Assembly (NCBI GenBank): GCA_029556545.1
Contig: JAKQEQ010000153.1
Location: 62,001-126,000 of the forward strand
From: Candidatus Hydrogenedentota bacterium
Lineage (GTDB): Bacteria; Hydrogenedentota; Hydrogenedentia; Hydrogenedentales; JAGMZX01
Direction: 5' to 3'
DNA length: 64,000 nt
In this document: in pieces, positions 1-64,000 of the stretch
Numbering within the stretch: position 1 is the first letter of the stretch
Layout: the number at the start of each line of letters is the position of its first letter
Notes under the pieces: generated by a model
Told to the model about the DNA's origin: nothing
Databases searched by the model: none
What the model saw: the letters and a program-made list of their open reading frames with translations, nothing else
Translations under genes and position numbers: made by a program

Positions 1-731
1 CCAATGACGACGGCATCGGTGCGCCCGGCCTCGAGGCGCTGGTCGCGGCGCTGCGGCCCTTGGGCGAGGTGGTCGTATACGCGCCGGACCGGCAGCAGAG
101 CGCCGTGGGGCACGGCGTGTCGCTGCACGAGCCGCTGCGCGTCGTTACCCTGCGCGACGGCTGGCACATGGTGGACGGCACGCCGACGGACTGCGTCATG
201 CTCGCCATCCGGCGGCTGCTCGGGCGGCGTCCGAATCTGGTGGTCTCGGGAGTGAACCCGGGTGCGAATCTCGGCGATGACGTGACGTACTCGGGCACGG
301 TGGCCGGGGCGTATGAGGGGATGCTGCAACGGGTACCCGCGTTCGCGGTTTCGAACGTCGCCTATCGTCCGCAGCACATCGATACGGCGGCGACGTTCGC
401 GGGCAAACTCGCGCGGTACGTGCTCGAACACGGCATGCCGGAGGAGACGGTGCTCAACGTAAACGTGCCGGACGTGCCTTACGCCCAATTGACCGGCGTC
501 GCCATCACGCGGATGGGCCGGCGGCACTACCAGGACGAGATCATCGAGCGGCGCGACCCGCGCGGCCAGGTGTATTACTGGATCGGCGGGCCGGAGCCTT
601 CGCATTACCCGGAGGAAGGCACGGATTTCGAGGCTATCGAGAAGACCATGGTCAGCGTGACGCCGTTGCACCGGGACCTCACGCACCACGCGGCGCTGCA
701 CCATTTCTACGACCCGAGATTGGAACTCTGA
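1..731 (+). CDS. surE: 5'-/3'-nucleotidase SurE (5' end outside window)
   Basis: This is the survival protein SurE, a metal-dependent nucleoside monophosphate phosphatase of the cytoplasm. The first codons lie outside the window: the reading frame is open from base 3 and enters at the family's N-terminal motif NDDGIGAPGLEAL, so only about half a dozen residues are missing. The acidic NDDG pair that binds the metal is present, as are APDRQQSAVGHG and the SGVNPGANLGDDVTYSGT segment that binds phosphate and substrate. The length fits SurE (about 250 residues). The next gene follows after 30 bases on the same strand. Identification is firm; only the start is unseen. Confidence 0.95.
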   Translation, partial: NDDGIGAPGLEALVAALRPLGEVVVYAPDRQQSAVGHGVSLHEPLRVVTLRDGWHMVDGTPTDCVMLAIRRLLGRRPNLVVSGVNPGANLGDDVTYSGTVAGAYEGMLQRVPAFAVSNVAYRPQHIDTAATFAGKLARYVLEHGMPEETVLNVNVPDVPYAQLTGVAITRMGRRHYQDEIIERRDPRGQVYYWIGGPEPSHYPEEGTDFEAIEKTMVSVTPLHRDLTHHAALHHFYDPRLEL

Positions 732-761
732 CGCGCGCGGCGCACGAAGGAATCGCGGTGT

Positions 762-1433
762 ATGTTCATTGTGATGCGGCGGGCATATGACTGGGTCTTG
801 AGTTGGGCCGAGACGCCTTACGGCGCCATCGCATTGGCCGTGCTGTCCTTCGCCGAGGCGAGTTTCTTCCCCATTCCGCCGGACGTCTTGCTCATCGCTT
901 TGTGTATCAGCGTTCGTGAGAAGGCGATGTGGTATGCGGGCGTGTGCGCCGTGGCCTCGTTGTTCGGCGGCATCCTCGGATACCTGATTGGCTGGGGTTT
1001 CTGGGGCGCGACGGACCAGTTCTTCTACACCTACGTGTTTTCGGAGGCGAAATTCGCCGCGGTGCAGGCGTACTATCAACAATACGATTTCTGGATTGTC
1101 TTTATCGCGGCGTTCACGCCGATCCCATACAAGATCATCACCATCGCCGCGGGTGTGTGCGAGATCAACGTCGCCATGTTCCTGATCGCCTCGCTGGTCG
1201 GGCGTTCGGCGCGGTTCTTCCTTGTTGCGGGGCTCATTTATTGGCTGGGATCGCCCATCAAAGCGTTCATCGACCGATGGTTCAACGCCCTGACCGTCGC
1301 GTTCGTCATCCTGCTCGTCGCCGGTTTCGGCGCGCTGAGATACTTCGAGAAGCACGAAGAACCGGACGCGCCGACCGAACTCGATACGCCCGCCGTGCAG
1401 ATCGAGGCGCCCGAGGCAACGCCGTCCGTCTGA
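762..1433 (+). CDS. DedA/VTT-domain membrane protein (YqaA-like)
   Basis: This is a polytopic inner-membrane protein of 223 residues of the DedA/SNARE-associated (VTT) superfamily, nearest to the YqaA type. Members are thought to act as lipid scramblases or flippases and in envelope homeostasis. The N-terminal half carries the re-entrant helix signature around FAEASFFPIPPDVLLIAL, followed by a Gly-rich helix (GGILGYLIGWGFWG) and the FTPIPYKIITIAAG motif. Two further membrane helices and a charged cytosolic tail rich in Glu/Pro follow. An AAGGA ribosome site lies about 10 bases before the chosen ATG; an in-frame ATG four codons later is possible. It may be co-transcribed with surE. The substrate is unknown. 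Confidence 0.8.
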   Translation: MFIVMRRAYDWVLSWAETPYGAIALAVLSFAEASFFPIPPDVLLIALCISVREKAMWYAGVCAVASLFGGILGYLIGWGFWGATDQFFYTYVFSEAKFAAVQAYYQQYDFWIVFIAAFTPIPYKIITIAAGVCEINVAMFLIASLVGRSARFFLVAGLIYWLGSPIKAFIDRWFNALTVAFVILLVAGFGALRYFEKHEEPDAPTELDTPAVQIEAPEATPSV

Positions 1434-1460
1434 GACGGGCGCGCGACGCGGCCCGTGCCG

Positions 1461-1889
1461 CTACATCAGCCGCTCGAGCGCCTCGCGCAACGCGGGGGAA
1501 ATTTCCACGGGTTCGCCGGTCGCGCGGTTGATCCACACCACGATCGAGCGCGCGTCCGCCACGAGCGTATCCGTCCCATCGAGAAAGAGGCCGTGCTCGA
1601 AGTGGAAGGACCGGCGGCTTATCTTGCCGACCCGCGTTCCCACTTCGATAGTCGCGGGGTGTTGCACCGGACGGCGGAAATTGCACGTGACCGAGGCGAG
1701 CACCGGGCCCTCCGCGGCATGGAGCCAGTCGCCGTCGGGCGCGAGCGACCGGAACACTTGAATCCGGCCGATTTCGAGGTACGTGACGTACTTCGCGTTG
1801 TTGACGTGATGGTAGGCGTCCATGTCGCTCCAGCGCACGGGCACGGACACCCAATCCCGGAATTCCCGGCGGTCCACAGCGGGCTTCAT
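1461..1889 (-). CDS. Acyl-CoA thioesterase, 4HBT/YbgC hotdog family
   Basis: This 142-residue protein is a single hotdog-fold domain of the 4-hydroxybenzoyl-CoA thioesterase/YbgC family, which hydrolyses acyl-CoA or acyl-ACP thioesters in the cytoplasm. The family's N-terminal signature is clear in WSDMDAYHHVNNAKYVTYLE: an Asp near the start of the long helix is the usual catalytic residue, followed by the H-V-N-N turn. A GGGAGGG ribosome site about 11 bases upstream supports the start at 1889 rather than the longer frame to 1940. It is divergent from the dCMP deaminase gene, with about 80 bases between the starts. The natural substrate cannot be told from sequence. Confidence 0.85.
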   Translation of the reverse strand: MKPAVDRREFRDWVSVPVRWSDMDAYHHVNNAKYVTYLEIGRIQVFRSLAPDGDWLHAAEGPVLASVTCNFRRPVQHPATIEVGTRVGKISRRSFHFEHGLFLDGTDTLVADARSIVVWINRATGEPVEISPALREALERLM

Positions 1890-1969
1890 GAGCGGTTTTG
1901 CCCTCCCAAGTCGCTCGCGTATACTGGGCGCGCGGGCCACGGGTTTTCAAGCAAGAGGCGAGGACACGC

Positions 1970-2458
1970 ATGCAGGAACACCACGAACGACCCTCCTGGG
2001 ACGACTACTTCATGGAAGTGGCGCATACGATCGCGAAGCGCGCCACCTGCGATCGGGGACGCAGCGGCTGCGTCATCGCGCGGGACCGGCAACTGCTCGT
2101 CACGGGCTACGTCGGCTCGCCGATGGGCTTCGCCCATTGCGACGAAGTGGGCCATCAACTCAAGCAGGTCGTCCACGAGGACGGCACGACGACCACCCAT
2201 TGCGTGCGGACCGTGCACGCCGAACAGAACGCGATCTGCCAGGCCGCGAAACTGGGCGTGAGCATCCGCGGCGCGACCTTGTACTGCCGCATGACGCCCT
2301 GCCGCGTGTGCGCCATGCTGATCATCAACTGCGGAATCGCGCGCGTGGTGTGCGAACGCCGCTACCACGCCGGGGCGGAGTCCGAGGCCATGTTCCAGCA
2401 GGCGGGCGTCCAACTCGAATACAAATGCGACGAAGTCCAGCAATACGATAACCAGTAG
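1970..2458 (+). CDS. Deoxycytidylate (dCMP) deaminase family protein
   Basis: This 162-residue zinc-dependent deaminase resembles dCMP deaminase/ComEB. The expected reaction is dCMP to dUMP, feeding dTMP synthesis. Zinc and catalytic motifs are intact: HAEQN (zinc His plus catalytic Glu) and TPCRVCAM (PCxxC, two zinc Cys). The N-terminal RPSWDDYFMEVAHTIAKRATC and the GYVGSPMG loop are also typical of dCMP deaminases rather than cytidine or tRNA deaminases. The ATG at 1970 is preceded by an AGAGGCGAGG ribosome site, so the longer frame starting at 1898 is unlikely. It stands alone, upstream of a repeat-rich intergenic region. Confidence 0.88.
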   Translation: MQEHHERPSWDDYFMEVAHTIAKRATCDRGRSGCVIARDRQLLVTGYVGSPMGFAHCDEVGHQLKQVVHEDGTTTTHCVRTVHAEQNAICQAAKLGVSIRGATLYCRMTPCRVCAMLIINCGIARVVCERRYHAGAESEAMFQQAGVQLEYKCDEVQQYDNQ

Positions 2459-2528
2459 CGGGCCATTCGTGTTCGATCCGGAAGCATTTCAGGTCCTCAC
2501 CGCACACGCCGTGGCAAGCGCGCAAGTG

Positions 2529-2560
2529 TTTCTGGATTCCCGCTTGCGCGGGAATGACGG
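2529..2560. repeat. Intergenic palindrome ATTCCC-N8-GGGAAT
   Basis: A perfect ATTCCC-N8-GGGAAT palindrome sits at 2536-2555, flanked by TCTGG on the left and GACGG on the right. The same core, in the opposite orientation, was split by the element at 2603-3007. The architecture matches the dRS3-like/REP-type palindromes known from Neisseria and many other genomes. It may act as a hairpin or as an insertion target. Confidence 0.8.
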
Positions 2561-2602
2561 AGGAGGCGAACGCGGCCTGCCACATCGTCATTCCCGCGAA
2601 AG

Positions 2603-3007
2603 AGTCTGTCGATTTAGGTCGCCTTGGCGCAAGCGGAGACCGACGGCGGCTATTCCATCAGTGACCTTGGGTGAACGCAATCCATTTAGCCCGCCTTGGC
2701 GGGCTCTTCTTTGCACCCGCATTTATGCGGGGTGAAACGGGGACCTCATATACAGACAAGCGCGCTTCAGCGCGGCTTTTTCAACGGCTTCCGCATTGTC
2801 TCCACGCTGAAGCGGCTCGGCAAGCGGCGCTGAAGCGCCCTCTTCGCGAAAGTAACAGCCTATTACACCCCGCGTGAACGCGGGTGCAAAGAGGAGCCGC
2901 GCTAAAGCGCGCTGACAAGTCCAGCACGCTCTTTGGAAAGAAACATGGTGGGTCATGGGCACTTATTCTCGCGTTTTTCAGCCCGTCTCCGATTAAATCG
3001 ACAGACC
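2603..3007. mobile_element. MITE-like element, 405 bp, 14-bp TIRs, 6-bp target duplication
   Basis: Terminal inverted repeats of 14 bases (13 matching) lie at 2603-2616 and 2994-3007, with termini AGTCTGTCGATTTA and its complement. The element is flanked by the direct repeat CGAAAG at 2597-2602 and 3008-3013. Removing the element and one CGAAAG copy restores an ATTCCC-GCGAAAGC-GGGAAT palindrome like the one at 2536-2555, which is strong evidence for insertion. No transposase or credible ORF is inside. The centre holds two inverted copies of a compound module: a GC-rich hairpin, then CTTTGCACCCGC with a GCGGGGTG arm, then a GCGCTTCAGCGC-type hairpin (about 2695-2785 and 2825-2905). It should need a transposase in trans. 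Confidence 0.75.
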
Positions 3008-3123
3008 CGAAAGCGGGAATCCAGAAGACATGAAATATGCGCCTTAACCGAACCCGCATGTTGGAACCTCCCTCGCGGGGCCGCTACAATTCAGGAACGA
3101 CCGACGCATAGGAAACCCCCGCG

Positions 3124-6105
3124 TTGAACCCGGAAGAAAACGGCGCGCGCCTCACCGCGGCGCAATGGACCTTGCTGGCGTGCATCGTGCTTGTCGGCGC
3201 CGCGCTGCGTCTCTATGACCTCGGCGGGCAGAGCCTCTGGTACGACGAAGGGGCGACCCTCCACCACACGCGTTACGTCGATTGCCGCGGCTCGCTATTC
3301 GACATCACGAAGACGACCGAGCCGCCGATGATCACCGTGCTCGCCTTCCTCTGGCTGCGCCTCCTCGACGCCGTAGCGGACACGCCGATGATTTCCGCTA
3401 CGAACGACCTTCTGATTCGCCTGTTGCCGTGCCTCTTCGGCGTCTTGTGCATCCCGCTCGTGTTCGCGGCGGCGCGCGCGTTGCTTCGACGCGCGGACGC
3501 CGCTCTCATCGCGGCGTTTCTCTATGCCATCGCCCCGTTCCACATTTACTATGCCCAGGAACTGCGCGTATACACGGTCTACACCGCCCTGTCGCTGTGC
3601 GCGGTCTACTGTCTCGTAAAGGTCCTTGGAGAAGACCCTCACCCTGACCCTCTCCCCGAGGGAGAGGGATCAGGAAAGCGGTACTGGGTCGGCCTGGTTC
3701 TCACGGAAGCCCTTCTCCTCTATACCCATTTCATCGCCGTCTGGACCTTGTTCCTCTTCAACGTCTATTTCGTGTGCACGTTGCCGTGGCAGCGCCGCCG
3801 GTTCTGGAAATGGACGGCGTCGCAAGCGGCGGCGGGGCTGTTGGCGCTGCCCGCGCTGTGGCACCTGTTCAACGCGCTCGATCGCGTGCGCCGCATCGAG
3901 ATCGCCTGGTACCCCGCGCCGACCTGGAAGACGGGCCTCATCACGTTCAAGGCGTTCTTCGCGGGCTACAGCTTCAACATATGGGCGTATTGGGCGCTCT
4001 TCGCGCTGGCCGCCTTGTTCTTCGCAATCGGTCTCACGCTGCTCGCGGCGCGACGAGGCCGGGCCGCCCTGCTTACGGCGTTGCTGGCGATCGTACCCAT
4101 TGCCGCCAACATCCTCATCTGGAAAGACCGGCACTTCTCGTTCTACGAGCATCGTCCGTTCATCTTTTCCGGCGCCGTCGCCCTGTTCGCGATCGCCTAC
4201 GCACTGGCGGCGCTGCGTCCCCGCGCCCTGCGCATCGGCGCGCTGGTCCTGTTTGCCGTGCTCACCGCGCCGCACCTGCGCGAACTCTACGCCCACCGGG
4301 TGCATCCCATCGAGACGCACCGACTCGCCGTGTACGACAAGAGCGATTTCCGCTCCGCGGCCGCGTACCTGCGCGACCATTTCGAGGAAGGCGATCTGAT
4401 TTGCCACGCGAACCATTTCACGATGTACTCGATGCGCCACTACCTCGACCTCCCGCAAACCCGCGTCGGCGCGCACGATTGGGACTGGGACGTGATGGCC
4501 AACAGCCACGGCAACCCGGCGCTCGCCGAGGCGCATGACCTCATGCCTGTGCGCGTCGAGGAGGCGACCCGCGACGCCCGCCGCGTCTGGTTCATCGAGT
4601 CGCACGGCCTGACTTTCGAGTACAAGCCGCACACCGAGCCGGTCCGCGCATGGTTCGAAACCAACTTCCGCCGCGTGGACCATCAGGAATTCTTCGGCCT
4701 CACCGCCACGTGTTACGCGCGCTATGACGGCCCGCCGCCACGCATGCCCAATGTCGTCTTCCTGCTGCTCGACACCGTGCGGGCGGATCGCCTCGGCGCG
4801 ACGCGCAACGGCCTGCCCGTGACGCCGCACCTCGACGCCTTCGCCGATGAGGCCGTGGTGTTCGCGAACACGGTGACGCCCTGCAGTTGGACGAAGCCCG
4901 CCATGGCCTCGATTTTCACGGCCCGCTACGTGGACGCCCATGGCGTTTTCTACAGCGCGCGCATCGAGGACCCGGACCACCCGGTCAGCGACGTGTTGCC
5001 GGACGAATTCGAGACGATGGCCGAGTTCCTCGCGCGCCACGGCTACGACACCTTCGCCGTGCAAACCAACGCGAACCTGACCCGCGCCGCGGGTTTCGCC
5101 CAAGGCTTCGACGAGGGGCGCTACCTCTTCCAGAACGGCTGGCGCGCGGACTGGGTGACGGGCCAGGCGCTTCACACGCTCGATGTGTTGCGCGAGCCCT
5201 TCTTCGCCTACTGCCACTACATGGACCCCCACGCGCCTTACGACCCGCCCGAGACGCACCGCGACGTCTTCGGACCCGAGCCGGACCTCACCGAACAGGA
5301 CCGCGCCCTTCTCGACAACGACACGTTCATGGCCTATTGCCTCGACCGCGTAAAGGTTGCGCTCGGCCTCGAAGACGGGCACGCGATGCCCGAGTTCTCG
5401 CCACAAGGCAAGGAGTACGTACGCCAACGCTACGACAGCGAAATCCGCTACATGGACGACGAACTCGGCCCGCTTCTCGATCGCGTCCGCGCGAAATACC
5501 CGCACAGCGTCATCATCATTGCATCGGACCACGGCGAGGAATTCTGGGAACGCGGCGGCATGGGCCACGGCGCGACGCTTCACCGAGAGCAACTGCGCGT
5601 CCCGCTGCTCATCCGCGCCCCGGGACTCCCCCGCGGCCGCGTCGAGACGCCCGCCGAACTGCTCGACATCCTGCCGACCGTCGCCCGGCTTATCGGCGCC
5701 GACGCCGACCCCGCGTGGCAGGGCAAAGACCTCTTCCGCGCCGACGCCGTCCATGAACCGCGTTTCTCGCGCACCTACGGGCCCTGGCCGGAACTCCGTG
5801 TTGACGCCGAGGCCGTCCTCGACGGCGGCGCGAAGCTGATCCGCGACAATACGCACGAACAGACGCGGCTCTACGACCTCGAAACCGACCCTGGCGAACA
5901 TAACGACCTCGCCCCCGATCAACCGGAACGCGCGCAGGCGCTTACATCGACGCTCGACGATCACCGCCGCAAAAACGAGAAACGCCGCGGCGCGGTCGCC
6001 CAGCAAGAGACGCGCCTCGACGACGAAACCCGCGCCATGCTCGACGCCATGGGATACGTGGATTCCACAAGCCATCCCGCCCAAACGGATACGAACAATC
6101 GGTAA
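3124..6105 (+). CDS. Membrane glycosyltransferase-like / sulfatase-fold fusion protein
   Basis: This 993-residue protein starts at a TTG. Residues 1-400 form about nine membrane helices with a GT-C-like opening (ALRLYDLGGQSLWYDEGAT, a DE pair after helix 1, then a PFHIYYAQELRVYT loop), resembling ArnT/PMT-type lipid-sugar transferases. Residues 545-990 are an alkaline-phosphatase-superfamily (PF00884 type) domain with metal Asp550, SDHGEEF at 801-806 and HG nearby. The nucleophile position is Thr590 in TKPAMAS, not the Cys/Ser of formylglycine sulfatases, so phospho- or phosphoglycerol-transfer/hydrolysis chemistry is more likely than sulfate ester cleavage. Residues 171-182 (DPHPDPLPEGEG) are encoded by a dispersed palindrome. 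The substrate is unknown; an extracytoplasmic glycan is probable. Confidence 0.75.
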   Translation: MNPEENGARLTAAQWTLLACIVLVGAALRLYDLGGQSLWYDEGATLHHTRYVDCRGSLFDITKTTEPPMITVLAFLWLRLLDAVADTPMISATNDLLIRLLPCLFGVLCIPLVFAAARALLRRADAALIAAFLYAIAPFHIYYAQELRVYTVYTALSLCAVYCLVKVLGEDPHPDPLPEGEGSGKRYWVGLVLTEALLLYTHFIAVWTLFLFNVYFVCTLPWQRRRFWKWTASQAAAGLLALPALWHLFNALDRVRRIEIAWYPAPTWKTGLITFKAFFAGYSFNIWAYWALFALAALFFAIGLTLLAARRGRAALLTALLAIVPIAANILIWKDRHFSFYEHRPFIFSGAVALFAIAYALAALRPRALRIGALVLFAVLTAPHLRELYAHRVHPIETHRLAVYDKSDFRSAAAYLRDHFEEGDLICHANHFTMYSMRHYLDLPQTRVGAHDWDWDVMANSHGNPALAEAHDLMPVRVEEATRDARRVWFIESHGLTFEYKPHTEPVRAWFETNFRRVDHQEFFGLTATCYARYDGPPPRMPNVVFLLLDTVRADRLGATRNGLPVTPHLDAFADEAVVFANTVTPCSWTKPAMASIFTARYVDAHGVFYSARIEDPDHPVSDVLPDEFETMAEFLARHGYDTFAVQTNANLTRAAGFAQGFDEGRYLFQNGWRADWVTGQALHTLDVLREPFFAYCHYMDPHAPYDPPETHRDVFGPEPDLTEQDRALLDNDTFMAYCLDRVKVALGLEDGHAMPEFSPQGKEYVRQRYDSEIRYMDDELGPLLDRVRAKYPHSVIIIASDHGEEFWERGGMGHGATLHREQLRVPLLIRAPGLPRGRVETPAELLDILPTVARLIGADADPAWQGKDLFRADAVHEPRFSRTYGPWPELRVDAEAVLDGGAKLIRDNTHEQTRLYDLETDPGEHNDLAPDQPERAQALTSTLDDHRRKNEKRRGAVAQQETRLDDETRAMLDAMGYVDSTSHPAQTDTNNR
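3635..3669. repeat. Dispersed CCCTCACCCT..GGGAGAGGG palindrome inside a gene
   Basis: This is a palindromic repeat (CTCTCCC and GGGAGAG arms) lying in frame in the glycosyltransferase-sulfatase fusion gene and encoding about 12 residues between two membrane segments. A close copy is intergenic at 46848-46880. The reading frame stays open across it. Confidence 0.8.
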
Positions 6106-6230
6106 GGCTGAATAGGGCATAATAGTCGCCGGAAAGCGGGATTCCGCGGCACGGTTTGACGCTCTGCTGTTCTTGCGCAATCAAGATGCGCGGGTTGGCC
6201 ACCCCACAAGGGGAAGGAAATGACCGAACG

Positions 6231-7601
6231 ATGATCGACACACTGAGATGCATGCGGACTTTATCGATTCTGCTCCGAAGCGGCCTTCTGCTGAACCTGG
6301 CGTCGCTGCCGGCGTGTGCGAACGCGACGGCCATGCCGGGGCTCGCCGAATTCGGGATTACGTACTGGTGGGGACCGCCGCCGTCTGAAACGAATCCGGC
6401 GCGGTACGACGAGATCAAGTCGGCGGGGTTCAACCTGGTGAGCTTGCCTTCGCCGGATGTACGAGACGAGTTTCACCCATACTTCGACAAAGCGCTCAAC
6501 ACCCGAATCCTCGACTTGTGCGCGGCGCGCGGCATGAAGGCGCTGGTGGCGGATCAGCGCATGGCCGAGGCGCTGGGCGCGGATGGGCACGCGGTGGACG
6601 AGATTCTGGACGGGATTGTCGCCGACTACAAGGACCACCCCGCTCTATATGGATATTACGTGGTGGATGAACCCACGACGGAACGGTACCCGCGGTTGGC
6701 CCGGATCGTAGCGCGTCTCCGCGAGAAGGACCCGGCCCACGTGGCCTACGTTAACTTGTTTCCCATTTACGCTCCCGCCGAGTTTCTCAAGGCAAAGGAT
6801 TACCAGGAATACGTGGAGCGCTTCGTGACCGAGGTGAAGCCGGCCTTCATCAGCTACGACAATTATCATTTCGTGTTGCCAAATGTGCTGGTGAAACGGC
6901 CGGAATCGTTCGCGAGCGACCAGGAACAAGCAGTCTGGGAAACAGCCCACGCCGCCGCGCAGGGGGATGACCGCCCGGGTTTTTTCGACAATCTGGAGAT
7001 TGTGCGCGCGGTGGCCATGAAACACGACTTGCCGTTCATGGTTATTGTGCTGCTCACCACGCACGGGCTCTACCGCGACCTGACCGAACCGGAATTGCGG
7101 TGGGAAGCGTTCCAAACGCTGGCGTATGGCTCATCATGCCTGTCCTGGTTCACCTACTGGGCGCCGCCGGATGACGACGCCTGGCATTTCCGCAACGCGG
7201 TCTTCAACTGGGACGGGCAAATGACGGACCACTATGGGGAGGTAACACGGGTCAACGCGGATGTCCGCGTGCTGGGCAACAAGCTCATGGGTAAGGGGAG
7301 CGAGGCGGTCTATTGCGTAGGATCGGAACGCAATCAATTGGTGCGGCGCTTCGTCCCCCATGGGCCCGTGCGGGCTATCGAGGGACCGCGCTTGACCGCC
7401 GGGTTCTTCGAGGGCGGCTATCTCTTGCTGGCCCACAAGAACTATCGCGAAGCGGGAGAGGTTACACTGTACCTGACCGACGGAGCAAAGGCGTGGCTTA
7501 TTGACAAACCCACCGGTACCGAGCGGCCATTGACCGTGCATGATGGCAAGGTAACGTTGACACTGGCGCCGGGCGACGGCGACCTGCTGCGGCTCGAATG
7601 A
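6231..7601 (+). CDS. Secreted TIM-barrel glycoside hydrolase-like protein
   Basis: This 456-residue protein opens with an N-terminal export signal (hydrophobic stretch RTLSILLRSGLLLNLASL, then ACANATA). The body looks like a (beta/alpha)8 barrel: GITYWWGPPPSETNPARYDEIKSAGFN at the first strand and YGYYVVDEP at a likely catalytic acid position, as in beta-galactosidase-like clan GH-A enzymes. A beta-sandwich-like C-terminal region follows (residues about 370-456). I cannot assign a CAZy family. A GGGGAAGGA ribosome site lies about 12 bases before the ATG at 6231; another in-frame ATG is seven codons on. The minus-strand gene at 15329-17173 has a similar WMLQDEPDW motif and may be a distant relative. 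Confidence 0.55.
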   Translation: MIDTLRCMRTLSILLRSGLLLNLASLPACANATAMPGLAEFGITYWWGPPPSETNPARYDEIKSAGFNLVSLPSPDVRDEFHPYFDKALNTRILDLCAARGMKALVADQRMAEALGADGHAVDEILDGIVADYKDHPALYGYYVVDEPTTERYPRLARIVARLREKDPAHVAYVNLFPIYAPAEFLKAKDYQEYVERFVTEVKPAFISYDNYHFVLPNVLVKRPESFASDQEQAVWETAHAAAQGDDRPGFFDNLEIVRAVAMKHDLPFMVIVLLTTHGLYRDLTEPELRWEAFQTLAYGSSCLSWFTYWAPPDDDAWHFRNAVFNWDGQMTDHYGEVTRVNADVRVLGNKLMGKGSEAVYCVGSERNQLVRRFVPHGPVRAIEGPRLTAGFFEGGYLLLAHKNYREAGEVTLYLTDGAKAWLIDKPTGTERPLTVHDGKVTLTLAPGDGDLLRLE

Positions 7602-7664
7602 ACGCACCGCTTTCGTAATCGTGGTTTGATACGGGCAGGGCGTGGATGGGCTGCGCGGCGCGTG

Positions 7665-9314
7665 TTACGGCTTCGCGTCCGGTTCCACATGATACACGGC
7701 CACGCCGCCGCGGCGAAAGACCTCGACAAGCCAGGGGTGGTCCGCGGGTTCCGCGCCGTTGTGGACCCACTCGTAGGGACCGAAGACGACGTAGCGCACG
7801 TTGAACCGGCGCGCGAGCCAGCGTTTGTACTCGTCTTCGCCGCGCGCGGCGTAAAAACGGTGGACGAGACCGTTCTTCTCTCCGTAATTCGCGGTGAGCA
7901 TGTCATGACCGGTCACGACCTTGTTGCGGCTGAGGCGCGGGATGAATTGCGAGGTGTCGTGACTCGCGAGGGCGACTTCATTCGGGCGCGTGTGGGCGTC
8001 AAGCCATTCGAGCGCGGCGTGTACGTCTTTGTCGAGGTAATACCGCCACGGCGGGACCGGCCCGTGGAGGTCCTTGAAATCGCGGGCGTACACGTAGCCG
8101 GACGACGGCCCGCAGGCCAGCACCAGCACGAGGGCGGCCCAGGCGCGCCACGGCGGGGCGGTCAGGCGATCGACGACGCGAGGCGCGAGGCGGCGGGTCC
8201 ATTCCAGCAGCGCGGGGCCCGGCCCAAGCAGCAGCAATATCGGCGGCGCGATGGTCAAGGCCCAGAAGCAGAGTTCCTGCCCGGCGATGAAGTATGGATA
8301 CGTGTGTATGAGCAGCATGACGACGCCGATCCACAGGCCGAGCAGGAGCGTCGCGGGCCGCGCGCCGCGCAGCTTCGTAAACCCGGTCAGCAGGAAGTAG
8401 CCGACGACGATCACGAAGGGGATGCCTAGCCAGAGCGCCTGTTCGAGGAAGAACAGGCTTTGCCGCCGCCAGCCGGCCATGCCGAGCACGTTGGCATACG
8501 CGGTGAGCGCCAGGTACGCCGCCGTCGGCAGGAAGACGAGGCCCGCGACGGCGTACGGCGCGAAGCGCCGCCATTGCCACCGGCCCTCGGCCACGTTCAG
8601 CAGCGCGGGGAACAGCGCGTACAGCAAGTAGACCTCCGGCACGAGGTAGGGCCGGATAATCCCGTGGCCCGTGGCGGCGAGGCCGCTGTAGACGAAGTAG
8701 CGGAGTTTGCCCGTGGCCTCGCCGCGCAGCAGGAACGCGACCGTCAACGCGGCGAAGATGCCCGCGCGGACAAAGTGGGGGTTGTTGACGAGGTAGCCGA
8801 AGACGGACACCCCGAGCAGGTCGTGCGGATAGGGCAGGTCCATGCCGGCGGCTTTGCGGGCGATCCACACGGTCCAGCCGAGGCCCGAGCCGAACACGAT
8901 CAGCGCCAGCGCCAGCCGCCGCAGGAACACGCTGTCGAGGCACGCCGCCAACAGGTAATACACCGCGCACGTGAACAGGACCATCGACGCGACGCGCCAG
9001 ATGTGGAACATGGCAATCATCGAGAGGCCGGTCCACCGCACAAGCCGCCCGAACAGGAGCCATTGCAGGCTGAAATACGCCTGCGGCGTCGGCTCGGGCG
9101 TCATGCGGTTGACCATGAAGACCTCGCCCTCGGCGGCCTGCCGCGCGAGCATGAAGTAGCCGTTCGCGCCCGGCGTCCCGCGCCCGACAAAGCCCATGAA
9201 CACTTCATCCGGTCCCGCGCTCAGGTAGCCGTAAACATACGGCAGGCTCCCGATGATGACCACGACCGCTCCCAGGACAAGCGGGAAGACGTATTCGCGG
9301 CGCGCGCACTGCAT
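7665..9314 (-). CDS. Polytopic membrane protein, GT-C glycosyltransferase-like
   Basis: This is a 549-residue integral membrane protein with about ten to twelve hydrophobic segments and a soluble C-terminal region of about 130 residues. The first extracytoplasmic loop (SLPYVYGYLSAGPDEVFMGF) with acidic residues just after helix 1 is reminiscent of GT-C lipid-linked sugar transferases. The tail (LEWLDAHTRPNEVALASHDTSQFIPRLS) resembles the soluble end of such membrane proteins. Its ATG overlaps the stop of the upstream sulfatase gene (TGATG on the minus strand), so the two are translationally coupled and probably act on the same envelope glycan. No family could be named with certainty. Confidence 0.55.
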   Translation of the reverse strand: MQCARREYVFPLVLGAVVVIIGSLPYVYGYLSAGPDEVFMGFVGRGTPGANGYFMLARQAAEGEVFMVNRMTPEPTPQAYFSLQWLLFGRLVRWTGLSMIAMFHIWRVASMVLFTCAVYYLLAACLDSVFLRRLALALIVFGSGLGWTVWIARKAAGMDLPYPHDLLGVSVFGYLVNNPHFVRAGIFAALTVAFLLRGEATGKLRYFVYSGLAATGHGIIRPYLVPEVYLLYALFPALLNVAEGRWQWRRFAPYAVAGLVFLPTAAYLALTAYANVLGMAGWRRQSLFFLEQALWLGIPFVIVVGYFLLTGFTKLRGARPATLLLGLWIGVVMLLIHTYPYFIAGQELCFWALTIAPPILLLLGPGPALLEWTRRLAPRVVDRLTAPPWRAWAALVLVLACGPSSGYVYARDFKDLHGPVPPWRYYLDKDVHAALEWLDAHTRPNEVALASHDTSQFIPRLSRNKVVTGHDMLTANYGEKNGLVHRFYAARGEDEYKRWLARRFNVRYVVFGPYEWVHNGAEPADHPWLVEVFRRGGVAVYHVEPDAKP

Positions 9315-10891
9315 CAGAAGTACCCCAGGTTGCGCAGTTGTTCCTCGAGGGCCGGGTCAAGCGTCGGGGCGCGTTCCGCCGGCCCCGCGCCGTCGGTGTA
9401 GCCGATGGCTTCGAGCTGTTCCCGCAGGTCCGGGGGCAATTGGCCCATTTCCGCGCGGATTTTCTCGCTTTCCAGCGCGGGCGCGGGGCAGCGGTCCCGG
9501 TACTCGTCGAGGATCGTGCGAAACGGCGCGGCCGCCGTCTCCTCGAAGATATCCCGCCGCTGCGCCGGGTCCGCGGTCAAGTCATAGAGTTCCTCGCGGG
9601 CCGGTGCTCCCCAGAGGTCGATCGGGGCCGTCTGACCGTCGATGAGCGCCCGGCGCAGTTCCCGTTGGCGCCTTGCAGCCTCCGAACACTCCGCGGGCGT
9701 CATCCACTTCGGCGCGGCCATGTAAGCCCGCTCGTCCGCGTGGACCATGCGCGCGAGATTGCGCGTCTGGATCAACAGTTCCGCAATGATGGGCCGCGCA
9801 TGCGCTTGGAACGACCACTGTGTCCCGTCGTGACGAAAGAGGGCCGCGCCGTCGAAGCGCGCGGGGTCATAGGGGATACCCGCGAAGGTCAGGAGCGTCG
9901 GCGCGATATTCACAAGCGATATGCGGTCCGGGACGCGCGCGGGCGCGAAAACGCGCGGCGCCCAGACAATCAGCGGGACGTGGAGCGATTCCCAGTAAAG
10001 TTGCCAGGCGTGCTCGACGAACCCGTGTTCGAGAAATTCCTCGCCGTGATCGGCGGTGACGACCACCAAGGTCTTCTCGAGCACGCCCGCCGCGCGCAGC
10101 CCGTCAAAGAGTTTCTTGAGATGCGCATCGACGAACGCGATCTCGGCGTCGTACCGGTCGATCAGGTCCTCGAAGCGCGGGTCGCCCGGCCCGAAACCGT
10201 CGGCGACGAGCGCGGGCAGGTTGGGCCGCACGTCCTCGAACAGGCGCAGGCGCTTGTCCTTGGCGACGGGATAGCGCGCGAACCGCTGGTAATACTCCTC
10301 GGGGGGATCGTAAGGCGCGTGCGGATCGAGGAAATGCAAGTACAGGAACGTCTTCTTGTCGCGATGGTCGCGCGCGAAGCGCAGCGCGCGGTCCACCAGG
10401 CGCGGCGCAAGGCCGCTGTGGCCGTAAGCGGCATAGCAATCGGTCTCGTCGAAGCCGCGAAAGAAACCCGGATAGTTCAACTGCGGCGAATTCGAGAACA
10501 GGCCGGTCGTATAACCGGCGTCGCGGAAGCGTTCGCCCAGCGTCGGCCACTCGGGATTGGGCCGCGCCTGCCAGCCCGCGCCCCACGGGTTCGCCGAGGG
10601 AAACTGCCCCGAGAAGAGCGCGGAAACGGACTCGTTGGTGTAGGACGAGTTCGACTGCGCGCGATCGAAAACGACGCCCTCCGCCGCGATCGTGTCAAGG
10701 AACGGCGACGTGGGCCGCGCGTAGCCGTAACAGCCGAGGTGGTCCGCCCGCAGCGCGTCGATAACGATCACGAGCAGGTTATGCTCGGCGAGGTCCGCCG
10801 GAACGCGGTCTTGGCGGCCGCACCCGGCTATCAACGCGACGCCCGCGAAGATTGCCGACACGCCCAACCGACTGCAATAACCCATAGCCAC
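9314..10891 (-). CDS. Lipoprotein of the sulfatase / alkaline phosphatase superfamily
   Basis: This 525-residue protein is read from a GTG with a GAGGGA site 8 bases upstream. It has a lipoprotein signal with lipobox LIAGC (Cys24), so it is probably membrane-anchored outside the cytoplasm. The PF00884-type fold shows VIVIDALRADHLGCYGYARPT with metal Asp45, the FLYLHFLDPHAPYDPP motif, and TADHGEEFLEHG. The nucleophile position is Thr85 in YTNESVSALFSG rather than Cys or Ser, so classical formylglycine sulfatase activity is doubtful. It shares this Thr with the fusion protein at 3124-6105. It is coupled by a one-base overlap to the membrane protein downstream. Confidence 0.75.
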   Translation of the reverse strand: MAMGYCSRLGVSAIFAGVALIAGCGRQDRVPADLAEHNLLVIVIDALRADHLGCYGYARPTSPFLDTIAAEGVVFDRAQSNSSYTNESVSALFSGQFPSANPWGAGWQARPNPEWPTLGERFRDAGYTTGLFSNSPQLNYPGFFRGFDETDCYAAYGHSGLAPRLVDRALRFARDHRDKKTFLYLHFLDPHAPYDPPEEYYQRFARYPVAKDKRLRLFEDVRPNLPALVADGFGPGDPRFEDLIDRYDAEIAFVDAHLKKLFDGLRAAGVLEKTLVVVTADHGEEFLEHGFVEHAWQLYWESLHVPLIVWAPRVFAPARVPDRISLVNIAPTLLTFAGIPYDPARFDGAALFRHDGTQWSFQAHARPIIAELLIQTRNLARMVHADERAYMAAPKWMTPAECSEAARRQRELRRALIDGQTAPIDLWGAPAREELYDLTADPAQRRDIFEETAAAPFRTILDEYRDRCPAPALESEKIRAEMGQLPPDLREQLEAIGYTDGAGPAERAPTLDPALEEQLRNLGYF

Positions 10892-11150
10892 GGCATCCGT
10901 CCCTCGATGTGTGCCGCCCTATCATAGAGGTTTCTTGGGGGAACGGCCAAACAGGGGACACGACGGGACGATTCGGCCTCGGGGCCGCCCCCGGCGCGCG
11001 CGGCATACCTCACCGCCCGCCGGATATGGACGCCGCACTACCCGGCGGACACGTCCACAGACACGAACCCCCTTGGCCGGTCAGTAGAGTTGGGTCACAC
11101 CCTGCCCCGCCAGGAGAACTGCTCGCGAGCGCGATTGACGATGGCGGTCG

Positions 11151-11291
11151 CTACTTCGCGCCGAGCACCTGGACGACCACCGTCACGACGGTGGCGACCG
11201 CGGACAAGGCCGCGCCGACGATGGTGAGGATTTGCACTGTGCTCAGTTGCGCTTCCGCCGGGCCTTTCGAGATAACGCTGATGTGCTTCAT
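11151..11291 (-). CDS. 46-residue single-span membrane microprotein
   Basis: A short ORF begins MKHISVISKGPAEAQLST and continues into one strongly hydrophobic segment (about residues 20-43, Ile/Val/Ala/Gly-rich, ending QVLGAK). A good ribosome site (GGAAGGTGGAAAAGGGA) precedes the ATG. It lies in an otherwise empty stretch between the sulfatase lipoprotein (start 10891) and pilT (end 11441), on the same strand as both. The bases at 10892-11150 show nothing else I can name. Charge and helix placement suggest an Nout/Cin or peripheral inner-membrane peptide. No family is recognised; coding status rests on the ribosome site and the coherent hydrophobic pattern. Confidence 0.45.
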   Translation of the reverse strand: MKHISVISKGPAEAQLSTVQILTIVGAALSAVATVVTVVVQVLGAK

Positions 11292-11440
11292 AGTCCCTTT
11301 TCCACCTTCCGTAATGACACAGGTTCCACTACCCCGCGAGAATTGCGGACCGGAAAACCCCCGCGCGGCAAGCGTTAGTATACCGGCGCGCGCCCGCGAA
11401 GTAAATACGGCGCGCGCGCCCCGACCGTTGACGCGCGGGC

Positions 11441-12529
11441 CTAGTCGTGAGGCGGCTCGAACTTGATGTTCCCCGCCTGGAACAGCTTGAGCAGGCCGTC
11501 CTTGTCCACCGCCTTGCGAAAGGCCTCATCCGGCTCGACGACGTCCTCCTTCACCAGGCGCATCAGTTCCTCGTTCAGCAAGGTCATGCCCTCCTTGCGC
11601 GAGGTCTGCATGATGCTCATGATCTGCGCGCTCTTCGCCTCGCGGATGAGGGACGACACGGCGGCGTTGACGAACAGTATTTCGAGGGCGGCCACGCGCC
11701 CGCCGCCCTTTTTCTTGAGCAGGTTCTGGGCCACCACGCCCTTCAACGTGCTCGAAAGCATGAGCCGGATTTGCTGCTGCTGGTCCGCCGGGAACTGGTC
11801 GATCAGGCGGTCCACCGTCGAAATCGCCGTGGTCGTGTGCAACGTGCCGAACACCAGGTGCCCCGTTTCCGCCGTCTCGATGGCGATGTGCGTCGTCTCC
11901 AAGTCGCGCATCTCGCCCACCAGCACGATGTCCGGGTCCTCGCGCAAGGCCGCGCGCAAGGCCCGCTTGAAACTCTCCGTGTGCACCCCGACCTCCCGCT
12001 GGTTGATGAGGCACCGTTGGTTCCGGTGCACGAACTCGATCGGGTCCTCGATGGTGAGCACGTGGTCGTTGCGCGTCTTGTTGATGTAATCGAGCATCGC
12101 CGCGAGCGTCGTCGACTTGCCGCTGCCCGTCGGGCCCGTCACCAGCACCAGCCCCTTGTGGAGTTGGCAGAACTTCTTGAGCACTTCCGGCGCGTTCAAC
12201 TGTTCGAGGGTCAGCACCTCCGACGGGATCAGCCGCGCCACGCCGCCGACGCCCTTGTTGTCCCGGAACACGTTCATGCGGTAGCGGCCCACGCCGGACA
12301 GTTCATAGGCGAAGTCCGTATCGCTCGTCTTGCGGAATTCCTCCTTGTTCTTTTCCGGCATGATCTCGAACAGCAACGCCGCTATCTGGTCGTTCGTAAG
12401 CGGTTCCGCCGTCTTGAGCGGCACAATCGCGCCGTCCTTGCGGAACATGGGCCGGCACCCCGTGCACAGGTGCAGGTCCGACGTGTTGTGCTCCACCATC
12501 AACTTGAAATAACGATCAATATCCGCCAT
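11441..12529 (-). CDS. pilT: Type IV pilus retraction ATPase PilT
   Basis: This is a hexameric secretion-type ATPase that depolymerises type IV pili (twitching, DNA uptake). The 362-residue frame carries the PilT N-terminal PAS-like region (SDLHLCTGCRPMFRKDG), Walker A GPTGSGKST, Asp box and Walker B (EDPDIVLVGEMRD), a His box (TGHLVFGTLHTT) and the C-terminal AIRNLIRE-like region seen here as AAVSSLIREAK. The start at 12529 is preferred: a GGGAGG site lies 9 bases upstream, whereas the upstream ATG at 12538 would touch it. The C-terminus is PilT-like rather than PilU-like, but the paralogue cannot be settled. The matching extension ATPase pilB lies far away at 60933-62879. Confidence 0.92.
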   Translation of the reverse strand: MADIDRYFKLMVEHNTSDLHLCTGCRPMFRKDGAIVPLKTAEPLTNDQIAALLFEIMPEKNKEEFRKTSDTDFAYELSGVGRYRMNVFRDNKGVGGVARLIPSEVLTLEQLNAPEVLKKFCQLHKGLVLVTGPTGSGKSTTLAAMLDYINKTRNDHVLTIEDPIEFVHRNQRCLINQREVGVHTESFKRALRAALREDPDIVLVGEMRDLETTHIAIETAETGHLVFGTLHTTTAISTVDRLIDQFPADQQQQIRLMLSSTLKGVVAQNLLKKKGGGRVAALEILFVNAAVSSLIREAKSAQIMSIMQTSRKEGMTLLNEELMRLVKEDVVEPDEAFRKAVDKDGLLKLFQAGNIKFEPPHD

Positions 12530-12623
12530 AAGGCCCATCCTCCCGGATTGGAAACCGATGAAGTGGACAGAGGGTAACACGAGCGCGGCGAAGATACAAG
12601 ACGACGGTTCGGGAATCCGATGG

Positions 12624-13682
12624 TCAGGCGCGCCCGGCGGAAGCGTGGGCCGTAAACGTTTCCAGGAGTGCGATGACATTGTCGAGGGGCGTCTCGGGCA
12701 TGAGGCCGTGGCTCGTGCTCGCGATGTAGCCGCCGTTCCGGCAGGCGAAGAGTCGCAGGAGTCGCTCGGCCTGATTGCGGACCTCGGCGGGCGTGCCGCG
12801 GACGAGGACGCCCTGCACGTCCGCGCCGCCGAAGAAGCACACCTTGCCGCCGAAATCGCGGGCGAGTTCCTCGATATTCATGGCCTGGGGCTGCACGGGA
12901 TTGAGGACGTTCAGGCCCATGTCGATGAGGTCCGGCAGGATCGCCGTGATGTTGCCGCACAGGTGCATCCACACGTGGGCGCCGCCTTCGCGCACGCGCC
13001 GGAACATGCGATCATACGAGGGCCGGTAATAGGCGCGCCAGTCGTCCGGGTCGATGAGCAGCCCGCGCTGGCTCCCCCAGTCGTCGGAGAAGTAGACGCC
13101 GTGCGCGCCGCGCGCCAGCCATGCATCGATTATCGCGAGATTGAAATCGACGATGTGGTCGCGAAGCGCCGCGAACGCTTCCGGATACAGATACGGGTCC
13201 ACCAGCATGTTGTTGAAGCCGCGCAACATCCAAAGCCGCTCGAAAAGGGTGAACCAGACGCTGCCCAGGACGTACCGCTCCCGGCGTTCGGCCAACTGGG
13301 CGTCCGCGCGGTCGAACAGGCCGGGCGCGTGCGGGTCGGGAAAGGCATAATCGTCCAGCAATTCATACCCCGCTTCAAGGGGATGCCATTCCGTCTTTGC
13401 GCCGTGGCCGTCCTCGACCCAGCCCGTTCCCCAGTGGTCGCGCCAACGGGTGACGCCGTCTTCCGTGACGGGCGCCGCCGTGCCGCGGTACTCGGGCGAC
13501 AAGTTCAATAGATCGTCGGGGATACGCCGCAACAATTCGCGGATGCGGTCCGCCTTGGCGGCGTCCTGCTCGTGGAAAACGGAAAGATCGACACCCACCA
13601 GCACGGGCGGATACTCCGGCCCCGTGTGTTCGATGGCGCGCGTGAAATTCTCGACCCCGTTCACCTTGGCGCGTCTCCCCAT
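12624..13682 (-). CDS. Uroporphyrinogen decarboxylase-family (MtaA/CmuA-like) protein
   Basis: This 352-residue TIM-barrel protein belongs to the URO-D superfamily. It is closer to corrinoid-dependent methyltransferases (MtaA/MtbA/CmuA type) and the large uncharacterised group found in uncultivated bacteria than to haem-pathway HemE. Evidence: GVYFSDDWGSQRGLLIDPDDWRAYYRPSY, the metal-ligand motif HLCGNI, and NPVQPQAMNIEEL. These resemble the zinc-binding HxC site of methylcobalamin:CoM methyltransferases; the HemE PGR motif for the substrate carboxylate is not seen at the N-terminus. A GTG at residue 7 with GGGGAG before it is an alternative start. It sits just upstream of pilT and downstream of ahcY on the same strand; substrate unknown. 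Confidence 0.7.
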   Translation of the reverse strand: MGRRAKVNGVENFTRAIEHTGPEYPPVLVGVDLSVFHEQDAAKADRIRELLRRIPDDLLNLSPEYRGTAAPVTEDGVTRWRDHWGTGWVEDGHGAKTEWHPLEAGYELLDDYAFPDPHAPGLFDRADAQLAERRERYVLGSVWFTLFERLWMLRGFNNMLVDPYLYPEAFAALRDHIVDFNLAIIDAWLARGAHGVYFSDDWGSQRGLLIDPDDWRAYYRPSYDRMFRRVREGGAHVWMHLCGNITAILPDLIDMGLNVLNPVQPQAMNIEELARDFGGKVCFFGGADVQGVLVRGTPAEVRNQAERLLRLFACRNGGYIASTSHGLMPETPLDNVIALLETFTAHASAGRA

Positions 13683-13734
13683 GTAAAGCGGGCGCCGCCG
13701 ATGCTCGGCGACGCCCCGCGATTGCGGATTAATC

Positions 13735-15192
13735 TTAGTACCGGTACCAGTGTGGTTTGAAGGGACCGTTAAGCGGCACGCCGAGGTACTTGGCCTGTTT
13801 TTCGCTCAGCGTGTCGAGCGCCGCGTTCAGTTTCGCGAGATGAAGGCGGGCCACTTCCTCATCGAGTTCTTTCGGCAGCGTGTACACCTTGCCCACCTCG
13901 TACTTGGCCGGTTCGGTGAAGAGGGCGATCTGCGCCAAGACCTGGTTCGTGAACGAATTCGACATCACGAACGACGGGTGCCCCGTCGCGCAGCCGAGGT
14001 TCACGAGACGGCCCCGCGCCAGCACGAGAATCGCCTTGCCGTCCGGGAAGATGAACTTGTCCACCTGCGGCTTGATGTTCTCCTCGCGGATATCGCGCTG
14101 CGATTCGAGCCACGCCATATCGATCTCGGCGTCGAAATGGCCGATGTTGCACAGGATCGCCTGGTCCTTCATCAATTGCATGTGTTCGCCGGTCACGACG
14201 TCACAGCAGCCGGTGGCGGTGACGAAGATGTCGCCGATGGGCGCGGCGTCGATCATCTGCATGACCTGATAGCCTTCCATCGCCGCCTGGAGCGCGCAGA
14301 TCGGGTCGATCTCGGTGATAATCACGCGCGCGCCGAGGCCGCGCATGGCCTGGGCGCAGCCTTTCCCCACGTCGCCGTAGCCGGCCACCACGACCACCTT
14401 CCCCGCGACCATGACGTCGGTCGCGCGCTTGATCCCGTCGGCGAGCGATTCGCGGCAGCCGTACAGGTTGTCGAACTTCGATTTCGTGACCGAATCGTTC
14501 ACGTTCATGGCGCGCGTATATAGGCGGCCCTCCGCCATCATCTGGTAGAGCCGATGCACGCCCGTCGTGGTCTCTTCCGATACGCCGACCCACCCCTCGA
14601 CCGTGCGATGCCACCGCTCCGGGTCCTCGCCGTGAATCTTGCGCAGCAGCGTATCGACGATCTCGACTTCCTTGTTGTCGCGGCAGACTGGCGGCAGTTC
14701 GCCCGTCTTGTTGAAGTGTTCCTCGAGTTCGTAGCCGCGGTGGATTAGCAGCGTCGCGTCGCCGCCGTCGTCCACCACCATGCTCGGCGTCTCGCCGCCG
14801 GGGAAACACATGGCCTGATACGTGCACCACCAGTATTCTTCGAGGGTCTCGCCCTTCCACGCGAACACCGGCGTGCCGGCCTGCGCGATAGCCGCCGCCG
14901 CCCAGTCCTGCGTCGAGAAGATGTTGCAACTGGCCCAGCGCACGTCGGCCCCGAGCGCCTCGAGGGTCTCGATGAGCACCGCCGTCTGGATCGTCATGTG
15001 CAGCGAGCCCATGACCCGCGCGCCCGCGAGCGGACGCGACGCGGCGTACTTCGCGCGCACCGCCATGAGGCCCGGCATTTCCTTCTCGGCGATGATGATC
15101 TCCTTGCGGCCCCACTCCGCAAGGCTCAAGTCGGCCACCTTAAACGGCAGGGTGGTATCTATAGCGGGGATTTCTTTCGTCACGACGGCCAT
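13735..15192 (-). CDS. ahcY: S-adenosylhomocysteine hydrolase
   Basis: This NAD-dependent cytoplasmic enzyme converts S-adenosylhomocysteine to adenosine and homocysteine, relieving product inhibition of methyltransferases. The 485-residue frame shows [16 protein letters not shown], the [16 protein letters not shown] segment, the NAD-binding [20 protein letters not shown] and the C-terminal tail FKPHWYRY, whose Lys/Tyr reach into the neighbouring subunit's NAD site. The insertion between about residues 145 and 195 is the usual bacterial long form. The start is well placed for the family. No SAH or SAM riboswitch is evident in the 136 bases upstream. A neighbouring URO-D-type methyltransferase is on the same strand. 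Confidence 0.96.
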
Positions 15193-15328
15193 GTCGCCCT
15201 CCTTCGTCCGAGTTGATTGCGGCTTTCATCTCTGAACCGGTAATTATACCGAACAGGGAGAAACCCGTCAATTTTGACCGGAAATCCGGCTATTTCACCG
15301 AGAAAAGCAGCCTTGAGTCGTGCGCCGA

Positions 15329-17173
15329 CTACTCGATGGCGACCGCTTCCCGATAGGCCGCATCGTAGCGCGCGGCGGCCTCGGGGTCGTTGTGCAGCAC
15401 GAGCACCGCGCAGTCGCGCAGCGCGTCGAGCGTGACCCGCGCGTGACCGTCCGCGACCTCGAAGGCGATCGGGCGCACGCCGTCGGGCGCGAGGCGCAGC
15501 GCGGTCGCGGGTTTGATCCACGCCGGCAGCGGCACGGCGATCCGCGCGTCCGTCTTCTCGACAAACGGGTACGCCTCGGGGTGAATCTCGTAATCGAGAT
15601 TCGTCACGCACAGGATCAGGGCGTCCCACGTCACCAGCGGCGCGACATCCGTCTTCTCCGGGGCCTCGATATCGAGGGCAACCGGCTCGGACGCCAGGAA
15701 ATCCTCGCGCGCCATGCGCAGGACGCGCCCCCAGCCTTGCATCGCCTCGACGGCATCGGGGAAGCGCTCGGCAATCTCGCGGTCGTGGTTGAACCACAGG
15801 ATGCCCTTCGCACCGCGGCCGAGATTGAGCACGAGTTGCGCGGCCAGTTCCTCGGGCGTGGGTACGGTGCGCTTCGGGCGCTGCGTCCAGTCGGCGATGC
15901 CCTGCGTCCAAATCCAGATGGGCTTGGGTTCGGCGACGCGTTTCAGGTCGCGCGTGTAATACGCCGTTTCCTCGAGGCGCGTGCCGTATAGGCGCGGCCA
16001 CTTGCTGCTCGACGGCGCGGTGACGGAGTAGTGGTCCTGGCACGCGATGTCCGGGATGGGCGCGTACTCGAAGAACTTGATGTTCCGGCAAAGCGTAATG
16101 AACGTGGGCTTGGTCCGGTCGTACTGCCGCAGCGTGCGGTCGACGAATTCCATGATATTCGGCGGGATCGACCAGTCGGGCTCGTCCTGAAGCATCCAGC
16201 AAACCACGCTGGGATGCCCCGAGAACTCGCGCACCGTATCCACGTTCACGGGGACCCCCGTGTGCACCATCGCGCGGAACCCGTACTTCGGCGCGGCCTC
16301 CGCGAAGAACGGCGCCTCCTTGTTTCCGCCCGCGACCATCGTGTCGATGTGCAGGCGATGGAGCGCGTCGAAGGTCTCGGGGCTGTTCGTCCACGTGCCG
16401 ATGGGGAAGAAGTCCTCGAAGGCGCGGCGGTGCGCGTATACCGCGCGTGAGTCCTCGCCGGTCTTCACGGTCGCCCGCACCACGAATAACGCCGCCGTCT
16501 CGAAGGGCGCGTCGAAGCGCGCGCGGGCGATCGTGTGGCCCGGCCCTTCGAGTCGCTGGGTGGTCCACTCGACAGCGGCGGGCGGCTTATCAACGACTTC
16601 TAAGCTTTCAAACGCTATGGGCGTCTCCCCGGCGTAGCGAATGTGGACCTCGATCGTGTCCAGCCCCGGCAATACGCGGATGCACGCAATCTGAACCGGG
16701 TCTTCACCCAAGATGCCCTTGAAGGCCGCCACGGGCCGCCACGTCCCGTCGATGTAGCTGAAGTCGAACGGTTCGCCCTCGGCGAAACCCGGCGTGATGC
16801 CGTTGATCTCGAGAACCCCGAGCCGCCCCGGCGCGAGGGTGCCGTGCCACGCGCGGTCCCACGCCACGAAATGATTCAATCGCCAATACGATTCGTCGTT
16901 GCCGTTCAGGCGCCAATAACGGAGATCGAGCGGCGCGTCGCTGATGTTCGTGTAATAGACGTAGACCAGTCCGCCGCGATTCGGGTGTTCGCTCTCGAAC
17001 TCCTGGACGTGTTCCGTTTCCCAGCGCGCGGGCCGAAAATGGACATATTCGATGCGCAGTTTGTCCGAGGCGCGCGCCTTCGCGTCACCGCCCACCTGCG
17101 CCGTCTGCGCAAACCCGGGCGGCACCATGCAGGAAACCAGCAGCAACGAGACCATAAACGCTTTTCCCACCAT
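15329..17173 (-). CDS. Secreted glycoside hydrolase-like protein, beta-sandwich plus TIM barrel
   Basis: This 614-residue exported protein has a signal peptide (MVGKAFMVSLLLVSCMVPPGFAQ) and a good AAGGAG ribosome site. Residues about 40-240 are beta-rich and probably form a sandwich domain. Residues 250-520 look like a clan GH-A barrel (FPIGTWTNSPETFDALHRLHIDTM at the first strand, HPSVVCWMLQDEPDW at a likely acid/base Glu or Asp). A small C-terminal beta region follows. The layout recalls GH2-like beta-galactosidase/glucuronidase relatives, but the family cannot be named by eye. It is probably periplasmic or outer-surface and involved in polysaccharide breakdown, like the protein at 6231-7601. 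It lies between addA and ahcY on the same strand. Confidence 0.5.
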   Translation of the reverse strand: MVGKAFMVSLLLVSCMVPPGFAQTAQVGGDAKARASDKLRIEYVHFRPARWETEHVQEFESEHPNRGGLVYVYYTNISDAPLDLRYWRLNGNDESYWRLNHFVAWDRAWHGTLAPGRLGVLEINGITPGFAEGEPFDFSYIDGTWRPVAAFKGILGEDPVQIACIRVLPGLDTIEVHIRYAGETPIAFESLEVVDKPPAAVEWTTQRLEGPGHTIARARFDAPFETAALFVVRATVKTGEDSRAVYAHRRAFEDFFPIGTWTNSPETFDALHRLHIDTMVAGGNKEAPFFAEAAPKYGFRAMVHTGVPVNVDTVREFSGHPSVVCWMLQDEPDWSIPPNIMEFVDRTLRQYDRTKPTFITLCRNIKFFEYAPIPDIACQDHYSVTAPSSSKWPRLYGTRLEETAYYTRDLKRVAEPKPIWIWTQGIADWTQRPKRTVPTPEELAAQLVLNLGRGAKGILWFNHDREIAERFPDAVEAMQGWGRVLRMAREDFLASEPVALDIEAPEKTDVAPLVTWDALILCVTNLDYEIHPEAYPFVEKTDARIAVPLPAWIKPATALRLAPDGVRPIAFEVADGHARVTLDALRDCAVLVLHNDPEAAARYDAAYREAVAIE

Positions 17174-17223
17174 GACGACGACTCCTTAGCTTGCTTATGG
17201 ACAATAGTGACACCGTGCATCGA

Positions 17224-20200
17224 TCAGGCGTCGCCCGGAAGTTCCACAACGTCTTCGAGCGACGGCGCGACGCCCCGCAACCGATCCACGGCCTCAAGCG
17301 CATGCCGCTCCGCCAGCGCCACCTCGTCCGCGCCCAGCGCCACTTCGTGTACGTGGCCGCTGTCGACGTAGCAGAGGATGCCGCGATCCGGCGTCACGCC
17401 GCGCAACCGCCGCAGCGCCGCCGCATATAGGAGCAACTGCCATTCGTAGCGCGCCTGGGCCGCGTCCCGGACCACGCCCGTCTTGTAATCGATGATCGTG
17501 CCGTCGCTCAGCAGCGCGTCAATCGTTCCGTTGATCAGCACCTCGTCGAGCCGGATCGAAAACGGCGTTTCGCGCAACAGGCCGTCATCGCGCCGCAGCC
17601 GGTCCGCCAACGGCAGCGCCTGAAAGCGCTCGGCGACGCCGCGCAAGTCGGCGGCCACTTCGGGCCACAGGCGGCGCGAAACCTCGGCTTCCCGCAACAG
17701 CGCCGTCGTGTCGGGCGGCGCGGCGAAGTCCCATAGCTCGAACATGCGATGCACGAGCGAGCCCCGGACCAGCGGATTCAAACGTCCCGGTGTGACCGTC
17801 GCAACGCCGCCCGCGGATTCGTGACCGGGCGCTTCGTCGCTCCACAGGCCCGCCATCGCGTTGAGGATGCCCGACACCGAGAACCTGTGCCGCGCCGACA
17901 CGACGCCGGTCAGCGGCGCGACCATGCGCTTCACCTCGTCAAGAGCGGGCAAGGCAACACGTTTCTTCTTCTCGGCTTTCGCGCGTTTCCGCGGTACGGT
18001 TCGCCGCACGCGGACCGACCAGCCTTCCCCTGCGTGGCACGGGCGTCCCGCCCGTGATTCCCGAGCATCAATAACCGCCCCATCCCGTTGCCCCGTCACG
18101 CCGAAGTGCGCATCGAGCAGTTCGAGCCAGCTTCCCTTGCGCGGGTCCGGCGCGCCACTCAGCACGAGGCAATCGCGCGCGCGCGTCATGGCCACGTACA
18201 GCACGCGCGCGTGCTCCGCCGCTTCTTCCTCGACCTGGCGGCGGCGCACGGCCTCGCCAAGCGCCGGGGCCGTGCGTTCGCCGTCGTCCCCGGTCACTGA
18301 GACCGCGATCCCGAGTTCGCGGTGCAACGGCACGGCGGGTCTGTTCGAACCGCGCGGCACGGACGACGTGTCCGGCAAAAACACGACCGGAAATTCGAGG
18401 CCCTTGGCCTTGTGCACCGTCATGATCGTGACCGCGCCCGCGCCCTCGGGCTGCATCGGGGCCTCGCCTTCGCGCACGGCCTGATCGCGCACTTCCCGGA
18501 TATACGCGATGAACGCGCGCGGCGTGGCCGGGCGGGTCCGCGTGAAGTTGTCGGCGAGGTCCACGAGTTTGCGCACGTTCGACGCCTTCTGGAGGCCGAG
18601 AAACTGATTGAGCAACAGGGCTTCATAACCCGTTTCTTCGAGCACGCGGCGCAACAGATCGAGCAATGGCCGCGCCAGTTCGCCGCGCAGCTTGTCAAGG
18701 AGCGCGCGGGCGCGCCGCCACTCGGCGGTCTGCCCGAGGTCCTCCGGTTCGATGCCTTGATCGAACGCCGCGCCAAGGCCGCCGCACCGCGCCAGACGCA
18801 GGATCGATTCATCGGACAGCCCCACGATGGGACTGCGCAAATAGGCGAGCAGCGCCGGCTCGTTCCAGGGATCGATCAGCGATTCGAGCAGGTTCAGTAC
18901 GTCCAGCACCTCCTGCTGCTCGTAGAAGCCCGCGCCCGCCATGACCATGTAGGGAATGCCCGCGCGGCGCAGCGCTTCCTCGTAGATGAACGTGTTGCTC
19001 ATGGCGCGCAGCAGCACCGCCACGTCGCCGTAATCGGCGGGCACGCGCGCGCCGTCGCGCTCGATCTCGAGCCGTGCCGTCCCGTCGCACATCTCCTGAA
19101 TCCGCGCGGCGATGAGTTCCGCCTCGGCGCGCCGGTAGACCTCGACGTTGGCCTCTTCGACCGGTTCCGGCAGCAGGAACTCGATGCGCGGCGCGCTCCA
19201 GGCGGCGCGTTCCGCGGCCATGGGCGCGTAATCCTGTGTGGTATCGAGAAGCCGGGACGCGGCGAAAAAGGCGTTTACGCCATCCAACAGGTCCGGGATC
19301 GTGCGGAAGTTCCGGTCAAGCTGGATAACCTTCTCGGAAACGCCGCGCTGCTCGTTGAAGACCTCGACCTCCGCGCCGCGAAACAGGTAGATCGACTGCT
19401 TCGCGTCGCCGACGATGAAAAGGTCCGGGCCGCCGGGCTCGCCGTGCAACAGCCGCGCTATTTCGAGCTGCACGTGGTCCGTGTCCTGGAATTCATCGAT
19501 GAGCAAATGCCGGATGCCTTCCGCGACGCGCTTCCGCAACGGCTTGTAATCGCGCAGCATATGCAGCGCTTTCAAGATCAGGTCGTCGAAGTCCAGGCCG
19601 TTCACCGCCGCCTTGGCGTCGTCGTGCGCCGCCGCCACGTGCTGGAAGATGCGGCAGAGGTCCGCCGTGCGTTGCGCGGCCTGTTCCTCGAGGGCTTCGT
19701 CCGGCTCCTCGGGCAGGAATCCCTTCGCGAAATCAACGATGTCTTTCTGCGCCTTCACGAGGTCCTCGTACATCTCCTCCGAGGTCCAGTTCTTCTTCGC
19801 GCCTCTCCCGCCGTCGAAGGTGATTATTCGGTTCAAAGCGCGCTCGGTGGCCGCCGCGCCCGGCGCGTCGAGGACGGCGCTGAGCGCGTCAAGATACGCC
19901 AGGCGGCGCTGCTCCCGTCCGTCGTCTTTGGCGGCGCATGCGCCCGCAAACCCGGCCAGTTGGTCGATAAACCGCCGCACACGCGGCATCCGGGGCAGCG
20001 CTTCGAGGCGACGCTGCCGTTCGTCCCGCAGCGCGTCCTTCCACTGCCGGCGCAGCGCCTCCGGGTCGTCCAACGCGCAGTCGCTGCCCAGCCGCTCGAT
20101 GACCGACCGCTTATGCAACATGTCCTCCATCAACGCGGTCAATTCCTGGAGCGACCACTCTTCGGCGGCGCGCAACACGACGGGGTCGCCCCTCTCCATC

Positions 20201-20634
20201 AGGTCATCGAGCGCGCCGTTGACCGTCTCCGAGAGGAGCAGCGCCGCGTCGGCGTCGGCGAGCACGACGAAATCGGGATCGAGCCCGATGTGCAGCGCGT
20301 TCTCCCGCAGGAGCGTCGAGCAGAAGGTGTGAATCGTCGAGATGCGCGCGCCGTCGATGCGCCGCTCCATCTCGCGCCAGCGCGAGAGTTCTTCCGGGTT
20401 GTCCCCCGGCGCTTTCTTGCGGAACGCGGCCCGCAGCCGCGCCTTCATCTCGGACGCGGCGTTCTCCGTGAACGTGATCGCGACCATCTGATCGATCGAC
20501 ACGTTCCGCTGCTCGATGAGGTGCACGATGCGGTCGACGAGCACGCGCGTCTTCCCCGAACCCGCGCCCGCGTCCACGCACACGGCACGCGCGCGCGCGC
20601 GAATGGCGGCCTCCTGTTCCGGCGTCCAGTTCAT
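17224..20634 (-). CDS. addA: AddA helicase-nuclease subunit
   Basis: This is the ATP-dependent helicase/nuclease subunit A of the RecBCD-like AddAB complex, which resects double-strand breaks for RecA loading. The 1136 residues contain SF1A motifs in order: Q-motif and Walker A (VDAGAGSGKTRVLVDRI), Walker B-type HLLIDEFQDTDHVQLE, LFIVGDAKQSIYLFRGA, EEALRRAGIPY, and VTIMTVHKAKGLEFPVVFLP. A C-terminal RecB-type PD-(D/E)xK nuclease follows (GSLVHRMFELWD, then GTIDALLSDGTIIDYKTG). The start ATG overlaps the addB stop by four bases. Residues about 856-868 are encoded by a dispersed hairpin repeat (18034-18060) inside a poorly conserved stretch. Confidence 0.93.
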   Translation of the reverse strand: MNWTPEQEAAIRARARAVCVDAGAGSGKTRVLVDRIVHLIEQRNVSIDQMVAITFTENAASEMKARLRAAFRKKAPGDNPEELSRWREMERRIDGARISTIHTFCSTLLRENALHIGLDPDFVVLADADAALLLSETVNGALDDLMERGDPVVLRAAEEWSLQELTALMEDMLHKRSVIERLGSDCALDDPEALRRQWKDALRDERQRRLEALPRMPRVRRFIDQLAGFAGACAAKDDGREQRRLAYLDALSAVLDAPGAAATERALNRIITFDGGRGAKKNWTSEEMYEDLVKAQKDIVDFAKGFLPEEPDEALEEQAAQRTADLCRIFQHVAAAHDDAKAAVNGLDFDDLILKALHMLRDYKPLRKRVAEGIRHLLIDEFQDTDHVQLEIARLLHGEPGGPDLFIVGDAKQSIYLFRGAEVEVFNEQRGVSEKVIQLDRNFRTIPDLLDGVNAFFAASRLLDTTQDYAPMAAERAAWSAPRIEFLLPEPVEEANVEVYRRAEAELIAARIQEMCDGTARLEIERDGARVPADYGDVAVLLRAMSNTFIYEEALRRAGIPYMVMAGAGFYEQQEVLDVLNLLESLIDPWNEPALLAYLRSPIVGLSDESILRLARCGGLGAAFDQGIEPEDLGQTAEWRRARALLDKLRGELARPLLDLLRRVLEETGYEALLLNQFLGLQKASNVRKLVDLADNFTRTRPATPRAFIAYIREVRDQAVREGEAPMQPEGAGAVTIMTVHKAKGLEFPVVFLPDTSSVPRGSNRPAVPLHRELGIAVSVTGDDGERTAPALGEAVRRRQVEEEAAEHARVLYVAMTRARDCLVLSGAPDPRKGSWLELLDAHFGVTGQRDGAVIDARESRAGRPCHAGEGWSVRVRRTVPRKRAKAEKKKRVALPALDEVKRMVAPLTGVVSARHRFSVSGILNAMAGLWSDEAPGHESAGGVATVTPGRLNPLVRGSLVHRMFELWDFAAPPDTTALLREAEVSRRLWPEVAADLRGVAERFQALPLADRLRRDDGLLRETPFSIRLDEVLINGTIDALLSDGTIIDYKTGVVRDAAQARYEWQLLLYAAALRRLRGVTPDRGILCYVDSGHVHEVALGADEVALAERHALEAVDRLRGVAPSLEDVVELPGDA
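18034..18060. repeat. GGGCGTCCCGCCC hairpin repeat inside addA
   Basis: The core at 18041-18053 is flanked by complementary arms (GGCAC and GTG). Other copies lie at 39347, 46821, 46942 (inverse orientation) and 49920. Here the repeat is read through in frame in addA as part of a variable linker. Confidence 0.75.
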
Positions 20635-23600
20635 AAGCCCGCCGCCTCCTCGTCCGCACCCGCGGGAGCGCTCGTCTTGCGCTCAATGCGCGCGCGCTCG
20701 AAGCGGCAGGCACGCCGCGCGTCGCAATACGCGCAGCCGCCGGAAGCCGTGGGCGGAAACCGGCCCGCGCGCATCCCCCGCACGGCCGCCGCCACGGCTT
20801 CGATCAGCACGCCGCGCCGCGACTCCGCTTCGTCGCCTTTCTTGCCGGTTCCCAGCGCCTCGACCCGCTTCCCCTTGCCCGGCTGGATAAACCACGCGGC
20901 GGCGCAGCAATGACCCTCGATCAACAGGCGCTCGGCGGCAAGCGCATAAACGCCCATCTGGATGGAACGACCCGCCTTAATCTCCTTCGGCTCGGGCGGC
21001 GCGCCGGTCTTGTAGTCGATGATGCGGAAACTGTCGGCGCCCGTATCGATCCGGTCGATGCGGCCCGCGAAAAGCACGGGGCCCGCATCCGTCTCGAGCG
21101 GGAACGCCGTTTCTGTCCCGATTTCCTCGCTGCCGGCGCGCGGCGCGCCGCCGAAGGCGACCTCGAAATGGGCGGGCGTCCAATCGGACTCGTCCCGATC
21201 CCGCTCGATGGTAAGGTACCGGTCGAGAACCGTTTCCATGCGGCGCTGCTCCATGGCAACAACACCCGCGGGCGCGGCGGTCTCGCCCGGCGTGAGGGAC
21301 GCGAACACTTCCGCCACAACGCGGCGCAGGACCTTCCGCGCCTCCTTCTCGGGGATCGCCGGGATGGCCCGCCCGCGAAAGTGCGCGTGAAACCGCCGCA
21401 GCGCCTCGTGGAGCAGCCCGCCGCGCAGCAAGGGATCGAACTCAGCGGACGGTTCCTCCGCCGGGTCGATCTTCAGGATTACCTCCATGAAGAACCGAAA
21501 GGGGCAATCGAGATAGGTTTCGAGTCGCGAAACGCTGAAGCGGTGATCCGGGCCATATGCCCTCGCGATGGACGCGATGAGGGCCGGGTCCAGAAGGACG
21601 CCATCGTAGGCATCGAATTCCGCTTCGCTCTGGCGGCGTTTCTCGATGGCGGCACCGCGCTCTACGGCCTCGAACAAGTTCGAGAAGGCCGCCCGCCATT
21701 CCAGCGCGCGAAAAAACGCGCAATTCCCGAGGTCGCGCCGCGACGCCGCGAATTCCGGCGGGGGGACAAAGGTATCCGAGCGCGGCGCGGGCTCGACAAG
21801 GGCCGTCCGGTCCGGGAACAGTTCGAGCAGTTCCACAAGAAACGGGCTTTCCCCCGCCTCGCGCCCGCCCCGTTCCTGCACGTGCCAACTCAGGGTCAGG
21901 CGTTTCCGCGCCGTCTCCAGCACGTGATGGAAGAGCAGCCGCTCGCGGCGGATATGGACGGCCCGGTCCTCGAGCGGGATGCCCGCTTTCCGCAGGGCCT
22001 GCACGTCCGCATCCGAGTACACCGCGTTGACCGGCGCGGGCTGTGGGATCAGTCCCTCGTTCAGCCCGCCGAAGAAGACGTAGTCAAAGCGGAGATTGCG
22101 CACCGACTGCGTGCCGTACACCGTTACCGCCGCCTGCGGCGCGGGCGGCGTGTACTCGGTTTCTTGCAGCCCCGCACGCAATTCGTCCACGAAGACAGCG
22201 CGCTCGATGACCGCTCCGGGGTACGCCTCGGCAAGCCGCGCGAGAAGCCGGCGCAGCGCCTCGAGCGCGCGCGCCTCCCGGTCCGCCGTTTCGGCATCGG
22301 GCAACCGCGCGAGTGCGCCCTCCAGGTGCAGCGCGTCGAGTATGCCCTCGAACGCTTCCGCGAAGGCTTCGCGCGTCGTCCGCTCCGGCAGCACGCCGTC
22401 GAGTTGATCGAGCCGGCGAACGCAGTCGGCCAGCGCTCCCCCGGCGCGTTCCCATGCCTCGCGCCCCCCGATGATTCCCGCGTCGCGCGCGAGCTTCGGG
22501 AAGACCCCGGTTTGCGACCAAGTGTCGTGGAATAGCGGCGACATGACCACTTCGAGCACCGCCTCGCGCGCCCAGTCCTCCCACGCCTCGAAAAGCTGCC
22601 GAACGAAGACGCCCACGGCGCTCTCGGCAAGCCGGGGACGTTCCATCACCCGCACCGGAACCCCGCATTCCGCAAAGACGGCCCGCACCGTGGCCGCCAT
22701 GTCGCCGAGCCGCCGATAGACCACCGCCACTTCTTCCGGCGGGATGCCCTCGATCGCGAGCAGTCGCTTCACGCGTCGCGCGATCATCTCGACTTCCTGC
22801 GTCGGATCGGCGCAGGGAACGACCGCCAGGTCGCGGGCGAGCCCCCGTGTCGCGTCGGCCCGCGGCGGGTCGCGCCAGAATACCTTGTGCGCCGCATAGG
22901 CCCGTTGTCCGCACGGCGGCGGCGTCTCGAAATACACCGGCGTTGCCCCGAATCGATGCGCGAGATCATGAACGGTTGTCGCGCTGAGAGCGTAGAGGTC
23001 TTGGCGGTCCGGGTTCGGGTCGAGATTCACGCCAATGACCAGCCGGTCCACGTGCCGCGCCGCCGTCTCGATCAACCGGAGTTGCGACGGCGTGAAATCA
23101 TCGAATCCATCCAGCACGAGCACGCCTATGTCTTGCAGGATGTGCGGACGGCGCGCCCGACACACCAGTTCCGCCTCCCAGAACACGCCCGGCACGTCAT
23201 AGAGACCGCCCGATTTCAGCGCCTCCTGATATGCGCCGTAGACCGCCGCCACGACAGCGTCCATGCCGCCCGTTCGGCCCGCCGCCGCCAGCCGTTGCGT
23301 GAAGGCGTCCGGTTCGACCGCGCTCTGCTTCAACTGCGTGATCACACGCAGCACGTGCGCCGCAAAGCCCCCGCCCCGGCGCTCGATGAACCCTGGCGTC
23401 TCATCGGCCGCGAGACCCTCGATACAGCGCTCGACCAGAAGCCGCCGTTCGAAATCGTCCAGCAGCCGCGCCGCCTTCGATATTTGAAATTTCAGATTTG
23501 AGATTTCAGATCTTAGAAGAACCGGTCCATGGGCGCCCGTTCCTGTCGAAGCCTCCGGAGCGCGCGTCCGTGGGCGTCCGTGTCCGTCAGCGTCCGTCTC

Positions 23601-23828
23601 TGACCCCTTTTCTATAATGGCCCGCGCGAAATCGTTCAGCTCGAGCACACACGGCCCCCACGCGCCCGCCAGACGACGCCCCAGGATCAGTTCCTCCGCG
23701 CGGCTTGCCGCACAGGCCCGCGTTGGGACGAGCAGCAGCGCGTGTCCCCAGTGCTCGAGCACTACACGGTCCACCGCCTCGGCTCTCGCCGAAGCGGCGC
23801 CGCCGCAATATAGGTCCACCCGCGCCAT
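20631..23828 (-). CDS. addB: AddB nuclease subunit
   Basis: This is the partner of AddA in the AddAB helicase-nuclease. From the ATG at 23828 the protein has about 1065 residues; longer frames lack a ribosome site. It has a degenerate N-terminal helicase-like region (LLLVPTRACAASRAEELILGRRLAG), UvrD-like middle segments (EEVAVVYRRLGDMAATVRAVFAECGVPVRV), and a C-terminal RecB-type nuclease (FAGRIDRIDTGADSFRIIDYKTG). The iron-sulfur ligands typical of AddB are all visible: Cys in YLDCPFRFF and three in GCAYCDARRACRF. Residues about 76-116 are a low-complexity insert encoded by two tandem repeats. Its stop overlaps the start of addA. Confidence 0.9.
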   Translation of the reverse strand: MARVDLYCGGAASARAEAVDRVVLEHWGHALLLVPTRACAASRAEELILGRRLAGAWGPCVLELNDFARAIIEKGSETDADGHGRPRTRAPEASTGTGAHGPVLLRSEISNLKFQISKAARLLDDFERRLLVERCIEGLAADETPGFIERRGGGFAAHVLRVITQLKQSAVEPDAFTQRLAAAGRTGGMDAVVAAVYGAYQEALKSGGLYDVPGVFWEAELVCRARRPHILQDIGVLVLDGFDDFTPSQLRLIETAARHVDRLVIGVNLDPNPDRQDLYALSATTVHDLAHRFGATPVYFETPPPCGQRAYAAHKVFWRDPPRADATRGLARDLAVVPCADPTQEVEMIARRVKRLLAIEGIPPEEVAVVYRRLGDMAATVRAVFAECGVPVRVMERPRLAESAVGVFVRQLFEAWEDWAREAVLEVVMSPLFHDTWSQTGVFPKLARDAGIIGGREAWERAGGALADCVRRLDQLDGVLPERTTREAFAEAFEGILDALHLEGALARLPDAETADREARALEALRRLLARLAEAYPGAVIERAVFVDELRAGLQETEYTPPAPQAAVTVYGTQSVRNLRFDYVFFGGLNEGLIPQPAPVNAVYSDADVQALRKAGIPLEDRAVHIRRERLLFHHVLETARKRLTLSWHVQERGGREAGESPFLVELLELFPDRTALVEPAPRSDTFVPPPEFAASRRDLGNCAFFRALEWRAAFSNLFEAVERGAAIEKRRQSEAEFDAYDGVLLDPALIASIARAYGPDHRFSVSRLETYLDCPFRFFMEVILKIDPAEEPSAEFDPLLRGGLLHEALRRFHAHFRGRAIPAIPEKEARKVLRRVVAEVFASLTPGETAAPAGVVAMEQRRMETVLDRYLTIERDRDESDWTPAHFEVAFGGAPRAGSEEIGTETAFPLETDAGPVLFAGRIDRIDTGADSFRIIDYKTGAPPEPKEIKAGRSIQMGVYALAAERLLIEGHCCAAAWFIQPGKGKRVEALGTGKKGDEAESRRGVLIEAVAAAVRGMRAGRFPPTASGGCAYCDARRACRFERARIERKTSAPAGADEEAAGL
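23483..23510. repeat. Two tandem 14-mers TTTGARATTTCAGA in addB
   Basis: Two copies of a 14-base unit (23483-23496 and 23497-23510, one mismatch) form an AT-rich island in a GC-rich gene. On the coding strand they give an in-frame EISNLKFQIS-type peptide. Confidence 0.8.
23563..23599. repeat. GTCCGT-rich degenerate tandem repeat in addB
   Basis: Repeated CGTCCGT units spaced by a few bases, read in frame on the minus strand as GSETDADGHGRPRT. This adds to the nearby 14-mer repeat to make one insert in the N-terminal region of AddB. Confidence 0.65.
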
Positions 23829-24140
23829 GCCACAAGTCCCCATCGGAGGTGTTTGACCTCGCCGGCAGTCGGTCCACACGGCCGCATTCTGACCAAGCAT
23901 GCAGCCCCCAAACAAGTACGCTGATGCGCCGCTGGAAGAACTTCATTATCGGTTTGCGGGATTCCGGCGCTGTTCCGTATGAGTCAGGATGATCGAATCG
24001 GCAAATCTGATGACACTCGAATGGTAGTACCGTTCTTGAGACGCGCCGCAATACACATCCAATCGAGAGCGACCCAAGTGCGCAAAATGCCGTTTATCTT
24101 CAACATTGACAATAGTTTACGCGGGAGCGGCGGAATTTGC

Positions 24141-24169
24141 TTGTAAAACGGCGACCTTTTTGCTAGACT
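24141..24169 (+). promoter_or_regulatory. Possible sigma-70-type promoter for the signalling operon
   Basis: TTGTAA at 24141-24146, a 17-base spacer and TAGACT at 24164-24169 (four of six consensus matches each) lie about 120 bases before the HDOD gene. The remaining intergenic DNA between addB and that gene (23829-24287) is AT-richer than its surroundings and shows no gene or riboswitch that I recognise. Confidence 0.35.
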
Positions 24170-24287
24170 AGAAGCTGTGTGGTGCCCGAGAATCGCCGCT
24201 GGGTGTCCTAGGGAGCATGGCCGAATGGCGCCGCGACGGTTTCAGGGGAGAGAGATTCCATCGGCAAGCGCATGAAGGGGGCTCGCC

Positions 24288-25580
24288 ATGGCCATCATCG
24301 TTCGGAATGATCTGCGACCTGGCATGACCTTGGCCCAGGATGTGGCGGACCGGCACGGACGGCTGTTGCTCGGCACCGGGACCATCCTCGAAGACAAGCA
24401 TATTCGCATGCTAAAACTGTGGGGCATCCCGTCCATCAAAGTGATGGATGACGCGCCCCCGGACGGGAAAACGCCTACCGCGAAGCCGGATTCCGTTGTC
24501 GGCGCGCTTCCCGTCGGGCCCTCGCCGGAGGCCCTCGAGCGGGCACGGGCCCTGGCCTTCGATCTTTTCCACCACAACCTTATCCAGCGGAAGCACCCGC
24601 TCTTCCCCGTGCTCCTCAGCTACTGCGTCCATGAGGCAACCCGGGGCACGAAGCCCGATCGCCCGACCGATAACGGCGGCTTGCTTCGCGACAAATCCGC
24701 CGGCAAGGGCGGGGGAGTCGGACGACCGCCGAGCATGACCGAACTCGTATCGAGCGTGCGGGAGGTGGCGTCGCTCCCGGCGGTCTATCATCAGCTCGTG
24801 CAGGTCGTGAACGATCCACGCAGTTCGGCGGCGGACGTGGCCAAGGTGATCAGCGGCGATCCGGGCCTGACGGCGCGGCTACTGCGCCTGGTCAACAGCG
24901 CGATGTACGGGTTCCCGGGCCGGATCGAGACGGTGAGCCGGGCGGTGGCGCTGGTGGGGATGAGCGAATTGTGCGAATTGGCGCTTGCCACCTCGGTGAT
25001 CGGCACGTTTGGCGGCGCCTTGCAACGCACCATTCACATGGGCATGTTCTGGCGACACTGCCTGGCGTGCGGCGTCATCGCGCGCGGACTCGCAAAAGCG
25101 CTCCGTATGCCGAACGAGGAACGCCTGTTCGTGACGGGGCTCCTGCACGACGTGGGCCGGCTGGTCATGTTCGCCAGGATGCCGGACACCATGGCGCGCG
25201 CGCTCGAGGAAGCGGACACGGAACGTATTCCCGTCGTCAATGCGGAACTCACGGCCTGCGGCTACACCCACATGGGGGTGGGCCGCGCCCTGCTGCTCGA
25301 GTGGCAACTGCCCGAGAGCCACGCCGAGCCCGCGGGATGCCACCATAAGCCCGGCGCCGCCAAGCGCTTCGTCGTCGAGTCGGCGATTATTCACGTGGCC
25401 GATGTTTTCGCGCACGCATTGCGCATCGGCGGCAGCGGCGACCGGCGCGTGCCGCCGTTGGACCCGGCCGCGTGGGACCGGCTCGAGTTATCCCCGGAGG
25501 CGGCGCCGCCCCTGCTCGAGGAGGCGCGGATGCAGGTTGCGGAACTGGCAGCGGTCTTCGATCTGGAGAAGACGCGATGA
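24288..25580 (+). CDS. HDOD-domain signalling protein
   Basis: This 430-residue cytoplasmic protein has an N-terminal domain (residues 1-75) of the type often found ahead of HD-GYP/HDOD modules (NDLRPGMTLAQDVADRHGRLLLGTGTIL). From about residue 148 an HDOD domain follows: VREVASLPAVYHQLVQVVNDPRSS, then GDPGLTARLLRLVNSAMYG, AVALVGMSELCELALA and GLLHDVGRLVMF. HDOD domains are HD-related and usually lack phosphodiesterase activity, acting instead as scaffolds in chemotaxis, motility or cell-cycle signalling. Its stop overlaps the start of the hybrid kinase (ATGA), so it is probably the first gene of a three-gene operon with the kinase and an HD-GYP response regulator. Confidence 0.85.
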   Translation: MAIIVRNDLRPGMTLAQDVADRHGRLLLGTGTILEDKHIRMLKLWGIPSIKVMDDAPPDGKTPTAKPDSVVGALPVGPSPEALERARALAFDLFHHNLIQRKHPLFPVLLSYCVHEATRGTKPDRPTDNGGLLRDKSAGKGGGVGRPPSMTELVSSVREVASLPAVYHQLVQVVNDPRSSAADVAKVISGDPGLTARLLRLVNSAMYGFPGRIETVSRAVALVGMSELCELALATSVIGTFGGALQRTIHMGMFWRHCLACGVIARGLAKALRMPNEERLFVTGLLHDVGRLVMFARMPDTMARALEEADTERIPVVNAELTACGYTHMGVGRALLLEWQLPESHAEPAGCHHKPGAAKRFVVESAIIHVADVFAHALRIGGSGDRRVPPLDPAAWDRLELSPEAAPPLLEEARMQVAELAAVFDLEKTR

Positions 25581-28500
25581 ATACGCCCCTTCCGGAGCAC
25601 ACGGGCGGCATCGCCGGGAGTGAGGCCAACATTCAGGAGACGAACCGCTGGCTCCTCCAATGCATGGACGCCGTCGCGGCCCACGGGGCCGCGGTACAGT
25701 CCGAACTGACACGGGGCCGCGAGGAACAGGCGCTGCTCGATCGGACCTTCGAGGCGCTCATGCAACTAACGTCCTTCGACGCCCTCGGCGTGCTCTGGCT
25801 GGACCCGGACGACGCGGATTATCGCCTGGCGCGATGCCTCCCCGCGGGCGCGCGGGACGAACTCCTCAAGGAAATTGAATACCAGATCGAGAACGACGCC
25901 TTCGGCTGGGCGTTGTCGCAGAACCGCGCCGTGGTCGCGCCGTCACGCGCGGCGGGCAAGCGCACGGTGTTGCGGGCGCTCGCGACGCAGGAACGGGACT
26001 TGGGCATGTTCGTGGGCGTCACGGCGCATGCCTGGACGCCCGACGCGGCGCTGAAGCTCATGTCGATTGTCCTGCTCAATTGCGTGAACACGCTGGAAAA
26101 TGGGCGGCTCTACGCGGAACTGGACCGCCACAACCGAGAACTTGAGAAGACCGTCGCGGCGCGCACGGCCGAGTTGGGCACGGCCAACGAACAATTGGGC
26201 CGCGCCATCGAGGAGGCCGAGCGCCTTGCGATAGCCGCAACGGCCGCCGCCGCCGCCAAGGGCCAGTTCCTCGCCAACATGAGCCACGAAATCCGCACGC
26301 CCATGAACGGCATTATCGGCATGGCGGACCTCCTCACCCATACGGAACTCACGGACCAGCAGCGCCAATACGTCGACGCCGTTGTGCGCTCGGGCGAGGC
26401 GTTGGTCCAACTCATTAACGACATCCTCGACTTTTCCCGCATCGAGGCCAACAAGCTCGAACTTGAAACCATCCCCCTGAATCTCGAACATCTGGTCTCC
26501 GACGTGGTCCAATTACTCGCGATCTCCGCCCATAAGAAGGGTCTGGACCTGATTACGCGCTACTCCGCGGACACGCCGTGTCATTTCACGGGCGACCCGG
26601 GGCGCATCCGCCAGATTCTCGTGAACCTGATCGGCAACGCGATCAAGTTCACGGAGCGCGGCCACGTTCTGCTCGATGTGCATTGCGAAGCCACAACGGA
26701 GGACGAGGCGCTCGTGCGTTTTCGCGTAGCGGACACGGGTGTGGGCATTCCTCAGGAGAAGCTGGCGCAGATCTTCGAGATGTTCAGCCAGGCTGACGTA
26801 TCGACCACGCGGCGCTTCGGCGGCACGGGTCTCGGCCTTTCCATCTCCCGCCGCCTCGTGAACATGATGGGCGGCGACATTCAGGTCGAGAGCGAGCCCG
26901 GCAAGGGCGCCGTCTTCACGTTCACGCTGCGCCTCTTGCACGACAAAGAACTTGCGGAAGCACTCGCTGTCACCCCGGCATGGCAGGGCTCACGCTGTCT
27001 CGTGACCGACACCACCCCGATGACGGCGGACATCATCGCGAATTATGCCCGCAAATTCGGACTGCGGGAATGCATCGCCGTGACGGAAGATGCGGCCCTC
27101 GAGACCCTGCGGGAAGCGCGGCGACAGGAAGACCCCTATTGGTTGGTCGTAGTTAATGGAAGCGGCGACATGGACGTTGAACGGTTTGGCCGGTCCGTCC
27201 ACGATGACGCTCTCCTTCGCGATGTAACGCTGGTCCTAGTGTCTTCCCTCGGCGACGCGTGGGAGCCGCGTCGCTGTCGCGACGCCGGGTACGCGGCGAA
27301 CCTCCTGCGTCCGTTGACGCCGTCGTCCTTTCACGACGCCCTGCTGCGGATTTGGCTGGCACGCCACCCCGAGGCGGCCGCTGCGCGGGCAGGCGCGGAA
27401 ACGGCGACGGAATCGGAGGCCGGCTTTGCCCCTGACGGGGCCGCGAGGCCGCACGTCCTGCTCGTCGAGGACATCGAGGCCAACCAACTGGTCGCCCTCG
27501 GTTTCCTCGAAGAACTGGGGTGCACCGCGGACGTGGCGGTCAATGGCCGGGAAGCGGTCGAAAAGGTTCGCGAGACCGACTACGCGCTCGTGCTGATGGA
27601 TTGCCAGATGCCTGTCATGGACGGCTTCGAGGCGACCGCCGCCATTCGCAAACTCGATGGCAAGAAGCAACTGCCCATCATCGCCATGACCGCCAACGCC
27701 ATGCAGGGCGACCGCGAGCGCTGCCTCGAGGCCGGCATGGACGACTACATCCCGAAGCCCGTCCGCGGGGAAACGCTGCACGCCATGGTCCGCAAGTACG
27801 CCGGCGGCGCCGCGAAATGCGCCCCCGCCGGAACGCTGGACCGCGTGCGCATCCTTCTTGCCGAGTCGGACCCGGTGCTCGGCGAGCAGGCGCTTACCCA
27901 GTTGCATGCCCATTTCCCCCGCATGCGGTCACGACTCGCCGCGGAATCGATCGAGGCCCTCGTGCTGCTCGGCGGGTTCCTGCCGCATCTTTGCATTCTG
28001 GACCCGGCCGCGCCGGGCATGGATGCGGCGCGCGTGCTCGACCTGGTCCATCGCGATCCCCGTTTTGCGGCCACGCGCCTGCTGCTATGGACGCACGACG
28101 ACGGCGGCGAAGCGGCGTACGCGCCCTTGCGCGAAAACGGCGCCTTCATCGAGACCTCCCGGCCGGATATCAACGCCCTGACCGCGGCGGTAAGCCGGGC
28201 CCTCTCCGCCGACCGCACGGCGTGGAGCGGCGCGGCGGCCATCACTACGGCAGGCCCGCCCGCCGACGTCGGCGCGACAGAGCCCCACGCGTCGTTGAAG
28301 ATCATCCCGAGTTTCGACATGACCGTCGCGCTAAGCACCGCCGGCGGCAATCGGGATCGCCTGCGCAAGTTCATCGAGTTGGTCGAGAAGGACATCCCGT
28401 CCCAGATGGAGGGATTGCGGGCCGCGATCGCGGCCAACGACGGCCCGGTCGCTCGGCGGCACGCCCATAGCATCAAAGGCCAGGCCGCCAGCCTCGGTGC

Positions 28501-28648
28501 GGAACGGCTGCGCCGCAAGGCCTATGAAGCTGAGACCGCGGCCAAGGAGGGGCGGATCGACGCCGTCCGCGAACTCGAGAGCGAATTGGGCGGCCTGTTT
28601 GAAGAGATGCAGGTCGCTATTCATCAAAGTGACTTGGAGACGGAATGA
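25577..28648 (+). CDS. Hybrid sensor histidine kinase with three receivers and Hpt
   Basis: This 1023-residue phosphorelay protein has no clear membrane segment, so it is probably cytosolic. Order: a GAF-like input (about residues 20-170), a coiled coil (about 180-225), HisKA with FLANMSHEIRTPMNG and phospho-acceptor His237, and HATPase_c (NAIKFTE, DTGVGIPQEKL, GGTGLGLSIS). A degenerate receiver follows (RCLVTDTTPMTADI, lacking the Asp pocket), then a complete receiver with Asp675 (LVLMDCQMPVMDG) and GMDDYIPKP, a second degenerate receiver (RILLAESDPVLGE), and a C-terminal Hpt domain with His964 (HSIKGQAASLG). The start ATG overlaps the HDOD gene's stop. It likely passes phosphate via Hpt to the HD-GYP regulator downstream, whose start overlaps its stop. 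Confidence 0.9.
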   Translation: MNTPLPEHTGGIAGSEANIQETNRWLLQCMDAVAAHGAAVQSELTRGREEQALLDRTFEALMQLTSFDALGVLWLDPDDADYRLARCLPAGARDELLKEIEYQIENDAFGWALSQNRAVVAPSRAAGKRTVLRALATQERDLGMFVGVTAHAWTPDAALKLMSIVLLNCVNTLENGRLYAELDRHNRELEKTVAARTAELGTANEQLGRAIEEAERLAIAATAAAAAKGQFLANMSHEIRTPMNGIIGMADLLTHTELTDQQRQYVDAVVRSGEALVQLINDILDFSRIEANKLELETIPLNLEHLVSDVVQLLAISAHKKGLDLITRYSADTPCHFTGDPGRIRQILVNLIGNAIKFTERGHVLLDVHCEATTEDEALVRFRVADTGVGIPQEKLAQIFEMFSQADVSTTRRFGGTGLGLSISRRLVNMMGGDIQVESEPGKGAVFTFTLRLLHDKELAEALAVTPAWQGSRCLVTDTTPMTADIIANYARKFGLRECIAVTEDAALETLREARRQEDPYWLVVVNGSGDMDVERFGRSVHDDALLRDVTLVLVSSLGDAWEPRRCRDAGYAANLLRPLTPSSFHDALLRIWLARHPEAAAARAGAETATESEAGFAPDGAARPHVLLVEDIEANQLVALGFLEELGCTADVAVNGREAVEKVRETDYALVLMDCQMPVMDGFEATAAIRKLDGKKQLPIIAMTANAMQGDRERCLEAGMDDYIPKPVRGETLHAMVRKYAGGAAKCAPAGTLDRVRILLAESDPVLGEQALTQLHAHFPRMRSRLAAESIEALVLLGGFLPHLCILDPAAPGMDAARVLDLVHRDPRFAATRLLLWTHDDGGEAAYAPLRENGAFIETSRPDINALTAAVSRALSADRTAWSGAAAITTAGPPADVGATEPHASLKIIPSFDMTVALSTAGGNRDRLRKFIELVEKDIPSQMEGLRAAIAANDGPVARRHAHSIKGQAASLGAERLRRKAYEAETAAKEGRIDAVRELESELGGLFEEMQVAIHQSDLETE

Positions 28649-30084
28649 CACCCGGAAAGGGGGGGCTTATGCGAGTCCTGGTAGCCGATGACGACATGCC
28701 CGCGCGGTTCATGCTCGAAAACCTGGTTGTCGAGTGGGGTTACGAAGTCGAGGCCGTAGCGGACGGCGAAGAAGCCTGGCGCAGCATCAACGGCGGGCAG
28801 CCGCCGGACATCGCCGTGCTCGATTGGATGATGCCCGGCATGGACGGGACCGAGGTGTGCCGCCGCGTCAAAGCGCAGCCTGAATTGGGGCATCTGTACA
28901 TCGTAATGGTGACGGGGCGTACCGAGAAGGCGGACCTCGTGGAGGGGCTCGAGTCCGGCGCCGACGATTTCCTGAGCAAGCCGGTGGACCCGGAGGAACT
29001 CCGGTGCCGCCTCGCGGTCGGCGCGCGCATCGTGCGCTACGAGCAGGAACTGCGCGAGAAGAACCGCGCCTTGCTCCTATTCCGGCGCGCCTTCCAGGAC
29101 TCGATCCAGGAAATGTGCATCGCGGACGCCGCGGGCGCGATCCTGCACGTGAATCCGTCGCTGATGCGCCGCTACGGCTACGAAGACGGGGAATTGGTCG
29201 GGCGGTCCTTTCAATGCCTGCGCCCCGACGAACAAGCCTTGGTTGACCTCGGCATGTCGCTTGACGGCTTTGAACAAGTCCTGGCGGAAATGCGCCAGTG
29301 CCTGGCCGACCCGTCGCGCGGCCATTGGACCGGCATGGTCGCCAACCAGACCAAGGCGGGCGACATCGTCTGGACGCAGACCCACGTCAGCGCCATTCGC
29401 GACGGCGATGGGACCGTCGTCGGCCACATCACGTGTCCAGCGGACATCACGAAGCAACTCGAGCGGGAGCTCGCCGTGCGTCTCGAGTGCTACCGCGCGA
29501 TCACGGAGGTGGGCGAAGCCCGCGACAACGAGACCGGGTCCCACCTCAAGCGCATGTCGGAATATGCGCTGCTTCTGGCCCATACCCTCGGGCTGCCCCG
29601 CAAGTTCGCCGAGGACATCGGCGTGTTCGCGCCGCTCCATGACATCGGCAAAGTCGGCATCACGGACGCCATCCTCCTCGCCGAGCGCAAACTCACGCCC
29701 GAGGAGTTCGACACCATGAAAACCCACACCACCATCGGATACAACATCCTCAAGGACAAAGAAACCCTCGAACTGGCCGCGGAAATCGCCCTCTCGCATC
29801 ACGAGAAGTTCAACGGGAAGGGCTATCCGCGCGGGCTCGCGGGCGAGGATATCTCCTTGTCCGGACGCATCGTCGCCCTCTGCGACGTGTACGACGCGCT
29901 TCGGAGCGCGCGCCCGTACAAGAAACCGTGGACCCACGAGGCCGCCGCGGCCCAGATTCTCGCGGATTCCGGCACGCACTTCGACCCGGGCGTGGTCGAG
30001 GCGTTCCAGAAAGTCGAGCACGAGATGCGGGACATCTTCGACGTCAACACGCGGGGAACCGCCGAGGCGGGCGAGGCGGTGTAG
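28645..30084 (+). CDS. Response regulator REC-PAS-HD-GYP (c-di-GMP phosphodiesterase)
   Basis: This 479-residue output protein has a receiver domain with Asp60 in IAVLDWMMPGMDG, a PAS domain (about residues 140-270; EMCIADAAGAILHVNPSLMRRYG) and an HD-GYP domain. The catalytic motifs are intact: His332-Asp333 in HDIGKVGI, HHEKFNGKGYPRG and SGRIVALCDVYDALRS. Intact residues predict hydrolysis of cyclic di-GMP, linking the relay to motility or biofilm choice. The ATG at 28645 overlaps the kinase stop (ATGA); an ATG at 28669 behind GGGGGG, giving MRVLVADD, is an equally good start. It ends 26 bases from the convergent PrpD-family gene. Confidence 0.92.
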   Translation: MTPGKGGLMRVLVADDDMPARFMLENLVVEWGYEVEAVADGEEAWRSINGGQPPDIAVLDWMMPGMDGTEVCRRVKAQPELGHLYIVMVTGRTEKADLVEGLESGADDFLSKPVDPEELRCRLAVGARIVRYEQELREKNRALLLFRRAFQDSIQEMCIADAAGAILHVNPSLMRRYGYEDGELVGRSFQCLRPDEQALVDLGMSLDGFEQVLAEMRQCLADPSRGHWTGMVANQTKAGDIVWTQTHVSAIRDGDGTVVGHITCPADITKQLERELAVRLECYRAITEVGEARDNETGSHLKRMSEYALLLAHTLGLPRKFAEDIGVFAPLHDIGKVGITDAILLAERKLTPEEFDTMKTHTTIGYNILKDKETLELAAEIALSHHEKFNGKGYPRGLAGEDISLSGRIVALCDVYDALRSARPYKKPWTHEAAAAQILADSGTHFDPGVVEAFQKVEHEMRDIFDVNTRGTAEAGEAV

Positions 30085-30109
30085 GGGTCACGGTCCGAAG
30101 CGCAAGCGA

Positions 30110-31627
30110 TCAGAAGATCCCGCGTGCGTCGCGCGTCGCGCAGTCCAATCGCGACGCCGCCTGCACGTTTATTTCACGCAATTCCGCCCCGGCCAGTTGG
30201 GAAATGCGCTCCACCACATCGAGGAATCGCTGTTGCTCCTCCTGCGAGACCGCCTCTTTCGCGAGCATGCGGAACTTCCCCACGTAGTCGGGCCGCCGCC
30301 ACGGCGACGCGCCGAGCGAGTGCGCGTTGGCCACCGCGAGTTCATCCACGAGCTTCGTGCCATCCCGGAACGTGATCTCGACGCGCCCGCCGAACGCCTT
30401 CTCCTTCGCGTCGTGCGTGTGATAGCGACGCGTCCACTCCGGGCTCTCGACGGTGCGTATCTTGCTCCACAGCGTGACGGTGTCCGGCCGCGCGGCCCGT
30501 TCCGGCGCGTAGCTGTCGACGTGATGCCAGCGCCCGTCCTCGAGCGCCACGGCGAAGATATACATGATGCTGTGGTCGAGCGTTTCGCGGCTGGCGCTCG
30601 GGTCGAATTTCTGCGGATCGTTCGAGCCGGTGCCGATAACGTGGTGGGTGTGGTGGCTCGTGTGGATGACGACGGACTCGATGGCGTCGAAGTCCGATAT
30701 CGACTCGCGCATGCGAAACGCGAGATCGATGAGCGCCTGGCTTTGGTACTCCGCCGAGTGTTCCTTCGTGTACGACTCGAGGATGGCGCGCATCGGCTCG
30801 CCGGGCTCGGGCAGCGGCACGTAATACGAGGCGTCCGGCCCGTCGAGCATGTGCGCGATGACGCTGTCCTCGCCCTCGTAAATGGGCGACGGCGCCCGCT
30901 CGCCGCGCATGGCCCGGTCCACCGCCTCGATGGCCAGTTTGCCGGCGTGGGCCGGGGCGTAGGCCTTCCAGCTCGATATCTCACCCTTGCGCGACTGCCG
31001 GGTCGTGAACGACACGTGCACCGCCTGCTGCACCGCCTGGTAGATGGTGTCCGCGTCCAGGCGCAGCATCGCGCCGATGCCCGCCGCCTGCGCCGGGCAC
31101 AAGTGCGCGATGTGGTCCTTCTTGTGCTTGTGCAGGCAGATGCCCTTCACGAGGTTAATCTGGATTTCGTAGCCGGTCAGGATGCCCCGGAGCAGGTCGG
31201 CGCCCGTCAGCCGGTAGCGGTCCGCGCATTGCTGCGCCACCGCGAGTATCGGCGGGATATTGTCGCCCGGATGCGAGTAATCCGCCGCCAGGAACGTGTC
31301 GTGCCAGTCCAACTCGCGCACCGCCGTGCCGTTCGCCCACGCCGCCCACGCGGCGTCAAAGCCCTGGTCGTTCGAGAGGCCGAAGACCCGCGCGCCGTCC
31401 GTCCGCGGATGCGCCAGGGCCTGGCTCCGGGCGTTCGCCACCGGCGCGCGATTCAGCGCCGCGACCGCGACCGACGCATTGTCGATGATGCGATTCAGCG
31501 CCATCTCGACCGCCGCCGCATCCAGGGGCGCATCGTCCGCCGCGACCCGCGCAATTTGCCACGCCAGTTGCGCTTCCTTCGGCAAGACCGCCTTCGACGG
31601 GTAAACCCGGACCTCGTGGACTTTCAT
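30110..31627 (-). CDS. MmgE/PrpD-family dehydratase or isomerase
   Basis: This 505-residue protein of the MmgE/PrpD fold (2-methylcitrate dehydratase, aconitate decarboxylase, iminodisuccinate epimerase relatives) shows ELDWHDTFLAADYSHPGDNIPPILAVAQ near residue 115, LLRGILTGYEIQINL, QSRKGEISSWKAYAPAHAGKLAIEA and ESVVIHTSHHTHHVIG. It most resembles 2-methylcitrate dehydratase PrpD, whose role is the methylcitrate cycle for propionate. However, no prpB or prpC lies beside it, so the substrate is unsure. The ATG at 31627 has GGGAG about 9 bases upstream and gives a family-typical N-terminus. It is convergent with the HD-GYP gene. Confidence 0.85.
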   Translation of the reverse strand: MKVHEVRVYPSKAVLPKEAQLAWQIARVAADDAPLDAAAVEMALNRIIDNASVAVAALNRAPVANARSQALAHPRTDGARVFGLSNDQGFDAAWAAWANGTAVRELDWHDTFLAADYSHPGDNIPPILAVAQQCADRYRLTGADLLRGILTGYEIQINLVKGICLHKHKKDHIAHLCPAQAAGIGAMLRLDADTIYQAVQQAVHVSFTTRQSRKGEISSWKAYAPAHAGKLAIEAVDRAMRGERAPSPIYEGEDSVIAHMLDGPDASYYVPLPEPGEPMRAILESYTKEHSAEYQSQALIDLAFRMRESISDFDAIESVVIHTSHHTHHVIGTGSNDPQKFDPSASRETLDHSIMYIFAVALEDGRWHHVDSYAPERAARPDTVTLWSKIRTVESPEWTRRYHTHDAKEKAFGGRVEITFRDGTKLVDELAVANAHSLGASPWRRPDYVGKFRMLAKEAVSQEEQQRFLDVVERISQLAGAELREINVQAASRLDCATRDARGIF

Positions 31628-31730
31628 CGTTGTCACGCTCCCATCAAGCCCCGTCAACGCCCCGTACTCGAAAAACAACCCGCGTCGCCGGAGTATGCCC
31701 CACACACGAAGCGGGTTTGTAGTCCGGGCG

Positions 31731-31760
31731 TTTGTAGTCCAGCCTTCAGGCTGTCTTGAA
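31731..31760. repeat. Dispersed repeat TTTGTAGT..CAGCCTTCAGGCTG
   Basis: TTTGTAGTCC followed by the hairpin AGCCTTCAGGCT and GTCTTGAAG. A longer relative lies at 49943-49995. A partial TTTGTAGTCCGGGCG sits directly upstream. It lies between ftsH and the PrpD-family gene. Confidence 0.7.
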
Positions 31761-31774
31761 GCGGGCCGCTTTCC

Positions 31775-33745
<1,971 letters not shown>

Positions 33746-33866
33746 CGTGCCAAGGGGTTCCTTGTTAGTCCGGGGCGCGACCACCGCCCGATCGCCCCAT
33801 GCAACTGACGTCCCAGGGCCGCGCGACGGCTTGCCCCGGCGTTACGCGCACCTATACTCTAAAGGC

Positions 33867-33895
33867 ATGATACCATACATACGGACTAGGCACAA
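33867..33895 (-). promoter_or_regulatory. Possible sigma-70-type promoter for ftsH
   Basis: On the minus strand: TTGTGC, 17-base spacer, TATCAT, about 120 bases before the ftsH start. The 486-base gap between ftsH and the divergent MFS gene (33746-34231) otherwise shows no gene that I can support. Confidence 0.3.
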
Positions 33896-34231
33896 TGACG
33901 CCGGGCTTCCCGATTGCCCCAGAGTCGATGGCTCGAAATGTGCCGTCCGCCAACGGTTTACGCGTGTCCGACCCACGCCGCCCCGCGGTACGGGGTCGCC
34001 CAAGGCCCGTGCCAAGATAGCAACATTCCCACGAAACAAGCCATTCCTGGGTGTTTTCCCCCGTGAGCACGCTCGCGGCTGTGCGGCATATTCCGGTCGC
34101 GGCGGGTGTTTGCAGGCGCGCAAGCGCGTGTTCTCCGACGCGCGCGCCGTGACGAAGACCGCGCCGGCGCCAGAACAACGCACCGCTACCCGAAGGATGA
34201 TCCTCGTGTCCGCACCCACGCGATTACAGCC

Positions 34232-35617
34232 ATGAGCACGCCGGAACCGCAAGCCGCAGCGGCGGCGCGCCTGTCTCCCGAAGCGCGTCGGGCCGTCGGC
34301 ATCGTCTTCCTGACACTTTTCATCGATCTGGTCTCCTTTTCGATCATTTTCCCGCTGTTCCCGAACATGCTGACGTACTATCGCGAGGTCGAGCAGGGCG
34401 CGGGTCTCTTCGGTTGGCTCTACGGCGCAACCGACCGGCTGACCCAACTCGCCGGATCGCCCGAGGGCGATTGGGGCGTCATGGTCCTTTTCGGCGGCGT
34501 ATTGGGCGCGCTGTATTCTTTTCTCCAATTCCTTTTCGCGCCGATCCTTGGCCGCGTGTCCGACCGTATCGGGCGCAGGCCGGTCCTCCTGATCGGCGTC
34601 GGCGGCATGGCAATCTCGCACCTGCTGTGGGTATTCGCCGGGCGGTTCTGGCTTTTCCTGCTCTCCCGCGTGATCGGCGGGATGATGAGCGCGAACATCG
34701 CAACGGCGACCGCCGTTGTGGCCGACGTGACGGACGCGCGGTCCCGCCCGCGCGGCATGGCCCTTATCGGCATGGCGTTCGGGCTCGGGTTCATCATCGG
34801 CCCCGCGCTCGGCGGCCTATCCGCCATGATCGACCTTACGCGGTACTGGCCGGACCTTGGCGCGGCGGGAATCAACCCCTTCTCGACGCCGGCGCTCATC
34901 GCCACGGGCTTGTCCCTGGTGAACTTGCTGCAACTCGCGTTGCGCTTCCGCGAGTCCCTGCCGAAAGGGAACGGAGCGCCCGATACGACGCAACGAACCG
35001 CGAACCTGTTCGTCCTGCTCCGTTTGCGCGGGAATGCGGGGACCGGCGGTGTCAACCTGACCTACTTCCTCTTCTTCGCGGTCTTCTCGGGCATGGAGTT
35101 CACGCTGACCTTCCTTACGGTGGACCGCCTCGGCTACGCTCCCCGCGAAAACGGCCTCATGTTCCTGTACGTGGGGCTTGTCCTCGCCCTCATGCAGGGG
35201 AGTTACGTGCGCGTCTTCGCCGCGCGACTGGGACCGAAACGGATGAGCGGTCACGGCATCCTGCTGGCGGCGCCCGGCCTGCTGCTCATCGGACTGGCGG
35301 CAATCAGCGCAAGCGGACCACTCCTCTTTCTCGGGTTGGGCCTGCTCGCCGCAGGCGTCGCACAGGCCGCGCCGTGCCTGACGGCCCTCGCCAGCTTGTA
35401 CGCGCCCCCCAGTGATCAGGGCCGTGTGTTGGGCGTGTTCCGGTCCGTGGGCGCGCTGGCCCGCGCCGTGGGCCCTCTCGCGGCGTGCCTCTTGTATTGG
35501 GGTCTGGGCGCGGAACTGGCCTACGTGGCGGCCGGAATCTTCATGCTCGCGCCGCTTTGGATCGCGAGACGGCTTCCCGACCCGCCCGCCCACGACAAAA
35601 ATCCTACCATTCCGTAG
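34232..35617 (+). CDS. Major facilitator superfamily transporter, TetA-like
   Basis: This 461-residue, twelve-helix transporter has [20 protein letters not shown] at helix 1, the MFS motif [16 protein letters not shown] after helix 2, and GPALGGL at helix 5 (the motif C of drug:H+ antiporters). The loop between helices 1 and 2 is longer than usual ([28 protein letters not shown]). It belongs broadly to the TetA/Bcr-type efflux group; the substrate is unknown. The ATG at 34232 is chosen because the residues before it are not family-like, though no strong ribosome site is seen. It lies just upstream of the nitrogen locus and is probably unrelated to it. Confidence 0.8.
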
Positions 35618-35808
35618 TTTCTTGCGGGCCATCCTACCGGCGCGTACGCGTCCGGGCGCCATGAAGCGGTACGGATTCGACGTGTCGCTCAACCCGAACG
35701 CCCTGATGAAAGGAGCACCCGATATACGCGAATTTGCGGGCGTTTTCGCGGATTCCAGGGTGTCGCACCGGCGTGCGGCCCGCGCTCAGGGCCGCCAAAC
35801 AGCCACTG

Positions 35809-35825
35809 TTGGCACAAGAGTTGCT
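35809..35825 (+). promoter_or_regulatory. Sigma-54 (RpoN) promoter upstream of amt
   Basis: TTGGCAC-N5-TTGCT matches the -24/-12 consensus, with the GG and GC dinucleotides exactly ten bases apart. Transcription would start near 35836, giving a leader of about 115 bases before the amt GTG. An NtrC-type activator is implied. The stretch 35618-35951 between the MFS gene and amt contains no gene that I can support. Confidence 0.75.
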
Positions 35826-35951
35826 TCCCCTCCACAAGCGCGGTGCGTCGCCGTCCGATACGACAACGTAGGATGCCCCGACGTGGCCGCGCGTCTTTGG
35901 GCAATATGGTTGGATACGGGCCAAGGGTTCAAACCGGGAGGCCAATGCGCC

Positions 35952-37310
35952 GTGAACCTCCAAAATCGAGATGCGCACATACGCCGGGCATGCGCCCTGG
36001 CGGCCCTGCTCTGCATGGTCATGCTTGGCGGCGCGGCGATCGCCGATAATGGGGCCAAGGACACAATCCAGGCCGGCGACACGGCGTGGATGCTCACGGC
36101 CACCGCGCTGGTGTTGTTCATGACCATACCGGGCCTGTCCCTCTTCTACGCGGGGCTGGTCCGCGCGCGCAACGTGTTGTCCGTATTGATGCAGTGCTTC
36201 GCGATCACAGCGCTCGCGACCGTTCTCTGGACCGCGTACGGCTACAGCCTCGCGTTTGACGACACGGGCATGGTCGAGGGCGGGTACAACCTGCGCAGTT
36301 TCGTGGGCGGCCTCAGCAAACTCCTGCTCCTGCCCGTGACCGCCGACAGCGCCGCCGGGACCATTCCCGAATCGGTGTTCGTCGTGTTCCAAATGACCTT
36401 TGCCATCATCACACCCGCGCTGATTTGCGGCGCGTACGCCGAGCGCATGAAGTTCTCGGCGGTGCTCCTGTTCTCGGGGCTCTGGTTGACGCTGGTGTAC
36501 GCGCCCATCTGCCACATGGCGTGGGCCGGGCCGGGCGCGCTGTTCGCCAATTTGGGCGTCCTCGATTTCGCGGGCGGCACGGTGGTGCACATCAACGCGG
36601 GCATAGCCGCGCTGGCGGCCTGCGTTATCCTTGGAAAGCGCAAGGGATATCCCGACACCCAGATCATGCCGCATAACCTCGGCATGACCGTGACCGGCGC
36701 GGGCATGCTCTGGGTCGGCTGGTTCGGGTTCAATGCGGGCAGCGCGGTGGCGGCGGACGGCGCCGCCGGCATGGCCATGCTGGTGACGCAACTGAGCACC
36801 GCGACAGCCACGCTCACCTGGATGGCTATCGAGTGGACGAAGCACGGCAAACCGAGCGCGCTCGGCGCGGCCACCGGCGCGGTGGCGGGGTTGGTGGCGA
36901 TTACACCGGCGTCGGGATCGTGCGGCCCGCTGGGCGCGCTGGTAATCGGCCTTGTCGCCGGCGCGGTCTGCTTCTGGGGCGCGACCAGCCTCAAGAAGAT
37001 GGCCGGCTACGACGACTCGCTCGACGCGTTCGGCGTGCATGGAATAGGCGGCATCGTGGGTGCGTTGCTCACGGGCGTGTTCGCGGCCCCGGCCCTGGGC
37101 GGCCAGGGATTCGGCGACGGCGTCGCGGGCATCGGCGGCCAGGTGGCGGCGCAAGGCATGAGCGTGGTCTTCACGCTGGTCTACGGCGGGATTGTTTCGG
37201 CGGTGATATTGAAGGCGCTTGATGCGACGGTCGGGTTGCGCGTGTCGAGCGAAGAAGAGGAAATGGGCCTCGACGTGGCGCTGCACGGCGAAGAGGGATA
37301 CCACCTGTGA
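35952..37310 (+). CDS. amt: Ammonium transporter Amt
   Basis: This inner-membrane ammonium channel has 452 residues from a GTG that sits 10 bases behind GGGAGG. A signal peptide (ACALAALLCMVMLGGAAIA) precedes eleven helices, as in AmtB. Signatures: AWMLTATALVLFMTIPGLSLFYAGLVRARNVLSVLMQ, the twin-His pore GGTVVHINAG and, later, DAFGVHGIGGIVGALLTG, and WVGWFGFNAGSA. The C-terminal cytosolic tail (SSEEEEMGLDVALHGEEGYHL) has the conserved ends that contact PII. It is followed by glnK and glnA, the usual arrangement in which PII blocks the channel under nitrogen sufficiency. A sigma-54 promoter lies upstream. Confidence 0.95.
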   Translation: MNLQNRDAHIRRACALAALLCMVMLGGAAIADNGAKDTIQAGDTAWMLTATALVLFMTIPGLSLFYAGLVRARNVLSVLMQCFAITALATVLWTAYGYSLAFDDTGMVEGGYNLRSFVGGLSKLLLLPVTADSAAGTIPESVFVVFQMTFAIITPALICGAYAERMKFSAVLLFSGLWLTLVYAPICHMAWAGPGALFANLGVLDFAGGTVVHINAGIAALAACVILGKRKGYPDTQIMPHNLGMTVTGAGMLWVGWFGFNAGSAVAADGAAGMAMLVTQLSTATATLTWMAIEWTKHGKPSALGAATGAVAGLVAITPASGSCGPLGALVIGLVAGAVCFWGATSLKKMAGYDDSLDAFGVHGIGGIVGALLTGVFAAPALGGQGFGDGVAGIGGQVAAQGMSVVFTLVYGGIVSAVILKALDATVGLRVSSEEEEMGLDVALHGEEGYHL

Positions 37311-37326
37311 GCGAAAACGGGAGTTT

Positions 37327-37356
37327 TTGCGGGGCCTCGAAGGGTATCGCTATACT
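37327..37356 (+). promoter_or_regulatory. Possible sigma-70-type promoter for glnK-glnA
   Basis: TTGCGG, 18-base spacer, TATACT, ending 33 bases before the glnK start. It could provide basal expression of glnK and glnA apart from the sigma-54-driven amt transcript. Confidence 0.35.
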
Positions 37357-37368
37357 CCGTGAACTTAG

Positions 37369-37731
<363 letters not shown>

Positions 37732-37830
37732 CGGGCACGGCGGAAGGAACCGGGACCGAACACGGATATGCTCGGGGGACCGGTAAACATACGACGAGGC
37801 TAAAGAAGCCTACATGAAGGAGCTTGGTTT

Positions 37831-39255
37831 ATGCACAAGAATCTGGGACCCAGCGACGTAGTCAAGATGATGCAGGAGCGGAACATTCAGTTCGTCGATT
37901 TGCGCTTCATGGACTTCCCCGGCCTGCAACAGCACTTGACGTTTCCCGTGAAGCAAATCACGGAGGAAGTATTCGAGGAGGGCCTCGGCTTCGACGGGTC
38001 GAGCATCCGCGGCTGGCAGGGCATTCACGAAAGCGACATGCTCGTCATGCCCGATCCCCGCACGGCCACGGTGGACCCCTTCGCGGAGATTCCCACGCTC
38101 ATCCTCTACTGCAACATCCTGGACCCGATCACCAAGGCGCGCTACTCGCGCGACCCGCGCAACGTCGCCCAGAAGGCGGAGGCCTACCTCGCGTCGACCG
38201 GCATCGGCGACACCGCCTACTTCGGGCCGGAAGCGGAATTCTTCATCTTTGACGAGGTGCGCTACGACCAGACGCCGCATTCGGGCTATTACTTCCTCGA
38301 CAGTGCCGAGGGCATCTGGAACGCCGGACGGCAGGAAAACCCGAACCTCGGCTACAAACTGCGGTACAAGGAAGGGTATTTCCCCGTACCGCCGTCGGAC
38401 TCGCAGTTCAACCTCCGCAGCGAGATGGTCGCCACCATGATCGCGTGCGGGCTCGACGTCGAATGCCACCACCACGAGGTCGCCACCGGCGGCCAGGCGG
38501 AAATCGACCTGCGCTACGACGCGCTCACCGCCATGGCCGACAAGATGACGCTGTACAAGTACATCATCAAGAACACGGCGCACAAACACGGCAAGACGGC
38601 CACCTTCATGCCGAAACCCATGTTCTCGGACAACGGGTCCGGCATGCACACCCACGTCAGCCTCTGGAAAGGCGGCAAGCCCCTCTTCGCGGGCGACAAG
38701 TACGCCGGACTCAGCCAGGACGCCCTCTGGTTCATCGGCGGGCTCCTCAAGCACGCGAACGCGCTCGTGGCCCTCACGAACCCGACGACGAACTCGTTCA
38801 AGCGGCTTGTACCCGGCTATGAAGCGCCCGTAAACATCGCGTACAGCGCCCGCAACCGGAGCGCCTGCTGCCGCATTCCGATGTACTCGCCCAGTCCGAA
38901 GGCCAAGCGCGTCGAGTTCCGCGTGCCGGACCCGGCCTGCAACCCTTACTTCGCGTTTTCCGCCATACTCATGGCCGGTATCGACGGCATCCAGAACAAG
39001 ATCGACCCCGGCGAGCCGATGGACAAGGACCTCTACGACCTGCCGCCCGAGGAAAAGGCGAAGGTTCCCCAGGTCCCCGGCAGCCTCGCCCGCGCCCTCG
39101 AGGCTCTCGAGAAGGACCACGAATTCCTCCTCCGCGGCGACGTCTTCACCGAAGACGTGCTCCGGACCTGGATCAACTACAAGCGCGAAAAGGAAGTGCT
39201 CCAGGTCAACCTGCGCCCGCACCCCTACGAGTTCTACCTCTACTTCGACATTTGA
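37831..39255 (+). CDS. glnA: Glutamine synthetase, type I
   Basis: This dodecameric enzyme makes glutamine from glutamate, ammonia and ATP. The 474-residue frame is the usual GSI length. It shows [49 protein letters not shown], the NGSGMHTH-type loop seen as [16 protein letters not shown], and the [25 protein letters not shown] site. The adenylylation loop DLYDLPPEE keeps its Tyr, so the enzyme is probably of the adenylylated GSI-beta kind and under GlnE/PII control. An AAGGAG site precedes the ATG. It closes the amt-glnK-glnA cluster. Confidence 0.97.
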
Positions 39256-39281
39256 TCGTCGCGAACAACTTGACCTATCAG

Positions 39282-39306
39282 GAGGTGGGGCCGCTCGCCC
39301 CACCTC
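39282..39306 (+). terminator. Hairpin after glnA, possible terminator
   Basis: A perfect 9-bp stem (GAGGTGGGG / CCCCACCTC) with a 7-base loop begins 26 bases after the glnA stop. Only a weak T-run follows, and the sequence resembles the dispersed hairpin at 39344, so it may be a repeat that doubles as a terminator. Confidence 0.5.
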
Positions 39307-39343
39307 GCTCTGTTATTCGGGGAGAAGACAGCCGCCATAAGAG

Positions 39344-39362
39344 GTGGGGCGTCCCGCCCCAC
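39344..39362. repeat. GGGCGTCCCGCCC-core hairpin
   Basis: GTGGGGC and GCCCCAC arms around GTCCC. The core is identical to the repeat in addA, while the outer arm bases differ but stay complementary. Confidence 0.75.
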
Positions 39363-39801
39363 ACGCCATATGCCCTCTCTTCCCGAAGGACGTAGGTACA
39401 GGCACGTCCCGTATATCCCATCGGTCGCGCGAAGCCAGCGTCCCCTACAAGAGACCAAGGAACACGACCCAGCAAGACATCGTGCGCCCGGCATCATGGC
39501 CATGGCCGACTTGCACGCGAACATCCCGTACCGTGCGAGGCGGGCCTTCTCCCGTCACGTTGGGGGAGATTTGGCGGGTTCTTTCTTCCGTATCGAGCGC
39601 GGGGGAAGCCGCCCTTGGCCGGGCGCTCGGGAAAAAGTTGATCTTGCGCGGCTTCTTCAGCACAATCGCAACTAAGTGTCAGGGAAAATCCCGGAGAGCT
39701 TTGCAGTTGGGGGGCTCGCCGGTATTCCTGAGATGGTGGGAACCCTCGAGAAGGCATTCAGCACGACTCGAGGCACAAGAAGCCAAAGGGAGTAACGCAC
39801 C
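39363..39801. other. Intergenic stretch without recognisable gene
   Basis: The bases between the glnA-side hairpins and the formate-type transporter show no convincing ORF or RNA. A purine-rich GGGAG site lies just before the transporter ATG, and no sigma-54 match was found. Confidence 0.5.
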
Positions 39802-41067
39802 ATGTCCGCACCAAGTAGTGTTTCCGCATCAACGCCGATCAATCGCTGGTTCATCGCCCTTGCGGGCGTAGTCATGCAACTCACGTTGGGGACCGTCTAC
39901 GCCTGGAGCGTGTTCAAGAGGCCGTTCATGGCGCAACACGGCTGGACCAATGACCAGACGGGCCTTGCCTTCACGCTCGTCATTTTCTTCATCGGGGTTT
40001 CCGCGGCCTTCGGCGGCAAGTTCGTTGACAAGGCCGGGGCGCGCAAGGTCGCGACGCTTGCGGCGATTCTGTTCGGATTGGGCACCCTGCTTACCGGTGT
40101 CGCGGATAAATTGGGCAGTCTTTGGCTGCTGTATTTGGGTTACGGCGTCATTGCCGGCATCGGTAACGGCTTAGGCTATATTACCCCCATAGCCGTCCTG
40201 GTGCGTTGGTTTCCCGACAAGCGCGGCCTGATTACCGGTTTGGCGGTCATGGGCTTCGGATTCGGCTCGGCCATTATCGGGCAGATTGCGCCCTTCCTGA
40301 TTCCGGAGGTGAACGCGGCAGGCGAAATCGTCGCCGTGAATCTGGGACTGGCGAAGACCTTCTACGTCTTTGGCGGCGTCTTTCTCGTGCTGCTGCTGGC
40401 GGCCGCCCAGTTCCTTAACAATCCGCCGGCGGGGTGGGCGCCCCCGGTGCCGGCAGGCACGGTGAAGGCCGCGGCGCCGGCGGCGGGCGTGGAACTTGGC
40501 GGTGCGTTGCGGATGTACCAGTTCTACATTCTTTGGCTGCTGCTGTTTCTGAACGTGGCGGCGGGCATCGCGCTGATAAGCAATCTCTCGGTGATGGCGC
40601 AGGACGCCTGCGCGGTGACGGCGGTGGTTGCCGGGACGGTGATCTTTGTCAGTTCATTATTCAACGGTCTGGGGCGCATTTTCTGGGCGAGCCTCTCCGA
40701 CAAGATCGGCCGCAAGACGGTATTCGCGATCATGTTCGGCACGCAGGTTCCGCTGTTCTTCCTGCTGCCCCAAATCAGCAACATCGTCCTGTTTACGGTT
40801 GTTACGTGCTACATCCTCTCGTGCTACGGGGGCGGCTTCGCCTCGATGCCCGCCTATGCGGCCGACACCTTCGGTGCGAAGAACATGGGGCAGATTTATG
40901 GGAAGATTTTGTTGGCGTGGGCCGCGGCGGGCGTTGCCGGCCCGATGCTGATGGAGTACATCAAGAGCAGTTCCGGGACGTTCAAGATGGCCGTCTTTGT
41001 CGCCGGCGGCATGTTAATTGTCGGTTTCCTTCTCAACCTGTGCTACCGCAAGCCAAAGATTGCGTAG
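39802..41067 (+). CDS. Oxalate/formate antiporter-family MFS transporter
   Basis: This 421-residue twelve-helix transporter belongs to the OFA family: NRWFIALAGVVMQLTLGTVYAWSVFKRPF at helix 1 is the hallmark. It is followed by GLAFTLVIFFIGVSAAFGGKFVDKAGARKVA, the helix-4 segment YGVIAGIGNGLGYITPIAVLVRWFPDKRG, and FWASLSDKIGRKTVF between helices 8 and 9. OFA members carry oxalate, formate or other monocarboxylates. Placed directly upstream of formate dehydrogenase genes (53 bases to the next start), it is likely to move formate or a related carboxylate, though other cargo cannot be excluded. Confidence 0.85.
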   Translation: MSAPSSVSASTPINRWFIALAGVVMQLTLGTVYAWSVFKRPFMAQHGWTNDQTGLAFTLVIFFIGVSAAFGGKFVDKAGARKVATLAAILFGLGTLLTGVADKLGSLWLLYLGYGVIAGIGNGLGYITPIAVLVRWFPDKRGLITGLAVMGFGFGSAIIGQIAPFLIPEVNAAGEIVAVNLGLAKTFYVFGGVFLVLLLAAAQFLNNPPAGWAPPVPAGTVKAAAPAAGVELGGALRMYQFYILWLLLFLNVAAGIALISNLSVMAQDACAVTAVVAGTVIFVSSLFNGLGRIFWASLSDKIGRKTVFAIMFGTQVPLFFLLPQISNIVLFTVVTCYILSCYGGGFASMPAYAADTFGAKNMGQIYGKILLAWAAAGVAGPMLMEYIKSSSGTFKMAVFVAGGMLIVGFLLNLCYRKPKIA

Positions 41068-41120
41068 CAGTAATCTGTAACGATCCGGCATGTGCAGTCT
41101 TACGAAGGAAGGAAGATACG

Positions 41121-43820
41121 ATGAACCTCACTATTGACGGCCGAGAAATCACGGCGGAAGAAGGGCAATCCGTCTTGGAGGCGGCGCGCGCCGCCGGCGT
41201 GTATATCCCCTCCCTGTGCTACCATCCGCGCACGGGCGCGGCGGCCCGTTGCCGGGCGTGCGTGGTGGAAATCGAGGGGCTTCGCGGGCTTCAGACTTCA
41301 TGCACGGTCGCTGCCAGAGACGGCATGGTCGTGCAGACGCAGACCCCCGCCGTTATGGCCACGCGCCGGATGATCGTGGAATTGCTCCTGGCGAACGGGA
41401 ACCATGATTGCATTTCCTGCGAGGCCAACGGCGCGTGCGAATTGCAGGATATGGCGTATCGCCTGGGGATCGAGCACCCGGCGTTTTTTGTTTCGGGAGA
41501 AGCGCAACCCGTGGATGATTCCTCGGAGGGAATCATCCGCGATTTGGGCAAGTGCATCCATTGCGGCCGTTGTGTCGCTGGGTGCAACAACACGGTCATG
41601 CATGAGGTGCTCAACTTCGGTCACCGGGGGGCACGCCTGGAGATAATCTGTGACATCTATAAACCCATGGGCGAGTCCACATGCGTTCAATGCGGCGAGT
41701 GCGTGCAGCTCTGTCCGGTGGGTGCGCTGATATTCAAGCCTTCGAAGGGCCGCGCCCGCGCGTGGGAGGTCGAGCGGAAGGAGGTCATTTGCCCCTACTG
41801 CGGGGTCGGCTGCGTGATCGACATGGGAGTGAAGGACGGCAGATACGTCTGGGCGTTGGGCTCGGAGACCGACTGGCGCAATCGGCCTAACCAGGGCATG
41901 CTGTGTGTGAAGGGCCGTTTCGGCCTCGAATATCTCAATAGCCCGGACCGGCTGACCACACCGCTAATCCGCCGCAACGGAAGCCTCGAACCCGCCACAT
42001 GGGACGAAGCGCTTGACTTCGCGGCCAAGGAACTGCAGGCGGTCCGTCAAAAGCACGGCGCCGACGCCATCGGCTGTCTGAGCTCGGCCAAGGTGACGAA
42101 CGAAGAGAATTACGCGATGCAGCGGTTCGCCCGCGCGGTCATCGGCACGAACAACGTGGACCACTGCGCGCGGCTCTGTCACGCCTCGACGGTGGCCGGG
42201 CTGGCAACGACGCTCGGTTCCGGCGCGATGACCAACAGCATGCAGGAGGCGTCGAAGAGCGACGTCATCCTGATTACGGGCAGCAACACGACGTGGTGCC
42301 ACCCCGTGTTCGGCGGCATGATCAAGAAGGCCGTCAAACAGCACGGCGTAAAGTTGATCGTGCTGGACCCGCGCGAGACCGACCTCGCCGCGATAGCCGA
42401 CATCCACCTGCGCCAGAACAACGGCACGGACGTCGCCTGGCTCATGGGTATGCAGCACATCATCGTGCGCGAGGGCTGGCAGAATCAGGCCTACATCGAC
42501 GAGCGCTGCGAAGGCTGGGAGGAATACAAGGAGAGTCTCGCGTTCTACACGCCCGAGAAGGTCGAGGAACTTACGGGTATTCCGGCGGACCGCCTCTTCG
42601 AGGCGGCGAAGCTCTACGCCACCGGCGGCGTGGCGGCCATCTACTTCAGCATGGGCATTACGCAGCATTCGCACGGCGTCGATAACGTGAAGGCCTGCGC
42701 GAATCTCGCGCTCATTACGGGGAACCTGGGCGTCGAGGGCGGCGGGGTCAACCCCTTGCGCGGCCAGTCGAACGTGCAGGGCGCCTGCGACATGGGCGCT
42801 CTGCCCAACGTATTCAGCGGCTACCAGCCGGTGGCCGACGAGGCCGCGCGCAAGAAGTTCGCCGCGGCGTGGGGCGTGAACGACACGTTCCTGAGCGGCA
42901 AGGTGGGCCAGACGGTTACGACGATGATCAACGCCTGCGGGGAGGAAATCCGGGCGCTCTACTTCATGGGCGAGAACCCGATGGTCAGCGACCCGAATCT
43001 TAATCACGTGGAAGAGCAACTGGAGAAGCTCGACTTCCTGATTGTGCAGGATATCTTCCTGACGGAAACGGCGAGCATGGCGGACGTGGTATTCCCTGGT
43101 GTGGCGTTTGCCGAAAAGTCCGGCACGTACACCAACACGGAGCGTCGCGTGCAATTAAGTCGGGCGGCTATCGAACCGCCGGCGGGCGCCCGGCAAGACT
43201 ACGAGATCATCGCTGAGATGGCCAGTCGCCTCGGGTGCGCCGATTTTCCGCGGACGCCGGAAGCCCTATTTGCCGAGGTCAAGGCGTTGACGCCGTCTTA
43301 TCACGGCATGACCTACGACCGAATCGAGGCAAATCGGGGACTGCGCTGGCCCTGCCCGACGGAGGACCACCCCGGCACGCCGATTCTCCACATCGGAAAG
43401 TTCCCGCGTGGAAAAGGGTTGCTTTCCGCCTTGCCGTACCGTCCACCCGCCGAGGAACCGGATGCGGAATACCCGATGCGGCTCAGCACGGGGCGTATTC
43501 TCCAGCATTACCACACTGGCAGCATGAGCCGGCGCGCGTCGGTGCTTGACCGGTTGGTTCCGCACGGCGACGTCGAGATACATCCCGAGGACGCGCTGGA
43601 ACTCGGACTTGCCGACGGGGTCAAGGTGAAGGTGGCTACGCGGCGTGGCGAAGTGGTGACGATAGCGCGGGTGACGCCGCGTGTCGCGCCAGGGTCGCTG
43701 TTTATGGCGTTCCACTTCGCGGAAGCCGCGGCGAACCGCCTCACCAATGACGCGCTCGATCCCGTGGCGAAGATACCCGAGTTCAAGATATGCGCGGCGC
43801 GCTTGGAAGCGGTCGAATAG
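41121..43820 (+). CDS. fdhA: Formate dehydrogenase catalytic subunit with NuoG-like N-terminus
   Basis: This 899-residue Mo/W-bis-MGD enzyme oxidises formate. Residues 1-80 hold a [2Fe-2S] ferredoxin domain (CYHPRTGAAARCRACVVE, then Cys further on). The next segment has the NuoG His/Cys3 site (NHDCISCEANGACELQ), then two [4Fe-4S] motifs (CIHCGRCVAGC, CVQCGECVQLCP). From about residue 220 the catalytic domain begins with CPYCGVGC...CVKG. The active-site residue is Cys353 in ARLCHASTVAGL (codon TGT), so this is a selenium-free form. The ATG lies behind GAAGGAAG. The fused diaphorase downstream suggests an NAD-linked FdsABG-type enzyme; mobA nearby fits the cofactor need. Confidence 0.92.
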   Translation: MNLTIDGREITAEEGQSVLEAARAAGVYIPSLCYHPRTGAAARCRACVVEIEGLRGLQTSCTVAARDGMVVQTQTPAVMATRRMIVELLLANGNHDCISCEANGACELQDMAYRLGIEHPAFFVSGEAQPVDDSSEGIIRDLGKCIHCGRCVAGCNNTVMHEVLNFGHRGARLEIICDIYKPMGESTCVQCGECVQLCPVGALIFKPSKGRARAWEVERKEVICPYCGVGCVIDMGVKDGRYVWALGSETDWRNRPNQGMLCVKGRFGLEYLNSPDRLTTPLIRRNGSLEPATWDEALDFAAKELQAVRQKHGADAIGCLSSAKVTNEENYAMQRFARAVIGTNNVDHCARLCHASTVAGLATTLGSGAMTNSMQEASKSDVILITGSNTTWCHPVFGGMIKKAVKQHGVKLIVLDPRETDLAAIADIHLRQNNGTDVAWLMGMQHIIVREGWQNQAYIDERCEGWEEYKESLAFYTPEKVEELTGIPADRLFEAAKLYATGGVAAIYFSMGITQHSHGVDNVKACANLALITGNLGVEGGGVNPLRGQSNVQGACDMGALPNVFSGYQPVADEAARKKFAAAWGVNDTFLSGKVGQTVTTMINACGEEIRALYFMGENPMVSDPNLNHVEEQLEKLDFLIVQDIFLTETASMADVVFPGVAFAEKSGTYTNTERRVQLSRAAIEPPAGARQDYEIIAEMASRLGCADFPRTPEALFAEVKALTPSYHGMTYDRIEANRGLRWPCPTEDHPGTPILHIGKFPRGKGLLSALPYRPPAEEPDAEYPMRLSTGRILQHYHTGSMSRRASVLDRLVPHGDVEIHPEDALELGLADGVKVKVATRRGEVVTIARVTPRVAPGSLFMAFHFAEAAANRLTNDALDPVAKIPEFKICAARLEAVE

Positions 43821-43841
43821 CGACGGAAAGGAACCAGCAAC

Positions 43842-45581
43842 ATGGAAGACTCCCTGCGAGAGCGAATCGGGATGCTTACGGCCCGATATCCGAGCAAGCG
43901 GGCGGCGTTGCTGCCGGCGCTTCACGCGGCGCAAGAAGCGAACGACGGGGTGATTTCCGAAGAAGACTTAAGCAGTCTGGCCGCGCTCCTCGGCGTCAGC
44001 CCTTCGCACGCATTCGGCGTGGTCTCGTTCTATACGATGTTTCGCACGAAACCCGTGGGAAAGTATCACCTCCAGGTGGACACCAATCTCCCCGCGACGC
44101 TGGCGGGCGCCGAGGAAATCCTCAAACATCTCCTTAAGCACCTCGGTATCAAGTTGGGCCAGACGACGCGCGACGGCCTCTTCACCGTGTCGTCCGTCGA
44201 GGACTTAGGCGCGAGCGGGACCTGTCCTGTTATCCAGGTCAACGATAGATACTATGAGGCGATGACCACCGACAAAGTAGACGCCTTGATCGAGTCGCTG
44301 CGGCGGGGAGAATGGCCGGAGTGGCCGGTCGCGGGCTACTTCGAGTCGGAGTGCAATATCCTCTTGCGGCGTCGCGGAAGACCCGATTCGGCGTCATTGG
44401 AAGGCTACTTGGCGGATGGAGGCTACGGCGCGCTGGCCAAAGCGTTGTCCATGACGCCGGCGGAGGTGGTTGACGCCGTCAAGAGCGCCGCTCTCCGGGG
44501 GCGCGGGGGCGCCGGGTTTCCCGCCGGTCTGAAGTGGGGCTTCGTACCCAAGAACTCGGAGAAGCCCGTATACCTGGTCTGCAACGCGGACGAAGGCGAG
44601 CCGGGCACGTTCAAAGACCGCCAGATCATGGAGTTTGACCCCCACCTGCTGCTCGAAGGCATGGCCATCGCGGGTTACGCGATCGGCGCGAAACGCGGCT
44701 TCCTCTACATCCGCGGCGAGTTCTCGTGGATTGCCCGTATCCTGGAGCAGGCCATCGCCGAGGCGCGTGCGGCGGGAAAACTGGGCGACAATATCCTTGA
44801 CAGCGGATTCGAATTTGACGTGGTGGTACATCGCGGGGCGGGGTCCTATGTTTGCGGCGAAGAGACGGCCCTCATCGAATCGATCGAAGGTAAGCGCGGC
44901 CACCCGCGCATCCGTCCTCCCTTCCCCGCGCAAGAAGGATTGTGGGGCTGTCCCACCGTCGTCAACAACGTGGAAACGCTCGCGTGCGTGCCCTACATCA
45001 TCGAGCATGGGGCGGACGCCTTTCGCAAGATCGGCCCGAATAACAACTTTGGCCCCAAACTCTTCGGCGTTTCCGGGCACGTGAACCGGCCGGGCGTTTT
45101 CGAGTTTCCGATGGGGGTTCCGTTGTCGCGAGTCCTCGAAGCGGCCGGCGGCGTAAAGGGCGAGTTGAAAGCCGTCATCGTGGGCGGGCTGTCAACGCCC
45201 TTGCTGACGGCGGCCGAAGCGGCGGACGTGCGGCTGGACTACGAGTCCTGTCTCAAGTCCGGCACCATGCTCGGCAGCGGCGCCATCATCGTGATGAATC
45301 AGACGGTTTCGATTCCGCGCGCCGCGTTGCGTCTCATGCAGTTCTATGCACACGAGTCGTGCGGCCAATGCACGCCCTGCCGCCAGGGCACGCATACCAT
45401 TGTTCACTTGTTGCAGACCCTTCTCGACGGCCATGGGACACTTCAGGACCTGGAAAACATAGAGCGTTGCGCCGCAACCATCCGGGGAGCGACGTTGTGT
45501 CCCGGCGGGGACGCCTTCGCCGTGCCGTTGGGCGCGATGATCAGGAAATTCCGCCCTGAATTCGAGGCGTTATGCAAGTAG
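43842..45581 (+). CDS. Fused NuoE-NuoF (FdsG-FdsB) diaphorase lacking the NuoE [2Fe-2S] ligands
   Basis: This 579-residue NADH-oxidoreductase subunit starts 21 bases after the formate dehydrogenase. Residues 1-150 are NuoE/FdsG-like, but the four conserved cysteines of the [2Fe-2S] cluster are replaced: Asp80 and Ala85 in QVDTNLPAT, Asp121 and Ser125 in VEDLGASGT. The surrounding family sequence is otherwise well kept. Residues 180-579 are NuoF-like and complete: FMN/NADH motifs RGRGGAGFPAGLKWGF and CNADEGEPGTFKDR, YVCGEETALIESIEG, and the [4Fe-4S] set CGQCTPC plus a distal Cys in LCPGGDAF. Electron flow formate to NAD+ through the NuoF flavin therefore seems possible, while the N1a-type cluster should be absent. 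Confidence 0.9.
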   Translation: MEDSLRERIGMLTARYPSKRAALLPALHAAQEANDGVISEEDLSSLAALLGVSPSHAFGVVSFYTMFRTKPVGKYHLQVDTNLPATLAGAEEILKHLLKHLGIKLGQTTRDGLFTVSSVEDLGASGTCPVIQVNDRYYEAMTTDKVDALIESLRRGEWPEWPVAGYFESECNILLRRRGRPDSASLEGYLADGGYGALAKALSMTPAEVVDAVKSAALRGRGGAGFPAGLKWGFVPKNSEKPVYLVCNADEGEPGTFKDRQIMEFDPHLLLEGMAIAGYAIGAKRGFLYIRGEFSWIARILEQAIAEARAAGKLGDNILDSGFEFDVVVHRGAGSYVCGEETALIESIEGKRGHPRIRPPFPAQEGLWGCPTVVNNVETLACVPYIIEHGADAFRKIGPNNNFGPKLFGVSGHVNRPGVFEFPMGVPLSRVLEAAGGVKGELKAVIVGGLSTPLLTAAEAADVRLDYESCLKSGTMLGSGAIIVMNQTVSIPRAALRLMQFYAHESCGQCTPCRQGTHTIVHLLQTLLDGHGTLQDLENIERCAATIRGATLCPGGDAFAVPLGAMIRKFRPEFEALCK

Positions 45582-45657
45582 GCCCCCTGGGCTTTGCTTG
45601 TGCCGGCGCACGCCCGCGTGCGATACGATAAGGCCGCGCCGCAGGAAAGGAAAGACT

Positions 45658-46053
45658 ATGAAAGCGAAGAAGGACATCTTGGTGATTGATGACGACCCGG
45701 ATATTGCCGAGTATTGCGGCACCGTCCTGGGTAGTCACGGATACCAGGTGCGCAGCGCCATATCCGCCAAAGAAGGCGAGGATGCCCTCCGGGCACAGCG
45801 ACCGGACCTCGTGATCCTGGACATCATGATGGAGTCCCCCGAATCCGGACTGCAACTCGCCGACGTGATCGCGCGCGATTTCCGCGGTCTGCCCGTGATA
45901 CTGTTTTCGTCCATCGCGAACGCTTCCATGCAGGTATTCGACACCAGCAAGCTCCCCGTCTCCGTCATCATTGAAAAACCCATCGAGCCCCAGGAATTGC
46001 TTGCGACGGTTCGCAAGATACTCAAAGACGAATCCGACGACACGCCGGCGTAG
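45658..46053 (+). CDS. Stand-alone receiver-domain protein
   Basis: This 131-residue single CheY-like receiver has the acidic pocket VIDDDPDIAE, phospho-acceptor Asp55 in LVILDIMM, a Ser in ILFSSI at the Thr/Ser switch position, and the conserved Lys in IEKPIEP. There is no output domain. After Asp55 the loop reads ESPESGLQLAD, longer than the usual MPxMDG. A GGAAAGGAAAG ribosome site precedes the ATG. It lies between the formate dehydrogenase genes and mobA, so it may share their transcript. Partner kinase and role are unknown. Confidence 0.8.
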   Translation: MKAKKDILVIDDDPDIAEYCGTVLGSHGYQVRSAISAKEGEDALRAQRPDLVILDIMMESPESGLQLADVIARDFRGLPVILFSSIANASMQVFDTSKLPVSVIIEKPIEPQELLATVRKILKDESDDTPA

Positions 46054-46096
46054 CGACGGGCGACTATGCCGCGGCACTATCGGGAGGCTGCCGGCG

Positions 46097-46753
46097 GTGG
46101 GTGAACAACGATTCGAGAATCCGCAACGAGTCGAGAAGACCGGAGAAGTGCGTGCGGCCACCGAGACGCCGTGGGGCAGCGACGATCATGAACCGGCCAC
46201 GGTGATCGTGCTCGCCGGCGGCCGGAGCACGCGCATGGGCGTTGACAAGCGCCTCTTGCTGCTGGACGGCGAGCCCATGATTCAGCACATCCACCGACAG
46301 GTCGCGCCCCACTTTGATGAACTGCTGATCGCCGGAGGCGCGGACGGACAATTGGCGTTTCTGAACGCGCGCGTCGTCCCCGACGAAGTTCCCGGACAAG
46401 GCCCGCTCCAAGGGATTGCGTCCGCCCTCGCGGTATCGCGCCATGACCTCAATTTCGTTATCGCGTGCGACATCCCGCTGGTCAATCTCGCCCTGCTCGG
46501 CGCCTTATTGCGGGAAGCGAACGACTGTGATTGCGCGGTCCCCGTTACCCCCGACGGCCGCTGCGAGCCGCTCTTCGCGGTCTATCGCAAGAGCGCGCTA
46601 CCCGCGATGCGGCGTGCGCTGCAAGCGGGCGAACGACGTGTCGTCGCAGCCTTTCAGTATTGTCGCGTGAAGACCGTTCCTCTTGCCTCGCCGGACGAAA
46701 TCAAGAACATCAACACGTTGGACGATTACCGGGAATTCCTCAGCGCCCGATGA
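46097..46753 (+). CDS. mobA: Molybdenum cofactor guanylyltransferase MobA
   Basis: This enzyme attaches GMP to molybdopterin to give the MGD cofactor needed by formate dehydrogenases of the DMSO-reductase family. The nucleotide-binding motif LAGGRSTRMGVDKRLLLLDG is classical, followed by GQGPLQGIASAL, a metal Asp in FVIACDIPLV and the C-terminal NINTLDDYRE. A GTG at 46097, 9 bases behind GGGAGG, is the likely start, giving 218 residues with about 34 residues ahead of the core. Its presence beside fdhA matches that enzyme's cofactor requirement. Confidence 0.88.
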   Translation: MGEQRFENPQRVEKTGEVRAATETPWGSDDHEPATVIVLAGGRSTRMGVDKRLLLLDGEPMIQHIHRQVAPHFDELLIAGGADGQLAFLNARVVPDEVPGQGPLQGIASALAVSRHDLNFVIACDIPLVNLALLGALLREANDCDCAVPVTPDGRCEPLFAVYRKSALPAMRRALQAGERRVVAAFQYCRVKTVPLASPDEIKNINTLDDYREFLSAR

Positions 46754-46820
46754 CATGCGCGGCGGCGCGGCGCGAACGGATAGAGAACAGTGCGTGATAC
46801 GGCGTGATACGGCGTGGCAT

Positions 46821-46833
46821 GGACGTCCCGCCC
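46821..46833. repeat. GGGCGTCCCGCCC-family hairpin (one mismatch)
   Basis: A core variant GGACGTCCCGCCC within a GGCATG...CATGCC outer pairing, just after mobA. A CGTGATACGG motif is repeated immediately upstream. Confidence 0.6.
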
Positions 46834-46847
46834 CACATGCCGGTTAA

Positions 46848-46880
46848 CCCTCACCCTGCCCTCTCCCGCGGGGAGAGGGA
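46848..46880. repeat. CCCTCACCCT..GGGAGAGGG palindrome
   Basis: The intergenic copy of the palindrome that is read in frame at 3635-3669. It forms a strong CTCTCCC/GGGAGAG hairpin between mobA and the Nudix gene. Confidence 0.8.
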
Positions 46881-46941
46881 GGGGGAGGCGCCAGGGAAAT
46901 GCCGGGATGTTAATATGACTGGGAAGTGCAGGGGGTTTCGG

Positions 46942-46954
46942 GGGCGGGACGCCC
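46942..46954. repeat. GGGCGTCCCGCCC-family hairpin, inverse orientation
   Basis: GGGCGGGACGCCC is the exact reverse complement of the family core, with extra G/C arms. It lies 26 bases before the Nudix start codon. Confidence 0.7.
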
Positions 46955-46980
46955 CCGCTCCCGTACCCTGAGGATAAGGA

Positions 46981-47505
46981 ATGACGCAAAGGCATATCGA
47001 CGAGACGTGGTACGTGCGGCCGGCGGGGTCGATGCGGGAGCGCGTCGCCTCGGGCGGGGTGGTCGTGCGCATCGAGCGCGGGAACCTGCTGGCGGGGCTG
47101 GTGCGCGAGCGGGACCTCGACGGCGCGGTGCTCGAGGGGTACGTGCTGCCGAAGGGCGGCGTGCAGACGGGGAAAAGCATCGACTCGGCGGCGTTGCGCG
47201 AGATCGCGGAGGAGACGGGGCTGACCGAGTTGGTCAAGTTGCGCGACCTTGCGGTGCTCGAGCGGCAGGACTCGATGAAGACGTATTGGGCGGTGAATCA
47301 CTACGCGTTGTACGTGACGGCGCAGGTCTCGGGCGAGATCAAGGACAAGGAGCACCACTTCGGTTTCGGTTGGTTCCCGATCGAGACGCCGCCCGCGATG
47401 TTCTGGCCCGACGAGCGCCGCCTCCTCGACGAGCAGCGCGCCCGCATCTACGAGGCGGTCATCGCGCACCAGAACCCGAAGCCGCGAAAAAGCCGCTTCA
47501 TGTGA
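46981..47505 (+). CDS. Nudix hydrolase
   Basis: This 174-residue pyrophosphohydrolase of the Nudix fold has the box GGVQTGKSIDSAALREIAEETGL. The metal-binding REIAEE helix is intact, but the first Glu of the consensus (Gx5E) is Lys here. A beta-strand opening (ASGGVVVRIERG) precedes the box and the tail contains HFGFGWFPIETPP. The substrate (nucleotide, sugar nucleotide or polyphosphate) cannot be predicted. GAGGATAAGGA precedes the ATG. Its last eight bases overlap the end of the convergent isomerase-like gene. Confidence 0.8.
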   Translation: MTQRHIDETWYVRPAGSMRERVASGGVVVRIERGNLLAGLVRERDLDGAVLEGYVLPKGGVQTGKSIDSAALREIAEETGLTELVKLRDLAVLERQDSMKTYWAVNHYALYVTAQVSGEIKDKEHHFGFGWFPIETPPAMFWPDERRLLDEQRARIYEAVIAHQNPKPRKSRFM

Positions 47506-48376
47506 GCCGATCGCGGATGGCGCGCACGTGCGCCACGTCGCGGTGCAGGACGGCGGCGCGTTCCTCGGGTGTGGCGCACTTGCCCAGCGATTCATCCTCG
47601 ATGCAGAGATCGCCCTCGTACCCCGCATCGCGCAACATGCCGACGACGCGCTCGTGGTCGATGTCGCCCTCGTCCAGGGGGCAGACGTACTTCCCGTACT
47701 CCCAACCCGCCTCGCGCACGGTCTCGCGGACCTCCTCGGGATAGCGGATGTTCTTCAAGTGCGTGTGCTTCGCATACGGCGCCAGCAGCCGGAGTATGCC
47801 GTACACCTCGGAGAGCGGATAGCCGCGCCAGTAGAAATTGCCCGTGTCCAGGGTCGCCCCGATGCGGTTGGACCCGACGCGGTGAAACACGTTCAGCAGA
47901 AACGCGAGGTTGTTGCCCTGGAACCCGTGATTCTCGATGGCCAGCGCGACCGTGAGCCCGCCCGTCCGCGCCAGCGCGCCGCCCAGGCCCGCCGCGAACA
48001 GGTTGACCCGCGTCTCGAAATCGAGTTCCCGTTCCCGCGACATGGCGCTGTCGATGCGGATGTTCGTCATGCCCAGAATCGCCGCGAGTTCCATGGCCCG
48101 CGCCACCCACGCGACGTTGTCGCCCGGCTCCCCGACGCTGAAATCGCGCGCCGTCAGGAAACTGCACGGATGCACACCCAGCGCGCGCAATTGCCGCCCG
48201 TAGGCCTCCGCGTCCTCGTCCGTCGCCAGGCGGACCCGGCCCTTCGCATCGAACGCCGCGACCTTGAAGTCGCGCGTCAACTCGATTTCGACGGACTCGA
48301 CATCCAGTTCCCGGAGCCCCTCCGCAAGCGTGGGAAACGTCTCCGCCAACAGACAGTCACGGATCGAAACGTACAT
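47498..48376 (-). CDS. Sugar phosphate isomerase/epimerase-like TIM barrel
   Basis: This 292-residue protein of the xylose isomerase-like/AP endonuclease 2 superfamily has VESVEIELTRDFKVAAFD near the N-terminus, metal-site residues in ALAIENHGF (Glu), GATLDTGNFYWRG (Asp), HTHLKNI (His) and CIEDES (Glu). Such proteins are usually cytosolic isomerases or epimerases of inositol or sugar metabolism, and this expanded group is common in uncultivated polysaccharide users. Substrate unknown. It converges on the Nudix gene with an 8-base overlap. Confidence 0.78.
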   Translation of the reverse strand: MYVSIRDCLLAETFPTLAEGLRELDVESVEIELTRDFKVAAFDAKGRVRLATDEDAEAYGRQLRALGVHPCSFLTARDFSVGEPGDNVAWVARAMELAAILGMTNIRIDSAMSRERELDFETRVNLFAAGLGGALARTGGLTVALAIENHGFQGNNLAFLLNVFHRVGSNRIGATLDTGNFYWRGYPLSEVYGILRLLAPYAKHTHLKNIRYPEEVRETVREAGWEYGKYVCPLDEGDIDHERVVGMLRDAGYEGDLCIEDESLGKCATPEERAAVLHRDVAHVRAIRDRLT

Positions 48377-48481
48377 GGATCAGCGGCCTCCCGAGTCGTT
48401 CTTGCTTGCCCCGCACCCCGCCGGCGTCCATAGTCTATGGCCGCCGCGAGCGGGGATCAAGCGCAATGACAACGGGCGCCG

Positions 48482-49081
48482 TTATGCGGAAGCCGATCGC
48501 GCGGTCTCGAACGCGGCGATCTTGTCCTCGAACCGCAGTGTGAGCCCGATTTGGTCCCAGCCGTTGAGGAGCCGTTCGCGGAGGAACGGATGCAGGTCGA
48601 AGGGGACCTCGCCGCCGTCGGGTTTCGTGATGCGTAGCTGTTCGAGGTCCACCGTCAGTTGGTACCCCTCCTGCGCGCGCACCTCGGCGAACAACTGCTC
48701 GACGACCTCGCCCGGCAGGCAAATGGGCAGCATGCCGTTGTTGAAGCAGTTGTTGTAGAAGATGTCGGCGTAGGACGGCGCGAGGATGCAGCGGAATCCG
48801 TAGTCGTACAGCGCCCACGGCGCGTGCTCGCGCGACGAGCCGCACCCGAAATTGTCCTTCGTCAGCAGGATGCTCGCGTCCCGATAACGCGGCGCGTTCA
48901 TCTCGAAGTCCGGGTTCGGCGTCTTGCCGTCGTCGAGGTAGCGCCAGTCGTAGAACAGCATGTCTTCGTATCCCGTGCGCTCGATCCGTTTCAGGAACTG
49001 CTTCGGGATGATCTGGTCCGTGTCCACGTTGAGCGCCTCGAGCGGCGCGACGATGCCGGTGTGTCTTGTGAAAGATTGCAT
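48482..49081 (-). CDS. leuD: 3-isopropylmalate dehydratase small subunit LeuD
   Basis: This is the small subunit of isopropylmalate isomerase in leucine synthesis. The 199-residue frame has [25 protein letters not shown], the [15 protein letters not shown] loop that completes the active site, and [13 protein letters not shown]. The length and the C-terminal extension match bacterial LeuD. It normally follows leuC directly; here a nucleotidyltransferase-HEPN gene and two repeats come between the two (leuC at 50003-51412). Confidence 0.95.
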
Positions 49082-49111
49082 GGGTTTTCCCGTCGTGTTT
49101 CTTCGCCGTTA

Positions 49112-49861
49112 TCAAGTCTGAGGAATTGCCGTGCTCAGACGGTGTTGAACAATTGCTTGAATTTCTTCGATGAAATCGCGCGCGCCCCGCTGGTATTCCA
49201 AGACTTGCTCGGCGGAAATGTCCACGAGTTCACCATACTCCGATTCGATCGTACGCTCGAAAATCCGATCATAGAATGCGCCGGACTTGGCGCAAACGTC
49301 GCCTGAGGCGACGAATTGTTTGCTGAACAGTGCGCGCGTTCCGGCGTGCTTGCCGGAGTACATCCCATACACATATAGAAGCGCACTTACCGCACGGAAA
49401 CACGCATAGTAAAGGCAATGCAGCGCTCCATGCCAATGGTGGGCGTCGAGCAGGTGCGAGGCGGCATCGAGAGCCTCCTTCGCGTTATCCAGGCGTGCTT
49501 GCGCCACGGTCTTCTCTTCCGGACTCAGGTCGCGGGTAGTCTTTTCGCCACACTGCGGAGTATTCGTGGTCACGGAGCGGTAGAACGGCGTCGCGCGCAT
49601 GAGCGGTTTCGCCCATTCTTCCTTTGTGTGAATTATTGTGGATATAAGTTCCCCGGATTCGAGTTCGAGACCATACAATGCGTCACGCAGACCGCCTTCG
49701 AGGTTCCGCGTCATTTCACGTTCCACTAACACCAGGAAATCCCAATCCGAGTCGGGCTGGGCGTCGCCGCGGGCGCGCGATCCATAGAGGATGACCTGCG
49801 CGTTCGGGTCGAACCGCAGTACCGCGGCCTTCACGGCCTGTATGAGTTCCTGGTCGGTCAT
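49112..49861 (-). CDS. Nucleotidyltransferase (MNT)-HEPN fusion protein
   Basis: This protein has 249 residues from the ATG at 49861 (GAAGG 4 bases upstream). Residues 1-105 are a minimal nucleotidyltransferase: VILYGSRARGDAQPDSDWDFLVLVE gives the GSxxxG turn at 27-32 and the metal Asp pair 39/41. Residues about 125-245 are a HEPN domain of the UPF0332-like kind (RLDNAKEALDAASHLLDAHHWHGALHCLYYACFRAVSALL, then THSG-like KHAGTRALFSKQF). The HEPN RNase motif Rx4-6H is not evident, so toxin activity is doubtful. Such pairs are usually two adjacent genes; here they form one reading frame. It splits the leuC-leuD pair and starts next to dispersed repeats. Confidence 0.8.
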   Translation of the reverse strand: MTDQELIQAVKAAVLRFDPNAQVILYGSRARGDAQPDSDWDFLVLVEREMTRNLEGGLRDALYGLELESGELISTIIHTKEEWAKPLMRATPFYRSVTTNTPQCGEKTTRDLSPEEKTVAQARLDNAKEALDAASHLLDAHHWHGALHCLYYACFRAVSALLYVYGMYSGKHAGTRALFSKQFVASGDVCAKSGAFYDRIFERTIESEYGELVDISAEQVLEYQRGARDFIEEIQAIVQHRLSTAIPQT

Positions 49862-49913
49862 CGGGCCTTCGCTACTTTCCAATACGACACGCTTCACATT
49901 ATACGGCATGCTG

Positions 49914-49936
49914 CGGCACGGGCGTCTCGCCCGTGA
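49914..49936. repeat. GGGCGTCCCGCCC-family hairpin (one mismatch)
   Basis: GGCACGGGCGTCTCGCCCGTG, upstream of the nucleotidyltransferase-HEPN gene. The same outer arms as in the addA copy are used, with one core substitution. Confidence 0.7.
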
Positions 49937-49942
49937 TTCAGG

Positions 49943-49995
49943 TTTGTAGTTCAACCTTCAGGTTGTCTTGAAGACAGGCTAAAGCCAGAACTACG
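49943..49995. repeat. TTTGTAGTTCAACCTTCAGGTTG dispersed repeat
   Basis: A long form of the repeat at 31731-31760: TTGTAGTTC, an AACCTTCAGGTT hairpin, GTCTTGAAGAC, then an inverted GAACTAC end at 49978-49984. The outer TAGTTC/GAACTA pair makes it a compound palindrome. Confidence 0.7.
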
Positions 49996-50002
49996 AACGT
50001 GG

Positions 50003-51412
50003 TTACTTGTACTCCCATTCGCGGATGTCGACGAAGCGGCCTTTGATCGCCGCGGCGACGGCCATGCCCGGGCTGACGAGGTGCGTGCGGCCGCCTTTGC
50101 CCTGGCGTCCCTCGAAATTGCGGTTCGAGGTCGAGGCGCAGCGGTCGCCGGGGTTGAGCCGGTCCTCGTTCATGGCGAGGCGCATGCTGCACCCGGCCTC
50201 GCGCCACTCGAAGCCCGCTTCCCGGAACACCTTGTCCAGTCCCTCGGCCTCGGCCTGTTCCTTCACGTGTTGCGAACCCGGCACAACGAGGGCCTGCTCG
50301 ATGGCCGCGTGGACCTTGTAGCCCTTCGCGACGGCCGCCGCCGCGCGCAAGTCCTCGATGCGCGCGTTCGTACACGAGCCCAGGAACATCTTGTTGATCG
50401 CAATCTCGGTGATCGGCGTTCCCTCGTCGAGGCCCATGTATTGCAGCGCCTTTTCATAGGCGAGCCGCGTATTGGCGTCGGCCGTCTCCGCGAGCACGGG
50501 CGTACGGCCGCGGACACCCGTCACCATGCCGGGCGACGTGCCCCAGGTGACCTGGGGCTCGATATTCCGCGCGTCCAGTTCGACGACGCGGTCATACGCG
50601 CAGCCGGAATCGGACGCCCACGACAGCCACGACGCCGCGAGCTGCTTCCACGGCGTATCCTTCGGCAGGTAAGGACGGCCCTCGAGGTACGCCGCCGTCT
50701 TCTCGTCCGGCGAGATGAGCCCCGCGCGCGCGCCCGCCTCGATGCTCATGTTGCACACGGTCATGCGCCCTTCCATCGACAACCCGCGGATCGCCTCGCC
50801 CGTGTACTCGATGACGTAGCCGGTGCCGCCCGCCGTGCCGATCTCGCCGATGATCGCCAAAACGATGTCTTTCGCCGTAATGCCGCTGGGCAGCGCGCCG
50901 CCGACCCGCACCTCCATCGTCTTCGAGGGCTTCTGGAGCAGCGTCTGCGTCGCGAGCACGTGCTCGACCTCGCTGGTGCCGATGCCAAACGCCAGCGCGC
51001 CGAACGCGCCGTGCGTCGAGGTGTGCGAATCGCCGCAGACGATGGTCATGCCCGGTTGCGTCAGCCCGAGTTCCGGCCCGATGACGTGGACGATGCCGTT
51101 GCGCCGGTCGTACATGTCGAAGAGCGCGATGCCGGACTCCTTGCAGTTGGCCGCGAGTTTCTCGACCTGCTGCTTTGACAGGGGGTCGGCGATGGGCCGT
51201 GCTCGGTCCGTCGTCGGGATGTTGTGGTCCATCGTCGCGAAGGTCAACTCGGGGCGCCGCACGGTGCGGCCCGCGAGGCGCAGCCCCTCGAACGCCTGCG
51301 GCGACGTTACCTCGTGGACGTAGTGCCGGTCGATGTACAGAATCGCGTCTTGACCCTCGGGCGCATGGACCAGATGGGCCGCCCATATCTTCTCGTAGAT
51401 GTTCTTCGGCAT
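50003..51412 (-). CDS. leuC: 3-isopropylmalate dehydratase large subunit LeuC
   Basis: This is the [4Fe-4S] aconitase-family large subunit of the leucine pathway. It has 469 residues from the ATG at 51412, which sits behind AGGA. Motifs: [54 protein letters not shown], and cluster ligands in [15 protein letters not shown] and [14 protein letters not shown], followed by [22 protein letters not shown]. All expected ligands are present. The tag gene lies immediately upstream (27 bases), and leuD follows after the inserted nucleotidyltransferase-HEPN gene. Confidence 0.96.
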
Positions 51413-51438
51413 GAAATCCTGCAACCTTTCCCGCGGCG

Positions 51439-52020
51439 TCACCGCGCCGCCAGTTCCTTGAAACGAAAACAATCCGTCGTATGATCGTTTACCAGACCCG
51501 TGGCCTGGAGATGAGCGTAAATCACCGTGCTGCCCACGAAGCGAAAGCCGCGTCGTTTCAGGTCCTTGCTCACCGCGTCGGACAAGGGCGTTTTCGCGGG
51601 CAAGTCCCGCATCGACTTCCAGCGGTTGACGACGGGCGCGCCGTCGACGAAGCGCCAGATGTAGGCGTCGAAACTGCCGAACTCCTCTTGCACGCGCAGG
51701 AACATCCGCGCGTTGTTCACCGCCGACGTGATTTTGAGCCGATTGCGGATCAGCCCTCGGTCAAGGAGGAGCGCTTCGATCTTCGCGTCCGTGAATCGCG
51801 CGATCTTATGCGCATCCCAGTTGCAGAACGCCTTGCGGTAGTTCTCGCGTTTGCGCAACACCGTCGCCCAACTCAAGCCCGCCTGCGCCGCTTCGAGCGT
51901 GAGGAACGCGAAGTGTTTCCGATCGTCATGTACCGGCACGCCCCACTCCTCGTCATGGTAGCGCACATAGAAGTCCGGTTGCCCCGCGGCCCAGGCACAG
52001 CGTGTCCGTTCCTTCATCAA
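51439..52020 (-). CDS. tag: DNA-3-methyladenine glycosylase I (Tag)
   Basis: This base-excision repair enzyme removes 3-methyladenine from DNA. The 193-residue frame has the Tag N-terminus [59 protein letters not shown]. The zinc ligands are visible as an early Cys and His (CAW, YHDEEWG) and a late His/Cys ([10 protein letters not shown]). The start gives the family-typical N-terminus. It lies just upstream of leuC on the same strand, with no functional link expected. Confidence 0.93.
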
Positions 52021-52104
52021 TCCATATCGCCTCTTGTGTTATGTAACAAACCCGTATTCCGCCCGACCTTCGGACAGGCCGCGTGCGGTCCCTGTTCCCG
52101 AGGG

Positions 52105-52764
52105 TCAGCGGACGGCGTCCGCGGGGCCGAGCGCGCGGAGCCAGTCGGCCCAGGCGTCCACGCCTTCGCCGGTGCGGCACGAGACATCGAGCACGGGCAC
52201 GCCCGGCTGTAGTTTCTCGACGTACTCGCGGAATCGGGCAACGTCAAAATCGACGTGCGGCAGGAGGTCAATCTTGTTGAGGACCACGAGGTCCGCGCAC
52301 CGGAAGAGCTTCGGGTACTTGGCGGGCTTGTCGTGGCCTTCGGTCACGCTGACGACGGCGACCCGCTTGTCTTCGCCGAGGTCGAACGAGACCGGACACA
52401 CGAGATTGCCGACGTTCTCGATGACCAGGAGGTCGCCCGGGGCGAGGTCGAGTTGTTCGAGGGCGCGCAACACGAGGTTGGCCTCGAGGTGGCAGCCGCC
52501 CGCCGTGTTGATCTGCACCACCGGCGCGCCCGTTGCGGCGATGCGTTCCGCGTCGAGCGTGGTGTCCGGGTCGCCTTCGATCACCTGGATGCGCCGCGCC
52601 GCGCCGAGCGCCTCGACGGCCCGCTCGATGAGCGTGGTCTTGCCGGAGCCCGGCGCGCTGATCATGTTGACGGTCGCCACGCCGAGGGGACGCAAGCGAT
52701 CGCGCACCGCCTGCGCCAGTTCGTCATTGACTTTCAGCACCTTCTCAACGACCCGGATTTCCAC
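52105..52764 (-). CDS. hypB: Hydrogenase/urease nickel incorporation GTPase HypB
   Basis: This SIMIBI GTPase drives nickel insertion into NiFe hydrogenase. The 219-residue frame has the P-loop SAPGSGKTTLIERAV, EGDPDTTLDAERI, the metal site AGGCHLEANLVLRAL (Cys-His) and ENVGNLVCPVSFDLGE (Cys), and the guanine motif VVLNKIDLLP. There is no His-rich N-terminal nickel store. It follows hypA on the same strand with 20 bases between. All catalytic and metal residues look intact, in contrast to the gamma subunit and protease upstream. No NiFe structural gene is in the window. Confidence 0.94.
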   Translation of the reverse strand: MEIRVVEKVLKVNDELAQAVRDRLRPLGVATVNMISAPGSGKTTLIERAVEALGAARRIQVIEGDPDTTLDAERIAATGAPVVQINTAGGCHLEANLVLRALEQLDLAPGDLLVIENVGNLVCPVSFDLGEDKRVAVVSVTEGHDKPAKYPKLFRCADLVVLNKIDLLPHVDFDVARFREYVEKLQPGVPVLDVSCRTGEGVDAWADWLRALGPADAVR

Positions 52765-52784
52765 GGGATTCTCTCCTCATTGCG

Positions 52785-53132
52785 TTATGTCTCATCGAGC
52801 ACGACCGATTCCAGCACCAGTTCGTCCCCGGCCAGAACGCGCCCGCCGGCGGCCGCGCACTCCGGGCAGACCCAGAACAGGTCCTCCGGCTCGAATTGCG
52901 CATCGCAGGCCGCGCAGGCGATCCGCGCGGGAACGGCGCGCCACTCGAACGCGGCGTCTTCCGCGAGCGTGCCTTGCACCGCGGCTTGAAAGGCGAATTC
53001 GAGGACCTCGGGCTCGACCTGCTGCAGCGCGCCGATGGCGACACGGACCCGCGAGACCGGCAGATGGCCGTGCTCGACCGCGATGGCGAGGGCGCGCTCG
53101 AGAATGTTCTCGACTATGCTGAATTCGTGCAT
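52785..53132 (-). CDS. hypA: Hydrogenase nickel chaperone HypA
   Basis: This 115-residue nickel carrier has an MHEFSIV N-terminus, in which Met1-His2-Glu3 bind nickel. The zinc domain holds CAAC and CPEC about 20 residues apart (residues about 73-92). It is a typical HypA length and lies between the protease (6-base gap) and hypB. With HypB it would supply nickel to a NiFe-hydrogenase large subunit, none of which is encoded here. It could serve a hydrogenase elsewhere on the chromosome. Confidence 0.93.
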   Translation of the reverse strand: MHEFSIVENILERALAIAVEHGHLPVSRVRVAIGALQQVEPEVLEFAFQAAVQGTLAEDAAFEWRAVPARIACAACDAQFEPEDLFWVCPECAAAGGRVLAGDELVLESVVLDET

Positions 53133-53138
53133 GGACCG

Positions 53139-53723
53139 TTACTTCGCGGGCGCGCCGTTGCGGGCTTTCGTCGACAAGTGCTCGAACAGCGCGCGCTCCG
53201 CAAGGCTGCGGATTTCCGCGAGCGCCCGCGAGGTCAACTCCTGCAGGGCGCGCCGCGCGGGCGTCGAGAGGTCGTCGCCTTCGTTAAACGAAGCGCCCTC
53301 GAGACTGTACACGACCATGCGCGCCGGCAGCCGCCCGATGCGCCGCGCGGCCTCGATGGCCTCCGCGATGCCGAAGGGATGCCCGAACGAACGGAAGAAC
53401 CGCCGTGGCACTTCTTCGACGGTGGCCTCGAACCGGTGGAGCGTTCCGGCCGGCGCGCCCGACCGGGACGCGCCGAAAAGAAAGACGCCGTCTCCGGGCG
53501 CCCATAGCTGCATCAGCGCCGCGCCCTCGCCGCTGTGCTCGAAGATACGAACCGCTTCGGGCCACCGCGCGCGCACGGCGCGGGCCACGTGCAGCCCCAC
53601 GCTTTCGTCGCCGTGGTCGGCGCGCCCAACGCCAATCGTGAGAATCCGTTGCACCCGATCCGGCACGCGCGGGCGCGTGCGGGTGTTTGCGCCATTGACG
53701 GTGGATTCCGGTGACACGGCCAT
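53139..53723 (-). CDS. Hydrogenase maturation protease-like protein, one metal ligand lost
   Basis: This 194-residue protein of the HyaD/HybD/HycI (M52) family normally clips the C-terminus of the NiFe large subunit after nickel insertion. The fold signatures are present: LTIGVGRADHGDESVGLHVARAV with the Glu40 ligand, SGAPAGTLHRF, and SFGHPFGIAEAIEAARRIGRLP with His115. The conserved Asp of the usual VDA motif is replaced by Gly84 (FLFGASRSG), removing one of the three metal ligands known in HybD. This suggests lost or altered activity. It starts 30 bases after the gamma subunit gene, where delta and alpha genes would be expected. Confidence 0.82.
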   Translation of the reverse strand: MAVSPESTVNGANTRTRPRVPDRVQRILTIGVGRADHGDESVGLHVARAVRARWPEAVRIFEHSGEGAALMQLWAPGDGVFLFGASRSGAPAGTLHRFEATVEEVPRRFFRSFGHPFGIAEAIEAARRIGRLPARMVVYSLEGASFNEGDDLSTPARRALQELTSRALAEIRSLAERALFEHLSTKARNGAPAK

Positions 53724-53753
53724 GCCGATATTTCCGCTTTGGCTCCTCGCGCG

Positions 53754-54584
53754 TTACTCGCGCGCGGCGAGAAACTGCTCGACCTCGTCGAAACGGAATA
53801 CAGGGCCGGTAAGGCCGCTCTTTTCCGCGTCGCAGGTCGCAATCTCGCGCACGCCGCGCTTCAGGTCGCGCTGCATGTAGACAAACTGCCAATCCTTGCG
53901 CACGCCGCGCCGGTGCAGCGCCTCGACGGCGTAAGTCATCATCACCTCCGGGCCCGCGATGTACGCGACGGCGTAGTACGGGTCGAACGGGGCGCGCGGG
54001 ATAAGGTTCGTGAACACGCCCACGGGGCCGTGCCAGTCGCGCGACGCGCGATCGACCGTGACGAGCACCTCCATGTCGAAGCGGCCCCGCCACCGCTCGA
54101 GTTCCTTGCGATAAAGGATGTCCTCGGGCGTGCGCGCGCCATACAGGACCGTGGTGTGGCCGTAGCGCTCACGCTGCCGGATAAGGGCGTGCACCAGGGG
54201 ACGCATGGGCGCCAGCCCGATGCCGCCCGCCACAATCACCACGTCGTTTTCCTCCGCGGGTTCGAGGGGCCAGCCCGCGCCGAAGGGGCCGCTCACCGTG
54301 ATCTCCGCGCCCGCGTCCAGCCCGCACAGCGCCTCGGTCACGCGACCGACCGCGCGCACCGTGTGAAGGAGCACGTCCGGCGCGTCAGGATGCACGCAAA
54401 TCGCCATGGCGGCGGCCCCCACGTTGTTTACGTGAACCATATTGTACTGGCCCGGCGCGAAATCCGGGACCGCGCCGCCGTCCGCGCGGACCAACTCCAG
54501 CGTGGCGGTATCCGGCGTCTCGGGGACTACGGACCGGATGCGGTAGATTGTCTTGTTTGCCTTTTCCTGTTGCGGCGTACTCAT
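53754..54584 (-). CDS. Hydrogenase gamma (HydG/AsrB-like flavin) subunit without its [2Fe-2S] site
   Basis: This 276-residue FAD/NAD(P)-binding oxidoreductase is of the sulfhydrogenase gamma family. It has the FAD domain (DFAPGQYNMVHV, then ICVHPDA), the NAD(P) motif VIVAGGIGLAPMRPLVHAL, YGARTPEDILYRKEL, and YIAGPEVMMTYAVEALHRRGV. The C-terminal segment, usually CG-x-G-x-CGHC with a fourth Cys, reads LKRGVREIATCDAEKSGLTG before GPVFRFDEV: Arg243 replaces the first Cys and only Cys251 is left. The frame is intact and well translated. It follows the cNMP-binding gene by 20 bases; the expected beta subunit is missing. Confidence 0.85.
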   Translation of the reverse strand: MSTPQQEKANKTIYRIRSVVPETPDTATLELVRADGGAVPDFAPGQYNMVHVNNVGAAAMAICVHPDAPDVLLHTVRAVGRVTEALCGLDAGAEITVSGPFGAGWPLEPAEENDVVIVAGGIGLAPMRPLVHALIRQRERYGHTTVLYGARTPEDILYRKELERWRGRFDMEVLVTVDRASRDWHGPVGVFTNLIPRAPFDPYYAVAYIAGPEVMMTYAVEALHRRGVRKDWQFVYMQRDLKRGVREIATCDAEKSGLTGPVFRFDEVEQFLAARE

Positions 54585-54604
54585 GCTGTTGCCCTTTCAG
54601 GACG

Positions 54605-55069
54605 CTAGGCGTACATGTCGCTCATTTGGAGCAGGACCGCGGAGAGCCTTCCCGTGAAGACCGCCAGGAACCGCTTAATGATCTCGTAGCCGAACTCATG
54701 ATCGGCCTCGAGGGCGTCGCGGAAGGCGGCGGCGTCAATCGCCAGCATGCGCGTTAACTGCGTGGCCCGGGCGTCGAAGCGCCACTGATACGGCGGCACC
54801 AGCCAGGAACACCCGAGGACACCGTGCCGGTCGATGGTGTGGAGGACAATGGACCCTCCCCGGTGGGGCTCGAAGACCTCGAGGGCAACCTGGCCCTGGC
54901 GGATCAGATAGCAGTGGGTCGCCTGACCGCCCGCCCGGAATACGTACTCGCCCGCCGGGAAACTCTCGAGGATAACGTGGGGCGTCAGCCGCGCCAGATA
55001 CTCCGGTGGTATTCCCTTGAAGAACTCGTGTTCGGCCAACAGTTGTTTGATCTCGTCCACGGATGACAT
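54605..55069 (-). CDS. Cyclic nucleotide-binding domain protein (hydrogenase-associated)
   Basis: This 154-residue protein consists of one cNMP-binding (Crp-type) domain without a DNA-binding helix-turn-helix. It begins LLAEHEFFKGIPPEYLARLTPH, then FPAGEYVFRAGGQATHCYLIRQGQVALEV, GVLGCSWLVPPYQWRFDARA in place of the phosphate-binding cassette, and a C-terminal helix ending SAVLLQMSDMY. Close relatives are often the first gene of cytoplasmic NiFe hydrogenase (hydBGDA) operons, and here it is followed by the gamma subunit, protease, hypA and hypB. Its ligand is unknown, because the usual RxA arginine context (FDARATQ) is only partly conserved. Confidence 0.8.
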   Translation of the reverse strand: MSSVDEIKQLLAEHEFFKGIPPEYLARLTPHVILESFPAGEYVFRAGGQATHCYLIRQGQVALEVFEPHRGGSIVLHTIDRHGVLGCSWLVPPYQWRFDARATQLTRMLAIDAAAFRDALEADHEFGYEIIKRFLAVFTGRLSAVLLQMSDMYA

Positions 55070-55296
55070 CGCGCGCGTTTCCCTCTACTGCCGGACCCGT
55101 TTCCCGTTCCCGCTTTCTCCGTTGCCCGGACACTCGACGGAGGCCGTCCGCAGGCTGAACTATAAACGGGACGGAACGCAAGTATACCCGCAATCGCCCG
55201 CGAAACGAAATACGTGCCCCGGTACCAGACACTCCCACAAACGGCGGCCCGTCCCTCCGAGAAACCCGAAATACAGGGGGGTAAACCCGCCGCCGC

Positions 55297-55325
55297 TTGC
55301 AGGATTCGCGATTCTGCGTTACAGT
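55297..55325 (+). promoter_or_regulatory. Possible promoter for the PAC2 gene
   Basis: TTGCAG, 17-base spacer, TACAGT, ending 57 bases before the PAC2 start. Matches are weak. The divergent intergenic region 55070-55382 holds no other feature that I recognise. Confidence 0.25.
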
Positions 55326-55382
55326 TTAGGCAGACGATAACAGGGCTGTGCCGCGGATGACATCGAGGCATAGCGTGGAATT

Positions 55383-56249
55383 ATGGCGCTCCCACTGACC
55401 ATATATCGCGAACCGAGCTTCTCCGAGGCCCGGCTCGTGATGGGATTCTCCGGCTGGATGGACGGCGGCGAGGTCTCGACGGGGACCGTCGAGTATCTCG
55501 TGTCGCGTTTTCAGACTGTCGAGTTCGCACAGATTCAGCCGCAGGACTTCTTCGTGTACAACGTTCCCGGCCCGATGGAGGTGGCCGCCCTGTTCCGGCC
55601 GCAGGCGCGCATCGAGAACGGGGTCGTCGCGGCGGTCGAGGAGCCGGCTAATGCGTTCCACGGTTGCCCCGAGCACAATCTTATCCTCTTCGCGGGCCGC
55701 GAGCCGAATGTTCGATGGAAGGCCTACGCGGACTGCATTCTCCACGTGGCCGCCACCTTCGGCGTAACGAAAATCTACTTCGTCGGCAGCGTCGCGGGGA
55801 TCGCGCCGCATACCCGCATGCCCCGGTTCTTCTGTTCCGTCTCGGAGCCGTCCATGACGCCGCTCCTGCAGCAATACGGGCTCGAACCGTCGAACTACGC
55901 GGGGCCGGCCGGCTTCGTCACGTACCTGACCACGCGGTGCCCGCAGTACGGAATCGAGATGATGAACGTGGTGGCGGAAGTCCCGGCTTACGTTCAGGGG
56001 CGCAACGTGAAGTGCATCGAGGCGACGATTCACAAGCTGGGCGAGCTGCTCGACATCAGCATCCACACGGACGACCTGCACTTCATGAGCGTCGAATTCG
56101 AGAAACAACTGAGCAAGATCATTCGTAAGCGCCCGGAACTCGCGGAACTCATCGGCAAGATCGAGCACGACTACGACCGCCAGGTCGTCGATACGCAAAT
56201 GGCCGACCTGAAAGCTTGGTTCGAGAAGCAGGACATCCGGCTCGACTGA
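55383..56249 (+). CDS. PAC2-family (proteasome assembly chaperone-like) protein
   Basis: This 288-residue protein has the PAC2 fold shared by archaeal and actinobacterial proteins and eukaryotic proteasome assembly chaperone 2. It shows RLVMGFSGWMDGGEVSTGTVEYLV at the start, NLILFAGREPNVRWKAYADCIL, GVTKIYFVGSVAGIAPHTR and YAGPAGFVTYLTTRCPQYGIEMMNVVAEVPAYVQGRN. The C-terminal 70 residues are helical and charged. The bacterial function is unsettled; no proteasome gene is in the window. It stands upstream of an AspT-type transporter on the same strand. Confidence 0.82.
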   Translation: MALPLTIYREPSFSEARLVMGFSGWMDGGEVSTGTVEYLVSRFQTVEFAQIQPQDFFVYNVPGPMEVAALFRPQARIENGVVAAVEEPANAFHGCPEHNLILFAGREPNVRWKAYADCILHVAATFGVTKIYFVGSVAGIAPHTRMPRFFCSVSEPSMTPLLQQYGLEPSNYAGPAGFVTYLTTRCPQYGIEMMNVVAEVPAYVQGRNVKCIEATIHKLGELLDISIHTDDLHFMSVEFEKQLSKIIRKRPELAELIGKIEHDYDRQVVDTQMADLKAWFEKQDIRLD

Positions 56250-56334
56250 GCGCGGCGACGCGCCCGCTCGCCGCGCGCCGTACCGATGCGCTATCATAGG
56301 CGTCGCGCACGGTTTCCACTACGCGGATGTACCC

Positions 56335-58032
56335 ATGAAGCTCTCCTTCCGAATCGCACTGTTCTCCCTCGCATGCGCCTGTTCCGCCGCGGCGCTCGCC
56401 GCGCAGGCGGACCCGGTGGCGGCGAACGCATCGCTGCCCCGGCTTATCCTCGATCATCCGATCACGTCCGTATTCGCGATTATCGGGATCGGGATGTTGC
56501 TGGGCAGCATCAAAATATACGGCGTATCTCTGGGCAGCAGCGGCGTGATCTTCGTCGCGATTGTCTTCGGCGCGCTTGGCTGCTCGCTGCCGAAGGAATT
56601 AGGCAATTTCGGCTTGGTGCTGTTTGTGTACTGTGTCGGCCTGAGCGCCGGACCGGGGTTCTTCCGAGCGTTCTTCCGCCACGGGACCGAGCTCGCCAAG
56701 ATCAGCGTGACGGTGGTCGCCGCGGGCGCAACGGTCGCCGTCGCGTTCGCGTGGATGGCGGGCGTCCCGGCGCCATTGGCCGCCGGGGTCTTCGCGGGCG
56801 CGCTCACGAGCACGCCCGGCCTCGCCACGGCGCTCGCCGACCTGCAGAACGACCCGATGGTGTCGATCGGCTACGGTATCGCCTACCCCTTCGGTGTCGT
56901 CGCCGTCGTATTATTCGTGCAACTGCTGCCGCGTCTCCTGGGCCACGACCTCGAGGCGGAGGGCCATAAGCACGCGGCGTCGGGGCCCGACAAGAACCGC
57001 ATCCAGCGCATGCTCATCGAGGTGTGCAATCCGTCGATCATGGGCCGCAAAATCCAGGACGTCCACTTCGTCGCCGCGTCGCGCTGCCAGATTTCTCGGG
57101 TCTTGCGGGGCGAACGCCTTGTCCCTATCACCTCCGAGACCGTCTTCGAGGACGGCCAGCATCTGCTCGCCGTCGGCCATGACGACCGTCTCCAGGACCT
57201 GGCCGACTTCCTCGGAAGGCGCAGCGACCGACCCTATTATCTCGACACGGCCTCGGAATTGATGCAGGTGGTCGCGACAGCGCCCGCCGTGGTCGGTAAG
57301 AGCCTGCGCGAATTGAACCTGATCAACAAGTTCGGCGTCACGATCTCGCGCATCATCCGGCATGACGTGGGCTTCGTGCCCGACGCCGAAACCGTCGTGC
57401 AGCGCGCCGACGTGCTCTACGCCGTCGGCGAGCCGCAGGCGATCAAACAGCTCGCGACGTTCGCGGGACATCGCACGCGCGTCCTCGATGAGACAGACCT
57501 CATCTCCCTGTCGGCAGGCATCATCGCCGGCGTGTTGCTCGGCATGACGCCCATCGCCTTTCCCGGCACGCAGGGGTTCACCCTCGGGTTGGCCGGCGGA
57601 CCGCTGCTTGTGGCGTTGGTGCTCGGGCACTTCGGGGGCGTCGGCCGCATCCGCGGCCACATGCCGCGGGCGGCCCGGTTGCTCATGACCGAAGCGGGAC
57701 TCGTCTTCTTCCTCGCGGCCGCGGGCGCCAAAGCGGGGGAGGGCTTCCTGCCCGTGCTGCGCAGCCAGGGAGTGCCGCTCGTCGTCATGGGCGCGCTGAT
57801 CAGCACGCTTCCCATGCTTCTCGGCTATGGATTTGCGCGGCGCGTTCTTCGCCTGGGCCTGCTCGAAACCTATGGCGGCATTTGTGGCGGCATGACCTCG
57901 ACCCCCGGGCTCGGCGCCCTGACGAGTCGCACCGACTCGGAAGTCCCCACCGTCAGCTATGCCACCGCCTACCCCGTCGCACTAATCCTGGTGACCGTCT
58001 TCGCGCAAATGATCATCGCCGTGCTCACCTGA
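56335..58032 (+). CDS. AspT/YidE-family (AAEx) transporter with two TrkA-C domains
   Basis: This 565-residue inner-membrane transporter of the aspartate:alanine exchanger family has two blocks of membrane helices (residues about 45-205 and 390-565), each with the repeated motif TSTPGLATAL or TSTPGLGALT. They flank two cytosolic TrkA-C (RCK_C) domains (about 225-300 and 305-380; MGRKIQDVHFVAASRCQISRVLRGERLVPITSETVFEDGQHLLAVGHDDRL). The first ~25 residues form a signal-like helix. Known relatives exchange aspartate/alanine or export dicarboxylates; the cargo is not predictable. Both TrkA-C domains suggest regulation by a small cytosolic ligand. Confidence 0.85.
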   Translation: MKLSFRIALFSLACACSAAALAAQADPVAANASLPRLILDHPITSVFAIIGIGMLLGSIKIYGVSLGSSGVIFVAIVFGALGCSLPKELGNFGLVLFVYCVGLSAGPGFFRAFFRHGTELAKISVTVVAAGATVAVAFAWMAGVPAPLAAGVFAGALTSTPGLATALADLQNDPMVSIGYGIAYPFGVVAVVLFVQLLPRLLGHDLEAEGHKHAASGPDKNRIQRMLIEVCNPSIMGRKIQDVHFVAASRCQISRVLRGERLVPITSETVFEDGQHLLAVGHDDRLQDLADFLGRRSDRPYYLDTASELMQVVATAPAVVGKSLRELNLINKFGVTISRIIRHDVGFVPDAETVVQRADVLYAVGEPQAIKQLATFAGHRTRVLDETDLISLSAGIIAGVLLGMTPIAFPGTQGFTLGLAGGPLLVALVLGHFGGVGRIRGHMPRAARLLMTEAGLVFFLAAAGAKAGEGFLPVLRSQGVPLVVMGALISTLPMLLGYGFARRVLRLGLLETYGGICGGMTSTPGLGALTSRTDSEVPTVSYATAYPVALILVTVFAQMIIAVLT

Positions 58033-58223
58033 GCGCCTCCCGCCCGCCGTCTTCTTTCCCGCCGCGCCCGGAAGAAATCCACACCACGGGTTGTTCGTTT
58101 TGTACGGACGTGGTGGGCGAACCTCCGCCGGCTTGCAGGCTCAGTGCGCGGAGGTTCCCTCTCCGGTGCGGCGAAAACGCCACCGTGCAGGCGCGCGGCG
58201 ACACACAAAGGAGGTTGCGCACG

Positions 58224-59339
58224 ATGACGATGGTTTACAGCCCCGGTTTGGATGGTGTCGTGGCCGGAGAAACCCGGGTTTCCTGCGTGGACCAGGGACG
58301 CCTCTTGTACCGCGGCTACGCGATTCAGGAACTTGCGGAAAAGACGAATTTCGAGGAAGTCCTGCATCTCATGCTCTACGGCGAACTGCCGGGCGAGGAG
58401 CGGCTCCAGTACATCATGGACCGGCTCGATGATTTCCGCGCCTTACCGGAACAGGTCTACCACGTGCTGCAACACATCCCCGCGACGGTCCCGATGATGG
58501 AGGTGGTCCGCACGATGGTCTCTTTCGCGGGGCACTTCGATCCTGTCGAAGGCGATGACGACGAGGCGATCCGCCAGCGCGCGATCTGGCTGACGGCCCA
58601 GGTTCCAAGCATCATTGCGGCCCGGCACCGCCTGTTGAACGGCGACGAACCGGTCAAGCCGCGGCGGGGCATGTCCCACGCCGCCCAGATGCTCTATCTG
58701 CTGTTCGGCGAGGAGCCGGACGACATGACCGCCGACCTGCTGGACCTCACGCTGGTCTTGTACGCCGAACACGAATTCAACGCCAGCACGTTCACGTGCC
58801 GGGTCATCTGCTCGACGGAATCGGACCTCGTTTCGTCGGTCGCGGGCGCGATTGGCGCGCTCAAGGGGCCGCTACACGGCGGCGCGAACGAAGCCGCCAT
58901 GAGAATGCTCCTGCGGTTCAAGTCGGCGGACGAAGCCGCGAAATGGGTCGTCGAGGCGCTGGAACGCAAGGAGAAGATCATGGGATTCGGCCACCGCGTC
59001 TACCGACACGGCGACCACCGGGCGCACATCCTCGAACAGAAGATGCGTAAACTGGCGCACAAGAAGGGGCAGGACCACTGGCTCGCCATTTACGACGCTG
59101 TCCGGGACCCCGTGCGACGGCTGAAGAACATCTACCCGAATGTGGACTACCCCTGCGGCCTTACCTATCACTTGATGGGGCTGCCGCTTGACCTGTTCAC
59201 GCCGATCTTTGTGTCCGCGCGCGTAAGCGGGTGGAGCGCCCATTACCTCGAACAGTCCCGCGGCAACCGGCTTTACCGCCCGCTCAGCGAATACATCGGC
59301 CAGGCCGAGCGGACCGTCCCCCCCCTTGACGAACGGTAA
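58224..59339 (+). CDS. Citrate synthase
   Basis: This enzyme condenses oxaloacetate and acetyl-CoA. The start is at the ATG 58224, 8 bases behind a strong AAAGGAGGT site; upstream frame is not family-like. The 371-residue protein is the short (Gram-positive/archaeal CitZ-like) type. Motifs: YSPGLDGVVAGETRVSCVD, LLYRGYAIQELAEKTNFEEVLHLMLYGELP, catalytic-region His in EHEFNASTFTCR and GPLHGGANEAAMRML, and Asp near VDYPCGLTYHLMGLP, followed by RVSGWSAHYLEQ. Without a 2-methylcitrate locus nearby, citrate synthase is the best call, but methylcitrate synthase is possible. Confidence 0.93.
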   Translation: MTMVYSPGLDGVVAGETRVSCVDQGRLLYRGYAIQELAEKTNFEEVLHLMLYGELPGEERLQYIMDRLDDFRALPEQVYHVLQHIPATVPMMEVVRTMVSFAGHFDPVEGDDDEAIRQRAIWLTAQVPSIIAARHRLLNGDEPVKPRRGMSHAAQMLYLLFGEEPDDMTADLLDLTLVLYAEHEFNASTFTCRVICSTESDLVSSVAGAIGALKGPLHGGANEAAMRMLLRFKSADEAAKWVVEALERKEKIMGFGHRVYRHGDHRAHILEQKMRKLAHKKGQDHWLAIYDAVRDPVRRLKNIYPNVDYPCGLTYHLMGLPLDLFTPIFVSARVSGWSAHYLEQSRGNRLYRPLSEYIGQAERTVPPLDER

Positions 59340-59396
59340 GGGCTTCGGGGACCGGTCGAACGGGAATCCGCGGGAATCGTTTCCCGGGTCGCGTCG

Positions 59397-60023
59397 TCAC
59401 TCGGCAGGCAAGTAAGGCGCCGGATCCACCGCCTTGCCATCGATGCGGACCTCGTAATGCAGGTGGGGCGTCGTGGCGCGGCCGGTCCGACCGATCTTCC
59501 CGAGTTCGTCGCCCTTGCACACCTTGTCGCCCACCTTTACGTTCCGCGCGGAAAGGTGCGCGTAAGCCGTGGCGCAACCCTCGCCGTGATCGACCACCAC
59601 GATATGGCCGTAGCCGTCCTGAACCGTCGACAACGTTACGGCCCCGTCCGCCGTCGCGACGACCGGAGCGCCGAACGGCGCCTTGATGTCAATACCGCGG
59701 TGCAGACGCGACTTGCCGCTGCCGCCGCTGGCGCGGCGCACACCGAAGGTCGAAATGACTTTACAGGCAGGATGGTCAATCGGCCACGATTCGGGGACCG
59801 CGGCGATGGGCGTCGGCGCGGGCTGTTCCGCCGGGCGTTCAAAAACGGGGGCGCGGACGGGGCGGGGCTCGATGCGATAGACGTAGGCGGCAAGCGGTCT
59901 GGTGGATGTTATCGTCGTGGGTTTCGCTGCTTCGCGGTGCCCCGCACACCCTAGAACCCCCGAAGCCATCGCCGCCATGATCAAGAACGCCGCTACTCCC
60001 CCGCACAACCCGCGACACACCAT
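59397..60023 (-). CDS. M23 (LytM) peptidase-domain lipoprotein
   Basis: This 208-residue lipoprotein has the signal peptide MVCRGLCGGVAAFLIMAAMASGVLGC with lipobox VLGC, then a Pro-rich linker, then an M23/LytM domain. The zinc motifs are complete: HRGIDI (His and Asp) and HLHYEVR (HxH), so it may be an active glycyl-glycine-type endopeptidase or an amidase activator acting on peptidoglycan. A GGAAGGAG site is 7 bases before the ATG at 60023, which decides the start against the longer frame to 60239. It is convergent with the citrate synthase gene. Confidence 0.88.
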   Translation of the reverse strand: MVCRGLCGGVAAFLIMAAMASGVLGCAGHREAAKPTTITSTRPLAAYVYRIEPRPVRAPVFERPAEQPAPTPIAAVPESWPIDHPACKVISTFGVRRASGGSGKSRLHRGIDIKAPFGAPVVATADGAVTLSTVQDGYGHIVVVDHGEGCATAYAHLSARNVKVGDKVCKGDELGKIGRTGRATTPHLHYEVRIDGKAVDPAPYLPAE

Positions 60024-60250
60024 GCTCGCGCTCCTTCCGCAATAATGCAATTTCACACCACCGCGAGGGGCCGCGACGCCACCATAGCCGTGGCGTAAGC
60101 AAACCCGCAGGCCGAGACCACCACGCATGAGGCCTTCCGAATCCCTCCACGCGGAGCCATTATAGCAACTCAGGCGCTCCTGCGCCACCTTGATGCGGGG
60201 AGCCGCACGCGGGCTGCTTGCAGAAGGCTCATGCACCAAGTCACGAAGCG

Positions 60251-60736
60251 CTAATGCGTTTGTTGACGCGCGGGCGCGCCGCCCGTCCGCCGCAGCGCCT
60301 TGCGCAGTTCGACGTTCTCCGCGTTGGCTTTCTCAAGGCGCTCGCTGAGAATGTGGATCACGTTCAGGAGCAGCCGCACCGCAACGTGCTTCTCGAGAAT
60401 GTTGTTGATGCTGCGCTCATCGAGCGTGAAGACTTTCGCGGGGGTGATGGCCGTAGCGCTGGCGATGCGCGGCCTGCGATTCAGCACCGCCATCTCTCCG
60501 AAAGCATCACCGACTTCGCATTTCGCAATGAGTTCGCTCTTGTTGTAGATGCCCACCTCGCCGCTCAAGACGATGAAGACATTCGTGCCCAGCATACCCT
60601 CGTGGAAGATGGTCTGGTTCTCGTGAAAGTGCAGCACGTTGCCGCAGTGAAGGATGAACTCCACCTCCTCCGGCGACAGTCCATGGAATATCTTCACCTT
60701 CTCCGCGTATTTCCTGTACTTGCTTTCGTCGCTCAT
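60251..60736 (-). CDS. Cyclic nucleotide-binding domain protein with coiled-coil tail
   Basis: This 161-residue protein has a single cNMP-binding domain (about residues 15-125): KIFHGLSPEEVEFILHCGNVLHFHENQTIFHEGMLGTNVFIVLSGEVGIY, then the phosphate-binding-cassette-like GDAFGEMAVLNRRPRIASATA. The last 35 residues form a helix rich in Glu/Lys/Asn with heptad-like spacing (SERLEKANAENVELRKALRR). There is no DNA-binding domain. AGAGGA lies 7 bases before the ATG. It diverges from pilB, so it may help regulate the pilus motor by cyclic nucleotide; that is inference. Confidence 0.82.
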   Translation of the reverse strand: MSDESKYRKYAEKVKIFHGLSPEEVEFILHCGNVLHFHENQTIFHEGMLGTNVFIVLSGEVGIYNKSELIAKCEVGDAFGEMAVLNRRPRIASATAITPAKVFTLDERSINNILEKHVAVRLLLNVIHILSERLEKANAENVELRKALRRTGGAPARQQTH

Positions 60737-60932
60737 GGACAATCCTCTCGGTCCGATAATTCGATGTCCTGCGCACCCGTAGACTTTCGCCATTATCTTA
60801 CCTTAATCCGCTACGCTTCGCCACTCGCCGCGCCGAACAGAGAAATTATGCGCAATTTGCTTTGGCGTGTGGGGCGCATTTACCATCAGCGCGCGAAATC
60901 GCGTGGCGCCAGGACGGCGGGAGGGGCATTAG

Positions 60933-62879
60933 ATGAGCATGGACAACATCGAAGCCGGCGACCGGCTGGTCAAGCAGGACCTCATCACACAGGAAGAATT
61001 GGCAGAGGCGCGGGACCGCGCCACGCGCTCGGGCATCCCCTGGTATAAGCAGCTGATTCAGAGCGGCAAGGTGTCGTTCAGCGTTCTCGAGGATGCGCTA
61101 CGCTACGAGTTCCACCTGCCTTCGACCCAGAGCAAGCAGAAGCAACTCGGCGACACGCTCGTCGAGATCAAGGCAATTACGCTGGAGCAGTTGCGTGAGG
61201 CCTTGGCGGAGCAGCAGCGGACAGGCCGCCTCCTCGGCAACATCCTCCTCGAGCATGAGTACGTTACCGAGGAGATGATGGCGCGCGCCCTCAGCCGTCA
61301 GCAGGGACTCGAGTTCACCGCTATCGAGGACGCGTCCAGCAGTCGCGACGCCTTAGAGGCGGTCCCCGAGAGCATCGCCCGAAGCTACCAATTCATACCC
61401 GTCGCCATCGAAAGGGACAAGGTGGCCGTTCTCATAGCGGACCCGTCCCTGCGCGAGCGGCTGGGCGATGCCGGGGTGCTTCTTTCGAAGCGCTTCTATC
61501 CGATGATGACGGCAGCGCATGACCTCGAGGCGGAAATCGAGCGTCGTTATGCGGCGCTGCGCCAGGGCGACGCGCCGAAGGCAGCACCCAGGCAGCAGAC
61601 CGCACCCGCAAAACAAGCAACCAAGGCCGGCAAGGCCGGTGAACGCGCAAAGGGAACGCACGCAATGCAGGAACCATCCACGACCAAGACCGCAGCGGAG
61701 CCTTCGCGTTTCGAGGAAATCGCGAAGAAGGCGTCCGGCAGCACGGTTATCAAGCTGGTGTCCACCATTCTCGAGGGCGCCGTGAATTCCGGCGCCACGG
61801 ATGTCCATCTCGATCCGCAGGAGCCGGAGATGCGTGTGCGCTACAGGATCGACGGCGTGCTCCACGATATCATGAGCATTCCGCAGAACACGGAGTTGGC
61901 CGTGATTTCGCGAATAAAAATACTCGCCGACCTGGACATCACCGAGACGCGCCACCCACAGGACGGGCACATCAGCATGGAGGTGGCTGGCCGTGCATTC
62001 GACGTCCGCGTCGCGACGCTTCCCACTTTCCTCGGTGAGCGCGTGGTGCTTCGACTCCTCGATCAAACGTCCATCTTGTCTGGAATCAAGGACTTGGGAC
62101 TTGAATCGGACGACGAGAAGAAGCTCACCGGCCTGATCAATCAGCCCTACGGCATGATCCTGGTCACGGGGCCGACCGGGAGCGGCAAGACCACGACGTT
62201 GTATGCGGCGCTGAACCAGAAGAACGTGCTGACCGACAGTATCGTCACGCTGGAAGACCCGGTCGAATATCAACTCTCCGGCATCAATCAGGTCCAGATT
62301 GATACGCATTTCGGCATAACTTTCGCCGCGACGCTGCGGGCGGCGATGCGACAGGATATTGACGTGCTGTTGGTCGGTGAGATTCGTGACGCGGAGACGG
62401 CGCATATCGCCATCCGCGCCGCCATGACGGGACACTTGGTCTTCAGCACGCTCCATACGAATGACGCACCGGAAGCCATCAGCACCCTGCGCAACATGGG
62501 GGTTCCCTCCTACCTCATATGCGGTGCGCTGAGCGCTGTCGTTGCACAACGGTTAGTCCGAAAAATCTGCGAAAACTGCCGTCAGCCGTTCAAACCTACG
62601 CCGGAAACACTGCGCGCCATCGGTCTACCCGCCACCGTTAAGAAACTCTACGGTGGGAAGGGGTGCGCCGCGTGCTATCACACGGGCAATCATGGACGAA
62701 CCGGAATATTCGAAATTCTTGAAATAACCGGTGATATTCGGCACTCTATCGCATCCGAGGCTGGCACGCACGAGATTGCGAAGCAGGCAAAGCTCGTTAC
62801 CATGGCTGAGCGTTGTCGGCAAAAAGTCCGCAGCGGAATCGTGGAACCAAAGGAATACCTGCGGGTTATACGGCAGTAG
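60933..62879 (+). CDS. pilB: Type IV pilus / type II secretion assembly ATPase (PilB/GspE)
   Basis: This 648-residue assembly ATPase has two N-terminal MshEN/GspE_N-like domains (residues about 1-65 and 68-140; LGDTLVEIKAITLEQLREALAEQQRTGRLLGNILLEHEYVTEEMMARALS). MshEN domains commonly bind c-di-GMP. A low-complexity Lys/Ala/Gln linker (about 205-260) follows, then the ATPase core: SGATDVHLDPQEPEMRVRYRIDG, Walker A GPTGSGKTTTLYAAL near residue 412, EDPVEYQLSGINQVQ, Walker B QDIDVLLVGEIRD, TGHLVFSTLHTND and the zinc motif CENC...CAAC. With pilT it completes a pilus motor pair. It is followed by the probable origin. Confidence 0.92.
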   Translation: MSMDNIEAGDRLVKQDLITQEELAEARDRATRSGIPWYKQLIQSGKVSFSVLEDALRYEFHLPSTQSKQKQLGDTLVEIKAITLEQLREALAEQQRTGRLLGNILLEHEYVTEEMMARALSRQQGLEFTAIEDASSSRDALEAVPESIARSYQFIPVAIERDKVAVLIADPSLRERLGDAGVLLSKRFYPMMTAAHDLEAEIERRYAALRQGDAPKAAPRQQTAPAKQATKAGKAGERAKGTHAMQEPSTTKTAAEPSRFEEIAKKASGSTVIKLVSTILEGAVNSGATDVHLDPQEPEMRVRYRIDGVLHDIMSIPQNTELAVISRIKILADLDITETRHPQDGHISMEVAGRAFDVRVATLPTFLGERVVLRLLDQTSILSGIKDLGLESDDEKKLTGLINQPYGMILVTGPTGSGKTTTLYAALNQKNVLTDSIVTLEDPVEYQLSGINQVQIDTHFGITFAATLRAAMRQDIDVLLVGEIRDAETAHIAIRAAMTGHLVFSTLHTNDAPEAISTLRNMGVPSYLICGALSAVVAQRLVRKICENCRQPFKPTPETLRAIGLPATVKKLYGGKGCAACYHTGNHGRTGIFEILEITGDIRHSIASEAGTHEIAKQAKLVTMAERCRQKVRSGIVEPKEYLRVIRQ

Positions 62880-62922
62880 AACCGGAGGATGCCGGGTGGT
62901 TGAGTCATCCATGTGGAGAACT

Positions 62923-62931
62923 TGTGCATAA
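62923..62931 (-). promoter_or_regulatory. DnaA box (TTATGCACA)
   Basis: An exact match to TTATNCACA on the minus strand, 44 bases after pilB. A one-mismatch box lies 3 bases before it at 62912-62920. Confidence 0.7.
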
Positions 62932-63192
62932 GCGACGGCTTACCTCGTCAGGCAGCCCTTTACATTCTGGGATCCACCACTTCTAAATATCGTATGCACG
63001 GACACTTACGACATTTGACGCTAGTTCCACGCAAGATATGTTATGATTTATAACTCCTTTATTTACAATAACTTAGTACTCTTCAGATCACCACAACCTT
63101 CCGATGGAAACACGGCGATTATCCGTTCCATGCGCTACGGGATAACTCGTCGCACAAGCGCTGTAAGTCCTTGTCACACACGCCACAACAGG

Positions 63193-63201
63193 TGTGGATA
63201 A
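63193..63201 (-). promoter_or_regulatory. DnaA box (TTATCCACA)
   Basis: An exact consensus DnaA box on the minus strand in the middle of the gene-free region upstream of dnaN, with further one-mismatch boxes within 175 bases. Confidence 0.78.
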
Positions 63202-63677
63202 CCTTCCATGAGAACGTGGAACCAACAACGAAAACCAGCCTGTGAAAAAGACTTGACGGACCAGGGGAAAAGAGAGTATGAAGTCCCCAACCTGGACGAC
63301 CGACTGGACATGACGACCGCAATGGAGATCCAATTGCCAACACAGTGTGGAAAAAGAGACAGGCCTTATCCTCAGCACCATCAACAGACGAACAGCCTGT
63401 TACGGATGCACTTACGGCTAAAATTCACAAGTAAACACCCCTTATGACTATATACGACTAAAAATATATCTTACGGAATAGAAAGGAAAGGAAAACTTTT
63501 CTCGGACATCAAGACGCATCGAACAGGATGTGATGAATCGCCCGTTTATAGACGGATACGAACAGAATCGGCTATTTGGAAAGGCTCTTGGTGAAATATG
63601 CGCACTTGGTAACCGTAAGGACTTGCAAAGCGCGTACGGTTAACGGTACCTTGGTGTCGCGGTAGGGAGATGCTCGC

Positions 63678-64000
63678 ATGAAGATTGCAATTGCTCGACA
63701 GGACCTCTTAGATGCGGTCAATAAAGTCAAGACGGTTGTTCCGTCGAAGTCCGCGTTGCCTATCCTCTCTCATCTGCTGATTGAGACGGTGGATACGGGT
63801 ATTCGGGTTAGCGCTACAGACTTGAAGGTAAGCATTCAGTGCGTCGTTGATTGCGACGTGCGGCAGCCCGGCGGGCTCACCGTATCATGCCAACGCTTGG
63901 CTTCGATTTTGAGTGAGCTTCCGGACAAGGAGATAACGCTGACGTTGGGGGAGAGCAACGTTGTCGAGCTTACTTGTGGCCGTATTCATACGAAGCTGTT
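63678..64000 (+). CDS. dnaN: DNA polymerase III beta subunit (sliding clamp), 3' end outside window
   Basis: The first 107 residues of the beta clamp: MKIAIARQDLLDAVNKVKTVVPSKSALPILSHLLIE, then GIRVSATDLKVSIQ and VSCQRLASILSELPDKEITLTLGE. This is domain 1 of the three-domain ring protein that holds DNA polymerase III on DNA. The ATG is 7 bases behind GGGAGA. The gene runs off the window. Its position next to a DnaA-box region matches the usual oriC-dnaA-dnaN neighbourhood, although dnaA is not directly upstream here. Confidence 0.95.
   Translation, partial: MKIAIARQDLLDAVNKVKTVVPSKSALPILSHLLIETVDTGIRVSATDLKVSIQCVVDCDVRQPGGLTVSCQRLASILSELPDKEITLTLGESNVVELTCGRIHTKL

Follow-up and report, generated by a model that had tools for sequence, protein, structure and literature searches.

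The window (the whole stretch of DNA analysed, 64,000 nt from a host genome of 6.1 Mb) carries a run of genes that appear to encode an NAD-linked formate dehydrogenase together with conserved neighbours, the features of which are as follows:

39802–41067, + strand: MFS carrier of the group of oxalate/formate antiporters and lactate carriers, a conserved neighbour (NCBIfam, neighbourhood comparison)
41121–43820, + strand: FdhA, 899 aa, with a NuoG-like Fe-S N-terminus and a molybdopterin formate dehydrogenase portion (TIGR01591, 7vw6_A)
43842–45581, + strand: NuoE–NuoF (FdsG–FdsB-like) fusion, 579 aa, the diaphorase subunit of the formate dehydrogenase (open reading frame, Pfam/NCBIfam, AF2)
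43842–44327, + strand: NuoE domain of the fusion (thioredoxin-like [2Fe-2S] ferredoxin fold), lacking the cluster ligands (PF01257, AF2 and structure matches)
45658–46053, + strand: response-regulator receiver protein, a conserved neighbour in several phyla (family assigned by reading the sequence)
46130–46753, + strand: MobA-like molybdenum cofactor guanylyltransferase, a conserved neighbour (family likewise assigned by reading)

FdhA matches TIGR01591 with an E-value of 6.6e-245 (814 bits, over the cut-off of 666), and its best PDB match is the alpha subunit of MeFDH1 (7vw6_A, E 4.4e-222, residues 3–894). An FdhA with a NuoG-like N-terminus adjoining a NuoF is the arrangement of NAD-linked Mo/W formate dehydrogenases of the FdsABG/MeFDH1 kind; the ligands for the [2Fe-2S] G/B2 cluster of such enzymes are absent from the NuoE part. 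FdhA adjoins the fusion in 12 of the 13 loci compared, with MobA, the MFS carrier and the response regulator also there in several phyla. The MFS carrier scores above the cut-off of the NCBIfam L-lactate transporter model (401.7 bits), lies beside formate dehydrogenase in several genomes and may transport formate. The response-regulator receiver is small, with no kinase noted adjoining it.

Within the fusion, Pfam places PF01257 on residues 13–153 (E 2.7e-42; 144.5 bits versus a cut-off of 24.8), Complex1_51K, the FMN domain of NuoF, on residues 213–384, then SLBB, and NADH_4Fe-4S (N3) on residues 494–576. With the NCBIfam models, TIGR01959 (nuoF_fam) falls narrowly above its cut-off, and nuoE_fam narrowly below. 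AF2 models the full fusion with a pLDDT of 88 and a pTM of 0.90. As structure matches of the full-length protein were to NuoF chains only, the NuoE domain was folded separately, giving a pLDDT of 92. The modelled domain matches E. coli, bovine and Thermus NuoE/Nqo2 as well as C. necator FdsG with Z-scores of 17.7–20.4 (19.1 for FdsG), and the claim of a sequence-only reading of this DNA that the fold is kept is thus borne out by a confident NuoE model with Z up to 20.4. By profile and by fold the domain belongs with NuoE/FdsG/HydC (PF01257), whilst the four cysteines of the CxxxxC/CxxxC signature are missing.

The ligand columns were set by alignment with 71 rows of NuoE/FdsG/HydC type that hold all four cysteines (CCCC rows). 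The positions concerned, and the cysteines that are new in the clade of relatives described below, are:

44079–44081, + strand: Asp80 (codon GAC), ligand position 1; Asp in 13/13 clade members
44094–44096, + strand: Ala85 (codon GCG), ligand position 2; Ala in 11 and Gly in 2 of 13
44202–44204, + strand: Asp121 (codon GAC), ligand position 3; Asp in 11 and Cys in 2 of 13
44214–44216, + strand: Ser125 (codon AGC), ligand position 4; Cys in 10, Ser in 2 and Gly in 1 of 13
44223–44225, + strand: Cys128 (codon TGT), clade-new; Cys in 12/13, and the sole cysteine of the NuoE domain here
44352–44354, + strand: Cys171 (codon TGC), at the NuoE/NuoF junction; Cys in 13/13 clade members and 0/64 CCCC rows
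45249–45251, + strand: Cys470 (codon TGT), in the NuoF part; Cys in 13/13 clade members and 3/64 CCCC rows

The alignment puts the ligand columns at the same four residues, Asp80, Ala85, Asp121 and Ser125, that the sequence-only reading had named. That reading also depended on there being no alternative cysteines nearby, and here Cys128, in the context GTCP, is alone in the NuoE domain; other cysteine placements are therefore ruled out, since a single residue is too few for an all-cysteine [2Fe-2S] cluster within the domain. A further claim, that all four ligands had changed together, is contradicted by the graded patterns found across the clade, which run DADS (this genome), DADG, DADC, DACC, DGDC and DGDS, with Cys125 present in 10 and Cys121 in 2 of the 13 members. 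Such grading indicates that two cysteines were lost early, a third mostly, and the fourth in a few lines only. Position 125 is Ser in this genome alone of three Hydrogenedentota, the other two having Gly and Cys, and a change of one base would turn either AGC (Ser125) or GGT (Gly125) into a Cys codon. Cysteines 125 and 128 are both absent in L078, and C125 is also absent in this genome and in L038.

With regard to the distribution of the cluster-less fusion, relatives were sought in genome contigs, in 68 Hydrogenedentota genomes, and in samples of the groups to which other members belong. This yielded 12 distinct relatives of 56–80 % identity, all of them fused NuoE–NuoF proteins, which together with this genome form a clade of 13. 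They come from two Hydrogenedentota, Actinomycetota (Gaiellales), Myxococcota, Acidobacteriota (Thermoanaerobaculaceae and others) and one further lineage. Members are sparse, occurring in 3 of the 68 Hydrogenedentota genomes, and in 2 of 195 and 4 of 396 in the Myxococcota and Acidobacteriota searches, respectively; a plasmid search returned no match at or above 60 % identity in the set searched. Because the clade spans phyla, of which there are at least four, horizontal transfer of the fusion between them appears likely. In a NuoF tree of 91 sequences these D-type proteins fall into one clade (support 99/84), the sister of which comprises three Nitrospirota enzymes (98/94), and a 41-row tree that includes C. 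necator HoxF returns the same clade (98/93) and the same sister grouping (100/99). Amongst the three Hydrogenedentota, dN/dS is 0.09–0.11 for the NuoE domain and 0.06–0.10 for the NuoF part, values that are rough as synonymous sites are near saturation; judged by this ratio of about 0.1, the NuoE domain is under purifying selection.

Fused NuoE–NuoF proteins without N1a are already known in HoxF, from R. eutropha (PMC3189943) and from the H. thermoluteolus structure 5XF9 (PMC8880783). The sequence-only reading noted neither this published precedent nor the invariant cysteines that the clade acquired. HoxF of C. necator/R. eutropha and H. thermoluteolus shares with the present protein the fusion, the absence of N1a, an NAD-only diaphorase and a loss limited to the off-pathway cluster. 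The two differ in that the HoxF loops (patterns C-A-C-S, as in C. necator, or C-E-C-S) keep the first cysteine and lose the second, whereas here the first cysteine of each loop has become Asp, and in that the partner of HoxF is a [NiFe] hydrogenase rather than FdhA. HoxF-type proteins form a clade of their own in the 41-row tree (100/100), with four-cysteine rows sitting between the HoxF and D-type clades; the HoxF branch is long and its exact placement thus unsure. The fusion therefore lies outside the HoxF clade, with none of the HoxU/Y/H setting around it, and a common origin with HoxF is rejected on the separation of the two clades in the trees. This genome also encodes a second NuoE–NuoF fusion, a HoxF (L116:10461-12542, − strand; L005) with the pattern C-E-C-S, which adjoins HoxU-, HoxY- and HoxH-like genes and so belongs to an NAD-reducing [NiFe] hydrogenase.

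Other formate dehydrogenases provide closer parallels in organisation. MeFDH1 of M. extorquens (7E5Z, 7VW6) likewise has two subunits, FdhA with a NuoG-like N-terminus and a fused NuoE–NuoF beta subunit, the latter also without the FdsB N-terminal domain. However, B2, the [2Fe-2S] cluster whose ligands are lacking here, is retained in its beta subunit, and MeFDH1 has no A5 cluster, whereas our FdhA retains cysteines 97, 100 and 106. As the NuoE domains of the two match at an E-value of only 0.32, MeFDH1 is probably a separate lineage. The FdsABG(D) enzymes (R. capsulatus 6TGA, C. necator 6VW7) share the FdsG fold and an FdsA-like catalytic subunit, but encode FdsG and FdsB as separate genes, with a [2Fe-2S] cluster in FdsG; their FdsB carries an additional thioredoxin-like domain at its N-terminus, which is itself cluster-less (PMC7171172). 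The Nitrospirota sister clade (L046, L053, L047) possesses the same FdhA–NuoE–NuoF gene set, with an FdhA about 49 % identical to ours, although its NuoE is separate and holds all four cysteines, in contrast to the fused, ligand-free form found here.

Taken together, it is probable that this is an NAD-linked Mo/W formate dehydrogenase in which the off-pathway N1a cluster was lost within a fused NuoE–NuoF lineage, with NuoE retained as a structural element. The main electron chain is intact, including the following:

45360–45500, + strand: N3-type [4Fe-4S] ligands C507, C510, C513 and C553, intact and invariant in 13/13

The putative Fe-S cysteines of FdhA, as taken from domain matches (33, 44, 47, 61, 97, 100, 106, 145, 148, 151, 155, 188, 191, 194, 198, 224, 227, 231 and 262), are likewise kept in every relative compared, so the loss is specific to N1a. 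Electrons from the oxidation of formate by FdhA would travel along its Fe-S chain to N3 in the NuoF part, and from there to FMN and NAD+, whilst the side-branch N1a, on the far side of FMN, would have been lost once, in the ancestor of the NuoE–NuoF-fused clade. In the fused beta subunit of MeFDH1 the [2Fe-2S] cluster B2 is placed outside the electron relay (PMC10869683), and for its counterpart in the R. capsulatus enzyme, proposals have been confined to side roles (PMC7171172); electrons should therefore be able to pass from formate through N3 and FMN to NAD+ without it. The ligands are gone and the fold is kept, and the enzyme looks like the plain NAD-linked formate dehydrogenase that had been proposed from sequence.

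The NuoE domain would now act as a structural cap over the FMN/NADH site, and Asp80 and Asp121, which stand where the two cluster loops once had their first cysteine, may mimic its negative charge and hydrogen bonds. In Aquifex NuoEF, the third ligand, Cys127, hydrogen-bonds a water that touches the flipping peptide near the nicotinamide, and NAD+ is held in place by reduced N1a, which is proposed in this way to gate NAD+ release (PMC6560083). As Asp121 stands at the Cys127 position, the present enzyme should have lost this redox control, with the gate presumably absent or fixed.

Complex I mutants in N1a ligands fail to assemble, and the cluster has been proposed as necessary for assembly or stability (PMC3898324), so its loss needs compensation; covalent fusion of NuoE to NuoF may have made cluster-dependent assembly dispensable. 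Every one of the cluster-less tree rows (20/20) is fused and none of the 57 separate NuoE rows is cluster-less, a pattern that stems from only two independent origins, so that the Fisher value computed for it does not serve as a probability. Four cysteines are retained in 7 fused tree rows, and these, together with MeFDH1, indicate that fusion is not sufficient for the loss. Our hypothesis is that NuoE–NuoF fusion licenses it.

The stabilising role of the cluster could also have passed to a disulfide or tight contact between C171 and C470 that pins the NuoE domain on NuoF, an idea that is compatible with the explanation above and which we hold to be possible, if on the unlikely side. Both residues are fixed in 13/13 members, both stand where the sister clade has other residues, and one lies at the fusion junction; the enzyme is, however, cytoplasmic, which argues against a disulfide. 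More doubtful still is that N1a was swapped for a new [2Fe-2S] cluster or a single-metal site close to the flavin, where NuoE and NuoF meet, formed by Asp80, Asp/Cys121, Cys171 and Cys470 and, in members that have them, by Cys125 and Cys128. All members have ligand-capable residues at 80 (Asp), 121 (Asp or Cys), 171 and 470, and 12 of 13 have C128; neither C171 nor C470 occurs in the sister clade or in HoxF-type rows (C128 is also missing from the former), and the changes mark the very clade whose N1a cysteines are gone. Against this, the four residues are far apart along the chain, C125 and C128 are not constant (both fail in L078, the former in two further members), and a disulfide or simple packing would account equally well for C171 and C470.

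Flavin-based bifurcation has been tied to clusters B1–B5 in BfuB and C1 in BfuC (PMC9304861, PMC11406978, PMC8880783), with the full set held necessary (PMC11406978, PMC8880783), and it is the B2–B5 set in BfuB/HydB that sets bifurcating enzymes apart. Whilst Bfu-type formate dehydrogenases have been described (PMC9304861), it is highly improbable that this is one of them, with some other site in place of C1. The Pfam search of the fusion found neither an N-terminal B5 domain nor a C-terminal 2x[4Fe-4S] (B3/B4) domain, its domains being NuoE, FMN, SLBB and NADH_4Fe-4S only, with the chain ending at residue 579 right behind the N3 domain; the C1 ligands are absent as well. A Bfu-type enzyme is rejected on this make-up, and as no domain is available for B3, B4 or B5, the cluster-less enzyme is likely non-bifurcating whatever the state of N1a. 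The earlier view that it does not bifurcate is thus likely right, mainly because BfuB-specific domains are missing, whereas the step by which it was reached, from loss of N1a, is weak because the R. capsulatus formate dehydrogenase (cluster G7/G1) and complex I (N1a) have the cluster, yet are classed as non-bifurcating (PMC7171172, PMC8880783). In agreement with the non-bifurcating call, HoxFUYH enzymes without HoxE show no reaction with ferredoxin (PMC11647496).

Although the source is a metagenome-assembled genome, faulty assembly or gene decay is a negligible prospect and is rejected for all substitutions save S125 (Ser in this genome alone of the three Hydrogenedentota), as the same residues occur in independent genomes of several phyla (D80, A85 and D121 recur in two separately assembled Hydrogenedentota genomes, and so are not sequencing errors), and as a single supported clade, a dN/dS of about 0.1, a normal predicted NuoE fold and an intact operon uphold the original conclusion that random decay is not at work.

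A limited, open-access literature search found no earlier cluster-less NuoE domain in a formate dehydrogenase. As far as those papers show, what is new is that a lineage of formate dehydrogenases lost the cluster independently and more completely, with Asp in place of Cys and with further cysteines newly conserved. What N1a does in complex I-type diaphorases is a matter of dispute, with protection from ROS, gating of NAD+ release and assembly all put forward, and the question is hard to test in complex I because ligand mutants do not assemble. The clade offers a natural way to ask what the side-branch cluster does, since its sister clade, with cluster and the same partner FdhA, allows direct comparison with a naturally cluster-less diaphorase. 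Together with HoxF, it suggests that NuoE–NuoF fusion can make the cluster dispensable, and it also offers a starting design for simpler NAD-linked formate dehydrogenases.

Two further observations concern FdhA. Its active-site residue 353 (codon 42177–42179) is Cys in this genome, in L112 of the Hydrogenedentota and in L110, whilst in the sister clade and in most of the relatives the codon is an in-frame TGA, as selenocysteine would require (compared in L107, L114, L109, L040, L041, L042, L108, L111, L046, L053 and L047); the best score of a tRNA-Sec search in this genome was 44.5 bits, below the gathering score of 47. Lastly, the NuoG-like HxxxCxxCxxxxxC motif (41403–41438, Cys97–Cys106) reads NHDCISCEANGAC, where the His precedes the first Cys by two residues instead of four, as is also the case in L112 and L110.
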